This document shows, piece after piece, positions 1 to 64,000 of a stretch of DNA of 64,000 bases (its first letter is position 1; each line of letters starts with the position of its first letter). Source of the DNA: Calditrichota bacterium (lineage in GTDB: Bacteria > Electryoneota > AABM5-125-24 > Hatepunaeales > Hatepunaeaceae). Below the pieces are notes generated by a model, which was not told where the DNA came from, did no database searches, and worked only from the letters and a program-made list of their open reading frames with translations. The position numbers and the translations under genes are program-made. The stretch covers positions 1-64,000 of the forward strand of contig JABGPL010000008.1 in NCBI GenBank assembly GCA_018644935.1. Reading direction: 5' to 3'.

Positions 1-650
1 AACCGAATAATCCTGAGAAGGCTGGTTGCTTACAAGAGCTTCTTGATGCTGTTGATACCTATATTCCGGACCCAGAACGAGCCATCGACATGCCTTTCCT
101 GATGCCTATCGAAGATGTGTTTTCGATTACAGGTCGTGGTACAGTCGTAACTGGTCGTGTCGAGCGCGGAATTATCCATGTTGGAGACAATGTTGAGATA
201 TTAGGTCTTGGTACGAAACGTTCAACGGTCTGTACCGGTGTCGAGATGTTTCGTAAACTTCTTGATCAGGGTCAAGCGGGCGACAACTGCGGATTACTGC
301 TTCGCGGTATAGGCAAAGATGATGTCGAGCGTGGTCAGGTTATTGTAAAGCCAGGTTCCATCTTACCTCATACTAAGTTTGAGGGTGAGGTCTACATTCT
401 TTCCAAGTCAGAGGGTGGTCGTCACACGCCATTCTTCAGTGGATATCGTCCTCAGTTTTATTTCAGGACAACTGATGTGACTGGCGCCGTATCACTTCCC
501 GAGGGGCGTGAGATGGTAATGCCAGGTGATCATGTCACCATTACTGTCGAGCTTCTCCAGTCGATCGCTATGGAAGAAAATGTTCGTTTCGCAATTCGTG
601 AGGGTGGTCGCACAGTAGGCGCAGGTATGGTCTCAAAGCTGCTCGATTAA
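1..650 (+). CDS. tuf: Elongation factor Tu, C-terminal part (5' truncated by window edge)
   Basis: Frame open from base 3 ([56 protein letters not shown]); nearly identical to the complete EF-Tu at 16025-17215. Confidence 0.97.
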
Positions 651-723
651 ACACTCGTAAGAATATGGTGGGTTGAATGCGAAAATATGAACAACCCGAC
701 AACATGCAACATGAAGAAATCCG

Positions 724-873
724 ATGCGAGAAATAGTAACACTTGCTTGTAACGATTGCAAGCGTCGCAACTATACGACAAAGAAAAATCGGCGTATTCA
801 TACAGGGCGAATTGAGCATAAAAAATTCTGTCCTAAGTGTAATCAGCGCACTATGCACAAAGAGACTCGTTAG
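724..873 (+). CDS. rpmG: 50S ribosomal protein L33, zinc-binding (C+) form
   Basis: Below the ORF-track cutoff. Own translation [49 protein letters not shown]; CxxC...CxxC; between tuf and tRNA-Trp/secE as usual. Confidence 0.95.
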
Positions 874-879
874 TGCGAC

Positions 880-953
880 AGGTCTGTAGCTCAATTGGCT
901 AGAGCACCGGTCTCCAAAACCGGGGGTTGGGGGTTCGAGTCCCTCCAGACCTG
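880..953 (+). tRNA. trnW: tRNA-Trp (CCA anticodon)
   Basis: Acceptor AGGTCTG/CAGACCT, anticodon stem CCGGT-CTCCAAA-ACCGG, T-loop GGTTCGAGTCC, discriminator G; typical position before secE. Confidence 0.95.
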
Positions 954-972
954 CATTTCACAGGAGTGAAAA

Positions 973-1158
973 GTGATAAATAAAGCTATTAAATACGTCG
1001 GTGATGTTAAAAAAGAAATGTCGAAGGTGCATTGGCCATCACGAATGGAGCTGCGAGACAGCTCTGTTATAGTGGTCGTACTTTCTCTTCTTATGGCAAC
1101 TTTCATTTTCGTTAATGATACAATTCTGAATTTTATCTTGAAAATGGTTTTGAGATAG
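973..1158 (+). CDS. secE: Preprotein translocase subunit SecE
   Basis: 61 aa, single TM helix, VKKEMSKVHWPSRMEL motif; followed by nusG. Confidence 0.95.
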   Translation: MINKAIKYVGDVKKEMSKVHWPSRMELRDSSVIVVVLSLLMATFIFVNDTILNFILKMVLR

Positions 1159-1194
1159 TTCTGGTGAACTGTCATTGCCATTGGAATTTTCTCT

Positions 1195-1755
1195 ATGACA
1201 AACATGAACGACGACATTAAAAAAGGTTGGTTCGTTTTAAGGGTTTTTACAGGTCAGGAAGATGCTGTCAAAACCTATTTACAGCAAGAGATTGAGATCT
1301 TGAATCTCGATGCTATTATTGGTGAGGTTTTAATCCCTGCCGAGACTGTCATTGAGATGCGAGATGGAAAAAAGCGTGAGAAAAAACGCGTCTTTTTTCC
1401 TGGGTATATCCTTGTTGAAATGGTTTTGAATCCAGATTCCAAGCATCTTATTACGAACGCGCCCAATGTAATCGGTTTTGCCGATAACACGCAGGACCCA
1501 CAACCTCTTCGTAAGACTGAAGTAGATAGAATACTTGGTCGAGTAGAGGAGAAACGTGGCCAGGTAACTGTGGATATACCGTTCATGGTTGAGGATAAAG
1601 TAAAAATCAATGATGGTCCATTTAAAGACTTCATTGGTTCAATAAAGGAAATCAACCACGAAAAGAGGAAGTTAAAAGTCCTCATTTCAATCTTTGGAAG
1701 ATCAACCCCGGTTGAAGTGGATTTCCTACAGGTTTCGACGAATATTTCTCAATAA
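1195..1755 (+). CDS. nusG: Transcription termination/antitermination protein NusG
   Basis: GWFVLRVFTGQEDAVK N-terminus and KOW segment DKVKINDGPFKDFIGSIKEINHEKRKLKVLISIFGRSTPVEVDF. Start 1195 or 1204. Confidence 0.96.
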   Translation: MTNMNDDIKKGWFVLRVFTGQEDAVKTYLQQEIEILNLDAIIGEVLIPAETVIEMRDGKKREKKRVFFPGYILVEMVLNPDSKHLITNAPNVIGFADNTQDPQPLRKTEVDRILGRVEEKRGQVTVDIPFMVEDKVKINDGPFKDFIGSIKEINHEKRKLKVLISIFGRSTPVEVDFLQVSTNISQ

Positions 1756-1925
1756 TCAGTCTTCCAGTGTCTGGATAGCTGAATACTGACCGAATATTTT
1801 CGGAATTCATTTTGACACATTTAGCAAAGTTTCTGGATAATCCAGAGGCACCGTTTCACATAGTGAGATGTTTGTCGCAGTGATTATTTGAACATAAAGA
1901 TGTCCCAATTTCGGGCTGATAAATT

Positions 1926-2357
1926 ATGGCAGTAAAGAAAAAAGTACAAGGCTATCTTAAGCTCCAGATAAAGGGTGGGCAAGCAAACCCATCCCCACCG
2001 GTCGGACCAGCACTTGGTCAACGTGGAGTCAACATCATGGAGTTCTGCAAGGCATTCAATGCTCGCACTGAAGATAAGATGGGAGTTGTTGTGCCGGTTG
2101 TGATTACAATCTTTGCAGACAAATCATTCTCATTTATAGTGAAGACTCCTCCTGCTGCAGTATTACTTAAACAGGCTGCCGGGATAAAGAGCGGTTCAGC
2201 AGAGCCTAACAGGATTAAGGTCGGTACGGTCACACGGGAAAAAGTCCGTCAGATCGCGGAAACGAAAATGTCCGATCTTAATGCCCACACAATAGAAGCG
2301 GCAGAAAAGATAATTGAAGGTACTGCCCAAAATATGGGACTTACCGTAGAAGGATAA
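1926..2357 (+). CDS. rplK: 50S ribosomal protein L11
   Basis: [42 protein letters not shown]. Confidence 0.98.
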
Positions 2358-2369
2358 AGGTCAGCGCAA

Positions 2370-3071
2370 ATGAAGCACAGCAGACGATATGATGAGGTGA
2401 AGGCGAAGCAGGAGCCAGGCGTAGAGCTTGAACTCCTTGAAGCAGTAGAAGCTGTAAAAAAATTCGCAACAGCCAAGTTTGATGAGACAGTAGAGATATC
2501 GATTAATCTCGGCGTTGACCCACGTCATGCCGATCAGATGATTCGTAGTACAGTTTCTTTACCTCACGGTATTGGTAAAACTGTACGTGTTCTCGTACTT
2601 TGCAAGGAAGACAGAGTTCAGGATGCTCTGGATGCTGGCGCAGATTACGCAGGACTGGATGAATATGTTGAAAAGATCCAGGGTGGTTGGTTCGAGTTCG
2701 ATTCTGCAATCGCCACGCCGGATGTTATGCCAATGGTTGGTCGGATTGGTAAGGTTTTAGGTCCACGCGGATTGATGCCGAACCCCAAGACTGGAACTGT
2801 AACTGCCGATATAGTCAAAGCTATTGAGGAAGTCAAGGCTGGTCGACTTTCATTTCGGGTTGACCGATATGGCATATTACATATCCCAGTAGGAAAAGCC
2901 TCTTTTGAAGCGAAAAAATTGGAAGAGAATATTTCTGCCCTTCTCTTAACGGTTCAGAGACTGAGACCATCAACAGCAAAGGGACTGTATTTTAAGGGAA
3001 TTTCACTTGCTAGCACTATGGGACCGGGAGTTCCGGTTAACCGTACAAGTGCTTTGAGCTCTCTCAGATAA
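2370..3071 (+). CDS. rplA: 50S ribosomal protein L1
   Basis: [24 protein letters not shown]-type signature, position after rplK. Confidence 0.97.
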
Positions 3072-3159
3072 ATTCAGCATTCAACGATTCTTTTCATCGC
3101 TCGGTGACATTTTCTGTCGGGCTCTGATAAGACTAACATAAAAAAATAGAAAAAAGCTC

Positions 3160-4107
3160 ATGTTACGTGCAGCGAAACCTGCAGCTATTAAAATTGAAAC
3201 CGCAGATAATCTTGAAACGCTTCTGAGGGATGCCAGTTCAATTCTCATGGCTGATTTCAGTGGTATGCCGGTATCTGATTTTGATAGTATGCGACGCAAG
3301 TGCTTTGAGAACAAGATTGCTTTTAAGGTTCTAAAAAACCGAATAGCAAAAATAGTTCTTGAAAAGCTTGGTCACACTGTACCTGATGAACTGCTAACCG
3401 GTCCAACAGGATTTTGTATTGGATTTGATGATCCAATCGTTCCTGTTCGGATTATTGCCGATTACGCCAAAGAGAAAAAACGTCCGATAATTAAAGGGTG
3501 TTTCCTCGAAGGTGAACTTTATGGTCCGGAGAAAGTTAATCAGTTGAAGTCCATTCCGCCTCGTGAAATACTTCTCGGGTCGGTAATTGGCGCTATTGTT
3601 TCACCGCTTAGCGGATTTGTATTTACTCTAAATGAAATCTTGCGCTCTTTTGTTGGCATTGTTGATGCCCTTTCAGAAAAAATGAAAGAGAACAACATTG
3701 AAAACGAAGGGCTTAGTGCTACAGGAGGATCTGTGGAAAATGTAATTGAAGCCATCGAGAAAATGACCGTACTTGAACTGGTCGAACTCAAGAAGGCTCT
3801 GGAAGACAAATTTGGTGTTACCGCTGCTGCTCCGATGGCAATGGCCGGTATGATGCCTGGTGCCGATGCTGGTGCTGCCGTTGAAGAAGAAGAGCAAACA
3901 GAATTTGCCGCTATTTTAACAGCCGTTGGCGATAAGAAAATCCAGGTTATTAAAGAAGTTCGTGCAATCACTGGCCTCGGGCTGAAAGAAGCCAAGGCAT
4001 TAGTTGATGAATCGCCGAAACCGATTAAGGAAGACATTCCTAAAGATGAAGCGATGGCTATCAAAGATAAGATCGAAGCCGTTGGTGGCCAGGTAGATAT
4101 CAAGTAG
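3160..4107 (+). CDS. rplJ-rplL: Ribosomal protein L10 fused in frame to L7/L12 (single 315-aa ORF); possible internal L12 start GTG 3733
   Basis: Residues 1-~185 read as L10 ([38 protein letters not shown]); residues 192-315 read as complete L7/L12 ([34 protein letters not shown]...[33 protein letters not shown]-like). No stop between. AGGAGG at 3723-3728 lies 4 nt before in-frame GTG 3733. Confidence 0.9.
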
Positions 4108-4184
4108 GTTATTCACCGATTTGATAGATACTGACCAAATGAAGCATCATTCAAACTCATCTTTGAGAAACTCATGGAGACCAT

Positions 4185-7100
4185 TTGAAAGCATATAAAT
4201 CCATTCCAAGAATCAGCTTTTCCAAGATTGACCCGGTTCTGGATATGCCGGATTTGTTAGAAGTCCAATTACTTTCTTTTCAAGAGTTTCTGCAGTTGGA
4301 TGTTCCGCCTGATAAGCGTGAACGGAAAGGGTTACAGGCAGTGTTCCTTAATGTTTTTCCAATTTTGGATAACCGTGAGGAACACGTCCTGGAGTTCATT
4401 GAGTACTATGTTGCACCACCAAAGTACAGCATACAGGAATGCCGCGAGCGAGGAGTTACATATTCTGCACCATTAAAGACAAAGCTTCGGCTATCCAGTC
4501 GGGACGATTATGATGCAGAAGGTGATTTTAGCCAAACGCTCGAAGCTGATGTATACTTAGGCAATCTGCCATTAATGACGACTGAAGGAACATTCATCAT
4601 TAATGGTGCCGAACGAGTAATTGTCAGTCAGCTTCATCGTTCACCCGGTGTGTTCTTTGGTGATTCAATCCATCCGAATGGGACGAGAATATTCTCAGCT
4701 CGAGTTATTCCATTCCGCGGATCATGGATTGAGTTCACAACTGATATCAATGACATTCTTTACGTTTATATTGATAGGCGAAAAAGATTTCCTATTACAA
4801 CTCTCTTGCGTGCCCTCGGGCATTCTCGTGATTGGGATATCCTGAACATATTCGGTTATAGCGAAGAGATTGCGCTTTCCAATAAATCAATCAAGAATTT
4901 TTATGGTCGAACAATTCAGCGGGATGAAATTGATTCAAAGACTGGAGAAATTTTAGTTGAAGCTGGTGCTTCGTTAAATATCGAAGTTGTGCGGGATCTT
5001 AAAAAAGCTGGTATAAAAAAAGTACTGCTATCTAAGGAAACCGAAGGGGATATTATTGCTGATATATTGGGCAATACAATCCGCAAGGACAAATCCAAAG
5101 ATGAAAAGCAAGCACTTGAAGCGATTTACCGGGAACTCCGCAATGGGGATCCACCGGATCTTGAAACTGCACGCAAGCTGATCACACGCCTCTTTTTTGA
5201 TGAGAAGCGGTACGATCTTGGATTAGTTGGCCGTTACAGAATTAACAACAAGTTAAATCTGAATGTCCCATCCGAGATCACGGTTCTCACAAATGAAGAT
5301 ATTATCCAGATAATTCGTTATGTACTTGATCTCAGAATCGGTAAAGAGACTACTGATGATATAGATCATCTGGGGAATAGACGCGTTCGAACAGTTGGTG
5401 AGCAACTTGCAAACCAGTTTTCCATTGCTTTGTCGCGCATGTCACGCACCATAAAGGAGCGTATGAACATCCGTGACAGCAATAAGTTAACTCCACAGGA
5501 TCTGGTTAATGTAAGGACGATCTCATCCGTAATTAATACATTTTTTGGGACCAATCAGTTATCACAGTTTATGGATCAGGTAAATCCGTTGACTGAGTTA
5601 ACTCATAAACGACGGTTGTCTGCTCTTGGACCGGGAGGTCTGACCAGAGAACGTGCCGGGTTCGAGGTTCGAGATGTGCATTATACCCATTACGGAAGAT
5701 TATGTCCTATCGAAACCCCTGAAGGTCCGAATATTGGTCTTATTTCTTCCTTGGCTACATACGCCAGGATTAATTCACTCGGATTTGTTGAAACCCCTTA
5801 CCGGAAGGTTAAAAACGGAAAGGTCACCAGGCAAATTGAATTTCTTAATGCTGATGATGAGGACAAGGTCGTAATTGCGCAGGCGAATGCGCTTCTGACC
5901 GAAAAAGGTGATTTTGTAAAGGAAAAGATTAAAGCCCGTTACAGAAGCGATTATCCAATTGCATCCCCGGAAGAGATAGACTATATGGATGTTTCTCCAA
6001 ATCAAATAGTCTCGGTTGCTGCTGCTATGATTCCGTTTCTCGAGCATGATGATGCTAACAGAGCTTTGATGGGTTCAAATATGCAGCGCCAGGCAGTTCC
6101 CTTAATGGTGCCACAAGCGCCACGTGTGGGTACTGGAATGGAGAGGAAAGCAGCACATGACTCCCGTACGTTACTTATCGCTGAAGAGGATTTGACGATA
6201 TCAAAAGTAAGTGCGGATTCAATCACTGCTCAGAGATCAATTGATGATCCGAGGTTCGAGATAGGTGAAAAACCGACTGAAGAGATTACGTTTAAATTGC
6301 GCAAATTCTTCCGTACGAATCAAGATACTTGTGTTAATCAAAAACCTCTGGTCGATCCTGGTGACGTAGTTCGGAAAGGTGATGTAATGGCGGATGGTTG
6401 CGCAACTGACCGTGGTGACATCGCTCTTGGCAGGAACATTCTTGTTGCATTTATGCCCTGGAATGGCTATAACTATGAAGACTCAATTATAGTATCAGAG
6501 CGAGTCGTTCAGGATGATGTGTTTACATCCCTGCATATTGAAGAAGTAGAACTTCAGGTTCGTGAAACTAAACGTGGACAGGAAGAACTGACACGTGAAA
6601 TTCCCAATGTAAGTGAAGATGCGACTAAGGACCTCGATGAGAATGGGATAATCCGCGTTGGAGCACTTATCAGTGAAGGTGACATTCTAATCGGTAAGGT
6701 CACACCCAAGGGTGAGACAGAACTGACACCTGAAGACAAACTTTTGAAGGCAATTTTCGGCGATAAAGCCGGAGATGTTAAGAACGCATCAAAAAACTCT
6801 CGTCCTGGAATGCAAGGAATCGTAATTGATTCGAAGCTGTTCAGCCGCAAGCGTAAAGATCCCGAAGCGAGAAAACGCGACAAACGCAAGATCGAAAAAC
6901 TCGATTTGGATTATCAGCAAAATACCAGAGAATTAGAAGAGCAGTTCCGTATTGATCTGTTAAATGCGCTTAAAGACAAAGTCAGTGTTGACGTTTCTGA
7001 TCGAAGTGGGGAGCTGGTAATTGTTCCAGCAGAGACTGTTTTCACTTCTGAGGTTATTGATGATCAAAATGTTCACGAACTTCCCATTGATCATTCCTGG

Positions 7101-7958
7101 ACAGAGGATTCAGAAACCAATACTATTGTAAACTATCTGATTCACAGGTTCCGCAATACCTATTTGTCGCTGACAACAGAATATGGTAATGTCAGACATA
7201 AAATACAGGTTGGGGATGAACTTCCCAGTGGTATTGTGCAGCTGGCAAAGATCTATATTGCACAAAAACGCAAATTGCAGGTCGGTGATAAGATGGCCGG
7301 TCGTCATGGGAATAAAGGCGTTGTTGGAAGAATTGTACCCATCGAAGATATGCCATTCCTCGAGGATGGAACTCCAATCGACATGATTTTGAATCCACTC
7401 GGTGTGCCATCAAGAATGAACATCGGTCAATTGTTGGAGACTTCACTTGGATGGGCAGGTGATAAACTTGGTCTATATTTTGCCACACCAGTTTTTGATG
7501 GTGCGAATCTTGAAGGTGTTCAGGAGCAACTGCGAAAAGCCGGGTTGCCTGAGAAAGGCAAGGTTACTTTGTATGATGGACAAACGGGTACTGCTTTCGA
7601 TCAGGAAGTGATGGTTGGAATTATTTACATGCTAAAGCTCTCCCATCTGGTTGAAGACAAACTTCATGCTCGATCTGTTGGTCCCTATTCTTTGATTACA
7701 CAGCAGCCCCTTGGTGGGAAAGCGCAATTTGGTGGACAGCGCTTCGGTGAGATGGAAGTATGGGCACTTGAAGCATACGGTGCCGCACATGTCCTGCAAG
7801 AAATTCTCACTGTGAAATCTGATGATGTCGCCGGTCGTTCACGGACATACGAAGCGATTGTGAAAGGTGATATTATGCCAATCCCTAACGTCCCGGAATC
7901 ATTTAATGTCCTTATTCATGAACTGATGGGACTAGGTTTGGATGTGACCTTAGAGTAA
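4185..7958 (+). CDS. rpoB: DNA-directed RNA polymerase subunit beta (TTG start)
   Basis: 1257 aa with canonical beta motifs (GRLCPIETPEGPNIGLI, GDKMAGRHGNKGVV, QPLGGKAQFGGQRFGEMEVWALEAYGAA). Confidence 0.99.
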   Translation: MKAYKSIPRISFSKIDPVLDMPDLLEVQLLSFQEFLQLDVPPDKRERKGLQAVFLNVFPILDNREEHVLEFIEYYVAPPKYSIQECRERGVTYSAPLKTKLRLSSRDDYDAEGDFSQTLEADVYLGNLPLMTTEGTFIINGAERVIVSQLHRSPGVFFGDSIHPNGTRIFSARVIPFRGSWIEFTTDINDILYVYIDRRKRFPITTLLRALGHSRDWDILNIFGYSEEIALSNKSIKNFYGRTIQRDEIDSKTGEILVEAGASLNIEVVRDLKKAGIKKVLLSKETEGDIIADILGNTIRKDKSKDEKQALEAIYRELRNGDPPDLETARKLITRLFFDEKRYDLGLVGRYRINNKLNLNVPSEITVLTNEDIIQIIRYVLDLRIGKETTDDIDHLGNRRVRTVGEQLANQFSIALSRMSRTIKERMNIRDSNKLTPQDLVNVRTISSVINTFFGTNQLSQFMDQVNPLTELTHKRRLSALGPGGLTRERAGFEVRDVHYTHYGRLCPIETPEGPNIGLISSLATYARINSLGFVETPYRKVKNGKVTRQIEFLNADDEDKVVIAQANALLTEKGDFVKEKIKARYRSDYPIASPEEIDYMDVSPNQIVSVAAAMIPFLEHDDANRALMGSNMQRQAVPLMVPQAPRVGTGMERKAAHDSRTLLIAEEDLTISKVSADSITAQRSIDDPRFEIGEKPTEEITFKLRKFFRTNQDTCVNQKPLVDPGDVVRKGDVMADGCATDRGDIALGRNILVAFMPWNGYNYEDSIIVSERVVQDDVFTSLHIEEVELQVRETKRGQEELTREIPNVSEDATKDLDENGIIRVGALISEGDILIGKVTPKGETELTPEDKLLKAIFGDKAGDVKNASKNSRPGMQGIVIDSKLFSRKRKDPEARKRDKRKIEKLDLDYQQNTRELEEQFRIDLLNALKDKVSVDVSDRSGELVIVPAETVFTSEVIDDQNVHELPIDHSWTEDSETNTIVNYLIHRFRNTYLSLTTEYGNVRHKIQVGDELPSGIVQLAKIYIAQKRKLQVGDKMAGRHGNKGVVGRIVPIEDMPFLEDGTPIDMILNPLGVPSRMNIGQLLETSLGWAGDKLGLYFATPVFDGANLEGVQEQLRKAGLPEKGKVTLYDGQTGTAFDQEVMVGIIYMLKLSHLVEDKLHARSVGPYSLITQQPLGGKAQFGGQRFGEMEVWALEAYGAAHVLQEILTVKSDDVAGRSRTYEAIVKGDIMPIPNVPESFNVLIHELMGLGLDVTLE

Positions 7959-7985
7959 AACGGTCGATTCGCCAGTCGATTTAGG

Positions 7986-8053
7986 AAAAAAGCAGAACTC
8001 CCGCAGAGAATTGTTTTTCAAATTAAGAACTATTCAGACGGTCTTCTGCTTTT
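7986..8053 (+). promoter_or_regulatory. Long-loop inverted repeat in the rpoB-rpoC spacer
   Basis: AAAAGCAGAA (about 7987-7996) is the exact reverse complement of TTCTGCTTTT (8044-8053), inside an unusually long 239-nt rpoB-rpoC spacer. Confidence 0.4.
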
Positions 8054-8197
8054 CTGTTAAAAAAAGATGCCAAATTTACTAAGGATTTATGATCCTCCTG
8101 CAAGAAAAAAATACAGAACCACTCATCTCCTTTTTCGGAGTTGTGTCCTCGGAGGATGTCGGGCAATTCAAGCTTTTAGTCCAGCACGGAGGGTGAA

Positions 8198-11100
8198 GTG
8201 GCTTTAGGTCAATCATTATTTGACACAACAGCAGACCATTTTTCTAGAATAACTATTGGTTTGGCTTCACCGGAAATGATACTCGAGAGGTCTCGCGGTG
8301 AGGTAACCAAACCGGAAACGATTAATTATCGCTCATACAAGCCTGAGAAAGACGGGCTTTTCAGCGAGAAAATATTCGGACCTACAAAGGACTGGGAGTG
8401 CTTTTGCGGTAAATACCGGGGTATTAGATACAAAGGAATTATTTGTGATCGATGCTCAGTTGAAATTACCCGCAAGGACGTTCGTCGCAAACGAATGGGG
8501 CATATTGAACTTGCTGTACCAGTAGTTCATATCTGGTTCTTTAAATCAATGCCCTCGAAGATTGGTAACCTCCTCGGTCTTAATGGCCGTGAGATGGAAC
8601 GGTTGATTTATTATGAATCATATGCTGTTGTTCAACCGGGTCCAACCGAGTACCAACCTCATGAACTTCTGACTGAAGCCCAGTACAATAAAGTACTGGA
8701 TGAACTGGAACCAGGCAATGAAGAATTGCCCAATGACGACCCAAATAAGTTCATCGCTATGATGGGTGGGGACGCTGTTCTTGAACTTCTGAAACGAATA
8801 AAGGTCAAGGAGCTATCCCGAGAATTCAGGCACAGAATTATTACTGAGACTTCAACTCAGCGAAAATCTGAGTTTATTAAGCGACTTCGTGTAGTAGAGG
8901 CATTCATTCAAAAACACGACTTAGCGAAAGAAAATCGACCTGAATGGATGGTCTTGAAAGTAATTCCAATTGTACCGCCAGATCTAAGACCTCTGGTTCC
9001 TCTTGATGGTGGTAGATTTGCAACCTCAGATCTGAATGATTTGTACCGAAGAGTCATTATTCGTAACAACCGTCTGAAGCGATTGATGGAAATCAATGCT
9101 CCTGATGTGATATTGAGAAATGAAAAACGAATGCTTCAGGAAGCTGTTGACTCACTGTTTGATAATTCCCGAAAAGCTATTGCTATGCGTTCGGATGGTA
9201 ACCGTCCACTGAAATCTCTCTCAGATAACCTGCGAGGAAAACAGGGTCGTTTCCGTCAAAATCTACTTGGTAAACGTGTTGATTACTCAGGTAGATCGGT
9301 TATTACCGTAGGACCAACTCTTAAACTACATGAATGTGGGTTGCCGAAGGATATGGCTGTTGAGTTGTTTAAGCCTTTTATTATTCGAAAATTGATTGAA
9401 CGGGATTACACTAAAACCGTTAAGTCCGCAAAGCGGATGGTTGAGAAAAAGCTCGACTGCGTGTGGGAATTGCTTGAAGAGATCATTAAAGATCATCCAG
9501 TTATGCTCAATAGAGCCCCAACCCTTCACAGGCTTGGAATTCAGGCTTTTCATCCTCTTTTGATTGAAGGTAAAGCGATTAGACTGCATCCGTTGGTTTG
9601 TCCAGCGTTTAATGCTGACTTTGACGGTGACCAGATGGCTGTTCATTTGCCGTTATCTTATGAAGCGCAAATCGAAGCCAGATTGCTTATGCTGGCTCCT
9701 CGCAACATTTTGCATCCAGCCGATGGACGCCCCATTGCAGTCCCAAGTAAGGACATGGTGCTCGGCTGTTATTATATCACCAAAATTCTGGATGACGGCA
9801 ACGGTGCAGGTCGAGTATTTTCCTGCCCGAAAGAGGCATTGATAGCTTATGAAGCTAAAGTTATCGGATTACACTCTCTGGTAAAAATAAAAATCTTTGG
9901 CGAGATGGTTGAAACCACGGTAGGTCGTGTGATGTTCAACGAAATTATCCCTCAAAGACCAGAATTGAAAGAGGGTGAGGGGGTATATTACAACGAGCTG
10001 ATGACCAATCGTCGAATTCAGACCATTGTCGCAGAAGTATATGAGTACCTCGATTTTGATGAAACGGCAAAGTTCCTCGATGCATTAAAAAATTTAGGTT
10101 TTGAGACATCAACCGCCGGTGGTCTTTCCATTTCAGTTTCTGATGTGGAAGTTCCAAAAGAGAAGAATACAATGATTGATTCTTCGCAGGCAAAAGTTGA
10201 TGACATCCAATCCCAGTATGAAATGGGTTTGATTACAGATGGCGAGCGGTATAATATGATCATCGATACCTGGACACATACCACTATGGAAGTGACCGAA
10301 ACGATGTTCAATCACCTGCGGAAATCTCAGGCCGGATTTAATCCGATGTTTATGATGGCAGATTCCGGAGCTCGTGGTTCCAAGGAACAGATCAGACAAT
10401 TGGCAGGGATGCGTGGTTTGATGGCGAAGCCACAAAAAACAATGACCGGGCAGAAAGGTGAAATTATTGAATCACCGATTACCGCAAACTTCAAAGAAGG
10501 TTTGTCTGTACTCGAGTACTTTATTTCTACTCACGGTGCCCGTAAAGGTCTTGCTGATACGGCTTTGAAAACAGCAGATGCGGGTTATCTAACCAGAAGA
10601 CTTGTTGATGTTGCGCAGGATGTTATTATTAGTGAAGTAGACTGCGGCACTCTCAGGGGTATTGAAGTTGAAGCCCAGAAAGAGGGCGAAGAGGTATCTG
10701 AGCAGTTGTTTGAAAGGATCATGGGACGCGTGACAGCGGAGGACCTTTACAATCCTGTTACAAACGAAATGCTTCTGCCTGCAAACACCCTTATTACAAA
10801 AGATGAGGCTCAAGTTATTTCCTCTTCTGGGATTGCCAAGGTTCGAATTCGCTCTGTGTTAACCTGTGAAACCTCGGTCGGTGTTTGTACCCAATGCTAT
10901 GGGATTAACCTAACAAACGGTAAAATGGTGAATCAGGGTGAAGCTGTAGGTGTTATTGCTGCACAGGCTATTGGCGAGCCTGGCACACAGCTAACCCTTC
11001 GCACCTTCCACATTGGTGGAACTGCAGCATTGATTGCCACTGAATCGCAAGTCGTTGCTAAAGAATCCGGACGGATTGAATTCGAGAATATGTACATAAT

Positions 11101-12580
11101 CGAAAAATCCGACGGAACATTCGTAACACTCCGACGAAATGGTGTAATCAAGATTATTGATCCAAATAATCGTGTGGTAGCAAGGTATTCAGTTCCATAT
11201 GGTGCTAAGGTTCTGGTTACTGCTGATATGGAAATAAAGAAGAATGAGACGTTGTTCAGATGGGAACCATATTCAACATTCATTCTGGCTAATGACAATG
11301 GAATACTCCAATTCCATGATATCAAGGAAGCTGTCACCGTCGAGGAAGCTGTTGATGAAGCTACGGGTAAGCGAACAGCGACAATTATCGAAACCAAGGA
11401 TAGGAAACTCAGTCCAAGAATTCTCATTGTTGACAAAAAGGGTACAATGATTGGACAGTACATTCTTCCTGTTGGTGCACTGATTATGGTGGAAGATGGA
11501 GAGGAAGTGCAAGCTGGTGATGAGCTTGTGAAAATCCCACGCGGGAGTTCCAAGACAAAGGATATCACTGGTGGTTTACCACGAGTTGCTGAATTGTTTG
11601 AAGCACGTCGCCCAAAAGATCCGTCAGTAGTCTCAGATATAGATGGTGTTGTGAAATATGGTGAGCTCAAAAGAGGTGTTCGAGAGATATTTGTAACTCC
11701 TCCGGATTCACCAGATCCGACTAAATACTCAATTCCGATTGGTAGACATATTCTTGTTCATGACGGAGAGTTTGTCACCGCTGGTGAACGATTGACCGAA
11801 GGATCAGTCTCACCTCAAGATATCCTTGCAATTCTCGGACCTGGGCGTGTTCAGGAATATCTTGTAAATGAGATTCAAGCGGTTTACCGCCTGCAGGGTG
11901 TTCGTATTAATGATAAGCATATTGAAACAATTGTACGCCAGATGATGCAGAAAGTTCGAATTGAGGATCCCGGTGATTCTCTGCATCTTGAGGGTGACCA
12001 CGTTGATTACATTCGACTACAGCGTGAAATCAGGCAACTGGCCGGTAGAGTCTTTATTGAAGAATCAGGAGACTCTAAATTCCTGGTAGGTTCAATTGTT
12101 GACCGTAATGCATATACTCGTGAAAGGAATAAGATTAGAAAAGCCTCGGGAGAGGAGCCGAAAGCCAGACCGGCAAAACCGGCAACATTCCACCAGATAT
12201 TGCTTGGCATTACGCAGGCATCGCTGGCAACGGAGAGCTTTATCTCAGCAGCCTCATTCCAGGAAACGACAAGAGTACTGACTGAAGCTGCCATCGCAAA
12301 GAAAACGGATTCTCTTCATGGCTTAAAAGAAAATGTCATTATGGGAAACCTGATTCCTGCAGGTACAGGACTCAAGAGATATAGCACTATTATTGTAGAT
12401 CCCCCTGAAGAAGATGTGTTTGATGCAAAACCATCAAAAACAGAGGTAGATCTTTTTGCTGAAGAGGTACTCGTTTCTCCTGACTTGCAGCAAATGTCTC
12501 CCGCAGTGGATACACAATCATTCCCGGAAATTAATATTGACGGACTTCCAGGAATAGCCGATTCAATCACTGAAGATTAA
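8198..12580 (+). CDS. rpoC: DNA-directed RNA polymerase subunit beta' (GTG start)
   Basis: 1460 aa; [16 protein letters not shown] catalytic motif, N-terminal CxC...CxxC zinc site, [28 protein letters not shown]. Confidence 0.99.
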
Positions 12581-12723
12581 TTATCATTGTTTGAATCGAC
12601 AAATCAAGAAAAATGTTGACATTAGGAAATTCAGAGATTATCTTAGATAGTTCTGATTTAAAGGTGGTAGATTGGTGAAAACCACTATTACAACTTGATG
12701 TAGAGAGAAAACAAGGAAATATT

Positions 12724-13101
12724 TTGCCGACGCTGAATCAATTGGTGAGAAAAGGTCGCTGGACCAAGAAAGGAAAAAGCATGGCTCCAGCATTGCAGAA
12801 CTGTCCACAGAAACGTGGAGTATGTGTAAGGGTTTACACAACTACACCAAAGAAACCAAACTCTGCTCTTAGAAAGGTAGCCCGTGTCCGTTTATCAAAT
12901 GGTATTGAGGTTACAAGTTACATCCCGGGCGAAGGTCACAACCTCCAGGAACACTCTATTGTTCTTATTCGTGGCGGTCGTGTAAAGGATTTGCCGGGTG
13001 TGCGATATCATATTATTCGTGGTGCTCTGGACGCTATAGGTGTTGAGGGACGATCACAAGCACGTTCCAAATACGGAACGAAACTGAAAAAGACGATCTG
13101 A
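12724..13101 (+). CDS. rpsL: 30S ribosomal protein S12 (TTG start)
   Basis: [12 protein letters not shown]...[36 protein letters not shown]. Confidence 0.98.
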
Positions 13102-13113
13102 TAGGCGGGGATT

Positions 13114-13584
13114 ATGTCAAGGCGGAAAAAAGCAACAATTAGAGAAATTCTTCCGGACCCAAAGTATGGGGATCTTTTAATTTCTAAATTTGTAAATAAT
13201 CTGTTGAAGCGCGGCAAACGTGTTACTGCAGAAGGAATATTGTATGGCGCTCTCGATCTTATTGAGGAACGTACCAAACAGAACGGTGTTGAAGTTTTTC
13301 ATAAGGCATTAGACAATGCAAAACCAGCACTCGAGGTTAAATCCCGTCGGGTTGGTGGGTCAACCTATCAGGTTCCTGTTGAAGTGAGAGGATCTCGACA
13401 ACAAGCTTTGGCGATCCGGTGGATCATTAAGTTTGCCAAAGCAAGACCTGACAAAACTATGGCAGAAAGTCTTGCTGCTGAATTGATCGCGGCCGCGAAT
13501 GAAGAGGGCTCGACAATTAAGAAACGTGACGACACTTTGAAGATGGCAGAAGCTAACAGAGCCTTCGCCCATTTCAGGTGGTAG
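13114..13584 (+). CDS. rpsG: 30S ribosomal protein S7
   Basis: [36 protein letters not shown]...[12 protein letters not shown]. Confidence 0.98.
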
Positions 13585-13723
13585 CAAACAGATGCTCGCG
13601 AGAATTTTATTCCTGCGAGTGATTAGAATTATTCGGTCCGATAACTCCGGGCAACTTGTGGAAAGAAACCAGATACAACATATAAGAAAAACATAGCGGA
13701 CCGGTGCATTCTATAGATTTTTG

Positions 13724-13747
13724 AAAAGCAGCCTGTTGGCTGCTTTT
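13724..13747 (+). terminator. Intrinsic terminator between rpsG and fusA
   Basis: Perfect hairpin AAAAGCAGCC-TGTT-GGCTGCTTTT, 10-bp stem with T-rich 3' arm. Confidence 0.8.
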
Positions 13748-13824
13748 CGTGTTTATAGAATTAAGTGTATCTGTTGTGATTATGCAACTTATGTATTTGG
13801 TTCAAGTGGTGCAAAGCTGCACAT

Positions 13825-15999
13825 TTGGTGACTGGACAGAAGAAAACAGACAGGGATAAGCACATAAACGGGAAAAAATCAAAATCCGGCAAGGCCTCTA
13901 AGGGGAAAAAGTCGGTTGATAAAAAGTCGATTCAAATTTCGAAATTTCGAAATATTGGTATTATGGCTCACATCGATGCTGGAAAGACGACCACTACCGA
14001 ACGAATCCTTTTTTATACCGGAAAAACCTACAAAATGGGTGAAGTCCATGAAGGAACAGCTGTCATGGACTGGATGGAACAGGAACAAGAACGAGGCATT
14101 ACAATTACCGCCGCAGCAACAACTTGCCCCTGGAAAGATTATCAAATAAATATCATTGATACTCCCGGGCATGTCGATTTTACAGCTGAAGTAGAGAGAT
14201 CTCTTCGTGTACTTGATGGTGCCGTTGCTGTTTTTTGTGCGGTCGGTGGAGTTGAACCACAATCTGAAACTGTTTGGAAGCAGGCAGATCATTACAATGT
14301 TCCGCGAATAGCTTACATTAATAAAATGGACCGTTCCGGAGCAGATTTTTATCGTGTGGTTGATATGATGCGGGATCAGCTTCATGCCGTTCCAATTCCC
14401 CTACAGATACCGCTTGGTCAGGGTGAGTTATTCAATGGTATGATTGATCTTATCCGGATGAAAGCTGTTACCTTTCTTGAAGACAGTATGGGTGTCAAAT
14501 GGGAAGAAAATGATATCCCGCCGGACATGCAAGGTGATGCGCTTAAATGGAGAGAGAAATTACTCGAATCTGTTTCTGATTTTGATGACAGCTTAATGGA
14601 GAAGTTCCTTGATGGTGCTGATATCTGTGCTGAAGAAGTTCAGGCTGCAATCCGTAAGGCTACTCTTGAGTGCAGGATATCACCTGTATTGTGTGGTTCA
14701 TCATTCAGGTATAAAGGTGTTCAGAGGCTTTTAGATGCAATTGTAAACTATCTGCCGAGTCCCATAGACGTGAAACCGATAAAAGGGATTCAACCACATA
14801 CCGAGAAATCAGAAGAGAGAATAGCCTCTAACGATGAACCCTTTGCCGCGCTGGCTTTCAAAATAGTTACTGATCCCTATATGGGAAAACTAACTTACCT
14901 TCGAGTTTATTCCGGCAGTATTGATGCAGGAACAACAGTTCTTAATTCCAATAATGGGAAGCGTGAAAGGATTAACCGTATCCTCAGAATGTTTGCTAAC
15001 AAACGCGACGATCTTGATCAGGTAAATGCCGGTGACATAGTCGCAATAATCGGGCTCAGAAATACTCGAACCGGAGAGACACTTTCAGACCAGAAAAGGC
15101 AAGTTGTTTTTGAAAGAATGGTTTTTCCTGAACCGGTTATATCCATCTCTGTGGAAGCCCTAAATATGACAGAGCAGGATAAACTGTTTGATGCTCTTAC
15201 AAAACTTAGTGAAGAGGACCCGACATTCCAGGTTCGACATGATAAAGAGAGTGGTCAGACCTTGATCTCCGGCATGGGTGAGCTGCATTTAGAAGTTCTC
15301 GTTGAGAGGATGAAACGCGAATTTGGTGTGAAGGTACAACAGGGTAAGCCGCATGTAGCTTTCCGGGAAACCATTACGAATTCTGCACGAGGTGAGGGAA
15401 AATTCGTACGGCAGTCTGGTGGTAAAGGGCAGTACGGACATGTTATTCTTGAGGTTGAACCCTGCGAAAGAGGGCAGGGATTCAAGTTTGAGAATAAAAT
15501 TATTGGTGGTGCAATACCAAGAGAGTTCATCGAGCCGGTTAGAAAGGGCATTTTTGAAGCACTTGACAACGGTCGTCTGGCTGGTTACCCTGTAATTGAC
15601 ATTAAAGTTACGCTTCTGGACGGCTCCTTTCACGACGTTGATTCTTCTGATATTGCCTTCAGAATTGCAGGATCCATGGCTGTTCAGGATGCAATTAAAC
15701 GGGCAACTCCAACACTGCTTGAACCCTTAATGAAGCTTGAAGTTATTTTACCTCAGATTTATCTTGGTGATGTTGTTAGTGATTTGAACTCAAGGCATGC
15801 TCGAATTTTGGGAATCGATATGCGAGGTGATGGTGAGGTTATCAAGGCTGAAACCCCATTAGCTCATATGTTCGGCTATGCGACACGATTGAGGTCGTTG
15901 TCACAGGGTCGAGCATTCTTCAATCTTGAATTCCAGAGATATGAAAGAGTACCCGCAGCAACTCAACAAGATATTTTAAAGAAATTACGTGGTTATTAG
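13825..15999 (+). CDS. fusA: Elongation factor G with a Lys-rich N-terminal extension (TTG 13825 or GTG 13828 start)
   Basis: [45 protein letters not shown]; no ATG between 13825 and the conserved [12 protein letters not shown], so about 40 extra residues ([31 protein letters not shown]) are needed unless a very rare start is used. Confidence 0.96.
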
Positions 16000-16024
16000 A
16001 TAGAGATAACGGAAGAGACAGACA

Positions 16025-17215
16025 ATGGCAAAAGAAAAATTTGTACGGGATAAAACGCATGTCAACATCGGCACAATTGGTCATGTAGACCATGGTAAGA
16101 CGACGTTGACCTCTGCAATAACGCTTTATCTTTCCGAGATGGGATTCTCCGAGAAGCGTTCGTTTGATTCAATTGACAATGCCCCCGAAGAAAAGGCTCG
16201 TGGGATAACGATTGCAACAGCTCACATTGAGTACACAACCAAGAATCGTCATTACGCTCATGTTGACTGTCCTGGTCACGCGGACTATGTGAAGAACATG
16301 GTTACAGGTGCCGCCCAGATGGACGGAGCGATAGTTGTTGTAGGTGCCAATGATGGTCCTATGCCTCAGACTCGTGAGCACATTCTTCTGGCTCGCCAGG
16401 TGAATGTACCCTATCTTCTTGTTTTCATGAACAAGACTGATTTGGTTGATGATGAGGAACTTCTTGATTTAGTCGAGCTTGAGATGCGGGAACTTCTGAC
16501 CGAGTATGAATTCCCCGGTGATGATATTCCAATCATTCGCGGTTCAGCACTTGATGCAATGAATGAACCGAAAAACCCTGAGAAGGCTGGTTGTCTCCAA
16601 GAGCTTCTTGATGCAGTTGATACCTACATTCCGGATCCAGAGCGCGCAATCGATATGCCTTTCCTGATGCCAATTGAGGGCGTTTTTTCGATCACCGGTC
16701 GCGGAACAGTAGTTACCGGACGTGTCGAACGTGGAATTATCCATGTCGGAGACAGTGTTGAGATATTGGGCCTCGGCACAAAACGTTCAACAGTCTGTAC
16801 AGGTGTCGAGATGTTCCGTAAACTTCTTGATCAGGGTCAAGCTGGCGACAACTGTGGTTTACTTCTTCGTGGTGTTGGCAAAGATGATGTCGAGCGTGGT
16901 CAGGTTATTGTGAAGCCCGGCTCCATCTTACCTCATACCAAGTTTGAAGGTGAAGTGTACATTCTTTCTAAATCAGAGGGTGGTCGTCACACACCATTCT
17001 TCAATGGTTATCGTCCGCAGTTCTATTTCCGTACAACTGATGTTACAGGCGCAGTGACACTTCCTGAGGGACGTGAGATGGTTATGCCTGGTGATCATGT
17101 AACGATTTCGGTAGAACTGATTCAGTCGATTGCAATGGAAGAGAATGTTCGCTTTGCAATTCGTGAGGGTGGTCGCACAGTAGGTGCAGGCATGGTCTCA
17201 AAGCTGCTTGATTGA
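16025..17215 (+). CDS. tuf: Elongation factor Tu (complete second copy)
   Basis: 396 aa, [26 protein letters not shown]. Confidence 0.99.
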
Positions 17216-17228
17216 TAAAGATATTTTA

Positions 17229-17258
17229 GTCGTCAGCTCTCTTGTTTGAGCTGACGAC
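17229..17258 (+). terminator. Hairpin directly after tuf (no T-tract)
   Basis: Perfect 11-bp stem GTCGTCAGCTC-TCTTGTTT-GAGCTGACGAC, 14 nt after the tuf stop; no U-run follows, so attenuator/processing element is as likely as terminator. Confidence 0.5.
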
Positions 17259-17266
17259 GGAATCTT

Positions 17267-17539
17267 ATGACGATGCCTGAAATCATCCGGTATTTACTTG
17301 CAGCACTGTCAATCTATATGCTTGTTGCTGGAACAATACCATTCACGTTTTTATTCAGATCCAGGGGATATAGAGCCCGTGGACACTTCATTCGATTGGC
17401 TGGACTCTTATTCATCATCGTTCTGGTTGTGCCGACACCTTTCTATATCAAGGTTTTTATCTTAATACTTGCGCACGGCGCTCTTATTAGGGCAGCTGTC
17501 AGTGCCAGAAAGAAATATAATTCTGATAATTTGGGATGA
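17267..17539 (+). CDS. Small integral membrane protein (paralogue of 17563-17814)
   Basis: 90 aa, hydrophobic segments; YMLVAGTIPFTFLFRSRG matches YMLIFGSIPTHYLLRTRG in the next ORF. Confidence 0.7.
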   Translation: MTMPEIIRYLLAALSIYMLVAGTIPFTFLFRSRGYRARGHFIRLAGLLFIIVLVVPTPFYIKVFILILAHGALIRAAVSARKKYNSDNLG

Positions 17540-17562
17540 GTTAATTTCCACACGAGGTCTTT

Positions 17563-17814
17563 ATGATTTTCGGGATTTTTACTGTGTTCATTGGGGGGTA
17601 CATGCTGATTTTTGGTAGTATTCCAACCCATTATCTGTTAAGAACAAGGGGTCCGATTGCTGAAGGTATATGGGTTAATATTGCAGGTGCAAGCCTTCTC
17701 ATCGCATATTTTGTTCCGGTTAGTGCCACTTTCAGAGTAATTCTACTTGTTTTTGGATTAATCTCAATAATAATTGGCGCAGTAATGTCAATTCAAAAAT
17801 ACAAAAACCTCTGA
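17563..17814 (+). CDS. Small integral membrane protein (paralogue of 17267-17539)
   Basis: 83 aa, two or more TM segments; ATG with upstream GAGG. Confidence 0.7.
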   Translation: MIFGIFTVFIGGYMLIFGSIPTHYLLRTRGPIAEGIWVNIAGASLLIAYFVPVSATFRVILLVFGLISIIIGAVMSIQKYKNL

Positions 17815-18010
17815 CGTTTTGAATTGGAACATAAATAATTTGGATTTCCAAAATAATATTCTGGTTTTTTACTTTGGACTTTCCAGAAACACAAACTGGG
17901 TCTATTTAACGACTTAAACGATTTGCTGGTTTGTACATTTTATCCGAATTTAGGCATGATGCACGAAAAACCTGAGAAACTGTTTATTTTAGACATTTAT
18001 TCAGGCTGGA

Positions 18011-18044
18011 TATTGACTATCAAGTCAATATATGATATCTTAAG
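18011..18044 (+). promoter_or_regulatory. Putative sigma-70-type promoter/operator for the S10 operon
   Basis: Perfect 8-bp inverted repeat TATTGACT-ATCA-AGTCAATA (18011-18030) containing a TTGACT -35-like hexamer; TATCTT 17 nt downstream. Confidence 0.4.
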
Positions 18045-18128
18045 AATCTGTATTTAAACCGCGTAATCACGTGGGACCAAATACAAGACTTGTGAAACGC
18101 ATTTTTTCATAGCAAATAAATTTGAACT

Positions 18129-18437
18129 ATGCCCGGACAGACAATACGCATAAAACTGAAAGCTTACGATCATAGCCTGATCGACAAGTCTACAGAGAAG
18201 ATCATACGCACCGCGCGTGCTACCGGTGCTGCGATTTCAGGACCGATACCGCTTCCGACAAAGAAGCGGATTTACACCGTTCTGCGGAGCCCGCACGTCG
18301 ATAAGAAATCACGGGAGCAGTTTGAGACCCGTATTCATAAGCGACTTATTGATATTCTTAATTCATCTACGCGTACGATAGATGCTCTTATGCGTCTGGA
18401 GTTGCCCGCAGGTGTAGATATTGAGATAAAGACATGA
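18129..18437 (+). CDS. rpsJ: 30S ribosomal protein S10
   Basis: [41 protein letters not shown]. Confidence 0.98.
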
Positions 18438-19054
18438 TTGGTTTACTTGGACGTAAAAAAGGCATGGGTGCCATTTATGATGTAAATGGAATCCAGACGC
18501 CAGTGACCGTAATCGAAGCCGGTCCTTGTCCTGTTGTGCAGACCAAACCTGAAGACACTAAGGGAAGAACCTCAGTTCAGCTCGGGTTTGAGAGTACCGG
18601 CGACAAGAATATGACTAAGGCAAAATTAGGTCATTTAAAGAAAGCCAACCAGAAACCTCTTCGGTTCTTAAGGGAATTCAAGGATGTTGACGGTAATCCT
18701 GATGTTGGAGATATCCTTAAAGTGGATGTTTTTAACCCTGGAGATCTGGTCGACATAACCGGCATTTCAAAAGGACGCGGTTTTACAGGAGTAATCAAGC
18801 GCTACGGATTTAATCAACCACCCATGACACATGGTACTCATGAATCATATCGTGGTGGTGGATCTATCGGGGCCGCTTCTTATCCTGCTCGTGTCTGGCC
18901 TGGATTGAAAATGGCTGGACGGATGGGTGGTGAGAATGTGACTGTCAAGAATCTGACAGTTATTAAGATTGACCTGGAAAAAGGTCTTCTGGTTGTCAAG
19001 GGTGCGGTTCCCGGTGCTGCCGGTGGCCTCGTTGTCATCAGAAAGAACGATTAG
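18434..19054 (+). CDS. rplC: 50S ribosomal protein L3
   Basis: [15 protein letters not shown]...[15 protein letters not shown]-like, ATGA overlap with rpsJ. Confidence 0.98.
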
Positions 19055-19067
19055 GGGGCTTTGAAGA

Positions 19068-19748
19068 ATGACTGAAAACGTTACAACAGGTAACGAAACT
19101 ATGGATGCACAAGCGTTGAAGCTTCCTATATACCGGATGGATGGAACGGAAACCGGAGATAAAGTTGATCTGGATCCGCGTTTGTTCGGAGTACCTAGAA
19201 ATGACCATGTGCTCTATTTGGCTGTAAAAGCCGAAATGACCAATCGTCGTCAGGGAAATTCCTCCTCAAAAGGAAGATCAGATGTTAGTGGTGGCGGGCG
19301 CAAACCATGGCGACAGAAAGGTCGCGGTGCTGCGCGTGTAGGTACAACCCGATCTCCTATATGGCGTGGTGGTGGTATCACTTTTGGTCCAAAACCACAC
19401 GATTTCGGAATGAAACTTCCAAAGAAAGTAAAACGGCTAGCAAGGCGTGTTGCTTTTAGCGTGAAGGCGCTGAATAATGGCATCAGCATGATTGACGAGA
19501 TTAAAATGGATGCACCTAAGACAAAGAAAATAGCTGAAATGCTTAGCAATTTCGATGCAAAAGGTATGTCCGTTCTGTTCCTGGTCAACGGTCAACAGCC
19601 TGAAATAGTTAAGTCCTGTAGAAATATTCAAAGAGTTGTCGTCAGAGAATCTAACACTGCATCAACGGTTGATATCCTGCGAGCACGTAAAGTTTTTATA
19701 CTGAAATCAGCTCTTGAACCATTGGTCGGAGGGCTTGTTGATGAGTAA
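19068..19748 (+). CDS. rplD: 50S ribosomal protein L4
   Basis: VSGGGRKPWRQKGRGAARVGTTRSPIWRGGGITFGPKPHDF. Confidence 0.98.
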   Translation: MTENVTTGNETMDAQALKLPIYRMDGTETGDKVDLDPRLFGVPRNDHVLYLAVKAEMTNRRQGNSSSKGRSDVSGGGRKPWRQKGRGAARVGTTRSPIWRGGGITFGPKPHDFGMKLPKKVKRLARRVAFSVKALNNGISMIDEIKMDAPKTKKIAEMLSNFDAKGMSVLFLVNGQQPEIVKSCRNIQRVVVRESNTASTVDILRARKVFILKSALEPLVGGLVDE

Positions 19749-20031
19749 TTTGCTGTCTATATTGCGGAAGCCTCTCGTCACTGAAAAAGGGACAAGACTT
19801 CAGGAAACGTTGAATCAATACGTATTCGAAGTTGATCCCAATTCAAATAAGATTGAGATAAAAAGAGCCGTTGAGAAGCGATTTGATGTTCAGGTATTAA
19901 AGGTTAGAACATTGAATGTCGGCGGAAAATTGAAAAGTCTGGGTCGGTTCACAGGACGACGTCCGGATCGTAAAAAAGCGATTATTACCCTCGCTGAAGG
20001 GAATTCAATTGACTTCCTCGAAAGCGCATAA
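19741..20031 (+). CDS. rplW: 50S ribosomal protein L23
   Basis: MSNLLSILRKPLVTEKGTRLQETLNQYVFEVDPNSNKIEIKRAVEKRFDV; start at the internal ATG of the listed ORF. Confidence 0.96.
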   Translation: MSNLLSILRKPLVTEKGTRLQETLNQYVFEVDPNSNKIEIKRAVEKRFDVQVLKVRTLNVGGKLKSLGRFTGRRPDRKKAIITLAEGNSIDFLESA

Positions 20032-20053
20032 GAGGGCTCAGGAGTTATAAATT

Positions 20054-20896
20054 ATGCCAGTAATAAAGCGTAGACCGGTCACCCCATCTCAGAGATTCAT
20101 GAGTGTGCTTGATTTTAGCGAGCTCACTAAGAAGCCACCTGAAAAGAAGTTGACCGAACCGCTCAGGAGATCTGGTGGACGTAATAACAAAGGTCGACTG
20201 ACAATTCGTCATCGAGGCGGTGGCCATAAGCGCCGCTATCGGATTATAGATTTTAAGCGTAACAAGCGTGGGATACCTGCAAAAGTTACTGCAATTGAAT
20301 ATGATCCGAACCGATCAGCAAATCTAGCACTGCTGGTCTATGCTGATGGTGAGAAGCGTTACATCCTGTCTCCGGATAAATTAAAGGTTGGTGACACGGT
20401 TCAAGCAGGGGAGAACCTCGAAATCCAGCCTGGCAATGCAATGGCACTAACAGAAATGCCGCTTGGTACCATTGTACATAATATTGAGCTGAAACCCGGA
20501 AAGGGTGGTCAGCTTGCAAGGGGCGCAGGTGCAGGAGCTCAGGTGATGGCGAAGGAAGACCCATTTGTTCTTCTCAGGTTGCCATCCGGCGAGATGAGGT
20601 TGTTCCATAAGGAATGTTTTGCTACAATCGGTCATGTTGGCAACATGGATTACGAGAAAGTCGTTCTCGGAAAAGCCGGGCGTAAGCGTTGGTTGGGACG
20701 TAGGCCGCATGTCCGCGGTGTGGTTATGAATCCGGTTGATCATCCTATGGGTGGTGGTGAAGGTCGTTCATCGGGTGGTCGTCACCCATGTTCTCCCTGG
20801 GGTCAACCATCAAAAGGTTTCAAAACCCGCAGCAAGAAAAAGGCGTCTGATCGCTTGATTGTCGAGCGCAGAAAGACGAAACGCAAGAAGAAATGA
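20054..20896 (+). CDS. rplB: 50S ribosomal protein L2
   Basis: [22 protein letters not shown]...[34 protein letters not shown]. Confidence 0.98.
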
Positions 20897-20923
20897 TGAG
20901 ACATACCTTAAAGAGGTAATTGC

Positions 20924-21211
20924 ATGGCGCGGTCACTTAAAAAAGGTCCGTTTATCGACCAGAAGCTTAGGAAGAAGGTCGATGATTTAAACCAATCTGG
21001 TAAAAAGAAAGTCGTAAAAACCTGGGCAAGACGATCAATGATCCCACCGGAATTTGTGGGGCATACATTGGCCGTGCATAATGGAAGAAAATTCCTGCCG
21101 GTTTTTATCTCAGAAAATATGGTTGGACACAAACTCGGTGAGTTTGCCTTAACAAGAACATTCCGCACTCATGGTGGAAAGAAAGTTCTTCGGGGTACAA
21201 AGATTAAATAG
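20924..21211 (+). CDS. rpsS: 30S ribosomal protein S19
   Basis: [18 protein letters not shown]...[28 protein letters not shown]. Confidence 0.98.
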
Positions 21212-21229
21212 GGTGCAGGAGGACTGACA

Positions 21230-21577
21230 ATGAGCCTGGAAGCAAGGGCAAAAGCGAAGTGGGTGAGAATTGCACCTCGCAAAGTGAGACTGGTAGCCGA
21301 TATGGTCCGGGGGATGGCAGTAGGTCAGGCAGTTAACAACCTGCATTTTCTTTCGAAAAGAGCATCCGTACCAGTTGAAAAAACTGTTCGGTCGGCATTA
21401 GCAAATTTACTGGCAAGAGAAGAAGCAGCCAAGGTTGATCCTGCTGATGTATACATAAAGACGATTACTGTAGATGAGGGTCCCATCCAGAAAAGGTGGA
21501 GACCAAGAGCTATGGGTCGTGCGACAAAGATCAGGAAACGTACCAGTCATCTGACTGTAGTTGTAGGAACAAAGTAA
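21230..21577 (+). CDS. rplV: 50S ribosomal protein L22
   Basis: VRIAPRKVRLVADMVRG...DEGPIQKRWRPRAMGRATKIRKRTSHLTVVV. Confidence 0.97.
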   Translation: MSLEARAKAKWVRIAPRKVRLVADMVRGMAVGQAVNNLHFLSKRASVPVEKTVRSALANLLAREEAAKVDPADVYIKTITVDEGPIQKRWRPRAMGRATKIRKRTSHLTVVVGTK

Positions 21578-21659
21578 ACAATTTACGATTCAGGACAAGT
21601 AGAGACACTTTCTACAGTGGGAGTGGCTCCGTGATGTTCAATAAACTATCAGGATTTCG

Positions 21660-22394
21660 GTGGGACAGAAAACACACCCGATAGGCTTAAGGCTCGGGAT
21701 AAATAAGACTTGGGCTTCAAATTGGTTCGATGAGCGTCGGTTCGCTGACAAACTCGAAGAAGATCTGATGCTGCGTCGCTACCTTGAGAAAAGACTTCAA
21801 GAGGCAGCAATAGCGTTGATCGGTATCGAACGAACTTTGAAGCAGATCACAGTCAATGTACACACCGCCCGACCGGGCATTGTCATCGGTCGTAAAGGAG
21901 CGGATGTCGAGAAACTGCGCGCTGAGTTAAAGTCTTTAACCGGCAAGGAAGTGCAGATAAATATTCTTGAGGTTAAACGACCGGAGCTTGAGGCTGCACT
22001 TGTTGCAGACAATCTGGCGCGGCAACTCAAGGGACGAGTATCTTTCCGTCGAGCAATGAAAAGAGCACTTCAGTCTACCATGCGAATGGGAGCCGAAGGT
22101 GTTAAGATCGTGTGCAAAGGACGTCTGGGCGGGGCAGAAATGGCTCGCACCGAACAATACAAGGAAGGCAGAATTCCCTTGCATACCCTACGCGCTGATA
22201 TCGACTATGCTTTAAAAGTCGCTTACACGAGCTATGGGACGATCGGAGTAAAAGTATGGATCTGTAAAGGCGAGGTCTTAGGCAAGCTTGGTGATCAAAA
22301 ACCAAATGAACCCGTAAGGCAGGATGGCAGTCACAGATCAAGCAGGGGTGATAGACCAGGTGGTGGTCGACCCCGACGAAATCCTAGAAAATAA
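21660..22394 (+). CDS. rpsC: 30S ribosomal protein S3 (GTG start)
   Basis: [25 protein letters not shown]-domain [17 protein letters not shown]. Confidence 0.98.
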
Positions 22395-22416
22395 GAAAGC
22401 GCAACGGAAATAGATT

Positions 22417-22827
22417 ATGCTGGCACCAAAACGAATTCGTCACCGCCGGGTTCATCGTGGAAGAATGCGCGGAAAGGCTTACCGTGGATGTATGGTTACC
22501 TTTGGGCAATATGGGCTAAAAGCTATGGCCCCGCATTGGATTACTTCTCGGCAGATTGAAGCAGCTCGTATTGCTATTACCCGCCACATTAAGCGTGGTG
22601 GAAAGGTTTGGATAAGGATTTTCCCGGACAAACCCATTACGAAGAAACCTGCTGAAACCCGGATGGGTAAAGGAAAGGGAGCTCCGGAATATTGGGTTGC
22701 TGTAGTTAAGCCCGGACGAATCATGTTTGAGCTCGAGGGTGTTGATGAAGCAACTGCCCAGGCTGCAATGAGATTGGCTGCCCAGAAGTTACCAATTCCC
22801 TGTAGTTTTGTAACACGTAATGATTGA
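22417..22827 (+). CDS. rplP: 50S ribosomal protein L16
   Basis: [24 protein letters not shown]...[51 protein letters not shown]. Confidence 0.98.
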
Positions 22828-22835
22828 GGCTGATT

Positions 22836-23072
22836 GTGAAAGTACATGAAATTAGGGAATTATCTCACAAAGAGCTCATTGAAAAGTTCGATGAAAAAAC
22901 CGAAGAAGTCGCGAACTTGAAATTTCAGCACGCTCTGCATCAGCTTGAGAATACTGATAAAGTCAGGATCGTTAAGCGAGAACTTGCAAGAATGAAGACT
23001 ATTCTCGTCGAACACGCAAAAGGTATCCGCACTTTGAAGGATGCTGCATCAGTTGATGAGGAGCTTTTATAA
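22836..23072 (+). CDS. rpmC: 50S ribosomal protein L29
   Basis: GTG 22836 with upstream [61 protein letters not shown]. Confidence 0.93.
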
Positions 23073-23330
23073 ATGGAAAGAGAAAACAGGCGAAAAGTTC
23101 AGCAGGGGGTAGTTACCTCAGACAGCGGTGATAAGTCTATTACTGTGTTGGTTGAGAGAAAGATTCCACATCCTGTATATAAAAAGTACTTTAAGCGCTC
23201 GAAGAAGTTTATGGCGCATGATGCTGAGAACACCTGTAATGTAGGGGATTTCGTTCGGATTATTGAATGTCGTCCGTTATCCAAACGTAAATCCTGGCGA
23301 TTGCTTAGCGTTATTGAACGTAAAGCTTAA
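23073..23330 (+). CDS. rpsQ: 30S ribosomal protein S17
   Basis: [48 protein letters not shown]. Confidence 0.97.
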
Positions 23331-23426
23331 CCAATATCTGAACCAATCCTGGCGGATCAGTGATGAAATTGGTCGCATGGAAAACGTTTATAAGTAAGTG
23401 TTTTTAATCTTTCGGTAATAATTCTA

Positions 23427-23795
23427 ATGATACAGGAAGAAACTAATCTTGCGGTCGCCGATAATACTGGCGCGAAACGAGTACAATGTTTCCGGGTATT
23501 AGGCGGTACTGGTCGTAAGTACGCTTCAGTTGGAGATTTGATTGTTGTTTCAGTCAAGTCTGCAACACCAACCAGCAGAGTAAAAAAGGGGACGGTTTCT
23601 AAGGCTGTCGTCGTTCGAACATGTAAGGAAGTTCGTCGCAAGGACGGGTCCTACATACGTTTTGAAGAAAACGCTTGTGTTCTTTTGGACGAGAGTGAAG
23701 AAATAGTTGGAAATCGAATCTTTGGCCCTGTTGCAAGAGAGCTGCGTGAAAAGCATTATATGAAAATTGTTTCGCTGGCTCCGGAAGTTTTGTGA
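23427..23795 (+). CDS. rplN: 50S ribosomal protein L14
   Basis: [48 protein letters not shown]. Confidence 0.98.
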
Positions 23796-23807
23796 GAGTA
23801 TGAGATA

Positions 23808-24167
23808 ATGATAAAGAGAATACGAAAAATCAAAGGAAACCGTCTTCACGTCCGAAAAGGAGACATAGTACTTGTGCTTACCGGGAATGATAAAGGAAAG
23901 CGCGGTAAAGTGTTGAAGACTTTCCCTGAAAGAAGCAGAATAGTTGTCGAAGGTGTTTCTTTTATGAAGCGCCATAGCAAACCCAATGTTAAAATGCCAC
24001 AGGGTGGCATCGTCGAACGTGAAAGAGCGATTGATGCTTCTAACGTTATGGTTATCGACCCGAAAACAGGTGAACCAACCCGTATCGGATATCGGACCCT
24101 TACAGTTGACGACAAGAAACAACGGGTTCGTTATTCTAAAAAATCTGGCGAAACCTTAGGTGGATAG
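23808..24167 (+). CDS. rplX: 50S ribosomal protein L24
   Basis: [49 protein letters not shown]. Confidence 0.97.
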
Positions 24168-24178
24168 ACGGATAGATA

Positions 24179-24886
24179 ATGGCAGATAAGAATAAAAAAG
24201 ACGCCCAAGGCGCAAAAAACGCCAAAGGTGCAAAAGGCGCAAAAGGAAGCAAAAAGTCTGGAGCCTCAAAAGGTAAGGGCAAGGGGAAAGTAGCTAAATC
24301 CATACCGTTGCCTGCTGACTATCAACCGCGTCTTAAAAAGATGTACACCGAGCGAGTTTCAGGTGAACTGGAAAAACAATTTGAATATAAAAACAAAATG
24401 TTGATTCCCAGTTTGCAGAAGATCGTTCTGAACGTTGGAGATGGGACCCTACATTCCGACTCAAAATTAGCAGAGTCTATTTTGCAGGAGATGACAACCG
24501 TCAGTGGTCAAAAACCAGTTTTGACGCGCGCTAGATTATCCATTTCAAACTTCAAATTAAGACAGGGAATGGTTGTTGGCTGCAGAGTTACCTTACGCAG
24601 TCGGATAATGTATGAGTTTCTTGACAGATTGATCTCAATCATTATCCCTCGTATTCGTGACTTTCGCGGTTTAAGTGACAAATCTTTTGATGGTCGGGGG
24701 AATTATTCCTTTGGCGTCAAAGAGCAAATCATTTTTCCTGAAATAGATTATGATAAGGTCGTAAAAATCCATGGAATGGATATTACGATTTGCACAAGTG
24801 CCTCGACAGATGAAGAAGCACTTGCATTGCTTTCTGGCTTTGGATTCCCGTTCCGTCGCAGGGCAGACGAGATTGAAGCAGCCTAA
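24179..24886 (+). CDS. rplE: 50S ribosomal protein L5 with a ~45-aa K/G/A-rich N-terminal extension
   Basis: PRLKKMYTERV...QKIVLNVGDG...RGLSDKSFDGRGNYSFGVKEQIIFPEIDYDKVVKIHGMDITI; preceded by MADKNKKDAQGAKNAKGAKGAKGSKKSGASKGKGKGKVAKS. Confidence 0.97.
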   Translation: MADKNKKDAQGAKNAKGAKGAKGSKKSGASKGKGKGKVAKSIPLPADYQPRLKKMYTERVSGELEKQFEYKNKMLIPSLQKIVLNVGDGTLHSDSKLAESILQEMTTVSGQKPVLTRARLSISNFKLRQGMVVGCRVTLRSRIMYEFLDRLISIIIPRIRDFRGLSDKSFDGRGNYSFGVKEQIIFPEIDYDKVVKIHGMDITICTSASTDEEALALLSGFGFPFRRRADEIEAA

Positions 24887-24922
24887 AATTTGTTTTTTAA
24901 GAATTTGATATACTGAGGATCC

Positions 24923-25108
24923 ATGGCAAAGAAGTGTTTAGTAGCCAAACAGCGTCGGAAACCTAAGTACAAGGTACAAGAATATAGCCGATGCAGACGC
25001 TGCGGTAGACCACGAGCTTATATGCGTCGTTTTGGTCTGTGTAGAATTTGTTTCCGAGAACTTGCCCTCCAGGGTATGATTCCAGGCGTTACTAAGGCAA
25101 GCTGGTAG
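24923..25108 (+). CDS. rpsZ: 30S ribosomal protein S14, zinc-binding type Z
   Basis: 61 aa, [38 protein letters not shown]. Confidence 0.97.
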
Positions 25109-25119
25109 GAGATTATCTG

Positions 25120-25518
25120 ATGAGCATGACAGATCCAATAGCAGATTTCCTGACACGAATCAGGAACGCTTCCAGGGCAAATTTTGCCACCGTGGATATT
25201 CCTGAATCAGGCTTGAAGTTAAATTTAACCCGTGTTTTATTACGAGAAAAATTTATTTCCAAGTACATCAGGATACGGGATGGAAAGCAAGGTTTAATCC
25301 GAATATTCTTGAAGTATACGGCGGAAGGCGAGAGTGTAATCGAGAATTTACAAAGAGTATCTAAGCCCGGTAGAAGAGTGTATTTTGCCTGTAACAAAAT
25401 ACCTCGTGTTCTCAACGGACTTGGAGTAATGATTTTAACGACACCAAAGGGTGTCCTTTCTGATTACAACGCTCGCAGAATGAATGTCGGCGGAGAGCCG
25501 TTATGCGTTATATGGTAA
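25120..25518 (+). CDS. rpsH: 30S ribosomal protein S8
   Basis: DPIADFLTRIRNASRA...VMILTTPKGVLSDYNARRMNVGGEPLCVIW. Confidence 0.97.
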   Translation: MSMTDPIADFLTRIRNASRANFATVDIPESGLKLNLTRVLLREKFISKYIRIRDGKQGLIRIFLKYTAEGESVIENLQRVSKPGRRVYFACNKIPRVLNGLGVMILTTPKGVLSDYNARRMNVGGEPLCVIW

Positions 25519-25566
25519 TGATTTGCCATCGGTTCCGGAACGCTTCCGGCAAGGAGGATTGATATA

Positions 25567-26103
25567 ATGTCAAGGGTAGGCAGAAACCCAATACCTTTAC
25601 CCGCTGGGACAAAGGTGACAATAAACGATAGACACTTGCACGTCAAAGGCAAGTTGGGCGAGCTCGAATGGAGTCTCCCGAAATGCATTAGTGCAGTTCT
25701 TGAAGATAATGTAATTGTTGTAAGTCGTATTGGTGAAGCAAAGCATGAAAGAGCACTTCACGGACTTAGCCGCGCATTACTGGCAAATATGGTAACTGGT
25801 GTTAATCAGGGATTCTCAAAAAGTCTTGAACTGGTTGGTGTTGGTTATAAAGCTGAACAACGCGGACCGGCAGCACAACTAGCAGTTGGATACTCACATA
25901 AAATAATTTGTTTGCCTCCAGATGGTGTCACAATTAAAGTTGAATCACCAACGAGAATCACAATAAGTGGTATCGACAAGCAATTGGTTGGTGAAACAGC
26001 CGCTTCTATCCGAAAAGTCAGACCACCGGAACCCTACAAGGGCAAAGGTATAAAATATAGCGATGAGATAGTTCGTCGCAAAGCAGGAAAGTCAGCTAAG
26101 TAG
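25567..26103 (+). CDS. rplF: 50S ribosomal protein L6
   Basis: MSRVGRNPIPLPAGTKVTIND...VGVGYKAEQRGPAAQLAVGYSHKI...KPPEPYKGKGIKY-like. Confidence 0.97.
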   Translation: MSRVGRNPIPLPAGTKVTINDRHLHVKGKLGELEWSLPKCISAVLEDNVIVVSRIGEAKHERALHGLSRALLANMVTGVNQGFSKSLELVGVGYKAEQRGPAAQLAVGYSHKIICLPPDGVTIKVESPTRITISGIDKQLVGETAASIRKVRPPEPYKGKGIKYSDEIVRRKAGKSAK

Positions 26104-26233
26104 TTGAAAAAGTAACAATAACTTAGCGATAGTTTTCTGAAGATTTCAGTATTCTTCAGTACCAAATTATGAAATTAAGACCTGTTCGCGCTTTCAATCT
26201 GAGAGCATACGAACAGGCGTTGAGGAATAATAG

Positions 26234-26614
26234 ATGAATAAACTAAGCGTTAGCATAAAAAAAAGCAAGAAACGCTTAATCAGGCGAAAAAAGCATATTC
26301 GAAAAATTGTTTTCGGTACCGCTGACCGCCCAAGATTAGTTGTTTTTCGTAGCAATGTACATATTTATGCCCAGATCATCGACGATGATAACGGAACATT
26401 AACTGGTTGCTCGACACTTTCTCCCTCCATCAAGGATAAACTTGCTGAGGTTAAGGGAAAAGTTAATCAGGCAAAGATAATTGGTGAACATATTGCAAGT
26501 TTAGCCAAAGACCATGGAATTACCAAAGTGAAATTCGACAGAAACGGACGAATCTATCACGGTCGAGTCAAGGCACTTGCAGATGCAGCACGATCCGGCG
26601 GTCTAATATTTTAG
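26234..26614 (+). CDS. rplR: 50S ribosomal protein L18
   Basis: RPRLVVFRSNVHIYAQIIDDDNGTL...KVKFDRNGRIYHGRVKALADAARSGGLIF. Confidence 0.96.
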   Translation: MNKLSVSIKKSKKRLIRRKKHIRKIVFGTADRPRLVVFRSNVHIYAQIIDDDNGTLTGCSTLSPSIKDKLAEVKGKVNQAKIIGEHIASLAKDHGITKVKFDRNGRIYHGRVKALADAARSGGLIF

Positions 26615-26693
26615 TCGGATATCGTTGGGTGAGGTTGTTAGAAATTTTACCCGGTTAAGTAAATGGATTTATTCCGTTTGATAGTCCAGAAAT

Positions 26694-27236
26694 TTGATAG
26701 GATTAGGATTGGAAAACGTTAACAGTAGCGAACTGACCCTTCTTGAGAAGGTTGTCAATATCAAGCGAGTGGCTAAGGTCGTAAAAGGCGGTCGTAACTT
26801 CAGTTTCAATGCACTTGTTGTTGTTGGAGATGGAGCTGGACGTGTCGGTTTCGGGCTTGGGAAGGCGCGTGAGGTCGTGGATGCAATTACGAAGGGTACT
26901 GAGATTGCTAAACGGTCGTTGAAACGTTACCCTATTACACGCAATTCAATTCCGCATCAAGTGATCGGGAAATTTGGTGCCGGAAAGGTGATCCTCCGAC
27001 CAGCTACGCCTGGTACCGGGATTATTGCAGGTGGAGCCGTCAGGGCAGTCCTGGAATCACTCGGAGTGAGAGATGTACTGTGTAAATCACTGGGTAGTGC
27101 AAACCACATAAATGTGTTGAAGGCTACATTTGTAGCTCTCGGAAAGCTGTATGATGCAAATCGGATGGCGCGCAAAAGAGGCATGTCAGTGCATGAGTTA
27201 TTGCACATGCCAAAGCGGGAGAAATTCCATGCCTGA
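26694..27236 (+). CDS. rpsE: 30S ribosomal protein S5 (TTG start at 26694 or, more likely, 26709)
   Basis: [44 protein letters not shown]...[12 protein letters not shown]. Confidence 0.96.
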
Positions 27237-27537
27237 GCAATTGCAGATAACATACAAGAAAAGCGCGATTGGGCGTGTTTTTAAGCAAAAAAGAGTGATT
27301 AGAGCACTTGGTTTTACTCATCTCGGTCAAAGCAGAGTTGTCGCTGATAATCCTGCAATGCGCGGTATGATTCGTAAAGTACAACATTTGCTAGTTGTAG
27401 AATCTTTGAGCGAATCTGTTGTTGCTCCTGAGTCAAAGAAATCTTCTGAAGTGGTTGAAGAACCAACTAAAGATACGTCAGTTACTGAGGTGAAGGAAGA
27501 AGAGCCCAGCGAAGCGGAGAATAATCAGGATGTATGA
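27229..27537 (+). CDS. rpmD: 50S ribosomal protein L30 with acidic C-terminal tail
   Basis: ATG 27229: [58 protein letters not shown] followed by ~45 acidic residues. Confidence 0.92.
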
Positions 27538-28057
27538 TTACATTGGTGATCTTGGCAGCTTAAGACCAGCACCAGGGTCCATTAAGAAGAAAAAACGCAT
27601 CGGCCGTGGTCGCGGTTCGGGTCATGGAGACACCGCAACACGTGGACATAAAGGTGCAAAATCTCGTTCAGGATGGAAGCAAAAAGTCGGTTTTGAAGGT
27701 GGACAAATGCCCCTCAAGAGGCGCATCCCCAAACGTGGCTTCACACCTCTGAACAGAACTGAATATAATGAAGTTAAAGTTAGTGATCTGAGTCGAATAG
27801 CTGGAGAAAATGTTGATCCGGCTGAAATCAGAAAAGCGCATATCGTAAAGGGGCGTGGACCAATTGTTCTTCTCGGAACTGGTGATATAGATCGCGCTGT
27901 GAAAATATCTGTTCACAGGGTAACCAAATCAGCTCAGGAAAAGATCACTGCAGCAGGTGGGTCAATTGAAATTTTACCTCTTGACCCAATAGATCGCAGG
28001 GTTAAAAAGGGTCCGACCACGCGAAATAAGAAATCTAAAGTCCCATCAATCGGTTAA
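27530..28057 (+). CDS. rplO: 50S ribosomal protein L15
   Basis: LGSLRPAPGSIKKKKRIGRGRGSGHGDTATRGHKGAKSRSG...GFEGGQMPLKRRIPKRGF. Confidence 0.97.
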   Translation: MYDYIGDLGSLRPAPGSIKKKKRIGRGRGSGHGDTATRGHKGAKSRSGWKQKVGFEGGQMPLKRRIPKRGFTPLNRTEYNEVKVSDLSRIAGENVDPAEIRKAHIVKGRGPIVLLGTGDIDRAVKISVHRVTKSAQEKITAAGGSIEILPLDPIDRRVKKGPTTRNKKSKVPSIG

Positions 28058-28077
28058 CTGGCGGCGGTTTTTGAACG

Positions 28078-29409
28078 ATGCTGGAAAAATTTAGAAATAT
28101 CTTCAAGATCCCTGATCTTAAACGACGAATTCTTTTCACCCTGTTAGTCTTTGTAGTCTACCGAATCGGTGGTCACGTTCCCGTACCGGGAATAAATGCT
28201 ATGGCACTCGGTGAATTCCTGCAAATGCAGCAGAACACTCTGTTCGGATTATATGATATGTTTGCCGGAGGTAACTTCGGTAGAGCTACCGTTTTTGCTC
28301 TCGGTATCATGCCATATATTAGTGCATCAATTATTCTACAGTTAATGGGCACAGTAATGCCTGCACTGCAGAAATTGCAGCAGGAAGGTGAAGAGGGTCG
28401 AAAAAAGATAACTCAGTGGACTCGCTACCTGACTGTTGGTATCGCTGGAGCACAGTCCGTTGGTGTCAGCATCTTTTTAACTCAAATTCCCGCAACCCAA
28501 AGTGGATTGATAGTTGTACCCAATCCAGGATTAGGCTTCGCATTACTTACAGTGCTGACTCTTACATCCGGTACTATTTTTATTATGTGGCTGGGGGAGC
28601 AAATTACCGAAAGAGGTATTGGTAACGGGATAAGTCTTCTCATCTTTATCGGGATTATTGATCGTCTCCCATATGCCTTGATGGATGAAGTTCAACTGCT
28701 AAATAAAGGTCTTAGAAGTCCAATAGAGGAACTTTTCCTATTCGGATTGATGTTCCTTACAATTGCCGCAGTTGTCGGAATCACTCAGGGACAACGGAAG
28801 ATTTCTGTACAATATGCTAAAAAGGTTGTCGGACGAAGGGTTTATGGTGGTCAGTCCACTCATATCCCCCTACGTGTAAATACTGCGGGCGTAATGCCCA
28901 TTATTTTCGCACAGACCATCATGTTTGTGCCGTCCACCGCAGCAACATTTCTTCCAGAAGGTGCATTCAGGGAATGGTTGAATACTGCATTCACGTTCCA
29001 GTCATACACCTATATGATCTTTTACATGCTTTTAATTATCTTCTTCACCTATTTTTATACTGCAATAGCTATCAACCCAGTTGATATGGCTAATAATCTG
29101 AAGAAGCAGGGGGGATTGATTCCTTCCGTAAAACCTGGAAAAAGAACCGCGGAATATATTGACAATATCCTGACGAGGATTACTCTTCCTGGAGCAATTT
29201 TCCTTGGATTAATTGCAATCTTTCCTGCAATTATAACGAAACAGATGAATGTTTCGTATAATTTCGCATCATTCTTTGGTGGCACTGGTTTGTTAATTAT
29301 GGTCGGTGTCTCTCTTGACACTCTCCAACAGATAGAGTCTCATTTGCTGATGCGCCATTACGATGGTCTTATGAAATCAGGAAAACTTCGTGGTCGACGC
29401 CGCGGTTAA
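28078..29409 (+). CDS. secY: Protein translocase subunit SecY
   Basis: 443 aa, multi-TM, GGHVPVPGIN, LGIMPYISASIILQLM, GGLIPSVKPGKRTAEYID. Confidence 0.98.
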   Translation: MLEKFRNIFKIPDLKRRILFTLLVFVVYRIGGHVPVPGINAMALGEFLQMQQNTLFGLYDMFAGGNFGRATVFALGIMPYISASIILQLMGTVMPALQKLQQEGEEGRKKITQWTRYLTVGIAGAQSVGVSIFLTQIPATQSGLIVVPNPGLGFALLTVLTLTSGTIFIMWLGEQITERGIGNGISLLIFIGIIDRLPYALMDEVQLLNKGLRSPIEELFLFGLMFLTIAAVVGITQGQRKISVQYAKKVVGRRVYGGQSTHIPLRVNTAGVMPIIFAQTIMFVPSTAATFLPEGAFREWLNTAFTFQSYTYMIFYMLLIIFFTYFYTAIAINPVDMANNLKKQGGLIPSVKPGKRTAEYIDNILTRITLPGAIFLGLIAIFPAIITKQMNVSYNFASFFGGTGLLIMVGVSLDTLQQIESHLLMRHYDGLMKSGKLRGRRRG

Positions 29410-29445
29410 CGAAACAAAAGAACAACTTTAGTCAAGAGGCTAAAT

Positions 29446-30072
29446 ATGATCCTGATCTTACTTGGTGCTCCTGGAGCCGGAAAAGGCACCCAGGCTGAAA
29501 GAATAAAAGCACACTTTGATATGCAACACCTGTCAACAGGTGATTTACTTAGAGCTGCTGTAAAAGAAGGCAGTGAGTTGGGAAAACTTGCAAAAGACTA
29601 TATGGATGGCGGGAAACTTGTTCCCGATGATGTGATACTAGGAATCATAAACGATTATATGAAAGCAAACGAAGGCGCGGGGATTCTGTTTGACGGATTC
29701 CCAAGAACGGTTGCACAGGCTGAAGGACTTGATGGTTTTTTGAAGGATGCGGAAGTTAAAGTGGTTTCACTTGAAATAGAAGATGAGGTTGTAATCAACC
29801 GCCTATCTTCTCGCAGGTCTTGCCGGGCTTGTGGTCGAGTCTACAACCCAGCATTAGGGATTAAACCAGCTGGTGACGCATGCGAATGCGGCGGTGAGAT
29901 TTACCAGCGTGATGATGATCGTTCTGAAACAATCGCGAATCGGTTGAATATTTTCCATACTCAGACTGAACCGATAATCGAATTCTATGGTGCCCGAAAA
30001 GTACTTTATAAGGTGAATGGAAATGGTGCCCCGGATGAGATTTTTAAGAGAGTGAAGGAAACTCTCGTTTGA
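29446..30072 (+). CDS. adk: Adenylate kinase with cysteine (zinc-type) LID
   Basis: LLGAPGAGKGTQAERI, DGFPRTVAQAEGLD, CxxC...CxC in LID. Confidence 0.97.
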   Translation: MILILLGAPGAGKGTQAERIKAHFDMQHLSTGDLLRAAVKEGSELGKLAKDYMDGGKLVPDDVILGIINDYMKANEGAGILFDGFPRTVAQAEGLDGFLKDAEVKVVSLEIEDEVVINRLSSRRSCRACGRVYNPALGIKPAGDACECGGEIYQRDDDRSETIANRLNIFHTQTEPIIEFYGARKVLYKVNGNGAPDEIFKRVKETLV

Positions 30073-30893
30073 TAAAGCTTCGCAGTCCTCGAGATATAGA
30101 AAAAATGCGCCGAGCAGGGGCATTATTGGCGAAGTCATTTGTAAAAGTATTTGACCACGTTTCCCCCGGTGCAGTTACTCAGGATCTCGATTCAGTTATT
30201 GAAGAGGCGATTCTGCAAGCGGGTGCGATCCCTGCCTTCAAAGGTTACAGTGGAGGCGGGACAAAGAAGTTTCCAGCGACGACATGTATTTCCGTTGATG
30301 AAGAAATCGTACATGGAATACCTTCACAAAGAAGCATAAAAGATGGTCAGATAGTTGGTATCGACGCTGGCTTAAAACTGGATGGTTGGTTCTCGGATAT
30401 GGCATGTAGTTTTCTGGTTGGAGAAGTAGATAAGAAACGGCAGAAACTATGGAATATTACTCGAGAAGCGCTTTATGCAGGTATTGAACAGGCAAGACCG
30501 GGGAATTATCTTCTTGACGTCTCTGGTGCAATTCAGGATCATGTAGAAAAAAGCGGTTTTGGAATAATCCGGGACCTTGTTGGACACGGAATTGGACAGG
30601 AATTGCACGAAGAACCACAGGTGCCGAATTATCGTCAGAGTATGAAGAGTTTAAAACTCCGTTCCGGGATGACATTTGCAATTGAACCGATGGTATCGAT
30701 TGGTGATTGGAGAATAAAGACATTGCGTGATGGTTGGACTGCAATTACGCGTGACAGGTCACCAGCCGGTCATTTTGAACATACGGTACTCGTGACAGAT
30801 GGAGAACCGCTGATTTTAACCAGACTTGAAGATGGTCGAGACCCATGGGATGTTCTCGGTCAAATGTATTCAAGTCTACGCAGCAAGGAATAG
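30069..30893 (+). CDS. map: Methionine aminopeptidase type I
   Basis: CISVDEEIVHGIPSQRSIKDGQIVGIDAG, GHGIGQELHEEPQVPNY, FAIEPMVSIG. Confidence 0.97.
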   Translation: MIKLRSPRDIEKMRRAGALLAKSFVKVFDHVSPGAVTQDLDSVIEEAILQAGAIPAFKGYSGGGTKKFPATTCISVDEEIVHGIPSQRSIKDGQIVGIDAGLKLDGWFSDMACSFLVGEVDKKRQKLWNITREALYAGIEQARPGNYLLDVSGAIQDHVEKSGFGIIRDLVGHGIGQELHEEPQVPNYRQSMKSLKLRSGMTFAIEPMVSIGDWRIKTLRDGWTAITRDRSPAGHFEHTVLVTDGEPLILTRLEDGRDPWDVLGQMYSSLRSKE

Positions 30894-30896
30894 ATT

Positions 30897-31115
30897 TTGC
30901 CGAAAGAAGAAGCAATCAAAGTTGATGGAGTTGTTACTGAAACTCTGCCAAATGCAACTTTTCAGGTTAAGCTTGAAAAAGGTCATACAGTTCTGGCTCA
31001 TATTTCCGGTAAGATGAGGATGCACTATATAAAGATTCTCCCTGGGGATAAAGTAACCATAGAATTGTCACCCTACGATTTAAATCGCGGTAGAATTGTT
31101 TACCGTTACAAGTGA
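30897..31115 (+). CDS. infA: Translation initiation factor IF-1 (TTG start)
   Basis: [65 protein letters not shown]. Confidence 0.97.
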
Positions 31116-31125
31116 AGGATAAGAA

Positions 31126-31239
31126 ATGAAAGTACAAGCCTCAGTCAGGCGTATATGTGATAATTGTAAAATCGTTCGCAGGAAAGGTGCAGTTCGAGTG
31201 ATTTGCAAGAATCCGAAACACAAGCAACGCCAGGGTTAG
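31126..31239 (+). CDS. rpmJ: 50S ribosomal protein L36, zinc form
   Basis: Absent from ORF track (37 aa). [37 protein letters not shown]. Confidence 0.96.
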
Positions 31240-31323
31240 GGAAGTTAAAGAAGTTTTTGCTTATTTGCGAAGACCTAACTATGGCGACATGAAGTTGTCT
31301 TAATTTGAATGTAAGGAGTTACA

Positions 31324-31692
31324 ATGCCTCGCATCGCTGGCGTTGACTTACCGCGAAATAAGCGGATTGAAATTGCACTGACGTACATATTTGGCATCGG
31401 TCGCAAAAATTCTCATGAAATACTGACCAAAGCAAAGATTGACTTTGGAAAGAGTTCAGATGATTTGAATGAAAAGCAAGTGAAGCAAATTCGCGATATA
31501 ATCAATGAAGATTATAAAGTTGAAGGACCTTTGCGTACTGAAATTCAAATGAACATTAAGCGCTTGATTGACATCGGTAGTTACCGAGGTTATCGTCACA
31601 AGCGAGGTCTTCCGGCCCATGGTCAGAATACGAGAAATAATGCCCGTACACGTCGCAGCAAGCGACGTTCGTCACCGGCCAATAAGAAGTAA
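31324..31692 (+). CDS. rpsM: 30S ribosomal protein S13
   Basis: [30 protein letters not shown]...[26 protein letters not shown]. Confidence 0.98.
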
Positions 31693-31718
31693 TCAATCGT
31701 TACTAATGGAAGGATATC

Positions 31719-32111
31719 GTGGCTAAAGGCGATAAGAGAAAATCCTCGAAGAAAAAGGAAAAGGTTGACGCAGTTGGGGTTGTTTATATCAAAGCTTCGT
31801 TCAACAATACCCTGATTACAATAACCGACACATTCGGTAATGTGATTGTATGGTCATCGGCTGGTCGAGTGGGATTTAAAGGTTCACGGAAAAGTACTCC
31901 TTTTGCTGCTCAACAAGCAGCGAGTACTGCCGCAAAAACAGCTATGGATATGGGGCTTCAGAAGGTGTCTATTGAAGTAAAGGGACCCGGTTCAGGACGT
32001 GAATCTGCAATCAGGTCACTCGAAGGTGCAGGATTGATGATTACATCGATTCATGATGTAACTCCCCTGCCCCACAATGGGTGTCGACCCAAGAAAAAAC
32101 GTCGGATTTAA
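31719..32111 (+). CDS. rpsK: 30S ribosomal protein S11
   Basis: [30 protein letters not shown]...[19 protein letters not shown]. Confidence 0.98.
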
Positions 32112-32154
32112 ACCGGCATTTTTATAATAGAAAGAAGATTTGACAGGAGAATAA

Positions 32155-32784
32155 ATGGCTCGCTATACGGGCTCGGTTTGCAAGTTATGCCGACGTGAAG
32201 GTGAGAAACTGTTTCTGAAAGGTGAAAGGTGCTTTGCAGCGAAATGTTCGTTTGATCGCCGCAATTACGCACCTGGACAACATGGTCAGAACCGGCGTTT
32301 CAAGCAATCCAACTACGGGCTGCAGTTACGGGAAAAGCAGAAAATCCGGCGTACATATGGTTTGTTGGAAAAGCAATTCCGGAATAACTACGAAAAAGCC
32401 GAACGCGAAAAAGGCGTCACTGGTGAGAGGATGTTGATGCGGTTGGAGAGTCGGTTGGACGTTTGTGTTTACAGACTTGGACTTGCTCCATCTCTTAAAG
32501 GTGCCCGTCAATTCGTTTCACACGGACACGTTACCGTGAACACGCGTAAAGTTGACATCCCATCTTATATGTTAAGACCGGGAGATAAAATCCAGATTCG
32601 TGCGCAATCACGAAAAATGGATATCATTCATAATTCAATGCAGCGCGTCAGAGAAAACAGGATGGTTCCTTATTTGTCTTTGGATAAGGCAAAAATGGAA
32701 GGTGAATTCCTGTCTCTTCCCAAGCGAGATGAAATCCCGATTACAGCTCGCGAACAACTTGTAGTTGAGTTATACTCACGTTAA
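32155..32784 (+). CDS. rpsD: 30S ribosomal protein S4, zinc form
   Basis: MARYTGSVCKLCRREGEKLFLKGERCFAAKCSFDRRNYAPGQHG. Confidence 0.98.
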   Translation: MARYTGSVCKLCRREGEKLFLKGERCFAAKCSFDRRNYAPGQHGQNRRFKQSNYGLQLREKQKIRRTYGLLEKQFRNNYEKAEREKGVTGERMLMRLESRLDVCVYRLGLAPSLKGARQFVSHGHVTVNTRKVDIPSYMLRPGDKIQIRAQSRKMDIIHNSMQRVRENRMVPYLSLDKAKMEGEFLSLPKRDEIPITAREQLVVELYSR

Positions 32785-32815
32785 TACGCCATAATTTTGT
32801 GGAGGACCGATCGGT

Positions 32816-33820
32816 ATGAACGGAAGTAACTTCCAAATGCCGGAATCGATCGAAGTTGATCATACTACGTATCAAACAACGTATGGTAAATTTGTAATCC
32901 AACCGTTAGAACGCGGGTACGGAATTACAATTGGAAATGCCATACGACGTGTATTGCTATCTTCACTACCCGGTGCGGCTATTGCATCGATCCAGGTAAA
33001 TGGCATCCAGCATGAGTTCAGCACAATTCCTGGAGTTAAGGAAGATGTGATGGAAATCGTGCTTGCTTTAAAAGGAGTTCGACTCAAGCTTTTAAACAGG
33101 CAGCCGGATAAAATAAAAATGCGCCTTGAAGGTCCTATGGAACTAACGGCGCGTGATCTTCAAGTCGGACAAACCGATTTTGAAGTTTTAAATCCGGATC
33201 ATGTTCTGGCACATTTGGGCGAGGATGCAGATGTTAATCTGGAATTGACGATTAAATCAGGTCGCGGTTATGTTCCTTCAGAGGAAAACCGGGAAGCTGA
33301 TATGCCACTTGGCACAATTCCAATTGACACTATTTACACGCCCATAGAAAAAGTGAAGTTCTCAGTCGAAAATACAAGAGTTGGTCATAAGACCGATTAT
33401 GAAAGACTAATTCTTGAAGTATGGACTGATGGATCAATCACACCGGATGATGCACTTACCCATGCCGGAAAAATTGTACGTGACCACATTCAGCTCTTTA
33501 TCAATTTCGAGCTCGTTCCGAGCGAAGATGAAAGTGAGATAGAAACTGATGAGGAAATATTACGTATCCGACGACTGCTTCGTAAACCAGTTGATGAACT
33601 TGAGTTGACTGTCAGAGCTGCAAACTGCCTGAAAGAAGCTAGAATTCGTACTATCTCAGATCTCGTCTGTCATGATGAAGCAGAGATGTTGAAATTCAAG
33701 AACTTTGGACGCAAATCATTGAATGAACTGACCGTGATCCTAACACAGCACGGTTTGTCGTTTGGATTTGACATTGATAAGTATCTTGGGTCCAACGCAC
33801 TTAAAATGACTAATCCTTAA
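32816..33820 (+). CDS. rpoA: DNA-directed RNA polymerase subunit alpha
   Basis: PLERGYGITIGNAIRRVLLSSLPGAA; alpha-CTD ELELTVRAANCLKEARIRTISDLV. Confidence 0.99.
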   Translation: MNGSNFQMPESIEVDHTTYQTTYGKFVIQPLERGYGITIGNAIRRVLLSSLPGAAIASIQVNGIQHEFSTIPGVKEDVMEIVLALKGVRLKLLNRQPDKIKMRLEGPMELTARDLQVGQTDFEVLNPDHVLAHLGEDADVNLELTIKSGRGYVPSEENREADMPLGTIPIDTIYTPIEKVKFSVENTRVGHKTDYERLILEVWTDGSITPDDALTHAGKIVRDHIQLFINFELVPSEDESEIETDEEILRIRRLLRKPVDELELTVRAANCLKEARIRTISDLVCHDEAEMLKFKNFGRKSLNELTVILTQHGLSFGFDIDKYLGSNALKMTNP

Positions 33821-33864
33821 GGAACGGACTTCTCGAAAAAGATAGAGAATCCTGAAAATACAAA

Positions 33865-34452
33865 ATGCGACACTTAAATCGAAAAGCACACTTAAACCGC
33901 ACAGCAGCACATAGAAAAGCACTCTTTGGTAACCTTTCCGCGGCACTGTTTACACATAAACGCATCGTTACGACTCTCGGCAAGGCAAGATATGCACGTC
34001 GATTCGCTGAAAGAATGATAACATTTGCACGACGCGGAGATGTAGCTGCCCGTCGGCATGTTATGAGATATGTGCAGGATAAGCTTGCGGTGAAAACATT
34101 GTTTGATGATTTGGGACCTCATTTCAAGAATCGAGATGGCGGCTATACCAGAATAATCAAACTTGGCACCAGACGTGGTGACGCTGCTCCAATGGCGTTA
34201 ATAGAGTTGGTCGGCTTTGACGATATCTCAACGACAGATACCAAAGTCGAAACTAAGTCACGTTTGAAAGCTTCTCAGAAGAAGGCTGTTGAGGAAAAAG
34301 TATCCCCTGAAGCTGCCGTAAAGGAAGAGGATGTAGCGAAGGAAGAAGTCATTGCTACAGAATCTGAACCTGATGTTGTTGAAACAACACCGGAAGAATC
34401 GGTGGAAGAGCCGAAGCCCGAAGACTCAAAAGAAGAATCCTCTGAAAAATAG
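33865..34452 (+). CDS. rplQ: 50S ribosomal protein L17 with acidic C-terminal extension
   Basis: MRHLNRKAHLNRTAAHRKALFGNLSAALFTHKRIVTTLGKAR...; tail EEKVSPEAAVKEEDVAKEEVIATESEPDVVETTPEESVEEPKPEDSKEESSEK. Confidence 0.97.
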   Translation: MRHLNRKAHLNRTAAHRKALFGNLSAALFTHKRIVTTLGKARYARRFAERMITFARRGDVAARRHVMRYVQDKLAVKTLFDDLGPHFKNRDGGYTRIIKLGTRRGDAAPMALIELVGFDDISTTDTKVETKSRLKASQKKAVEEKVSPEAAVKEEDVAKEEVIATESEPDVVETTPEESVEEPKPEDSKEESSEK

Positions 34453-34480
34453 AGTTAGAACAACTTCTTGTAGCAATTTA

Positions 34481-34515
34481 TTAAAAAAGCAACCGATTTT
34501 CGGTTGCTTTTTTAA
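34481..34515. terminator. Bidirectional intrinsic terminator ending the superoperon
   Basis: TTAAAAAAGCAACCG-ATTTT-CGGTTGCTTTTTTAA, perfect stem with A/T tracts on both sides, between convergent rplQ and the XRE gene. Confidence 0.93.
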
Positions 34516-34536
34516 TCTCATCCTGTATGAATCCCA

Positions 34537-35067
34537 TCACTTTCTATGTGTAGATAACCTTTCTCGAAAAGATGACACATTTATGAGTAATGAATGTTCC
34601 CGAGCTGTAATTGTAGCAGAACTGAATAGCTCAAGATGCAAGGTGTCACCAGGTATAAGTGAAGCACTTCTTTCAGTCGAACTTATATCAACCCGCCCGA
34701 AAACTAAATGAAGACTGATCAAGATACCAGGTGCAGACTGCAATTGCTTTTCAATTCCCGCACTCATTTCTATTCTATTCATACTCGGTAAGTTCTTCTG
34801 TCGAAGCTTGCGAGGTGATGGGCGTTGCCGCGAGGAAAACGTTCGAACCAATTGAAACAATCCAACTTCATGAGGACCGATAAGGTACTGAATTGGCACC
34901 TCGAGTGCGGCACTCAGTTCAATGATCGTGGTTATTTTTGGATCAAATGCATCGTGTTCAATGTTGTGAATTGTAACTGCAGTGACACTTGTCTCCGCTG
35001 CGAGTTGTGCCAGTGTCAACTTGCGTTCAATACGCAGTGTCCGGATTTTTTCACCTAATCCAGTCAT
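34537..35067 (-). CDS. XRE-family HTH regulator with C-terminal (cupin-like?) domain
   Basis: LGEKIRTLRIERKLTLAQLAAETSVTAVTIHNIEHDAFDPKITTIIELSAALEVPIQYLI; C-terminal SLIPGDTLHLELFSSATITARE. Confidence 0.8.
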   Translation of the reverse strand: MTGLGEKIRTLRIERKLTLAQLAAETSVTAVTIHNIEHDAFDPKITTIIELSAALEVPIQYLIGPHEVGLFQLVRTFSSRQRPSPRKLRQKNLPSMNRIEMSAGIEKQLQSAPGILISLHLVFGRVDISSTERSASLIPGDTLHLELFSSATITAREHSLLINVSSFRERLSTHRK

Positions 35068-35091
35068 GAATTAGGTCTACGATGGATGTGA

Positions 35092-36706
<1,615 letters not shown>

Positions 36707-36845
36707 TCATCCAGTATTTTTTTTGTTTAAATGCGCGGTTACTGCTCAATCGGTATCCTAAAATAGGTAAAAAAGCAGCACTTTTACAATTCCGCTGATT
36801 TCCAGTTGCGACGTTGCCCGAATTGTAACAATGTAAAATCAAACC

Positions 36846-37229
36846 CTATTCCTCATCGTAATAATCGTAATCACCTTCTGAAGACCCAGGAAGTTCTTCG
36901 ATTATCAATTTAATGATGCTCATGGCTTCATCAAACTCAGGTTCCAGAACATACACCTGTGAGTTTGAGCTTAAATAATTACCTCGTCCAGCTGAAGCAG
37001 CAGACCCTCTATTAGAAATTGAATACGCAGGGATGCCCTCACGCATTAACAATTCTACTGCCATATTAGCATACAGGTATTCGGGAAAGGTGTGTAACTC
37101 AATCCAATCACCATCATCGCATCCTTCCGGAATATCTAAAGGAGTGTCAGTAATCAGATCAACGCCACAATCTGAACACACGTCAAAAGTAACTGTGTAC
37201 TCAGCACTGCATTTTGGGCAAAATACCAT
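36846..37229 (-). CDS. Zinc-ribbon protein with DUF2007-like region
   Basis: MVFCPKCSAEYTVTFDVCSDCGVDL; YANMAVELLMREGIPAYSISN. Confidence 0.6.
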   Translation of the reverse strand: MVFCPKCSAEYTVTFDVCSDCGVDLITDTPLDIPEGCDDGDWIELHTFPEYLYANMAVELLMREGIPAYSISNRGSAASAGRGNYLSSNSQVYVLEPEFDEAMSIIKLIIEELPGSSEGDYDYYDEE

Positions 37230-37438
37230 GTAAAATCCGAATAATTACTTTGTCAATCTTATTGGATGAAGTCAGGTTTGATTAAATTCAAAATCAAATC
37301 AGGATTACATTTTAATATTGCAAATATAGAATAACAAGTGTTTTCAGCACACAACTTGAAAATATGTTGGAAAAACTGACGTAACCAATAAAATTGTGTT
37401 GACTATTCAAATCCATTTACAAGAATGCAAATATCAAC

Positions 37439-37467
37439 TTGACACTACCCTCACAGAAGGATATATT
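37439..37467 (+). promoter_or_regulatory. Sigma-70-type promoter
   Basis: TTGACA-N17-TATATT, 50 nt upstream of the 37518 start. Confidence 0.6.
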
Positions 37468-37517
37468 AAAATGATAGATTAGATCAAGAATGTAAAAACA
37501 TTCCAATTTCACAAAAC

Positions 37518-38630
37518 TTGAGTTCCACTCTGAAATCAACAACTCAACATTTACTTGTTGCAGTCTATGTTTTGATCTGCCTGTTTGGTTTTGGTTGTAA
37601 TGCACCAAGAGATAGCCAGTATGATCCGGCAAGCCCTTCTTACAATGCCCCGCAAGCTCCTGATGCAATTTCAGACCTGACACTGGTCAGTTTTACAGGC
37701 CTAAATTGCCAAATTAGCTGGACAGCACCGGAAGGGGCGTTCCAATATGTTCTATACTATGGTCCAAAAGACTGGGATGGAGTAAAACTTGAAATTGCTA
37801 CCAGATATACGGGGAATCTGCCGGGTGTCAAGCCTCCCGGAGAAACACAGTCCATCTGGATTAATCAGAATTTCCCTGATACCCTCAATTGGTCTATGTA
37901 CAGCTACTCTGAGGAAGAATTACTTTCTCCCGGATCGAATGCTCTATTAATTGAAACTCCATCAGTTGATTCTCCAGCTGAAATATCCGGAACATTGAAA
38001 TCAAAACGCTACGATCGCTGGGGGATTTTGTTAGATCTAATCACTCTTGAGGTCGAAGCAGAAGTATTTGATGAGGATGGAATTGATTCCGTCTGGGTTC
38101 AATATGAATCAACCAATATTGGGCTCTTAGCATTGCAGGAAGATGGTTATCATTACTTTGCAGAGTTTCCGTCGAATGATAGTCTTCCCGGACGTAATGT
38201 CGAAGCTATTGTTGGGCATCCATTTACAATATGGTCCAGAGATGTGAGGGGAGGAGTTTCTGTATCAGAGGAATTAAAACTGATCAGAGTTCTAACTTAC
38301 TGTCCTCAAACATATGAATTGCCTGCAGATACTCTCGATGGAGATCCGACGTTTACCTGGGAGATTTATGACTCCAGGTATTCATATACATACACTATTC
38401 AGGTTATACACATCACTGACCCAGAGACCTACAATTCAAGAGTAGTCTTTGCTGATTCTCTGCTCAATATAGAGACTGTTAGTTATACAATTCATCGGGT
38501 AGGCAGCAATAATCCATTACCCGAGGATCCCAAATATTTGTTATGGTCGGTTTCTGTTGTTGATGATTTTGGCAACACAGCCCGTTCAGTGGAAGGTAAA
38601 TTTAATTTGAAGCCATATGTCGAAGAGTAA
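37518..38630 (+). CDS. Secreted lipoprotein with an FN3-like N-terminal segment
   Basis: Hydrophobic signal then LFGFGC lipobox-like; PDAISDLTLVSFTGLNCQISWTAPEGAFQYVLYYG resembles a fibronectin-III strand pattern. TTG start uncertain. Confidence 0.55.
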   Translation: MSSTLKSTTQHLLVAVYVLICLFGFGCNAPRDSQYDPASPSYNAPQAPDAISDLTLVSFTGLNCQISWTAPEGAFQYVLYYGPKDWDGVKLEIATRYTGNLPGVKPPGETQSIWINQNFPDTLNWSMYSYSEEELLSPGSNALLIETPSVDSPAEISGTLKSKRYDRWGILLDLITLEVEAEVFDEDGIDSVWVQYESTNIGLLALQEDGYHYFAEFPSNDSLPGRNVEAIVGHPFTIWSRDVRGGVSVSEELKLIRVLTYCPQTYELPADTLDGDPTFTWEIYDSRYSYTYTIQVIHITDPETYNSRVVFADSLLNIETVSYTIHRVGSNNPLPEDPKYLLWSVSVVDDFGNTARSVEGKFNLKPYVEE

Positions 38631-40095
38631 AAATTTATCCAGAGATGGATTCGAACTGATTGTAGAAGCTGCGAAAGCCCTGCTTGACGAACCGGATTTA
38701 CAGAGGTTAATACCTCGGTTGCTAGATCTTGCGTTTGAAGTGAGCGGCGTTGAAAGAGGATACATGCTCCTGCGAGATAGTGAAGGCGAACTATCACCAG
38801 TTGCGCAGCGAGGGATCGAACCCGGATCTCTGCCGGAGGGGGATCCCTCACGGGTGGTTGTTGAAACAGCTCTGCGAGAGCGTCGTCCGGTGTTATCAAC
38901 AAACGCTGCACGTGATCCAAGATTCACCGGGTCAGAATCGATTATTATTCGTGGTATTAGATCAACTTGTTGTATACCGCTCGAGACTCCCGGCAATCGA
39001 ATCGGTGCATTTTATCTCGACGCAAAAGGGACAGGTAGTTTGAACGAGGAACAACTTCCTTTACTCGAAGCGTTTGGCGCACTTGCTGCACTTTCGCTGG
39101 CCAGAGCGATGGATTTGGATTCGGCTCGACGTGCACTTGAAGCTGTAGCATCTTCAACAAGATTTCCTGACATTGTAGGTGACTCCAAAGTGATGTGCCG
39201 ATTATATGACCGAATGGACCGAATCTCTGCGGCAGATTTCCCAGTATTAATTACGGGAGCAAGCGGAACGGGGAAGGAACTAATAGCCCGAGCGTTACAC
39301 AAATCCGGTCCTCGCAGAGAACAACCATTCCGTGCAATCTTCTGTGGCAATCTAACTCCGGAACTTCTCGAGAGCGAACTGTTCGGATATAAGAAAGGAG
39401 CGTTCACCGGAGCCATTGCTGACAAACCGGGCTTACTCGATTTGGCGGAAAAAGGGACGCTTTTTCTCGATGAAATTGGAGATGTCCCCGGGCAGGTTCA
39501 GGCAAAACTGTTGCGTTTTCTCCAGGACGGTGACTACCAGCGACTTGGTGATCCCACTGAGCGTAAGGCTGATGTTAGAATACTGTCAGCTACGAATAAG
39601 AACCTGAATGATGAAATTGAAAAAGGAAGTTTCCGGGAAGACCTTTTTTACCGCTTAAATGTCTTAACCATCGAAGCTCCTCCTCTCAGAGATAGAGAAG
39701 GTGACATAGCATTGCTTTCTGCAACAATTCTCGCCAAGGTTGCAGCGCGTACAGGTCAGCCACCGCGCAGGCTTTCGCCGGCTGCCCTGAAAAGGTTAAT
39801 TGTTCATAATTGGCCGGGCAATGTGCGCGAATTAGAAAATGTACTTGCGCGAGCTGCTGTGTTGGCAATCGGAGACTCAATCGAACCAGAGGATCTTGAT
39901 CTTTTCCAAAGAGGAACAGAAGAATCCGAAGTATCTGAAGACGCGCTTGATCTGGAAAGCGTTGTTGAAGCCCACTTAAAAAGAGTGCTGAAGAAAACGC
40001 AGGGAAACCGCAGTGAAGCCGCGAGGATTCTTGGAGTCAGTAGACGCTATCTACAGAAAAACCTTGCGAAGTGGCGTGAGGAAGAAACACAGTGA
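38617..40095 (+). CDS. Sigma-54-dependent transcriptional activator (GAF - AAA+ - Fis-type HTH)
   Basis: GASGTGKELIARALH, ESELFGYKKGAFTGA, LFLDEIGDVP, NWPGNVRELENVLARA, C-terminal GNRSEAARILGVSRRYLQKNLAKW. Confidence 0.93.
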   Translation: MSKSKNLSRDGFELIVEAAKALLDEPDLQRLIPRLLDLAFEVSGVERGYMLLRDSEGELSPVAQRGIEPGSLPEGDPSRVVVETALRERRPVLSTNAARDPRFTGSESIIIRGIRSTCCIPLETPGNRIGAFYLDAKGTGSLNEEQLPLLEAFGALAALSLARAMDLDSARRALEAVASSTRFPDIVGDSKVMCRLYDRMDRISAADFPVLITGASGTGKELIARALHKSGPRREQPFRAIFCGNLTPELLESELFGYKKGAFTGAIADKPGLLDLAEKGTLFLDEIGDVPGQVQAKLLRFLQDGDYQRLGDPTERKADVRILSATNKNLNDEIEKGSFREDLFYRLNVLTIEAPPLRDREGDIALLSATILAKVAARTGQPPRRLSPAALKRLIVHNWPGNVRELENVLARAAVLAIGDSIEPEDLDLFQRGTEESEVSEDALDLESVVEAHLKRVLKKTQGNRSEAARILGVSRRYLQKNLAKWREEETQ

Positions 40096-40103
40096 GTTGA
40101 AAA

Positions 40104-40430
40104 ATGTCTGGATTATTAGATAAACTGAAAGAAGAGAGAAAATTCTCGGTTTGGAAATTGGTTAGTGTTTTTATTGTGCTGATACTTATCTCGGCCTTCT
40201 TTGGATTAAATTCCTTCTTTTCAACAGGTAATGTTGGGGGGAGTGATGATGCTTCGATATTTTTCCTCGATTCTGCAACAAAGATAATAGTGACTCTGAA
40301 TAATCAGATATACCACATACCTGGATGCTTAGAGATAGATGCTTATAAAGGTAACACTGAAAAAATCAATTATGGTAAAGCCTTAGGGAGAGGTTACATG
40401 CCTTGCCCTCTTTGTATTGGTGATGAATAA
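40104..40430 (+). CDS. Membrane-anchored HxxxC...PCxxC mini-protein 1
   Basis: N-terminal TM; TKIIVTLNNQIYHIPGCLEIDAYKGNTEKINYGKALGRGYMPCPLC. Confidence 0.7.
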   Translation: MSGLLDKLKEERKFSVWKLVSVFIVLILISAFFGLNSFFSTGNVGGSDDASIFFLDSATKIIVTLNNQIYHIPGCLEIDAYKGNTEKINYGKALGRGYMPCPLCIGDE

Positions 40431-40536
40431 AAAACTAATAAATCAGTAAAACATCGTTACTGAACAATCATATCATGTTTTTGGACAATCTTGGTTGACG
40501 TTTTCTTTTACTGAGTTTTAACAGTCGGGATGAAAA

Positions 40537-40839
40537 ATGATTAAATACTTGATTGTGGCTTCTATTGGCTTAGTGCTCATATTTCTAGCAATTTTTATGC
40601 TGAGGTCAATGGACCCCGAAAGACAAATTGAGGAAACAGATGATGAATTTGTGTCAGCAATTCAAAATCGACCATCCAATCCGGGGAGTATTGTTGAACC
40701 AGACATGGTGAAGGTGACATATGGAGACAGTCTTTATCATGATCCTTCCTGTTCTTGGATTGGAAAGAAATCAAAGAAAATGACATTAGAGAAAGCGGAG
40801 AATCTCGCATTTGAACCATGCAGTCAATGCGTGGAGTAA
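40537..40839 (+). CDS. Membrane-anchored HxxxC...PCxxC mini-protein 2
   Basis: N-terminal TM; MVKVTYGDSLYHDPSCSWIGKKSKKMTLEKAENLAFEPCSQC. Confidence 0.7.
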   Translation: MIKYLIVASIGLVLIFLAIFMLRSMDPERQIEETDDEFVSAIQNRPSNPGSIVEPDMVKVTYGDSLYHDPSCSWIGKKSKKMTLEKAENLAFEPCSQCVE

Positions 40840-40917
40840 ACATATAACTGCTTTTTTAATCGTCGGTTTTGTTGAGAGCACTTTAATCGAATTTAGGAAG
40901 GAACTTTTGAGGAATAG

Positions 40918-41271
40918 ATGTACAAAATAGGCAAAAAGCAAAGAGCAATTTCGCTGATCTCGATCCTGTTGGTGGTAACAACAGCTTTTTCAGGCTGCGA
41001 TTTTTCTGCAAAATGGGATTTAAAACGTGCTGAGAAAGCACTGAATAGTGCAGATAAGTATAAAGCCTCTTTTTGGGCTGAACGTGAGTATACAAAAGCC
41101 CAGAAAGCATTTGATGAGGCTTGCATTCTAGCCAGAGAGGGAAAGGTTAACGAGGCCAGAGATATGGCTCAGAATGCAAAGGAATGGGCGATTGAAGCGA
41201 TGGCGCTGGCACAGGCAAGAGAGGAAGAGATGGAGAAGGAACGTGATGGTCTGGGAACTTATAAAGAATAG
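40918..41271 (+). CDS. Small lipoprotein with helical C-terminus (DUF4398-like)
   Basis: Signal peptide with lipobox AFSGC; KAEKALNSADKYKASFWAEREYTKAQKAFDEA-type helical repeat. Confidence 0.6.
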   Translation: MYKIGKKQRAISLISILLVVTTAFSGCDFSAKWDLKRAEKALNSADKYKASFWAEREYTKAQKAFDEACILAREGKVNEARDMAQNAKEWAIEAMALAQAREEEMEKERDGLGTYKE

Positions 41272-41293
41272 ATAAGTTCAAAGGGGGAAAGAT

Positions 41294-41581
41294 ATCAACG
41301 AGAAAATACGCTGGGCGATCCCGATTGTACTCGGTGTGCTACTGATACTGGTGATTGTGGTTCTCAACAATTCTGCGAACCGGATGAGCCGGAGGTTTGA
41401 TTCCATTCCGGACCCAAACCTGCAAATAGCCATTACACTGGATGACAATCGGTACCATCGGTTGCTCTGTAACTGCATAATGGGTGATACATTAATCACT
41501 GAATTGCAAAACGCAAGAAACAGATATTCCGAGCCCTGTCCGGCATGCTTCCGTGAAGAAGCCGGACTCAAAAACTACTGA
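41294..41581 (+). CDS. Membrane-anchored HxxxC...PCxxC mini-protein 3 (start codon unclear)
   Basis: Frame reads INEKIRWAIPIVLGVLLILVIVVLNNSANRMSRRFDSIPDPNLQIAITLDDNRYHRLLCNCIMGDTLITELQNARNRYSEPCPAC; no ATG/GTG/TTG before the TM segment, but AAAGGGGG lies upstream of an in-frame ATC at 41294. Confidence 0.55.
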   Translation: MNEKIRWAIPIVLGVLLILVIVVLNNSANRMSRRFDSIPDPNLQIAITLDDNRYHRLLCNCIMGDTLITELQNARNRYSEPCPACFREEAGLKNY

Positions 41582-41595
41582 TCAACATTAACTTT

Positions 41596-43164
41596 ATGCC
41601 ACCAAAAAAACGAAAAATCCTGTGGGTAGATGATGAGATTGCTTTACTGAAGTCTCATATTTTGTATCTGAGTAGTCGGAATTATGAAATTGCATCCGCC
41701 ACCAACGGTCCGGATGCCCTTGAGCTTATCCAAAATCAGCAGTTCGATCTTGTATTACTTGACGAGCAAATGCCTGTAATGGAAGGACTCGAAGTACTTA
41801 AACAGATTAAGCAAATCCGGTCGGATTTGCCAGTTGTGATGGTTACGAAGGACGAAGCAGAAGAGCTTATGGATCAGGCTATAGGTTCACAAATCGATGG
41901 CTTTCTAACCAAACCGGTAAATCCCTCTCAGGTACTTTCTGTTCTAAAACGAACTCTTGACTCAAAGACAATTTCAGCCTCACAGTTTTCACAGAACTGG
42001 GCGAGGGAGTTTGCGAATCTATCTCAGATTATCGACAGCGATCTTGATGCCGATGGTTGGTTCGATTTACAATCCAAGCTATGCATCTGGGAGCAGAGAA
42101 TTGACGAGCTGGGAGACTCTGATCTTGGTGAAATGATTTATGATGCAAGGCTTGAGGCAGATCGTCATTTTGCGAAATGGATTGAAAGAGAGTATCCAGA
42201 TTGGATAAAAGCAGATTCGGATAACCGACCACCGGTATCATCAGATCTTGTTGATAAATGGTTGCTTCCTCTGTTAAAGGAGAAAAAGCCGGTTCTTTTT
42301 CTGGTTGTAGATTGTTTGCGGATGGATCAATGGATGGCAATTGAATCACTTCTGTCAGCTCAATTTAATGTGAAGAGGGATAGCTACTTTTCAATATTGC
42401 CAACAGCCACTCCCTATTCACGGAATGCTCTTTTCAGCGGTTTAATGCCTTCAGAACTCGAGAGAGTCCATCCTGATCTTTGGACTGATAACGATGAAGA
42501 TGAGGCATCCTCGAACCGCTATGAGCACCAGTTCCTGAATAATCTGCTCAAGAGACGAGCAATTGAACTGAAGCCTGAGTCAAAATATGTGAAGGTGCTT
42601 GAGGTTGAAGAGCTATCAGAATTTGAACGAAAGATCCAGGATTACGTGAACATGCCGCTGACAGCTATGGTCTACAACTTCGTTGATATATTAATCCATA
42701 CGCGGCAGAGAGTAGAAGTATTAAAGGAAATGCTGCCGGATGAATCTGCCTTCAGATCTGTAACAAAAGCCTGGTTCCAGCATTCAGCTCTTTTTAGAAT
42801 TATCCAGGCTTATCTCGAATCGGGCGGGTATGTTTTGCTTACATCGGATCATGGATCATTGCGCGGAAGACGTGGTGCAAAGGTGATCGGAGATAAACAA
42901 ACATCAACCAGCCTTCGGTATAAGCATGGCAGGAATCTTCGAACTGATCCGAAGCAGTCAATAAAAATTAAGAATCCGGAAGAATGGGGACTTCCGCGCC
43001 GTGGTGTCAATACTGAATATATTCTCGCTCGCGAGGATTATTTTTTTGTATATCCGACAAATTACCATAAGTATTTAGAAATTTATCGTAATAGTTTTCA
43101 ACACGGTGGGGTATCCCTCGATGAAATGGTTTTACCTGTAGTAACATTGAAGGGAAAAGGATAG
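41596..43164 (+). CDS. PorX-like protein: response-regulator receiver plus PglZ/alkaline-phosphatase-superfamily domain
   Basis: KILWVDDEIALLKSH...LVLLDEQMPVMEGLEVL...VTKDEAEE...TKPVNP; C-terminal FLVVDCLRMDQWMAIESLL, LTSDHGSLRG. Confidence 0.85.
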   Translation: MPPKKRKILWVDDEIALLKSHILYLSSRNYEIASATNGPDALELIQNQQFDLVLLDEQMPVMEGLEVLKQIKQIRSDLPVVMVTKDEAEELMDQAIGSQIDGFLTKPVNPSQVLSVLKRTLDSKTISASQFSQNWAREFANLSQIIDSDLDADGWFDLQSKLCIWEQRIDELGDSDLGEMIYDARLEADRHFAKWIEREYPDWIKADSDNRPPVSSDLVDKWLLPLLKEKKPVLFLVVDCLRMDQWMAIESLLSAQFNVKRDSYFSILPTATPYSRNALFSGLMPSELERVHPDLWTDNDEDEASSNRYEHQFLNNLLKRRAIELKPESKYVKVLEVEELSEFERKIQDYVNMPLTAMVYNFVDILIHTRQRVEVLKEMLPDESAFRSVTKAWFQHSALFRIIQAYLESGGYVLLTSDHGSLRGRRGAKVIGDKQTSTSLRYKHGRNLRTDPKQSIKIKNPEEWGLPRRGVNTEYILAREDYFFVYPTNYHKYLEIYRNSFQHGGVSLDEMVLPVVTLKGKG

Positions 43165-43238
43165 GTTTTAGTCACGTCCAAAAAAAGGGTCTTGCCCTAT
43201 TTAATTTGTAGAGTTTTTCATAAAGAAGGGGAGGTGCA

Positions 43239-45761
43239 ATGAAACGCACCGTTATTATTTTTTTATTAGTTATTGCAGTAATGGTATTTGCCTTTGATGA
43301 GGCATATGCCCAGGAAGGAGGAGTGCCCGGTGTACCGCCGACATTTTTCTCGCTACCACAACATTCAGTCGCAGCAACCGATGGAGCTCTTTCAATTCTT
43401 GCCAATCCCGCTGGTTTGGGAATTTCCAATGGCAGCTCAATGACTTTTATGCTGCCCTATCAAAAGGAAGCCAAATTTGGCGATTGGGGATTTGCATCAA
43501 AGGATGATGGATTTGGCTTCAGTGCAGAGGTCTTTAATCACTCAGTCGGAGATCAAAACTATAATCAACGTCGCTACACCTGGGGACTCGGTGGTGGTGG
43601 TGATGGTTTTTACATGGGTTTTGGCTACAGTTGGACAACCGGGATTGATCGAAAGAATAACTGGGATTTCGGTGTTCTTTCACGGCCGATGCGGTGTATG
43701 TCATTTGGTGCCGTAGCTCGCGGTATCAACCAGCCTGAGATTTACGGTGAAAAATCCAACGTCGGTTACGACCTCGGTTTGGCTTTCCGTCCCTTGGCAC
43801 CATTTGGTCCGATTGGCAATAACCAAGGTGACAGATTAACAATAACTGCAGATTTTAATCTGCGTCAGTTTGATGCAACGGATACCTTTGAGGAAGAAGG
43901 CTATCTTGACGAAATGGGAATGAAGATTGGCGTTAGAGCCGAACTTCTACCAGGCGTTATTGCTCATTTAGATTACCTGCCTGAGGTTAAGGGTCATCTG
44001 GCTCGATCCGAAGAGATTCTTGCTGGTATGACATTCAGCTTTGGAAACTCAGGTGTTGGCAGCCATCACAGGAGCTCAGGCACAGGAACTGCTTATCTTG
44101 ACTTTTCTGACAGATTTGAAAAAACCATGCTCAAAAAGAAATCAGAGAAATTTGTTCAGATCAACCTGAGTGGAACAATTGTAGAGCAAAATCGGAAAGG
44201 ATTTTTCTCATCGAAACATCGAACCATTAGACACTTTAATAAACTAATGGACAGATTAACCGATGATCCGGAAGTCAAAGGTATCTATCTGAAAATGTCT
44301 GGTTTCGGTGCTGGGTGGGCAAAGATGCAGGAAATGAGGGATGCTCTTGTCAAGTTCAAGGATGCCGGCAAACAAATCGTTGTATATGCAGAATCATTTG
44401 GTAATGGCTCCTATTACCTCGCGTCAGTAGCCGATAAAATCTATCTTCCCCCGACTGGGAGCTTGAACTTAACGGGATTGGCAGCTCACATGCAATTCCT
44501 GCGTGGAACGCTTGATTGGATCGGTGTAGAACCTCAATTGGAGCACATTGGTAAATATAAGTCATACTCAGATATGATGACTCGAGACAACATGTCCGAT
44601 GCTCAGGCTGAGGCGACAAATGCTATTCTGGATGACATTTACGAAGTTTTCGTAAATGCGATTGCAGATGGCAGAGGCAAGTCTGCTGCTGATGTTCGCG
44701 GCATTTTTGATCAAGGTCCGTTTTCTGACAATGGCGCTTTAGAAGTAGGTCTTGTTGACAGTTTGGTTTATGAAGACCAGATTGAAGACCTGATTAAAGA
44801 ACTTGCCGATGGTGAACCACCCATTCAACAAGAATTTATGTACAAGATGTGGCAAGAAAAGAATACCGAATGGGATGATCACCGCAAAAAGACAATTGCT
44901 ATAATTTACGGTACGGGCGGAATCACTTCTGGAAATTCCGTCAATGGCGGACTGTTTGGCAGCGAGACAATGGGTAGTAAAACAATGTCTAAGGCGATCA
45001 AGAACGCTCGTGATAATAAGGACGTCGAGGCAATAGTATTCCGCGTTGATTCACCGGGTGGTTCAGCTCTCGCATCAGAACTCATTACACGTGAAGTCAA
45101 ACGCACCACTGAAGGTGACGACAAGAAACCGTTTATCGTTTCCATGTCCGATGTCGCTGGTTCAGGTGGTTATTATGTTGCCTGTCATGCGGATTCTATC
45201 GTTGCTATGCCCACCACCATAACGGGATCTATCGGTGTGGTTTCCGGTAAATTCAATTATGCAGAACTTCAGAAGAAAATCAAATTAAAGCATGAAACAC
45301 TGCGACGTGGTGAACATGCTGATATGTATGCCGGTTACCGTTCCTTCACAGACGAAGAATGGGATAAACTACGCGACCACATCGACCAATTCTACCAGGC
45401 ATTCATCGGTCAGGTTGCAGATGGACGCGGAATGGATACATCGGCAGTCAATGCCGTTGGTCAGGGACGGATCTGGAGTGGTAAAGCTGCTGAGAAAAAT
45501 GGTCTAATTGATAGAACAGGTGGTCTGGATCTCGCTATTGATATGGCAGCTCGAGCTGCTGGTATCAAGGACGGTGAAGAGTTTAATGTCAAAATCTACC
45601 CAAAGGGTGGACAACTCACACTGACTGCGGCTCTAGAGGGAGCTACCCGCACCTTACTGCCAGAATCTGTTATAAAGGTTGCTAAGATGTTTAGCAACGA
45701 GACACAATGGAAAGATGGTGAAGTTCTCTATGTCATGCCTTATGAAATGGACATTAAGTAA
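43239..45761 (+). CDS. SppA-like S49 peptidase with N-terminal outer-membrane-protein-like domain
   Basis: Signal peptide, ~280-aa Gly/aromatic beta-rich region, then two S49 repeats (KGIYLKMSGFGAGWAKMQEMRDAL...; VEAIVFRVDSPGGSALASELITREV, SMSDVAGSGGYYVACHADSIVAMPTTITGSIGVV). Confidence 0.85.
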   Translation: MKRTVIIFLLVIAVMVFAFDEAYAQEGGVPGVPPTFFSLPQHSVAATDGALSILANPAGLGISNGSSMTFMLPYQKEAKFGDWGFASKDDGFGFSAEVFNHSVGDQNYNQRRYTWGLGGGGDGFYMGFGYSWTTGIDRKNNWDFGVLSRPMRCMSFGAVARGINQPEIYGEKSNVGYDLGLAFRPLAPFGPIGNNQGDRLTITADFNLRQFDATDTFEEEGYLDEMGMKIGVRAELLPGVIAHLDYLPEVKGHLARSEEILAGMTFSFGNSGVGSHHRSSGTGTAYLDFSDRFEKTMLKKKSEKFVQINLSGTIVEQNRKGFFSSKHRTIRHFNKLMDRLTDDPEVKGIYLKMSGFGAGWAKMQEMRDALVKFKDAGKQIVVYAESFGNGSYYLASVADKIYLPPTGSLNLTGLAAHMQFLRGTLDWIGVEPQLEHIGKYKSYSDMMTRDNMSDAQAEATNAILDDIYEVFVNAIADGRGKSAADVRGIFDQGPFSDNGALEVGLVDSLVYEDQIEDLIKELADGEPPIQQEFMYKMWQEKNTEWDDHRKKTIAIIYGTGGITSGNSVNGGLFGSETMGSKTMSKAIKNARDNKDVEAIVFRVDSPGGSALASELITREVKRTTEGDDKKPFIVSMSDVAGSGGYYVACHADSIVAMPTTITGSIGVVSGKFNYAELQKKIKLKHETLRRGEHADMYAGYRSFTDEEWDKLRDHIDQFYQAFIGQVADGRGMDTSAVNAVGQGRIWSGKAAEKNGLIDRTGGLDLAIDMAARAAGIKDGEEFNVKIYPKGGQLTLTAALEGATRTLLPESVIKVAKMFSNETQWKDGEVLYVMPYEMDIK

Positions 45762-45810
45762 CTGTTCTTTCAGGTATACCATTTAGCTGAAAAATGGGTA
45801 CTAATTATTC

Positions 45811-45860
45811 ACTTATCTCCATACAGGTAGAAAACTGACCTGTATGGAGATAAGTTTTTT
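45811..45860 (+). terminator. 18-bp perfect hairpin plus T-tract after the sppA-like gene
   Basis: ACTTATCTCCATACAGGT-AGAAAACTG-ACCTGTATGGAGATAAGT then TTTTT. Confidence 0.85.
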
Positions 45861-46293
45861 GCCACCAGAAAGGATTCTTAGCTATATTTTGAAACGTGAA
45901 CGTTACATATTATTTGCTTTTGGATTGCTGGCATTAGCAACGGCAATATTTGGTAACACAGGTTTTTGGAGCAATCTTACAAGTTCCGATCCACACTCTA
46001 AAGTGAAATTAGAAGGTTACCGAATTATCGAAAGGGCACAGCTATGGTATGGAAATTCTGTCGCAAATGGTGGTGGTGACAGGTCATTTAAAGCTATGAA
46101 TTTTATGAAAATAGGATATTCAGGATCTGAAGACGAATTGTTGTATTTCAACAATGATGTGGTTTTCAGTCTGCAGAATCTAAGAAGATATACATTCGAC
46201 TTGCAGATTACTTTGCCCAATGGTAAAATTTTCTCCGCCCGTAACCTTGCCTACAATACTCACCCTGAAATATTGATCGAGGCTGAGGAATAG
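45844..46293 (+). CDS. Hypothetical membrane-anchored protein
   Basis: 149-aa ORF, one N-terminal TM. ATG 45844 lies inside the hairpin; TTG 45859 is an alternative in-frame start. Confidence 0.5.
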   Translation: MEISFLPPERILSYILKRERYILFAFGLLALATAIFGNTGFWSNLTSSDPHSKVKLEGYRIIERAQLWYGNSVANGGGDRSFKAMNFMKIGYSGSEDELLYFNNDVVFSLQNLRRYTFDLQITLPNGKIFSARNLAYNTHPEILIEAEE

Positions 46294-46491
46294 GAATATT
46301 TCTCGCCCCAATGCAAGTCTGATTGATGCACACTGAAGATATTTAAAACCTATGACCACAAGATCATAGATCTCAGTTTGAAAAACTTATTTTTTTCATG
46401 TATATTTGAAGATTACCTGCAAAAAGTGTTTTTCGAAAGTAATGAAGTATGTATCTCATTGTGAGGAACGCTGTGATGTTACTTTCAAGAA

Positions 46492-47838
46492 ATGCTCAAA
46501 TATGCGTCAGAATATTTTACCGGGAAACAAGGAACCAATTTGCTGAAAACAGGAATTAAGGTCATATCGGATCATAAGGCTTTCAGGTTTTTCCTTGCAA
46601 CAGGTCGAGAGTTTATACACGATAACCTGTTTCTGCGTGCAATGGCATTGACATTTGCGACTTTTCTGTCTCTTGTTCCATTGTTGGTTATATCTTTCAG
46701 TATGTTTAAAATGTTTGGTGGTGCCGAATGGTTTATGGAGGTTCTAAGACCAGTTATTCTCCGCAATCTCACCCCTGGTAGTGGGCCAATTGTTGCAGAC
46801 AAAATTAATAATCTTCTTTTAACCGGTGGGGATACAATGGTCGGGGGGATTGGTTTGATATTCCTCCTGTTTGCGGTTTATGGGGTTGCCGCTACCGTTG
46901 AAGGGACCTTTAACTTGATTTGGGATGTAAGGTCAAGAGGGGGGAGTTGGCGACGATTACCTTTGTATTGGGGAATGTTAACCATTATCCCAATCCTGGT
47001 CGGTAGTTCGCTTGCTTTAACGACATATTTGAAAGCTCTGCCAATTGTGGCAACAACTTTCACAAAGATAGATTTTGCTGAAAGTATGATGAACCGAAGC
47101 TTGCCGACCTTGATGGTAATGCTAGGCTTTTTTCTGCTTTACAGATTCTTGCCTGGTACAAAAGTTAGAACAGTTGCCGCTCTAGTTGGGACAGGGATTG
47201 CAATATTGCTTTACGAAATGGTAAAAGCAGGATTTATCTTTTATACCGGGAAATTAGTAGAATATGATGTGATTTATGGGTCTCTTGCAGCAATTCCAAT
47301 GTTGATGATCTGGGTAAACTTATCATGGATTGTTGTACTGATAGGTGTTGAAGTATCCTTTGTTTTTCAGAATTTCAAATTAATCGAAAATAAGCATAAG
47401 AACATCAGGCTTTCACGAACTCAACAGGATGCTCTTGCTTACTTGATACTAGCACAGGTAACACACGCTTTTCAGGGAAAAAGACCAACAGTTACTCGAA
47501 GTGAATGGAGTATTGATTGGCGAATACCTCCAGAAGTCGTTTCTTCGATTGTTAAAAAATTGATTCAAGGTGAAATACTGAAGCAGGCAGGGAATAGAGG
47601 AGAGGAGTTGATTCTTGCTTTAGCACCTGAGGCTTTATCGATCTCAGAAATAGACAAAATACTCACATTTGAATCACAAAAAAAATGGACATGGCCTCCG
47701 GAAGCTGAATGGGAGACCATAAAAGCATGGTTGGCTGGAAAGAACAGAAAAGGAACATCAGGAACAGATGGCATGCTCCTTAGTGATTTTGTTGCAGAAG
47801 TTGCGAATGTTCCATCAAGATCGGAAAATAAGAGGTAA
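46492..47838 (+). CDS. YihY/virulence factor BrkB family membrane protein with C-terminal winged-helix-like segment
   Basis: DNLFLRAMALTFATFLSLVPLLVISFSMF, GSLAAIPMLMIWVNLSWIVVLIGVEVSF. Confidence 0.85.
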   Translation: MLKYASEYFTGKQGTNLLKTGIKVISDHKAFRFFLATGREFIHDNLFLRAMALTFATFLSLVPLLVISFSMFKMFGGAEWFMEVLRPVILRNLTPGSGPIVADKINNLLLTGGDTMVGGIGLIFLLFAVYGVAATVEGTFNLIWDVRSRGGSWRRLPLYWGMLTIIPILVGSSLALTTYLKALPIVATTFTKIDFAESMMNRSLPTLMVMLGFFLLYRFLPGTKVRTVAALVGTGIAILLYEMVKAGFIFYTGKLVEYDVIYGSLAAIPMLMIWVNLSWIVVLIGVEVSFVFQNFKLIENKHKNIRLSRTQQDALAYLILAQVTHAFQGKRPTVTRSEWSIDWRIPPEVVSSIVKKLIQGEILKQAGNRGEELILALAPEALSISEIDKILTFESQKKWTWPPEAEWETIKAWLAGKNRKGTSGTDGMLLSDFVAEVANVPSRSENKR

Positions 47839-47844
47839 TAATTA

Positions 47845-49167
47845 ATGAAAGTAGCAGTCATTGGTACCGGGTATGTGGGACTAGTTGCTGGTGCAGCATT
47901 TGCTGAGACTGGAAACGATGTCATTTGTGTTGATATTAATGAAGAACGCATTATTCAACTAAAAAAAGGGAAGATACCGATATATGAGCCCGGTCTCGAA
48001 AGTTTGGTGATCAACAACTCCAGGGTTGGCAGATTAACTTTCACAACCGATACGGTTGATGCTGTTTCGCGCAGTCTGGTTATTTTTATGGCAGTGCCAA
48101 CGCCTTCTGGCGAAGATGGCTCCGCTGATCTACAACACGTACTCAGCGCAGCAAAGGAGGTTGCGAAGGGGATCAATGAGTATAAAGTAATAGTTGATAA
48201 ATCAACAGTTCCCGTTGGAACAGCGGCTAAGGTTAAAAAGGTTATCTCTGAAATTACAGATCAACCATTTGATGTTGTTTCTAACCCTGAGTTTTTGAAA
48301 GAGGGTGCGGCAGTTGACGATTTTATGAAACCTGACCGGGTTGTACTTGGATGTGACAGTAAAAAAGCAGAAGACATAATGTCTGACCTGTATGCACCAT
48401 TTGTGAGGACGGTTAATCGAATAATCACGATGAGGGTGACATCAGCCGAACTCACCAAATACACAGCCAATGCATTCCTTGCCACCAAGATTTCCTTTAT
48501 AAATGAGATTGCCCGGCTCTGCGAATTGGTAGACGCAGACATCAACGAGGTTAGAAGTGGAATCGGCTCAGATTCGCGAATTGGACAGAGTTTCCTATTC
48601 CCGGGTATCGGGTTCGGTGGATCGTGCTTCCCAAAGGATTTGCGTGCCATTAACTTTACTGCTGATAATCATGATTTACAATTGCAACTTGTCAAGGCTG
48701 CCATTGATACGAATGCAGTGCAAAAACAGTTTATCCCGACCAAGATCAAGAAATATTTCAAGGGTGACCTCAATGGTTTAAATATAGCTGTATGGGGGCT
48801 GGCATTTAAAGCAAACACTGACGACGTCAGGGAATCCCCCGTTATTCCAATTATTGATTGTCTCCTCGAAGGTGGAGCGAACGTCCTCGCCTATGACCCG
48901 CAGGCAATGGAAACCGCAAAAGAAATTTTCGGTGACCGGATTAACTATACACAGGACAGTTATTCAGCTCTCAAAGATGCAGATGCATTAGTTGTCGCTA
49001 CTGAATGGAATGAATTCAGACATCCGGATTTTGCCAGGATGTCTGAATTAATGCGAAAACCTGTAATCTTCGACGGACGCAATTTGTTTAATCCACCGAA
49101 AATGGTTGAGTTTGGATTTACATACTTCGGAGTGGGAAGATCTCTTACAGATAAGCACTCTGCTTAA
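47845..49167 (+). CDS. UDP-glucose/GDP-mannose dehydrogenase family protein
   Basis: MKVAVIGTGYVGLVAGAAFAETGNDVICVDIN, FPGIGFGGSCFPKDLRA, WGLAFKANTDDVRESP. Confidence 0.95.
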   Translation: MKVAVIGTGYVGLVAGAAFAETGNDVICVDINEERIIQLKKGKIPIYEPGLESLVINNSRVGRLTFTTDTVDAVSRSLVIFMAVPTPSGEDGSADLQHVLSAAKEVAKGINEYKVIVDKSTVPVGTAAKVKKVISEITDQPFDVVSNPEFLKEGAAVDDFMKPDRVVLGCDSKKAEDIMSDLYAPFVRTVNRIITMRVTSAELTKYTANAFLATKISFINEIARLCELVDADINEVRSGIGSDSRIGQSFLFPGIGFGGSCFPKDLRAINFTADNHDLQLQLVKAAIDTNAVQKQFIPTKIKKYFKGDLNGLNIAVWGLAFKANTDDVRESPVIPIIDCLLEGGANVLAYDPQAMETAKEIFGDRINYTQDSYSALKDADALVVATEWNEFRHPDFARMSELMRKPVIFDGRNLFNPPKMVEFGFTYFGVGRSLTDKHSA

Positions 49168-49170
49168 ACG

Positions 49171-49992
49171 ATGACTGATAACCTATCTAATATTACCATT
49201 GGGATAGTCGGCAATGGCAAAGTAGGAAGCGTTTTAGCGCGAAGCTTTACCAGTGCTGGTTATCCAATTTCATGTGTAGTCGCTATTGATTCTTCTTCTC
49301 GTGCACTGGATTCCAAAATTCCTGTTCTTGGAAGCATCGAACAAATACCTTCCGGGATAAAATGTTTATTGATGTGCGTTCCTGATAAAGAAATCAGGAA
49401 TGTGATTGAGGAATTGCTGCGGCTACGGAAGATCGAAAAAGGAATGGTAGTTGGTCACACTGCCGGAGCTGAGTCAGCGGAAATCCTCGCCGCATTACGT
49501 GACCATGGTGCAACTGTAATGGCATGGCATCCAATGCAAACCTTCACAGGTGAAGAGGGTGCAGAACTGCTGAAGGGTGTGACAATTGGGATAGATGGTG
49601 ATCCTGAAGCTGTGGCAATCGGCAAGCAGATCGCGAAGAGAATAGGATCAGAGCCCTATTGTGTCCCACCTGAAATGAGACCTTTATATCATCTCGGTGG
49701 AGTATTCGCCTGTAATTTCATGTCAGCTCTTACAGCAATATCGGCAGATTTACTTACTGAGGTCGGAATGGAACGCAACCGAGCGTTCCAGACACTCGCC
49801 CCATTACTCGAAAGAACAATTCAAAATATAAACAGTCTCGGTCTCCCAGATGCAATTACAGGCCCGGTTTCACGTGGAGACACAGAGACAATCTCAAAGC
49901 ATGAAGAGGTGTTAGAAAATCACCCCAAGGCATTGGAGGTTTATCGCTTGTTAAGTGGGGTATTAAAGAAAGAGATTGAGGGGAAAATATAG
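49171..49992 (+). CDS. Rossmann-like/DUF2520 oxidoreductase-type protein
   Basis: IGIVGNGKVGSVLARSFTSAGYPI, WHPMQTFTGEEGAELLKGVTIGIDGD. Confidence 0.8.
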   Translation: MTDNLSNITIGIVGNGKVGSVLARSFTSAGYPISCVVAIDSSSRALDSKIPVLGSIEQIPSGIKCLLMCVPDKEIRNVIEELLRLRKIEKGMVVGHTAGAESAEILAALRDHGATVMAWHPMQTFTGEEGAELLKGVTIGIDGDPEAVAIGKQIAKRIGSEPYCVPPEMRPLYHLGGVFACNFMSALTAISADLLTEVGMERNRAFQTLAPLLERTIQNINSLGLPDAITGPVSRGDTETISKHEEVLENHPKALEVYRLLSGVLKKEIEGKI

Positions 49993-50015
49993 AATAGAAC
50001 TGAAGTGTAGCTTTT

Positions 50016-50080
50016 GTCATCGCGAGGAACGAAGTGACGAAGCAATCTGTTTGATATTATACAGATTGCTTCACTTCAAT
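50016..50080. repeat. Dispersed inverted-repeat element (CGCGAGGAACGAAGTGACGAAGCAATCTG type)
   Basis: GAAGCAATCTG (50039-50049) and CAGATTGCTTC (50062-50072) form a perfect stem; core resembles a repeat common in many bacterial genomes. Confidence 0.65.
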
Positions 50081-50111
50081 CGCAAATGTGTCTCCCCCCT
50101 AAATACCCAAT

Positions 50112-50143
50112 ACCACAACACAACAGCACCACAACACAACAGC
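50112..50143. repeat. Two tandem 16-bp repeats ACCACAACACAACAGC
   Basis: Exact repeat at 50112-50127 and 50128-50143, followed by a degenerate partial copy. Confidence 0.85.
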
Positions 50144-50154
50144 ACAACGGCACC

Positions 50155-51624
50155 CTAAGCCTTCGGTCTCCTTTCCGAAACTAAATTCTTCAGCTTTATG
50201 ACCATTGTAATCTCACGTGACAACACATCATCCCCAAGGGCTTCATTCTCTTCGTTAAGGTATATCAATAGAGTTTCGAGAGTTTCTTCAGCTGATCCAT
50301 CGTCGGGATCATGATAATATGCGCATGCCTCTTTCATAGATAAAACTTCTCTCGCCAGAGAAACCGTCAGCCTCACTCCGTCCTGCTCAAAATAGTGAGT
50401 TTCAGAATTATCGACATCCTCGCCAGTATATACAACGCTCAAGTCTTCCGAATGAGTCAAGCCATCCCGGTCTTCATAGGACAGGTGAATGTCAGCGATC
50501 CTTGCACCATAATTTACTAATGGATCTGCTCCTGCCACAGGGAGGAATCGAAGCAGCAACGCTCCTCGATTTCGCGAAAGAAAAATACTCGAAACCTCAA
50601 ATCCCGGTGTGGAACTGTCACCACCAGGAAAACCGTAGTTGGTGACAGCCGCGAAATCGGCCTGTAGCTCAACTTCAAAATTTAGATCATAAGCAATCGG
50701 GGTGACCAGAAAATCGAAGTCCTCGTCAAAAACCTTAGAAGTTTTTTCACCATCTTGTAGATAGAAGTAGTTACACCCACGTTGTGTCGCAATGTAGTTA
50801 ATCAGATCCTGATCGAAATCTGCACCGATTCCAAAAGCAGTCAACCCAATTCCATCGTTCGCGCCTTCAGTTGTAATGTCTCGGAAATTTCCCGGTGAGT
50901 CGTCCCCTGTATTTGGCAGAGCATCTGTGAAGAGAATAACTCTGTCTGAACGTTCACCAAATTCCTGGTATTGCCTGACAAACTCATACCCCTTTCGCAT
51001 CCCGATATCCATGTTGGTGCTGCCACCTGCCTCAATTCGAGCGATATATTCATGTACATTGACATCACCCAATGGAGTCGGTTCGAGAAGAACTGTCATC
51101 TCATGATTGAAAAGAACGATTGATAGAATATCATTTTCATCAAGTTGATCAACCAGTTTTCCAAGAGCGGTTTTTACGCCTACAATTTTGCTCCCGTGCA
51201 TAGAACCGGATTTATCAACCACAACTGAGAGATTAAGTGGATCACGCCTAAATGTTGCTGCATTGATCGAGCTGGATAGACCAAGCTGAACATACAGTCC
51301 GCCACCGGGTAGATTTTTATCAGCTGCGTAGCCGTGTGATGTTCTGATGGTGAAAATGTTCTCAGGAACAGGACCTTCAATAGGTAAATCGTATTCCGAA
51401 AACATGCCTTCCACATGGAAGTTTTCAGGATCGGGGACAATACCATTATCAATTAATTGACGGATAACACTCATATCCTGAGCTCCGCCTGGTGTTGCCC
51501 CTGCACCTCCGTTATAATCACCGCCGGACATGCCGGCACTTACTGATGAATCAAATCCATCGCAGCCGCTTATTATTAATGACGCACCAACAACAAACAT
51601 TAGTAATACTAATAACTTCTTCAT
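50155..51624 (-). CDS. von Willebrand factor A domain lipoprotein
   Basis: Lipobox ASLIISGC; MIDAS-like VVDKSGSMHGSKI, GGSTNMDIGM. Likely start MKKLLVLL at 51624 (GGGAG upstream). Confidence 0.85.
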   Translation of the reverse strand: MKKLLVLLMFVVGASLIISGCDGFDSSVSAGMSGGDYNGGAGATPGGAQDMSVIRQLIDNGIVPDPENFHVEGMFSEYDLPIEGPVPENIFTIRTSHGYAADKNLPGGGLYVQLGLSSSINAATFRRDPLNLSVVVDKSGSMHGSKIVGVKTALGKLVDQLDENDILSIVLFNHEMTVLLEPTPLGDVNVHEYIARIEAGGSTNMDIGMRKGYEFVRQYQEFGERSDRVILFTDALPNTGDDSPGNFRDITTEGANDGIGLTAFGIGADFDQDLINYIATQRGCNYFYLQDGEKTSKVFDEDFDFLVTPIAYDLNFEVELQADFAAVTNYGFPGGDSSTPGFEVSSIFLSRNRGALLLRFLPVAGADPLVNYGARIADIHLSYEDRDGLTHSEDLSVVYTGEDVDNSETHYFEQDGVRLTVSLAREVLSMKEACAYYHDPDDGSAEETLETLLIYLNEENEALGDDVLSREITMVIKLKNLVSERRPKA

Positions 51625-51941
51625 GATTTCTCCCGTAAGTTTCATGCTATCAAAGATGTCGAATTAGGAACAGGGTACTGTATATAATTTACTACACGAT
51701 AGAGAGAGTTGCAAGGTTTCCGGAATTATGAAACAAAATTACCCGTAGGGGTGCACGGCGTGCGCCCTGTATCCACTGTGATTGCGTACACGTATTCAAC
51801 GACACCAATTATCACAAACACATGATAAGGAATGAAGCAGAATTGCATGGAATACGTGAAGATATCACTTACAATCCGCCACAATGGGAATCAGACCCGA
51901 AAATCCGAACAATTGACCGGGTGCGCCCAAAAGTGCCAATT

Positions 51942-54900
51942 TTACTTCCCCGCCATTTCCTTCGTTACTCGTTCATGGGCCGCCAACACCACCGGATTAA
52001 ACTCGTTCTCCATCCGCGCATCTATCAAGCGACGGGTTTCCTCACCGCCGATGCGGTATAGACCAACGACGGCTTCCGCACGCATGTGTTCACGTTGATT
52101 GGATAGGTGACCGTTCAGGATTGTGGAAGCTTCATAAATTGTTTTTTTGGAAGCAACATCCTCTTTCTTTTCAAGATTACGAGCAATTCTTCCGATGATA
52201 TACAATGCTGATTCGGGATGGTCCGAGTCTTCATTACCGATGTAATCGAGAAGGTGAGGGATGGCTAAGGCTCCGAATCCTGAAATCGTCATCATTGCTC
52301 TCGAACGAACGGTAAAGAACTTGTCGTTCAGGAGTTCTGTCATGGATTCTATGGCAGTGCTGTCCTTCAGGGCTCCGAGAGCCCCCATGGTTGTTATGCG
52401 TCGCTTTTCAGTATCAGCATTCAAGTATTTATGGATTGGTTTGGCGGCTTCAATCTCGCCAATACTGCCGAGGGTCCCGATAATTGAGTTTCTTGCTTTT
52501 TCCAAATTCTTATCTTCAAGCAGTTCAAGTAGTGGTTCAACTGCAGGTTTCCACTTCAGCGTGCCCAAAAGGCTTATGTTATTAGAGAAGTAACGGAGGT
52601 CATCACCATTTGATGTTTCTGCAAGTTTTTCAATTAACATTGGTCCGGCTGAATCCGGCATAGCTTTCACGATCTGGTCCAGAACACGATTCTCAAGCGA
52701 AGCACGAGTTCTGAGTCTCCCGTTGCGGAAAATAATCTCAGATGGATAGGCTTGTTCGAGGAGGTGCCAGTTTGTTCTAAATAACTCAATACCCTCAGGA
52801 TCAGCTTTGACTTCTTTTAGAAGGTCTTCCTCGATTTCAACATCTCTAAAAAGCTTTGCATTATAGAAACTGTCTGTGTTAAGCATTTGATTAAGTTCAT
52901 CTACCAATGCCTGACGTAGAGTATCTGACAGAGCATCACGTATAGAATCAGCCTCTTCTGTTGATTGTTCATACTCATTAATGAGGTGATCGGTGGCTCC
53001 GAGCAATTCTCCATAAAGATGGATAGAAAGGGGATTTTCCTCATCCTGAAGTTTTTCCAGGAAGCTATCCAGGTTGGAAATATCGTCTTTCTCAATTGTG
53101 TGAGGTCCGTTGATGATGAACTCTAAAACAAGTGTGCCTTTTGCAAGCATCGCCTTCCTGCTCCGTGCTACCTCCTCACGAGCTGACCCAACTTCCCACT
53201 GGTTTGCCAACCTGTAGAGCTCTGAGAGAGATTTCGCGGAATCTTCAGCTGTCGGCTCAACATCGGTGAATGTCTCTTCCTTTTCGGATTTCACTTCGCG
53301 AGGCAAGTCCATCCCGATACCCCAACCGCTCGAAATCCATATTGATGAGTCCTTTGCTGCCACATTTTTCGGGTAGGTATCCTTTCCCTCGAGGTCGAGG
53401 AATATGGCCGCTCCGGCGAATCCTCGAGCCCATCTCGCCTTTCCGAAACTGTATCCGGCTCCACCTCTGGTCGCATATAAGTCATTTCCAAGTTTATCAA
53501 TAAACAAACCGTAGGAGTTTGTCAGCGATCCACCCCAACCGTCACCGACGATATAGAAGTCATCGCCTTCACTATCGACCATCAAACCCACAGACAGGTC
53601 ATGTGCGGTAGCTCCGACTACTCCATGACGTGAGTGATACTGGTCGTCACCACCCATCTCGTACATTGCACCCAGTGACAGATGAATCCCTACTCCCATA
53701 CCGTACTGGGCAAGGTTGTAACTGTCGTTTCCGCCACCATCGATCAACATTCCGATTGAGTACCAGTAGGATGATCCAAGTGCCATTACTTCAGCATCAT
53801 AGAAGTCGTTGCCATTACCCCTGTCATACAACATGCCGATACCGCCACCGGCACGGGGTCGCCATCCCATTCCAAAACCGCCGGAGAATGATTGATAATC
53901 ATTTGGAAGGAGCGGAGCGTGGTAAAATGTTCCACCGGTGCGATAAGTGTCATCACCACCATCGTCAAACAGGAGCCCATAACCATAGACTCCGGCAAAT
54001 CCTTGAGACCAGGTTGAACCGAGGTAACGGTCATCACTTTTTTCGTCTCCGGTGTCAATCAGAACTCCTACACCGCAGTGTCCGGCACCCTGCATGAAAT
54101 ACCTGCCGCGTCTGTCGTCGGCACCGTTATGATCAACGTGGAAACCGATTCCAAACATCCCCGCACCCTGTGAATAACCTCCACTGCGATAGGTGTCATT
54201 GCCGTCCCGGTCAATCAGTATCCCAATTCCGAGAACCCCTGCTCCGTGAGCGACATCGAGATCATCCGAATCATAATAATCATCCCCTTCAAGATCAATG
54301 AGTAGAGAATAGGCATTACCCAGTTCACCAATTGCGCCTGCGCATCTGCCCCGGTATGTGTCATTTCCTCCAAGATCGATTATTGCTGCAAAGTCACCCT
54401 CATATGTGTTGTCTTCAGTATCACCAATAACAAAGGTTCCCCATTCCGTTTTTGCATGGAAAATTAGACGCCCCGTAACACCTTCTACGAAATATCGTAC
54501 CGGATCGCTCTGATATCCGGATTCGCTAATGTTTCTTGCTATCGACTGGGCAACTGGAACGGTGATCATTCCTGCCTGTAGCAGTTCATCCATATCCATT
54601 TTTTTCATGATGTCGAGTATTCTGTCACTCCCTGCATCGCGAGTAGAATCGAAATCAACATCAAACTCACGCTGCCATTTGCCCTTTGTCAGTGCTTTTA
54701 TAGAGTCGTTTTCATCGTCGCCCCACATACCGGGACCGCCGAGTAAAATATCATGAATGTCAAGACTGTCCAGTTCTGAATAAAAACCGGAAAGATGAGG
54801 GTCTGCAGCAGTTAGGGCAGCCATCCATAGATCAAAGGGGGCTATTGGATCATATTCCAATTGCAGAGGTTCTGGTAAAACAGCCGGTTTTGCATCCGGA

Positions 54901-55322
54901 TCGACCTTTAGTTGATCGGCAAAAAATCTTATGAGTTCTCCAGGATCAAGATAGAACGAATCGACAACGGTTTGACTTTCATCGACATAATCGGGGAATT
55001 CGTAAGGATTGTTCAGGTATTTCTCAACAACAGCCAGCCTGAATGTATCATCAGAAGCCCAAAGCTTATCAAAACCAAGTTCTTCCGGTTTCAGGTTCAA
55101 TAATACGAGGGCACTGTCAAGTGTGGCGATATCGAGAGAATCGAGCATTCCCGCTTGAGTTTGTATTGACGATGCACTCAGTAAAATAATGACAGCGATT
55201 GATATGGCCAGAAAGGTTCGGACGAACTTTCCGGGTTGTTTTTGAGATTCAGAGCTCATGAGAATATCCTGTGGGAAAATGGAGAATTTACTCATTTTAT
55301 ACATTAGAGTAGCTCTATGCAA
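51942..55322 (-). CDS. Large secreted protein: tandem GxDxY...GxG repeats followed by HEAT-like repeats
   Basis: 1126 aa; repeats such as DLGGNDTYRGRCAGAIG / DLEGDDYYDSDDLDVAHGAGVLGIGILIDRDGNDTYRSGGYSQGAGMFGIGFHVD; C-terminal EPLLELLEDKNLEKARNSIIGTLGSIGEIEAAKPIHKYLNADTEKRRITTMGALGALKDSTAIESM. Confidence 0.75.
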   Translation of the reverse strand: MHRATLMYKMSKFSIFPQDILMSSESQKQPGKFVRTFLAISIAVIILLSASSIQTQAGMLDSLDIATLDSALVLLNLKPEELGFDKLWASDDTFRLAVVEKYLNNPYEFPDYVDESQTVVDSFYLDPGELIRFFADQLKVDPDAKPAVLPEPLQLEYDPIAPFDLWMAALTAADPHLSGFYSELDSLDIHDILLGGPGMWGDDENDSIKALTKGKWQREFDVDFDSTRDAGSDRILDIMKKMDMDELLQAGMITVPVAQSIARNISESGYQSDPVRYFVEGVTGRLIFHAKTEWGTFVIGDTEDNTYEGDFAAIIDLGGNDTYRGRCAGAIGELGNAYSLLIDLEGDDYYDSDDLDVAHGAGVLGIGILIDRDGNDTYRSGGYSQGAGMFGIGFHVDHNGADDRRGRYFMQGAGHCGVGVLIDTGDEKSDDRYLGSTWSQGFAGVYGYGLLFDDGGDDTYRTGGTFYHAPLLPNDYQSFSGGFGMGWRPRAGGGIGMLYDRGNGNDFYDAEVMALGSSYWYSIGMLIDGGGNDSYNLAQYGMGVGIHLSLGAMYEMGGDDQYHSRHGVVGATAHDLSVGLMVDSEGDDFYIVGDGWGGSLTNSYGLFIDKLGNDLYATRGGAGYSFGKARWARGFAGAAIFLDLEGKDTYPKNVAAKDSSIWISSGWGIGMDLPREVKSEKEETFTDVEPTAEDSAKSLSELYRLANQWEVGSAREEVARSRKAMLAKGTLVLEFIINGPHTIEKDDISNLDSFLEKLQDEENPLSIHLYGELLGATDHLINEYEQSTEEADSIRDALSDTLRQALVDELNQMLNTDSFYNAKLFRDVEIEEDLLKEVKADPEGIELFRTNWHLLEQAYPSEIIFRNGRLRTRASLENRVLDQIVKAMPDSAGPMLIEKLAETSNGDDLRYFSNNISLLGTLKWKPAVEPLLELLEDKNLEKARNSIIGTLGSIGEIEAAKPIHKYLNADTEKRRITTMGALGALKDSTAIESMTELLNDKFFTVRSRAMMTISGFGALAIPHLLDYIGNEDSDHPESALYIIGRIARNLEKKEDVASKKTIYEASTILNGHLSNQREHMRAEAVVGLYRIGGEETRRLIDARMENEFNPVVLAAHERVTKEMAGK

Positions 55323-55518
55323 CTAAATTAGGTATAAAGAGCCGTGTTATGTGATATTAGTCTCTGAAAATGGTCTGAAAATGGGAACATCAGTTGAATT
55401 ATGGCGTACAATTGATTAAACTATCCGATGGATTTTTTTATTACAGTCTTCGTTAAAATTCCTTCAAGTGATGGAAATCCTTAAGAGGTAAACATGCATT
55501 TTTTACTGAGCCTTCGAG

Positions 55519-56463
55519 GTGCCTATGATTGAGATTAGCCATCTTAACAAGATTTATGGTATGCAACGCGCGGTGGATGACATCTCGTTCAATGTTGAGA
55601 AAGGTGAGATTGTTGGATTTCTTGGACCAAATGGTGCTGGAAAAACAACTACTATGAAAATGATCACCTGTTTTATGCCGCCCACATCAGGTAGTATTCT
55701 GGTGGACGGAATGTCCGTTGAGGAACAATCCCTGGATATTCGCAAAAGGATAGGGTATTTACCGGAGTTAAATCCGCTCTATCTCGATATGAACGTCATT
55801 GATTTTCTCGCCTACATTGCTGAATTGCGAAACATTGAGAAAGCACAACGAAGCAAACGCGTCCGCGAAATAGTAGATGTCTGCGCACTCGGAGAGGTTC
55901 TGCATAAGGACATCAATCAACTTTCAAAGGGTTATAAGCAGCGTGTTGGTCTTGCTCAGGCGATGATCCATGATCCCGACATCCTGATTTTAGATGAGCC
56001 AACAATCGGTCTCGATCCTAATCAAGTTGTTGATATTCGAAGGTTGATCAAACAGCTTGGCCGTGAAAAAACCGTTATTCTCTCAACCCACATTCTGACT
56101 GAAGTACAGGCAACTTGCGACCGCGCGGTTATCATTAACCGTGGGAAGATAGTCGCTGATGCTACCATTTCAGAATTGCAGCGTGGCGCTGAAAAGCATA
56201 ATGTCATCGAAATCGAAATCGGTGATGCATCAGATGCAATTGTTGATAAATTCTCAGCAATTGATGGAGTTGATGAGGTGCGAGAGATTTTCCCTGATGG
56301 ATCATCTGTCGGACGCAATTTCCGAATATCAACACAAAGCACCATTGATCCCCGTCGTGATATATTCCAGGTGGTTGTCGATAACAATTGTGTAATACTC
56401 GGAATGGAACGTCAGGTTCGTAGCCTTGAGGAAGTGTTCCACAAATTGACTATGCAGAATTAA
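55519..56463 (+). CDS. ABC transporter ATP-binding protein (GldA-like)
   Basis: FLGPNGAGKTTTMKMITCFMPPTSG, LSKGYKQRVGLAQAMIHDPDILILDEPTIGLDP. Confidence 0.93.
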   Translation: MPMIEISHLNKIYGMQRAVDDISFNVEKGEIVGFLGPNGAGKTTTMKMITCFMPPTSGSILVDGMSVEEQSLDIRKRIGYLPELNPLYLDMNVIDFLAYIAELRNIEKAQRSKRVREIVDVCALGEVLHKDINQLSKGYKQRVGLAQAMIHDPDILILDEPTIGLDPNQVVDIRRLIKQLGREKTVILSTHILTEVQATCDRAVIINRGKIVADATISELQRGAEKHNVIEIEIGDASDAIVDKFSAIDGVDEVREIFPDGSSVGRNFRISTQSTIDPRRDIFQVVVDNNCVILGMERQVRSLEEVFHKLTMQN

Positions 56464-56475
56464 GCGAGGATATAA

Positions 56476-57186
56476 ATGCGAAACATTTGGGCTATATTTA
56501 AGCGTGAACTAAGGGCGTATTTCGACTCGCCAACTGCCTATGTGGTGATCATTGTTTTTCTGCTCATCACCGGGTGGTTTTTCACAACAAACTTCTTCCT
56601 GGTCGCTCAGGCAGATATGAGGGTCGCGTTCGGGATAATCCCGTTCGTGTTTATTTTCATAACACCAGCGATCACGATGCGATTAATTTCCGAAGAACGA
56701 AAAGCCGGCACAATTGAACTGCTGGTTACAATGCCGATTACAGATGCTGAAGTGATCGTCGGTAAATATCTCGCAGCACTTGCGCTGTTGATTTCAATGC
56801 TGATACCTACAATAGTATATACTGTAATAGTCGCAATCCTCGGTGATATAGATATGGGACCGGTGATTGGTGGGTATATGGGATTGGCACTTATGGGTGC
56901 CGGTTATCTCGCCATCGGTACATTCGGTTCAAGTATGACAGAAAATCAGGTCGTAGCATACATCACAAGTTGGTTGATGGTCTTTGCATTCTTCCTGATG
57001 GATAAAATGTTATTTATCCTTCCAAACTGGTTGGTAACCCCGGTTGAATACCTTTCAATAGAGTACCATTTTCAGAATATCTCCCGCGGTGTCATTGACT
57101 CACGGGACTTGATATACTACTTGTCACTGGTTGTCTTAACCCTGATGCTTGCTTCCAGATCTCTGGCTGCAAGACGATGGCGATAG
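56476..57186 (+). CDS. ABC-2 type permease (GldF-like)
   Basis: Six-TM profile; IWAIFKRELRAYFDSPTAYVVIIVFLLITGWFF, RLISEERKAGTIELLVTMPITDAEVIVGKY. Confidence 0.9.
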   Translation: MRNIWAIFKRELRAYFDSPTAYVVIIVFLLITGWFFTTNFFLVAQADMRVAFGIIPFVFIFITPAITMRLISEERKAGTIELLVTMPITDAEVIVGKYLAALALLISMLIPTIVYTVIVAILGDIDMGPVIGGYMGLALMGAGYLAIGTFGSSMTENQVVAYITSWLMVFAFFLMDKMLFILPNWLVTPVEYLSIEYHFQNISRGVIDSRDLIYYLSLVVLTLMLASRSLAARRWR

Positions 57187-57199
57187 GAGGAATGCACTG

Positions 57200-58822
57200 A
57201 TGAATAATAAAAACAGCAGCTTCTTCTCACCGATTGCCGTTCTCTTGATAGTCGCTAATCTGGTGGTGTTGAACATATGGACATCCCGCATGTTCGGTCG
57301 AATTGATTTGACCGAAAACAAGGTTTATACCTTATCGGATGTCACGAAAGAAATCATTCGCGAACTTGAAGAACCCCTGACAATTAAAGCCTATTTCACC
57401 AAGGATCTCCCAGCGCCTTACAATAATATATCACGATATGTTGAAGATCAACTGGCTGAAATGAAGGCTTATGGAAAGGGAAAATTCCGCTTCGAATTCC
57501 TCGATCCCGAGGATGAAGAAGATCTGAAGAAAGAAGCAGAGAGTTTCCGTCTTGAGCCGATGCAGGTCAACGAGGTTCGCAAGGACAAGGTTCAGTATAA
57601 GCTCGCATATATGGGTATGGCGCTGATCTATGAGGATCGCCAGGAAGTGATCCCGATGGTTCAGTCACTCGCGAACATTGAGTACGAGATACTAACTAAG
57701 ATTAAGAGGGTTACCTCAGATGAGGAAATAACAATCGGTTTTCTTGAAGGTCATGAAGAGGCATCACTGCGTGAGAGCATGACCAGTCTTGACCGTGAAC
57801 TTCGCAAGATGTATGAATTGAAACCAGTTAGTCTTGCTGGTCGCAGCGATGTGCCGGATGATATAGATCTTCTCTGTATTATCGGACCCTTGACGGACAT
57901 TCCTGAAACTGAAAAGTTTATGATTGACCAGTTCCTGATGCGTGGTGGGAAATTGTTGATGGCTTACAACAATGTCAAAACAGATATTGCACAGATGCAA
58001 GCTCAGCGTAGCCCTCTGCGTCTCGATCCATGGACGGAAAACTATGGTTTCAAGATAACAGACCAACTCGTCATGGACAGAAGTGCACCGACAATGCCTT
58101 TCCAGACAATGGGAAGATACGGTCGTCAAATCGCAATGGTTGTGTATCCATTATTCCCGGAGATCATGACATTCAACCGGGATGTTATGGCAACTTCAGC
58201 GTTGCGTCAGGTACGGATGTATTTCCCGAGTCCGATTGACACAACAATTGCAGGTGAACTTGATTCAGTAGCCATTACGCCACTGGTTTATACTTCACCC
58301 AAATCAGCGGTGATGTTAGCACCTTACGATATCAATCCGCTGACCCAGCGCAGTATGAATGACTGGAATCAGGGACCATATGCATTAGGTGTGGTACTTC
58401 AGGGTAAATTTGACAGTTATTTCGTAGATAAAGAAATCCCTGTAACCGAAGAAGGTGAACCTGTTTCTGATGTTGAGATTATCACTTCATCACCGGATAC
58501 GCGGATTATCGTCCTTAGTGATGCTTTCTTTATTCAAGATCAATACCTGGTTCCCGGGCTCGATAACCTGACAATGGCACTTAATATGATTGACTGGATG
58601 GTTCAGGATGAGCGATTGATTTCAATTCGTTCACGTGAAGTTTCCAGCCGGCCAATTGGCGAGGTTTCCGATACGGTAAGACGAACCGTTAAATATACAA
58701 GCCTGATTTTACCACCATTTTTAGTTGCTCTGTTTGGTCTGATGCGATGGAGATTGCGGAGTGCGCGTAGAAAAGCACTTTCAATGCAAACTGGAAGTAC
58801 GAGGATAGGAGGTGAAAACTGA
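57200..58822 (+). CDS. GldG-like auxiliary component of gliding-type ABC transporter
   Basis: ATG 57200 with GGAGG; RIDLTENKVYTLSDVTKEIIRELEEPLTIKAYFTKDLPAPYN...; C-terminal TM. Confidence 0.85.
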   Translation: MNNKNSSFFSPIAVLLIVANLVVLNIWTSRMFGRIDLTENKVYTLSDVTKEIIRELEEPLTIKAYFTKDLPAPYNNISRYVEDQLAEMKAYGKGKFRFEFLDPEDEEDLKKEAESFRLEPMQVNEVRKDKVQYKLAYMGMALIYEDRQEVIPMVQSLANIEYEILTKIKRVTSDEEITIGFLEGHEEASLRESMTSLDRELRKMYELKPVSLAGRSDVPDDIDLLCIIGPLTDIPETEKFMIDQFLMRGGKLLMAYNNVKTDIAQMQAQRSPLRLDPWTENYGFKITDQLVMDRSAPTMPFQTMGRYGRQIAMVVYPLFPEIMTFNRDVMATSALRQVRMYFPSPIDTTIAGELDSVAITPLVYTSPKSAVMLAPYDINPLTQRSMNDWNQGPYALGVVLQGKFDSYFVDKEIPVTEEGEPVSDVEIITSSPDTRIIVLSDAFFIQDQYLVPGLDNLTMALNMIDWMVQDERLISIRSREVSSRPIGEVSDTVRRTVKYTSLILPPFLVALFGLMRWRLRSARRKALSMQTGSTRIGGEN

Positions 58823-59811
58823 TGAAACGCCCAATAACAATGTTGAGTATAATTCTGGTTATCCAGATCATCATAATGCTCCTCGTCTCAACGGACACAA
58901 ATAAAGTTACCAAAAAAGAAGCCTTCCTGAAATCGGATACATCTCGGGTTGATTACATCAAAATCCAGAATGAACATGGCGAGCTCGTAATGAAACGCTT
59001 TGGTATGACCTGGAAAATAACCGAACCGATTGAGTGGAAAGCCAATTCGAGCTACATTAAAACACTGCTTGAAAAAATGGCCGAGCTGAAGTTGGAATCT
59101 GCAATTACGAGTAATGAGGATAAGTATGTGTTATACGAACTCGATGGTGCAGTCGCTAAGTATATCGAGATCGGTGAAGAAGGCGGAGTCATTGACAAGT
59201 TCTACTGTGGCAAGCCTTCTGAAAACTATAAGCACACATATGTCAGGCAAGCTGATTCGGACGAAGTCTGGATGGTTTCCGGCAGTCCCCGCTCATCTTT
59301 TACTCGCGAGCCATCGATGTGGCGAGACAAAGGCATTCTTGCACTTGACAAAACCATGATTGAGCAGATCAAACTGAAATTCCCGAATGAGGTCATCACA
59401 CTCAACCGAGTGATAGACACCGGAGGCGATAGCGATTCCGGGTTTGTCATGCCGGACACAAGCTGGATGGCAACAAAGCGTAATGGTGAATCATTTGAAC
59501 CAGTCGAAAAGGCAACAAACCGTATCTTAAATACACTCAAACGCCTGAACGCGATGAAGTTCATGGATGCACCGACTGACACAATCCCTGATTTCTCAAA
59601 CCCTGAGTTTACAATCGAAGTTTACCTCGAAGGCGACCAGAAAGAAGTCCTCGACTTCATTCCCAAAGCCGATGAGGAAACCCGATATGTTGCCAGACAC
59701 AACGGCGAGGAGAGCACAGTTTTCGTCATCTATCAGAGCACCGTTAAGAATCTGAAAAAAGACGAAGATGCGCTGAAGGGTATTGAGAAGAAGGAAGAAC
59801 CGGAATTTTAA
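58822..59811 (+). CDS. DUF4340 domain protein
   Basis: N-terminal TM; translationally coupled to the GldG-like gene; MKRFGMTWKITEPIEWKANSSYIKTLLEKMAELK. Confidence 0.75.
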   Translation: MKRPITMLSIILVIQIIIMLLVSTDTNKVTKKEAFLKSDTSRVDYIKIQNEHGELVMKRFGMTWKITEPIEWKANSSYIKTLLEKMAELKLESAITSNEDKYVLYELDGAVAKYIEIGEEGGVIDKFYCGKPSENYKHTYVRQADSDEVWMVSGSPRSSFTREPSMWRDKGILALDKTMIEQIKLKFPNEVITLNRVIDTGGDSDSGFVMPDTSWMATKRNGESFEPVEKATNRILNTLKRLNAMKFMDAPTDTIPDFSNPEFTIEVYLEGDQKEVLDFIPKADEETRYVARHNGEESTVFVIYQSTVKNLKKDEDALKGIEKKEEPEF

Positions 59812-59866
59812 GTAAGACTCTCGCTCCCACGCTCCAGCGTGGTAATGAAGTTATAGAAGTTTCAGA

Positions 59867-59905
59867 GAAAACGGGACGCCATTGTTTGGCGTCCCGTTTT
59901 CTTTT
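59867..59905 (+). terminator. Strong intrinsic terminator of the ABC/DUF4340 operon
   Basis: GAAAACGGGACGCC-ATTGTTT-GGCGTCCCGTTTTC-TTTT, 14-bp perfect stem. Confidence 0.93.
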
Positions 59906-60062
59906 GTAACCATTCCAAAGTTCATCTGGTCAATATGGCGTTTCTTATAAGTAACGCAAACTGTCTGTGTGGACAGGGCTATTTATTGCTCAGGTGTCTT
60001 TGTTTGCAAATTTTTCATAAACTTGTACATAAAGCATCTTCGAGAATCATTCTGTAAAGAAA

Positions 60063-60084
60063 CATGGGCAATAAGTAGCCCATG
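60063..60084 (-). terminator. Possible terminator for the RIC gene
   Basis: CATGGGC-N8-GCCCATG stem followed on - strand by TTTCTTT. Confidence 0.5.
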
Positions 60085-60176
60085 CCACCCGATCCAAAAC
60101 GCATGTCTTTCAAGAAATGCCATGAGACACATCAGATGTTCAGGTTAACTTTGGACATTGTCTTTTCTCACCAGGA

Positions 60177-60836
60177 TTACTGACCCAATGCTCTGGGAAA
60201 CAGGATATTATTTTCAAGATGAATGTGCTCCATCATGTCTTTCTCAAGCTGTTCCAAGGAAAGGTACAGCTCTCGCCAGGTGGCACATGCGTGGTCTGGC
60301 AAATCAAAATTATTTGTCAACTCACGAGTTATTCCAAGATTTTTGCCGAGATCTTCATGATCTTGAACTAAGACCTTGATAGACATGTTCGCATTTGATC
60401 CTTTGGAATTTCTTATTAATGGGAAGAGAATCTGTTCCTCTTTAATGAGATGTTCATTGACCTCTTCGTGGATGTTTGAGATATGGTGTGCAAGACCTTT
60501 TGGGACATCCGGTTTTTCCGCATGCGCAGCTTCGACTTTTTGTGCGAGCTCCAACAAACGAGGCAGCTCTTCCTTTATAGGCACGTGAAAGGTCCCGATG
60601 ATGTGGTCAATCAATGTGTCTAATGGCTGGTCACTCCAAAGCACGTTTGAATTACCTTTTGATCCCTCTCGCTCGATTTCTGCGATTATTGCCTTTGGAT
60701 CTAATCCTTGTTCTGAACATGCAAATTCCAGAGTCTGGCTGCCTCCGCAGCAAAAGTCCATACGATATCTATGAAAAACTTTTGCAGCTGAAGGTAATTC
60801 TGCCACCATATCACCGATTCTGTTTGTTGTATTCAT
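60177..60836 (-). CDS. Iron-sulfur cluster repair di-iron protein, RIC family (ScdA/YtfE/DnrN/NorA)
   Basis: N-terminal DUF542 motif FHRYRMDFCCGG; hemerythrin-like HHISNIHEEVNEHLIKEEQILFPLI...DHEDLG...HIHLENNILFPRA. Confidence 0.93.
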   Translation of the reverse strand: MNTTNRIGDMVAELPSAAKVFHRYRMDFCCGGSQTLEFACSEQGLDPKAIIAEIEREGSKGNSNVLWSDQPLDTLIDHIIGTFHVPIKEELPRLLELAQKVEAAHAEKPDVPKGLAHHISNIHEEVNEHLIKEEQILFPLIRNSKGSNANMSIKVLVQDHEDLGKNLGITRELTNNFDLPDHACATWRELYLSLEQLEKDMMEHIHLENNILFPRALGQ

Positions 60837-60884
60837 TTTTCTTCCTTTTTGTGAATTTATGCTTTCGTTACTGAGCTATATTTA

Positions 60885-60900
60885 TGCAATAGGCATGCCA
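60885..60900 (-). promoter_or_regulatory. Sigma-54 (-24/-12) promoter for the RIC gene
   Basis: - strand TGGCATG-CCTA-TTGCA versus consensus TGGCACG-N4-TTGCW; ~50 nt upstream of the RIC ATG. Confidence 0.85.
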
Positions 60901-60938
60901 TCTTCTATGATGCTGATTAATAACGATATAATTATTAC

Positions 60939-61001
60939 GTTGTCAAAATATCAACAATTCATTAGTTGACATTATGACAACTATGTTGTAACTTTTACAA
61001 C
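60939..61001. promoter_or_regulatory. Three putative NorR enhancer sites (GTTG-N9-CAAC)
   Basis: GTTGTCAAAATATCAAC (60939-60955), GTTGACATTATGACAAC (60965-60981), GTTGTAACTTTTACAAC (60985-61001). Confidence 0.8.
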
Positions 61002-61002
61002 T

Positions 61003-62553
61003 ATGAATGAGTTTAATGCAATTGTTTCAGTCGCGACCGATCTGACATCCCTCATCACTGCCGAGGATCGATATGTGAGATTACTCAAGGCTATAAAGAA
61101 GGTGATCCCCTATCACGCTGCAGCTATCTTGAGATACGATAAAGACACGCTGCTCCCATTGGTCGCCAACGGCTTAACCGATGATGTAATTGGAAGACGC
61201 TTCTTATTAAAGGAGCATCCTCGGTTGGACATCATCTGCAAATCTTCAAAACCTGTAAAGTTTCCTGCTGATAGCAATTTACCTGACCCATTTGATGGTA
61301 TGATTTCAGTGGAGGCTGGTAAATTTCAACAGGTTCACGCTTGTCTGGGGTGTCCCCTAATAGTCAATGGTAAACTAATAGGCGTGCTCACTGCGGATGC
61401 CTTTAACCCAAATGTATTCGATAAAATCAGTGCTGAGTTTTTGTCAGCTATTAGTGCTCTGGCAGCAGAAAGCTTGCGAACAGCAGATCTTATTAATGCC
61501 CTTGAAGATGCCGCAAAACATCAGGGCTTGATTGCTCGTGATTTAATGCGGGATGTGAAACTTCATCGGGGGAGTGATTTGATAGGGATAAGTTCGGGAA
61601 TAAACAAGTTACGTGAAGAGATAGATTTGGTAGCCTGTTCTGATTTTTCGGTGTTGATAATGGGCGAAACAGGGGTTGGAAAGGAATTAGTAGCTAGAGC
61701 TATTCATCAGTCTTCTCACAGAAAATCAGATCCGATGATTTACATAAATTGTGCTGCACTTCCCGAGTCACTCACTGAAAGCGAATTGTTTGGACACATC
61801 AAAGGTGCTTTCACAGGAGCGACTGAAGATCGTTCCGGTAAATTTGAGATCGCTGATGGAGGGACTCTTCTTCTGGATGAAATTGGTGAACTGTCTGTTT
61901 TGGCACAGCCCAAGCTGCTTCGAACTTTGCAGGACGGTGAAATCCAACGGATAGGAAGTGAAAGAACAAAGAAAGTAGATGTCCGCGTTTTAGCTGCAAC
62001 CAATAGAAATCTTGTAGAAGAGGTAAGGAAGGGCAAGTTCAGAGCTGATTTATTTCACAGACTCAATGTCTATCCGATAATTATTCCTCCGTTGCGAGAT
62101 CGCAAGGATGACATTCCTCTGCTTTCTGGATATTTTTGTGATATTACCCGTCGACGAATTGGATCAGGACCTATTCGTATTGTTCAAGATGCGCTTGATG
62201 ACTTGAAAAACTATCCATGGCCTGGCAATGTTAGAGAGCTTGGGAATGTGATATCACGGGCTGCCTTAAAAGCTACCACTAATGTCAATCCTGGTGAGCA
62301 GGTATTAATCAGATCGCACCATCTGGGTTCAGACTTTGAAAATATTGATTCTTCCGTTGTTCTACCAGGCGTTGTATCCACTATAACTCCTACTGGTTCG
62401 GTGAATATGAGAGAAGAAATTCGCACTTTTCAGAGTAGTTTAATATCTCGAGCCCTTGCAAATTCCGATGGCAATTGGGCCGCTGCCGCCCGGTCCTTAG
62501 GTCTGCAAAGAAGCAATCTGCATCATCTGGCAGAAAGACTTGGGATGAAGTAG
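61003..62553 (+). CDS. norR: NorR-like nitric-oxide-responsive sigma-54 activator
   Basis: GAF domain LRYDKDTLLPLVANGLTDDVIGRRFLLKEHPRLDIICKSSKPVKFPADSNLPDPFDG...VHACLGCPL closely follows the NorR pattern; AAA+ with HIKGAFTGA; Fis-type HTH NWAAAARSLGLQRSNLHHLAERLG. Confidence 0.9.
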   Translation: MNEFNAIVSVATDLTSLITAEDRYVRLLKAIKKVIPYHAAAILRYDKDTLLPLVANGLTDDVIGRRFLLKEHPRLDIICKSSKPVKFPADSNLPDPFDGMISVEAGKFQQVHACLGCPLIVNGKLIGVLTADAFNPNVFDKISAEFLSAISALAAESLRTADLINALEDAAKHQGLIARDLMRDVKLHRGSDLIGISSGINKLREEIDLVACSDFSVLIMGETGVGKELVARAIHQSSHRKSDPMIYINCAALPESLTESELFGHIKGAFTGATEDRSGKFEIADGGTLLLDEIGELSVLAQPKLLRTLQDGEIQRIGSERTKKVDVRVLAATNRNLVEEVRKGKFRADLFHRLNVYPIIIPPLRDRKDDIPLLSGYFCDITRRRIGSGPIRIVQDALDDLKNYPWPGNVRELGNVISRAALKATTNVNPGEQVLIRSHHLGSDFENIDSSVVLPGVVSTITPTGSVNMREEIRTFQSSLISRALANSDGNWAAAARSLGLQRSNLHHLAERLGMK

Positions 62554-62675
62554 CCTTTAACAAGCAGTTGTGCCGCCAAAGATCTCTCATGCCGATTTTT
62601 AGGATGTTCCCGGGATGCAAGTTCCCAGGCTACAAAGCTGGCAGAGGATGGCGTCTGCCAGCACGATTATATTAC

Positions 62676-63584
62676 TTATCCAGCCCATTCAGGCAGAACT
62701 CGCTCGAAGTAGTCGTAGTGATCCAGTATCGTTTGCATCCTGGTCTCCATATGCTTCAAGGTATGGGGGTGGAATTCAAGTGTCCAGACTATTGAGGATA
62801 TTACACTCATTGCGATGTATACGGAAATTTGCAAACATTCCGTGTCTTTGAGACATCTTTTGCCGAAATATTCATCAATCTGCCCACGTGCAAACGCTTT
62901 ACTTACCGGCCATGTAAACCACTCCAATTTCACAAACTCCTGGAGATGGTCGCCCCAATCATATCGGTTGAAGTCAATAATACCCGAATATCCCCCCTCG
63001 TTGATGATGATATTTCCCAGATGGAAGTCATCATGTTGCAGGCAGTCTCTATCTGCTTCGGTTGCGTCGTATTGAGTCTTTATGAAACGCAACACTTTCT
63101 CGTCGTTCTTGAATCTGTAACTCTGCCTGAGATATCGACTGACATATCGCTCATGTTTTATCCATTTCCGTTCTTTCCAGTTTTTTGTATCACGGCTGAG
63201 GCTGTTGATCTGCTTTAGATCTTTTCCAGCATCAACCCCAATCTGGTATTGGATTTCTTCGGGCATTGAAGCAATGTTGCGTTCAGCGTCACTTCCAGGC
63301 AGGTATGAGTATACGGCGCAAACGCTTTCCTGTTCTTCATTCGAAAATATATCGATTGGTTTATTGCATCGCACACCTTTTGCATACAGCTTCTTGATCA
63401 ATTCAAACTCAGTTATCTTACTGTCGATTGATTTTATTGCCGACAAGCGTAACAGATAGTCGTTCTCGTCGATTGTCATCTTGAACTTTTGTTCGTTAGA
63501 GAAACCTCTCTCAATCAGCTGTAACTCCCTGATTGAACCTTAACGTTTCTCGATAAGTGGTTTGAAATGGTCTATTTCGTGCAT
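62676..63584 (-). pseudogene. Aminoglycoside phosphotransferase-family protein interrupted by one in-frame TAA (63540-63542)
   Basis: Listed ORF 62676-63479 has QHDDFHLGNIIINEGGYSGIIDFNRYDWGD. Upstream the same frame continues MHEIDHFKPLIEKR*GSIRELQLIERGFSNEQKFKMTIDENDYLLRLS, an APH-like N-terminus broken only by the TAA. Confidence 0.7.
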
Positions 63585-63629
63585 AGTTTTTTTGTGGTTA
63601 GGGGTGCTGTTTGTTTGTGTATGTTATTG

Positions 63630-64000
63630 TCATTGTTTTATTGTTTGGTGTTTTATTACGAAGGTCGGTTGCTGTGAACCATTATAGAAAGTATGAAACA
63701 ACAATCCACCAAACAAGCTCCCACCATAAATCAGCCCTCTGCGTATCCACTCCGCATCAAGCACATTTCCATAGAACAAATTGAAGACCGGACCACTAAA
63801 ACTGGCTGTAAAAACTATCCCAGTATTTCCGAGAATTGGCATAAAGAAGTTTCGAGTTTTCTCGAAATGATATCCCAGGAAAATGCCCATAGAAAACGGT
63901 TGCCATGATTACGGCAACTTTGATTTTCTGGGTGACATCTAATGCAGAGGTATTGTCTTTAAAGTCTTCCCGGTCCGAGTTCGCAGATGACGTTGTCGAA
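63630..64000 (-). CDS. Membrane protein, partial at window edge, with probable frameshift near 63892
   Basis: ORF 63630-63890 (MGIFLGYHFEKTRNFFMPILGNTGIVF...) continues in another frame as ...STTSSANSDREDFKDNTSALDVTQKIKVAVIMATVFY, open to the window end. Confidence 0.45.

Follow-up and report, generated by a model that had tools for sequence, protein, structure and literature searches.

Tandem membrane-anchored His-Cys3 mini-proteins with a predicted Ada-type fold encoded next to porX in a lineage outside Bacteroidota

The window, the whole 64,000-nucleotide stretch of DNA analysed here, is part of C191, one of the 212 contigs of a 4.5 Mb genome, and carries three short open reading frames on the + strand just ahead of a porX gene: mini-protein 1 (40104..40430), mini-protein 2 (40537..40839) and mini-protein 3 (41294..41581). 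As an earlier note on this DNA had described, the three stand in tandem and share a transmembrane (TM) helix and a His-Cys module: in each, a single run of 19 residues is strongly hydrophobic (mean Kyte-Doolittle value 2.4-2.8) and the C-terminus carries a YH-x3-C...PC-x2-C module. In mini-protein 1 the helix spans about residues 19-37 and is followed by a linker and the His-Cys3 module, with His71, Cys75, Cys101 and Cys104 as putative ligands. A scan of the window's ORF segments of at least 60 amino acids with the strict motif [YF]H-x3-C-x(15-32)-PC-x2-C matched 3 of 352 segments, which are the three mini-proteins; composition shuffles gave an expectation of 0.0000 per window, the motif being absent from 200 of 200 shuffled sets. 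Mini-protein 3, the most divergent, opens at 41294-41296 with ATC, which is not a usual start codon. A purine-rich, ribosome-binding-like AAGGGGG sits just 5' of 41294 and homology begins there, whereas initiation at the nearest usual codon, a GTG at 41336, would truncate the TM helix. The ATC is therefore either an uncommon, non-canonical start codon or the result of a base error.

To place these genes, we compared nine genomes of the taxonomic family (the window's own, G000, and G001-G008) and 30 other genomes of the phylum, as well as a wider set of 386 genomes. The nearest relatives of the source genome, in the same family (AABM5-125-24/Electryoneota), include a record named 'Calditrichaeota bacterium AABM5.125.24', and the AABM5-125-24 lineage has been assigned to the candidate phylum Electryoneota/AABM5-125-24 (PMC10439189). 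With a profile built from the three mini-proteins, most genomes of the family yielded homologues; a 13-member profile found them in seven of the nine and in none of the 30 other genomes of the phylum. Across the 386-genome set the same 13-member profile matched in 16 outside genomes, and those matches that were inspected mostly carried a looser, secreted form of the module, for which a search of the literature available to us returned nothing useful. The three ORFs are thus members of one lineage-specific, tandemly duplicated gene family with a common TM helix and module. The His and the three Cys are invariant in the 28 aligned sequences, which comprise members and relatives, and the mini-proteins share the signature of the secreted module, YH-x3-C...(P)C-x2-C with its invariant His and three Cys, hereafter HCCC. 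The earlier note had singled out these four residues as invariant and had named relatives lacking them, or unrelated folds, as findings that would speak against it; neither was found.

In the tree of the family, mini-protein 1 falls in group A with G003_a, G006_a, G008_a and the copies of G005 and G007 (support 95/95). A second group, also at 95/95, unites the B and C copies, the C clade having support of 87/98, and the inner branches are mostly poorly supported. Mini-protein 2 is a clear member of B, its module being 54-69% identical to copies in G002, G003 and G006. The array therefore looks like an old, inherited duplication rather than a recent one. In G006 a single ORF (L036, 2430-2927) fuses an A and a B module behind one TM helix.

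The gene 3' of the array (41596..43164, + strand) encodes a receiver domain followed by a PglZ/alkaline-phosphatase-superfamily domain. It scores 660 bits against NCBIfam NF052313 (cut-off 300), matches in Pfam, aligns over its full length with known PorX structures (7pv7) and keeps the zinc motifs 'NFVD..xH' (D..H) and 'LTSDHG' (DHG) as well as the LPTAT motif. The neighbour previously described as 'PorX-like' does adjoin the mini-proteins and can be named more exactly, as a true PorX. Published work reports two zinc ions bound to PorX and its dimerisation with zinc, and proposes it as a zinc sensor of the type IX secretion system (T9SS) (PMC11320123); this reported zinc binding makes the coupling of a zinc-site family to porX suggestive. 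SprA (TIGR04189) is matched in all nine genomes of the family, eight of them above the cut-off, including the window's own (contig C201, 11533-17850). Two reviews describe T9SS as specific to Bacteroidetes, and the SprA matches in nine of nine genomes add a T9SS-bearing lineage outside Bacteroidota. Beyond porX the window encodes an 840-residue SppA-type signal peptide peptidase (43239-45761), with peptidase matches starting near residue 330; the roughly 300 residues ahead of these have no counterpart in Pfam or NCBIfam and look, by eye, like an outer-membrane beta-barrel protein. On the other side, between enolase and the porX cluster, lies a small acidic protein on the – strand (36846-37229) that starts MVFCPKCSAEYTVTFDVCSDCG and has a two-CxxC, zinc-ribbon-like N-terminus.

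The mini-protein genes are tightly coupled to porX in four of the nine family genomes. The distance from the last mini-protein gene to porX is +14 nt in the window, +8 nt in G006, –4 nt in G008 (an ATGA overlap) and –14 nt in G003. Elsewhere, genes for a transglutaminase-like and a LeuD-like protein are the conserved neighbours: a single mini-protein gene lies 3' of the LeuD-like (Aconitase_C) gene and away from porX in G005 and G007, and the G002 copies lie 3' of LeuD about 9 kb from porX. In G001 LeuD adjoins porX and no mini-protein was found; G004 has porX and no mini-protein, which indicates that PorX does not need them. In the source genome LeuD is on a different contig from the mini-proteins and porX. 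An ancestral order of transglutaminase, LeuD, mini-protein(s) and porX, reduced differently in each line, is the likely origin of these arrangements. In the PorX tree, the branching order of the window, G004 and the G005/G007 pair at the family's base is not resolved, so independent retention cannot be counted.

Two further genes lie within or beside the array. A regulator with GAF, sigma-54 activator and Fis-type HTH domains (38617..40095, + strand; Pfam) ends 8 nt before mini-protein 1, and a lipoprotein with a lipobox and a weak DUF4398 match (40918..41271, + strand; Pfam E 0.0027, below cut-off) separates mini-proteins 2 and 3. Both had been proposed to form one module with the mini-proteins. 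The profile and neighbourhood comparison bears out the family and its linkage to porX in four genomes but not this wider module: the activator was not found beside mini-proteins or porX in the relatives, and the lipoprotein gave no tblastn match in their porX regions, so we regard both as local neighbours only. Scans for regulatory signals were at chance level for sigma-54 promoters (35 –12/–24 matches, 29.6 expected, none just upstream of mini-protein 1) and for sigma-70 promoters (18 matches, 19.7 expected). Terminator-like sites exceeded chance (16 against 7.4 expected) and are mostly inside genes, so they set no operon boundary.

A predicted fold for the module was obtained with AlphaFold, at pLDDT 91-96 with 13 relatives and 90.9 for the module alone with 28 sequences. 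Foldseek led from the domain model of mini-protein 2 (pLDDT 91) to Ada: its top four matches were the E. coli Ada N-domain entries 1ZGW, 1U8B, 1WPK and 1ADN (probability 0.87-0.99; for 1U8B, TMq 0.68 and 1.6 Å over 47 columns), every other match being at 0.09 or less. The E-values are weak (0.12-0.4) because the domain is short, about 50 residues, so the case for the fold rests on the agreement of all four Ada entries and on profiles. In hhalign the mini-proteins matched the secreted HCCC module at 98.6%, the secreted module matched Ada at 98.4%, and the mini-proteins matched Ada directly at 87.7%, the secreted set having been picked partly by the mini-protein profile and partly by the Ada profile and thus being a bridge by construction. 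L117, the best match to the mini-protein profile outside the family, also passes the Ada_Zn_binding cut-off (26.4 against 23 bits) and offers a sequence-level check that is independent of this bridge. PF02805 (Ada_Zn_binding) itself gave no match to the window's mini-proteins at E<=1, its best score in the source genome being 16.8 bits, under the cut-off of 23. A sequence search of the PDB with the mini-protein profile produced a sole, chance match to the TM segment. Taken together, the models and profiles support an Ada N-domain-type fold, the resemblance suspected in the earlier note.

The module probably faces the envelope side, as the earlier note had supposed. The HCCC relatives have a lipobox or a signal peptide, and fusions to secreted SNase nucleases account for at least seven of them; in most mini-proteins, not in all, the flank N-terminal to the helix carries slightly more positive charge than the C-terminal flank, and these differences are weak. 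From these signals the mini-proteins are likely to be inner-membrane proteins with the N-terminus in and the C-terminus out. Such a topology would leave a cytoplasmic tail of about 3-18 residues, which makes direct contact with the cytoplasmic PorX unlikely; any connection would pass by way of a T9SS protein in the membrane.

The explanation we favour, and to which we give an even chance of being correct, is that the mini-proteins are an extracytoplasmic, structural-zinc docking accessory of the PorX/T9SS envelope machinery. They would be single-pass inner-membrane proteins presenting a stand-alone Ada-type subdomain on the outer face, where a His in place of the methyl-acceptor Cys would give a predicted Zn(His)(Cys)3 site. 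Most likely the zinc would stabilise the 50-residue knob for docking on an envelope partner, and the accessory role would act through protein-protein contact, possibly zinc-dependent. We infer zinc binding, topology, docking and partner alike, and we consider an accessory role in the PorX-controlled T9SS envelope the most likely because several genomes show the coupling to porX. The mini-proteins give a testable set of candidate partners for PorX in a lineage outside Bacteroidota. This linkage could, however, also be explained by an ancestral gene order held in common, without any shared function. It is quite possible, though short of probable, that the mini-proteins are a generic envelope Ada-like module, either a small anchor built on structural zinc or a stress protein, which has no particular connection with PorX and is carried beside it by descent in an ancestral transglutaminase-LeuD-mini-porX block. 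The linkage to LeuD where porX is elsewhere (G002, G005 and G007), the adjacency of LeuD and porX in G001, where the mini-protein is missing, the scattering of the same module among unrelated genomes and the absence of HCCC mini-proteins next to porX from the phylum's other families all fit that history, but in the source genome the mini-proteins have stayed with porX while LeuD lies apart, and the overlapping reading frames of G003 and G008 are consistent with a translation coupled to that of porX.

A sensing role is harder to accommodate. The mini-proteins might serve as an envelope zinc or thiol-redox sensor, or as a zinc buffer, for PorX/T9SS, with loss of zinc or oxidation of Cys unfolding the knob and altering a membrane partner. 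The invariant His-Cys3 site is compatible with this, several copies that differ in their linkers would be suited to a graded response, and PorX is zinc-responsive (PMC11320123), but the few cytoplasmic residues offer no visible direct relay and zinc-transport genes are absent among the neighbours scanned in the window. Ada-type sites bind zinc very tightly, which suits structure over sensing. A structural Zn(His)(Cys)3 knob offers a natural interpretation, and a simpler one than the metal or stress sensing first suggested. We therefore think the sensor or buffer unlikely. More specifically, the mini-proteins could be a zinc-dependent input to PorX on the envelope side, relaying the state of zinc or thiols outside the cytoplasm to T9SS by way of a partner in the membrane; we consider this a little less likely still, and if true it would add a sensor layer not known from the T9SS of Bacteroidota. 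The fusion of at least seven relatives to SNase nucleases and the DNA binding of the Ada N-domain bring to mind a nucleic-acid-binding knob at the cell surface. We hold this to be very improbable: the module's net charge averages about +0.4 in the mini-proteins against +3.0 in the secreted modules and +6.5 in Ada, the segment that precedes the module in Ada is missing, and nucleases are absent beside the mini-proteins.

Comparison with three known systems helps to define what is distinctive here. What this lineage has in common with the PorX/PorY-T9SS signalling pathway (structures 7pv7 and 8ted) is a genuine PorX that retains its zinc motifs; TM-anchored zinc mini-proteins are not mentioned in the titles and abstracts of the papers on PorX that we retrieved. 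The secreted HCCC proteins are extracytoplasmic lipoproteins and SNase fusions that have the same YH-x3-C...PC-x2-C module; some pass PF02805 and there are weak matches to PF19746/DUF6233. They are single genes or fusions and often basic, whereas the mini-proteins occur as two or three tandem TM-anchored copies (two of them fused in G006) linked to porX or LeuD. The Ada N-domain (PF02805) has the same x-x3-C...C-x2-C spacing and the same predicted fold. Its first ligand, however, is the methyl-acceptor Cys (C38 in E. coli numbering), and all 28 aligned sequences have a His at this position, so that the four-Cys ligand set of Ada is not matched and Ada-type methyl transfer is excluded by sequence. 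The mini-proteins are membrane-anchored and have neither the methyltransferase nor the AraC part of Ada. Because the acceptor Cys, the upstream N-terminal segment and the positive charge are all missing, the module is not a domain for DNA repair, and DNA binding by it is improbable. An Ada-type zinc knob, familiar mainly from DNA repair, would appear here as a duplicated, membrane-anchored envelope domain in which the reactive Cys has given way to His.
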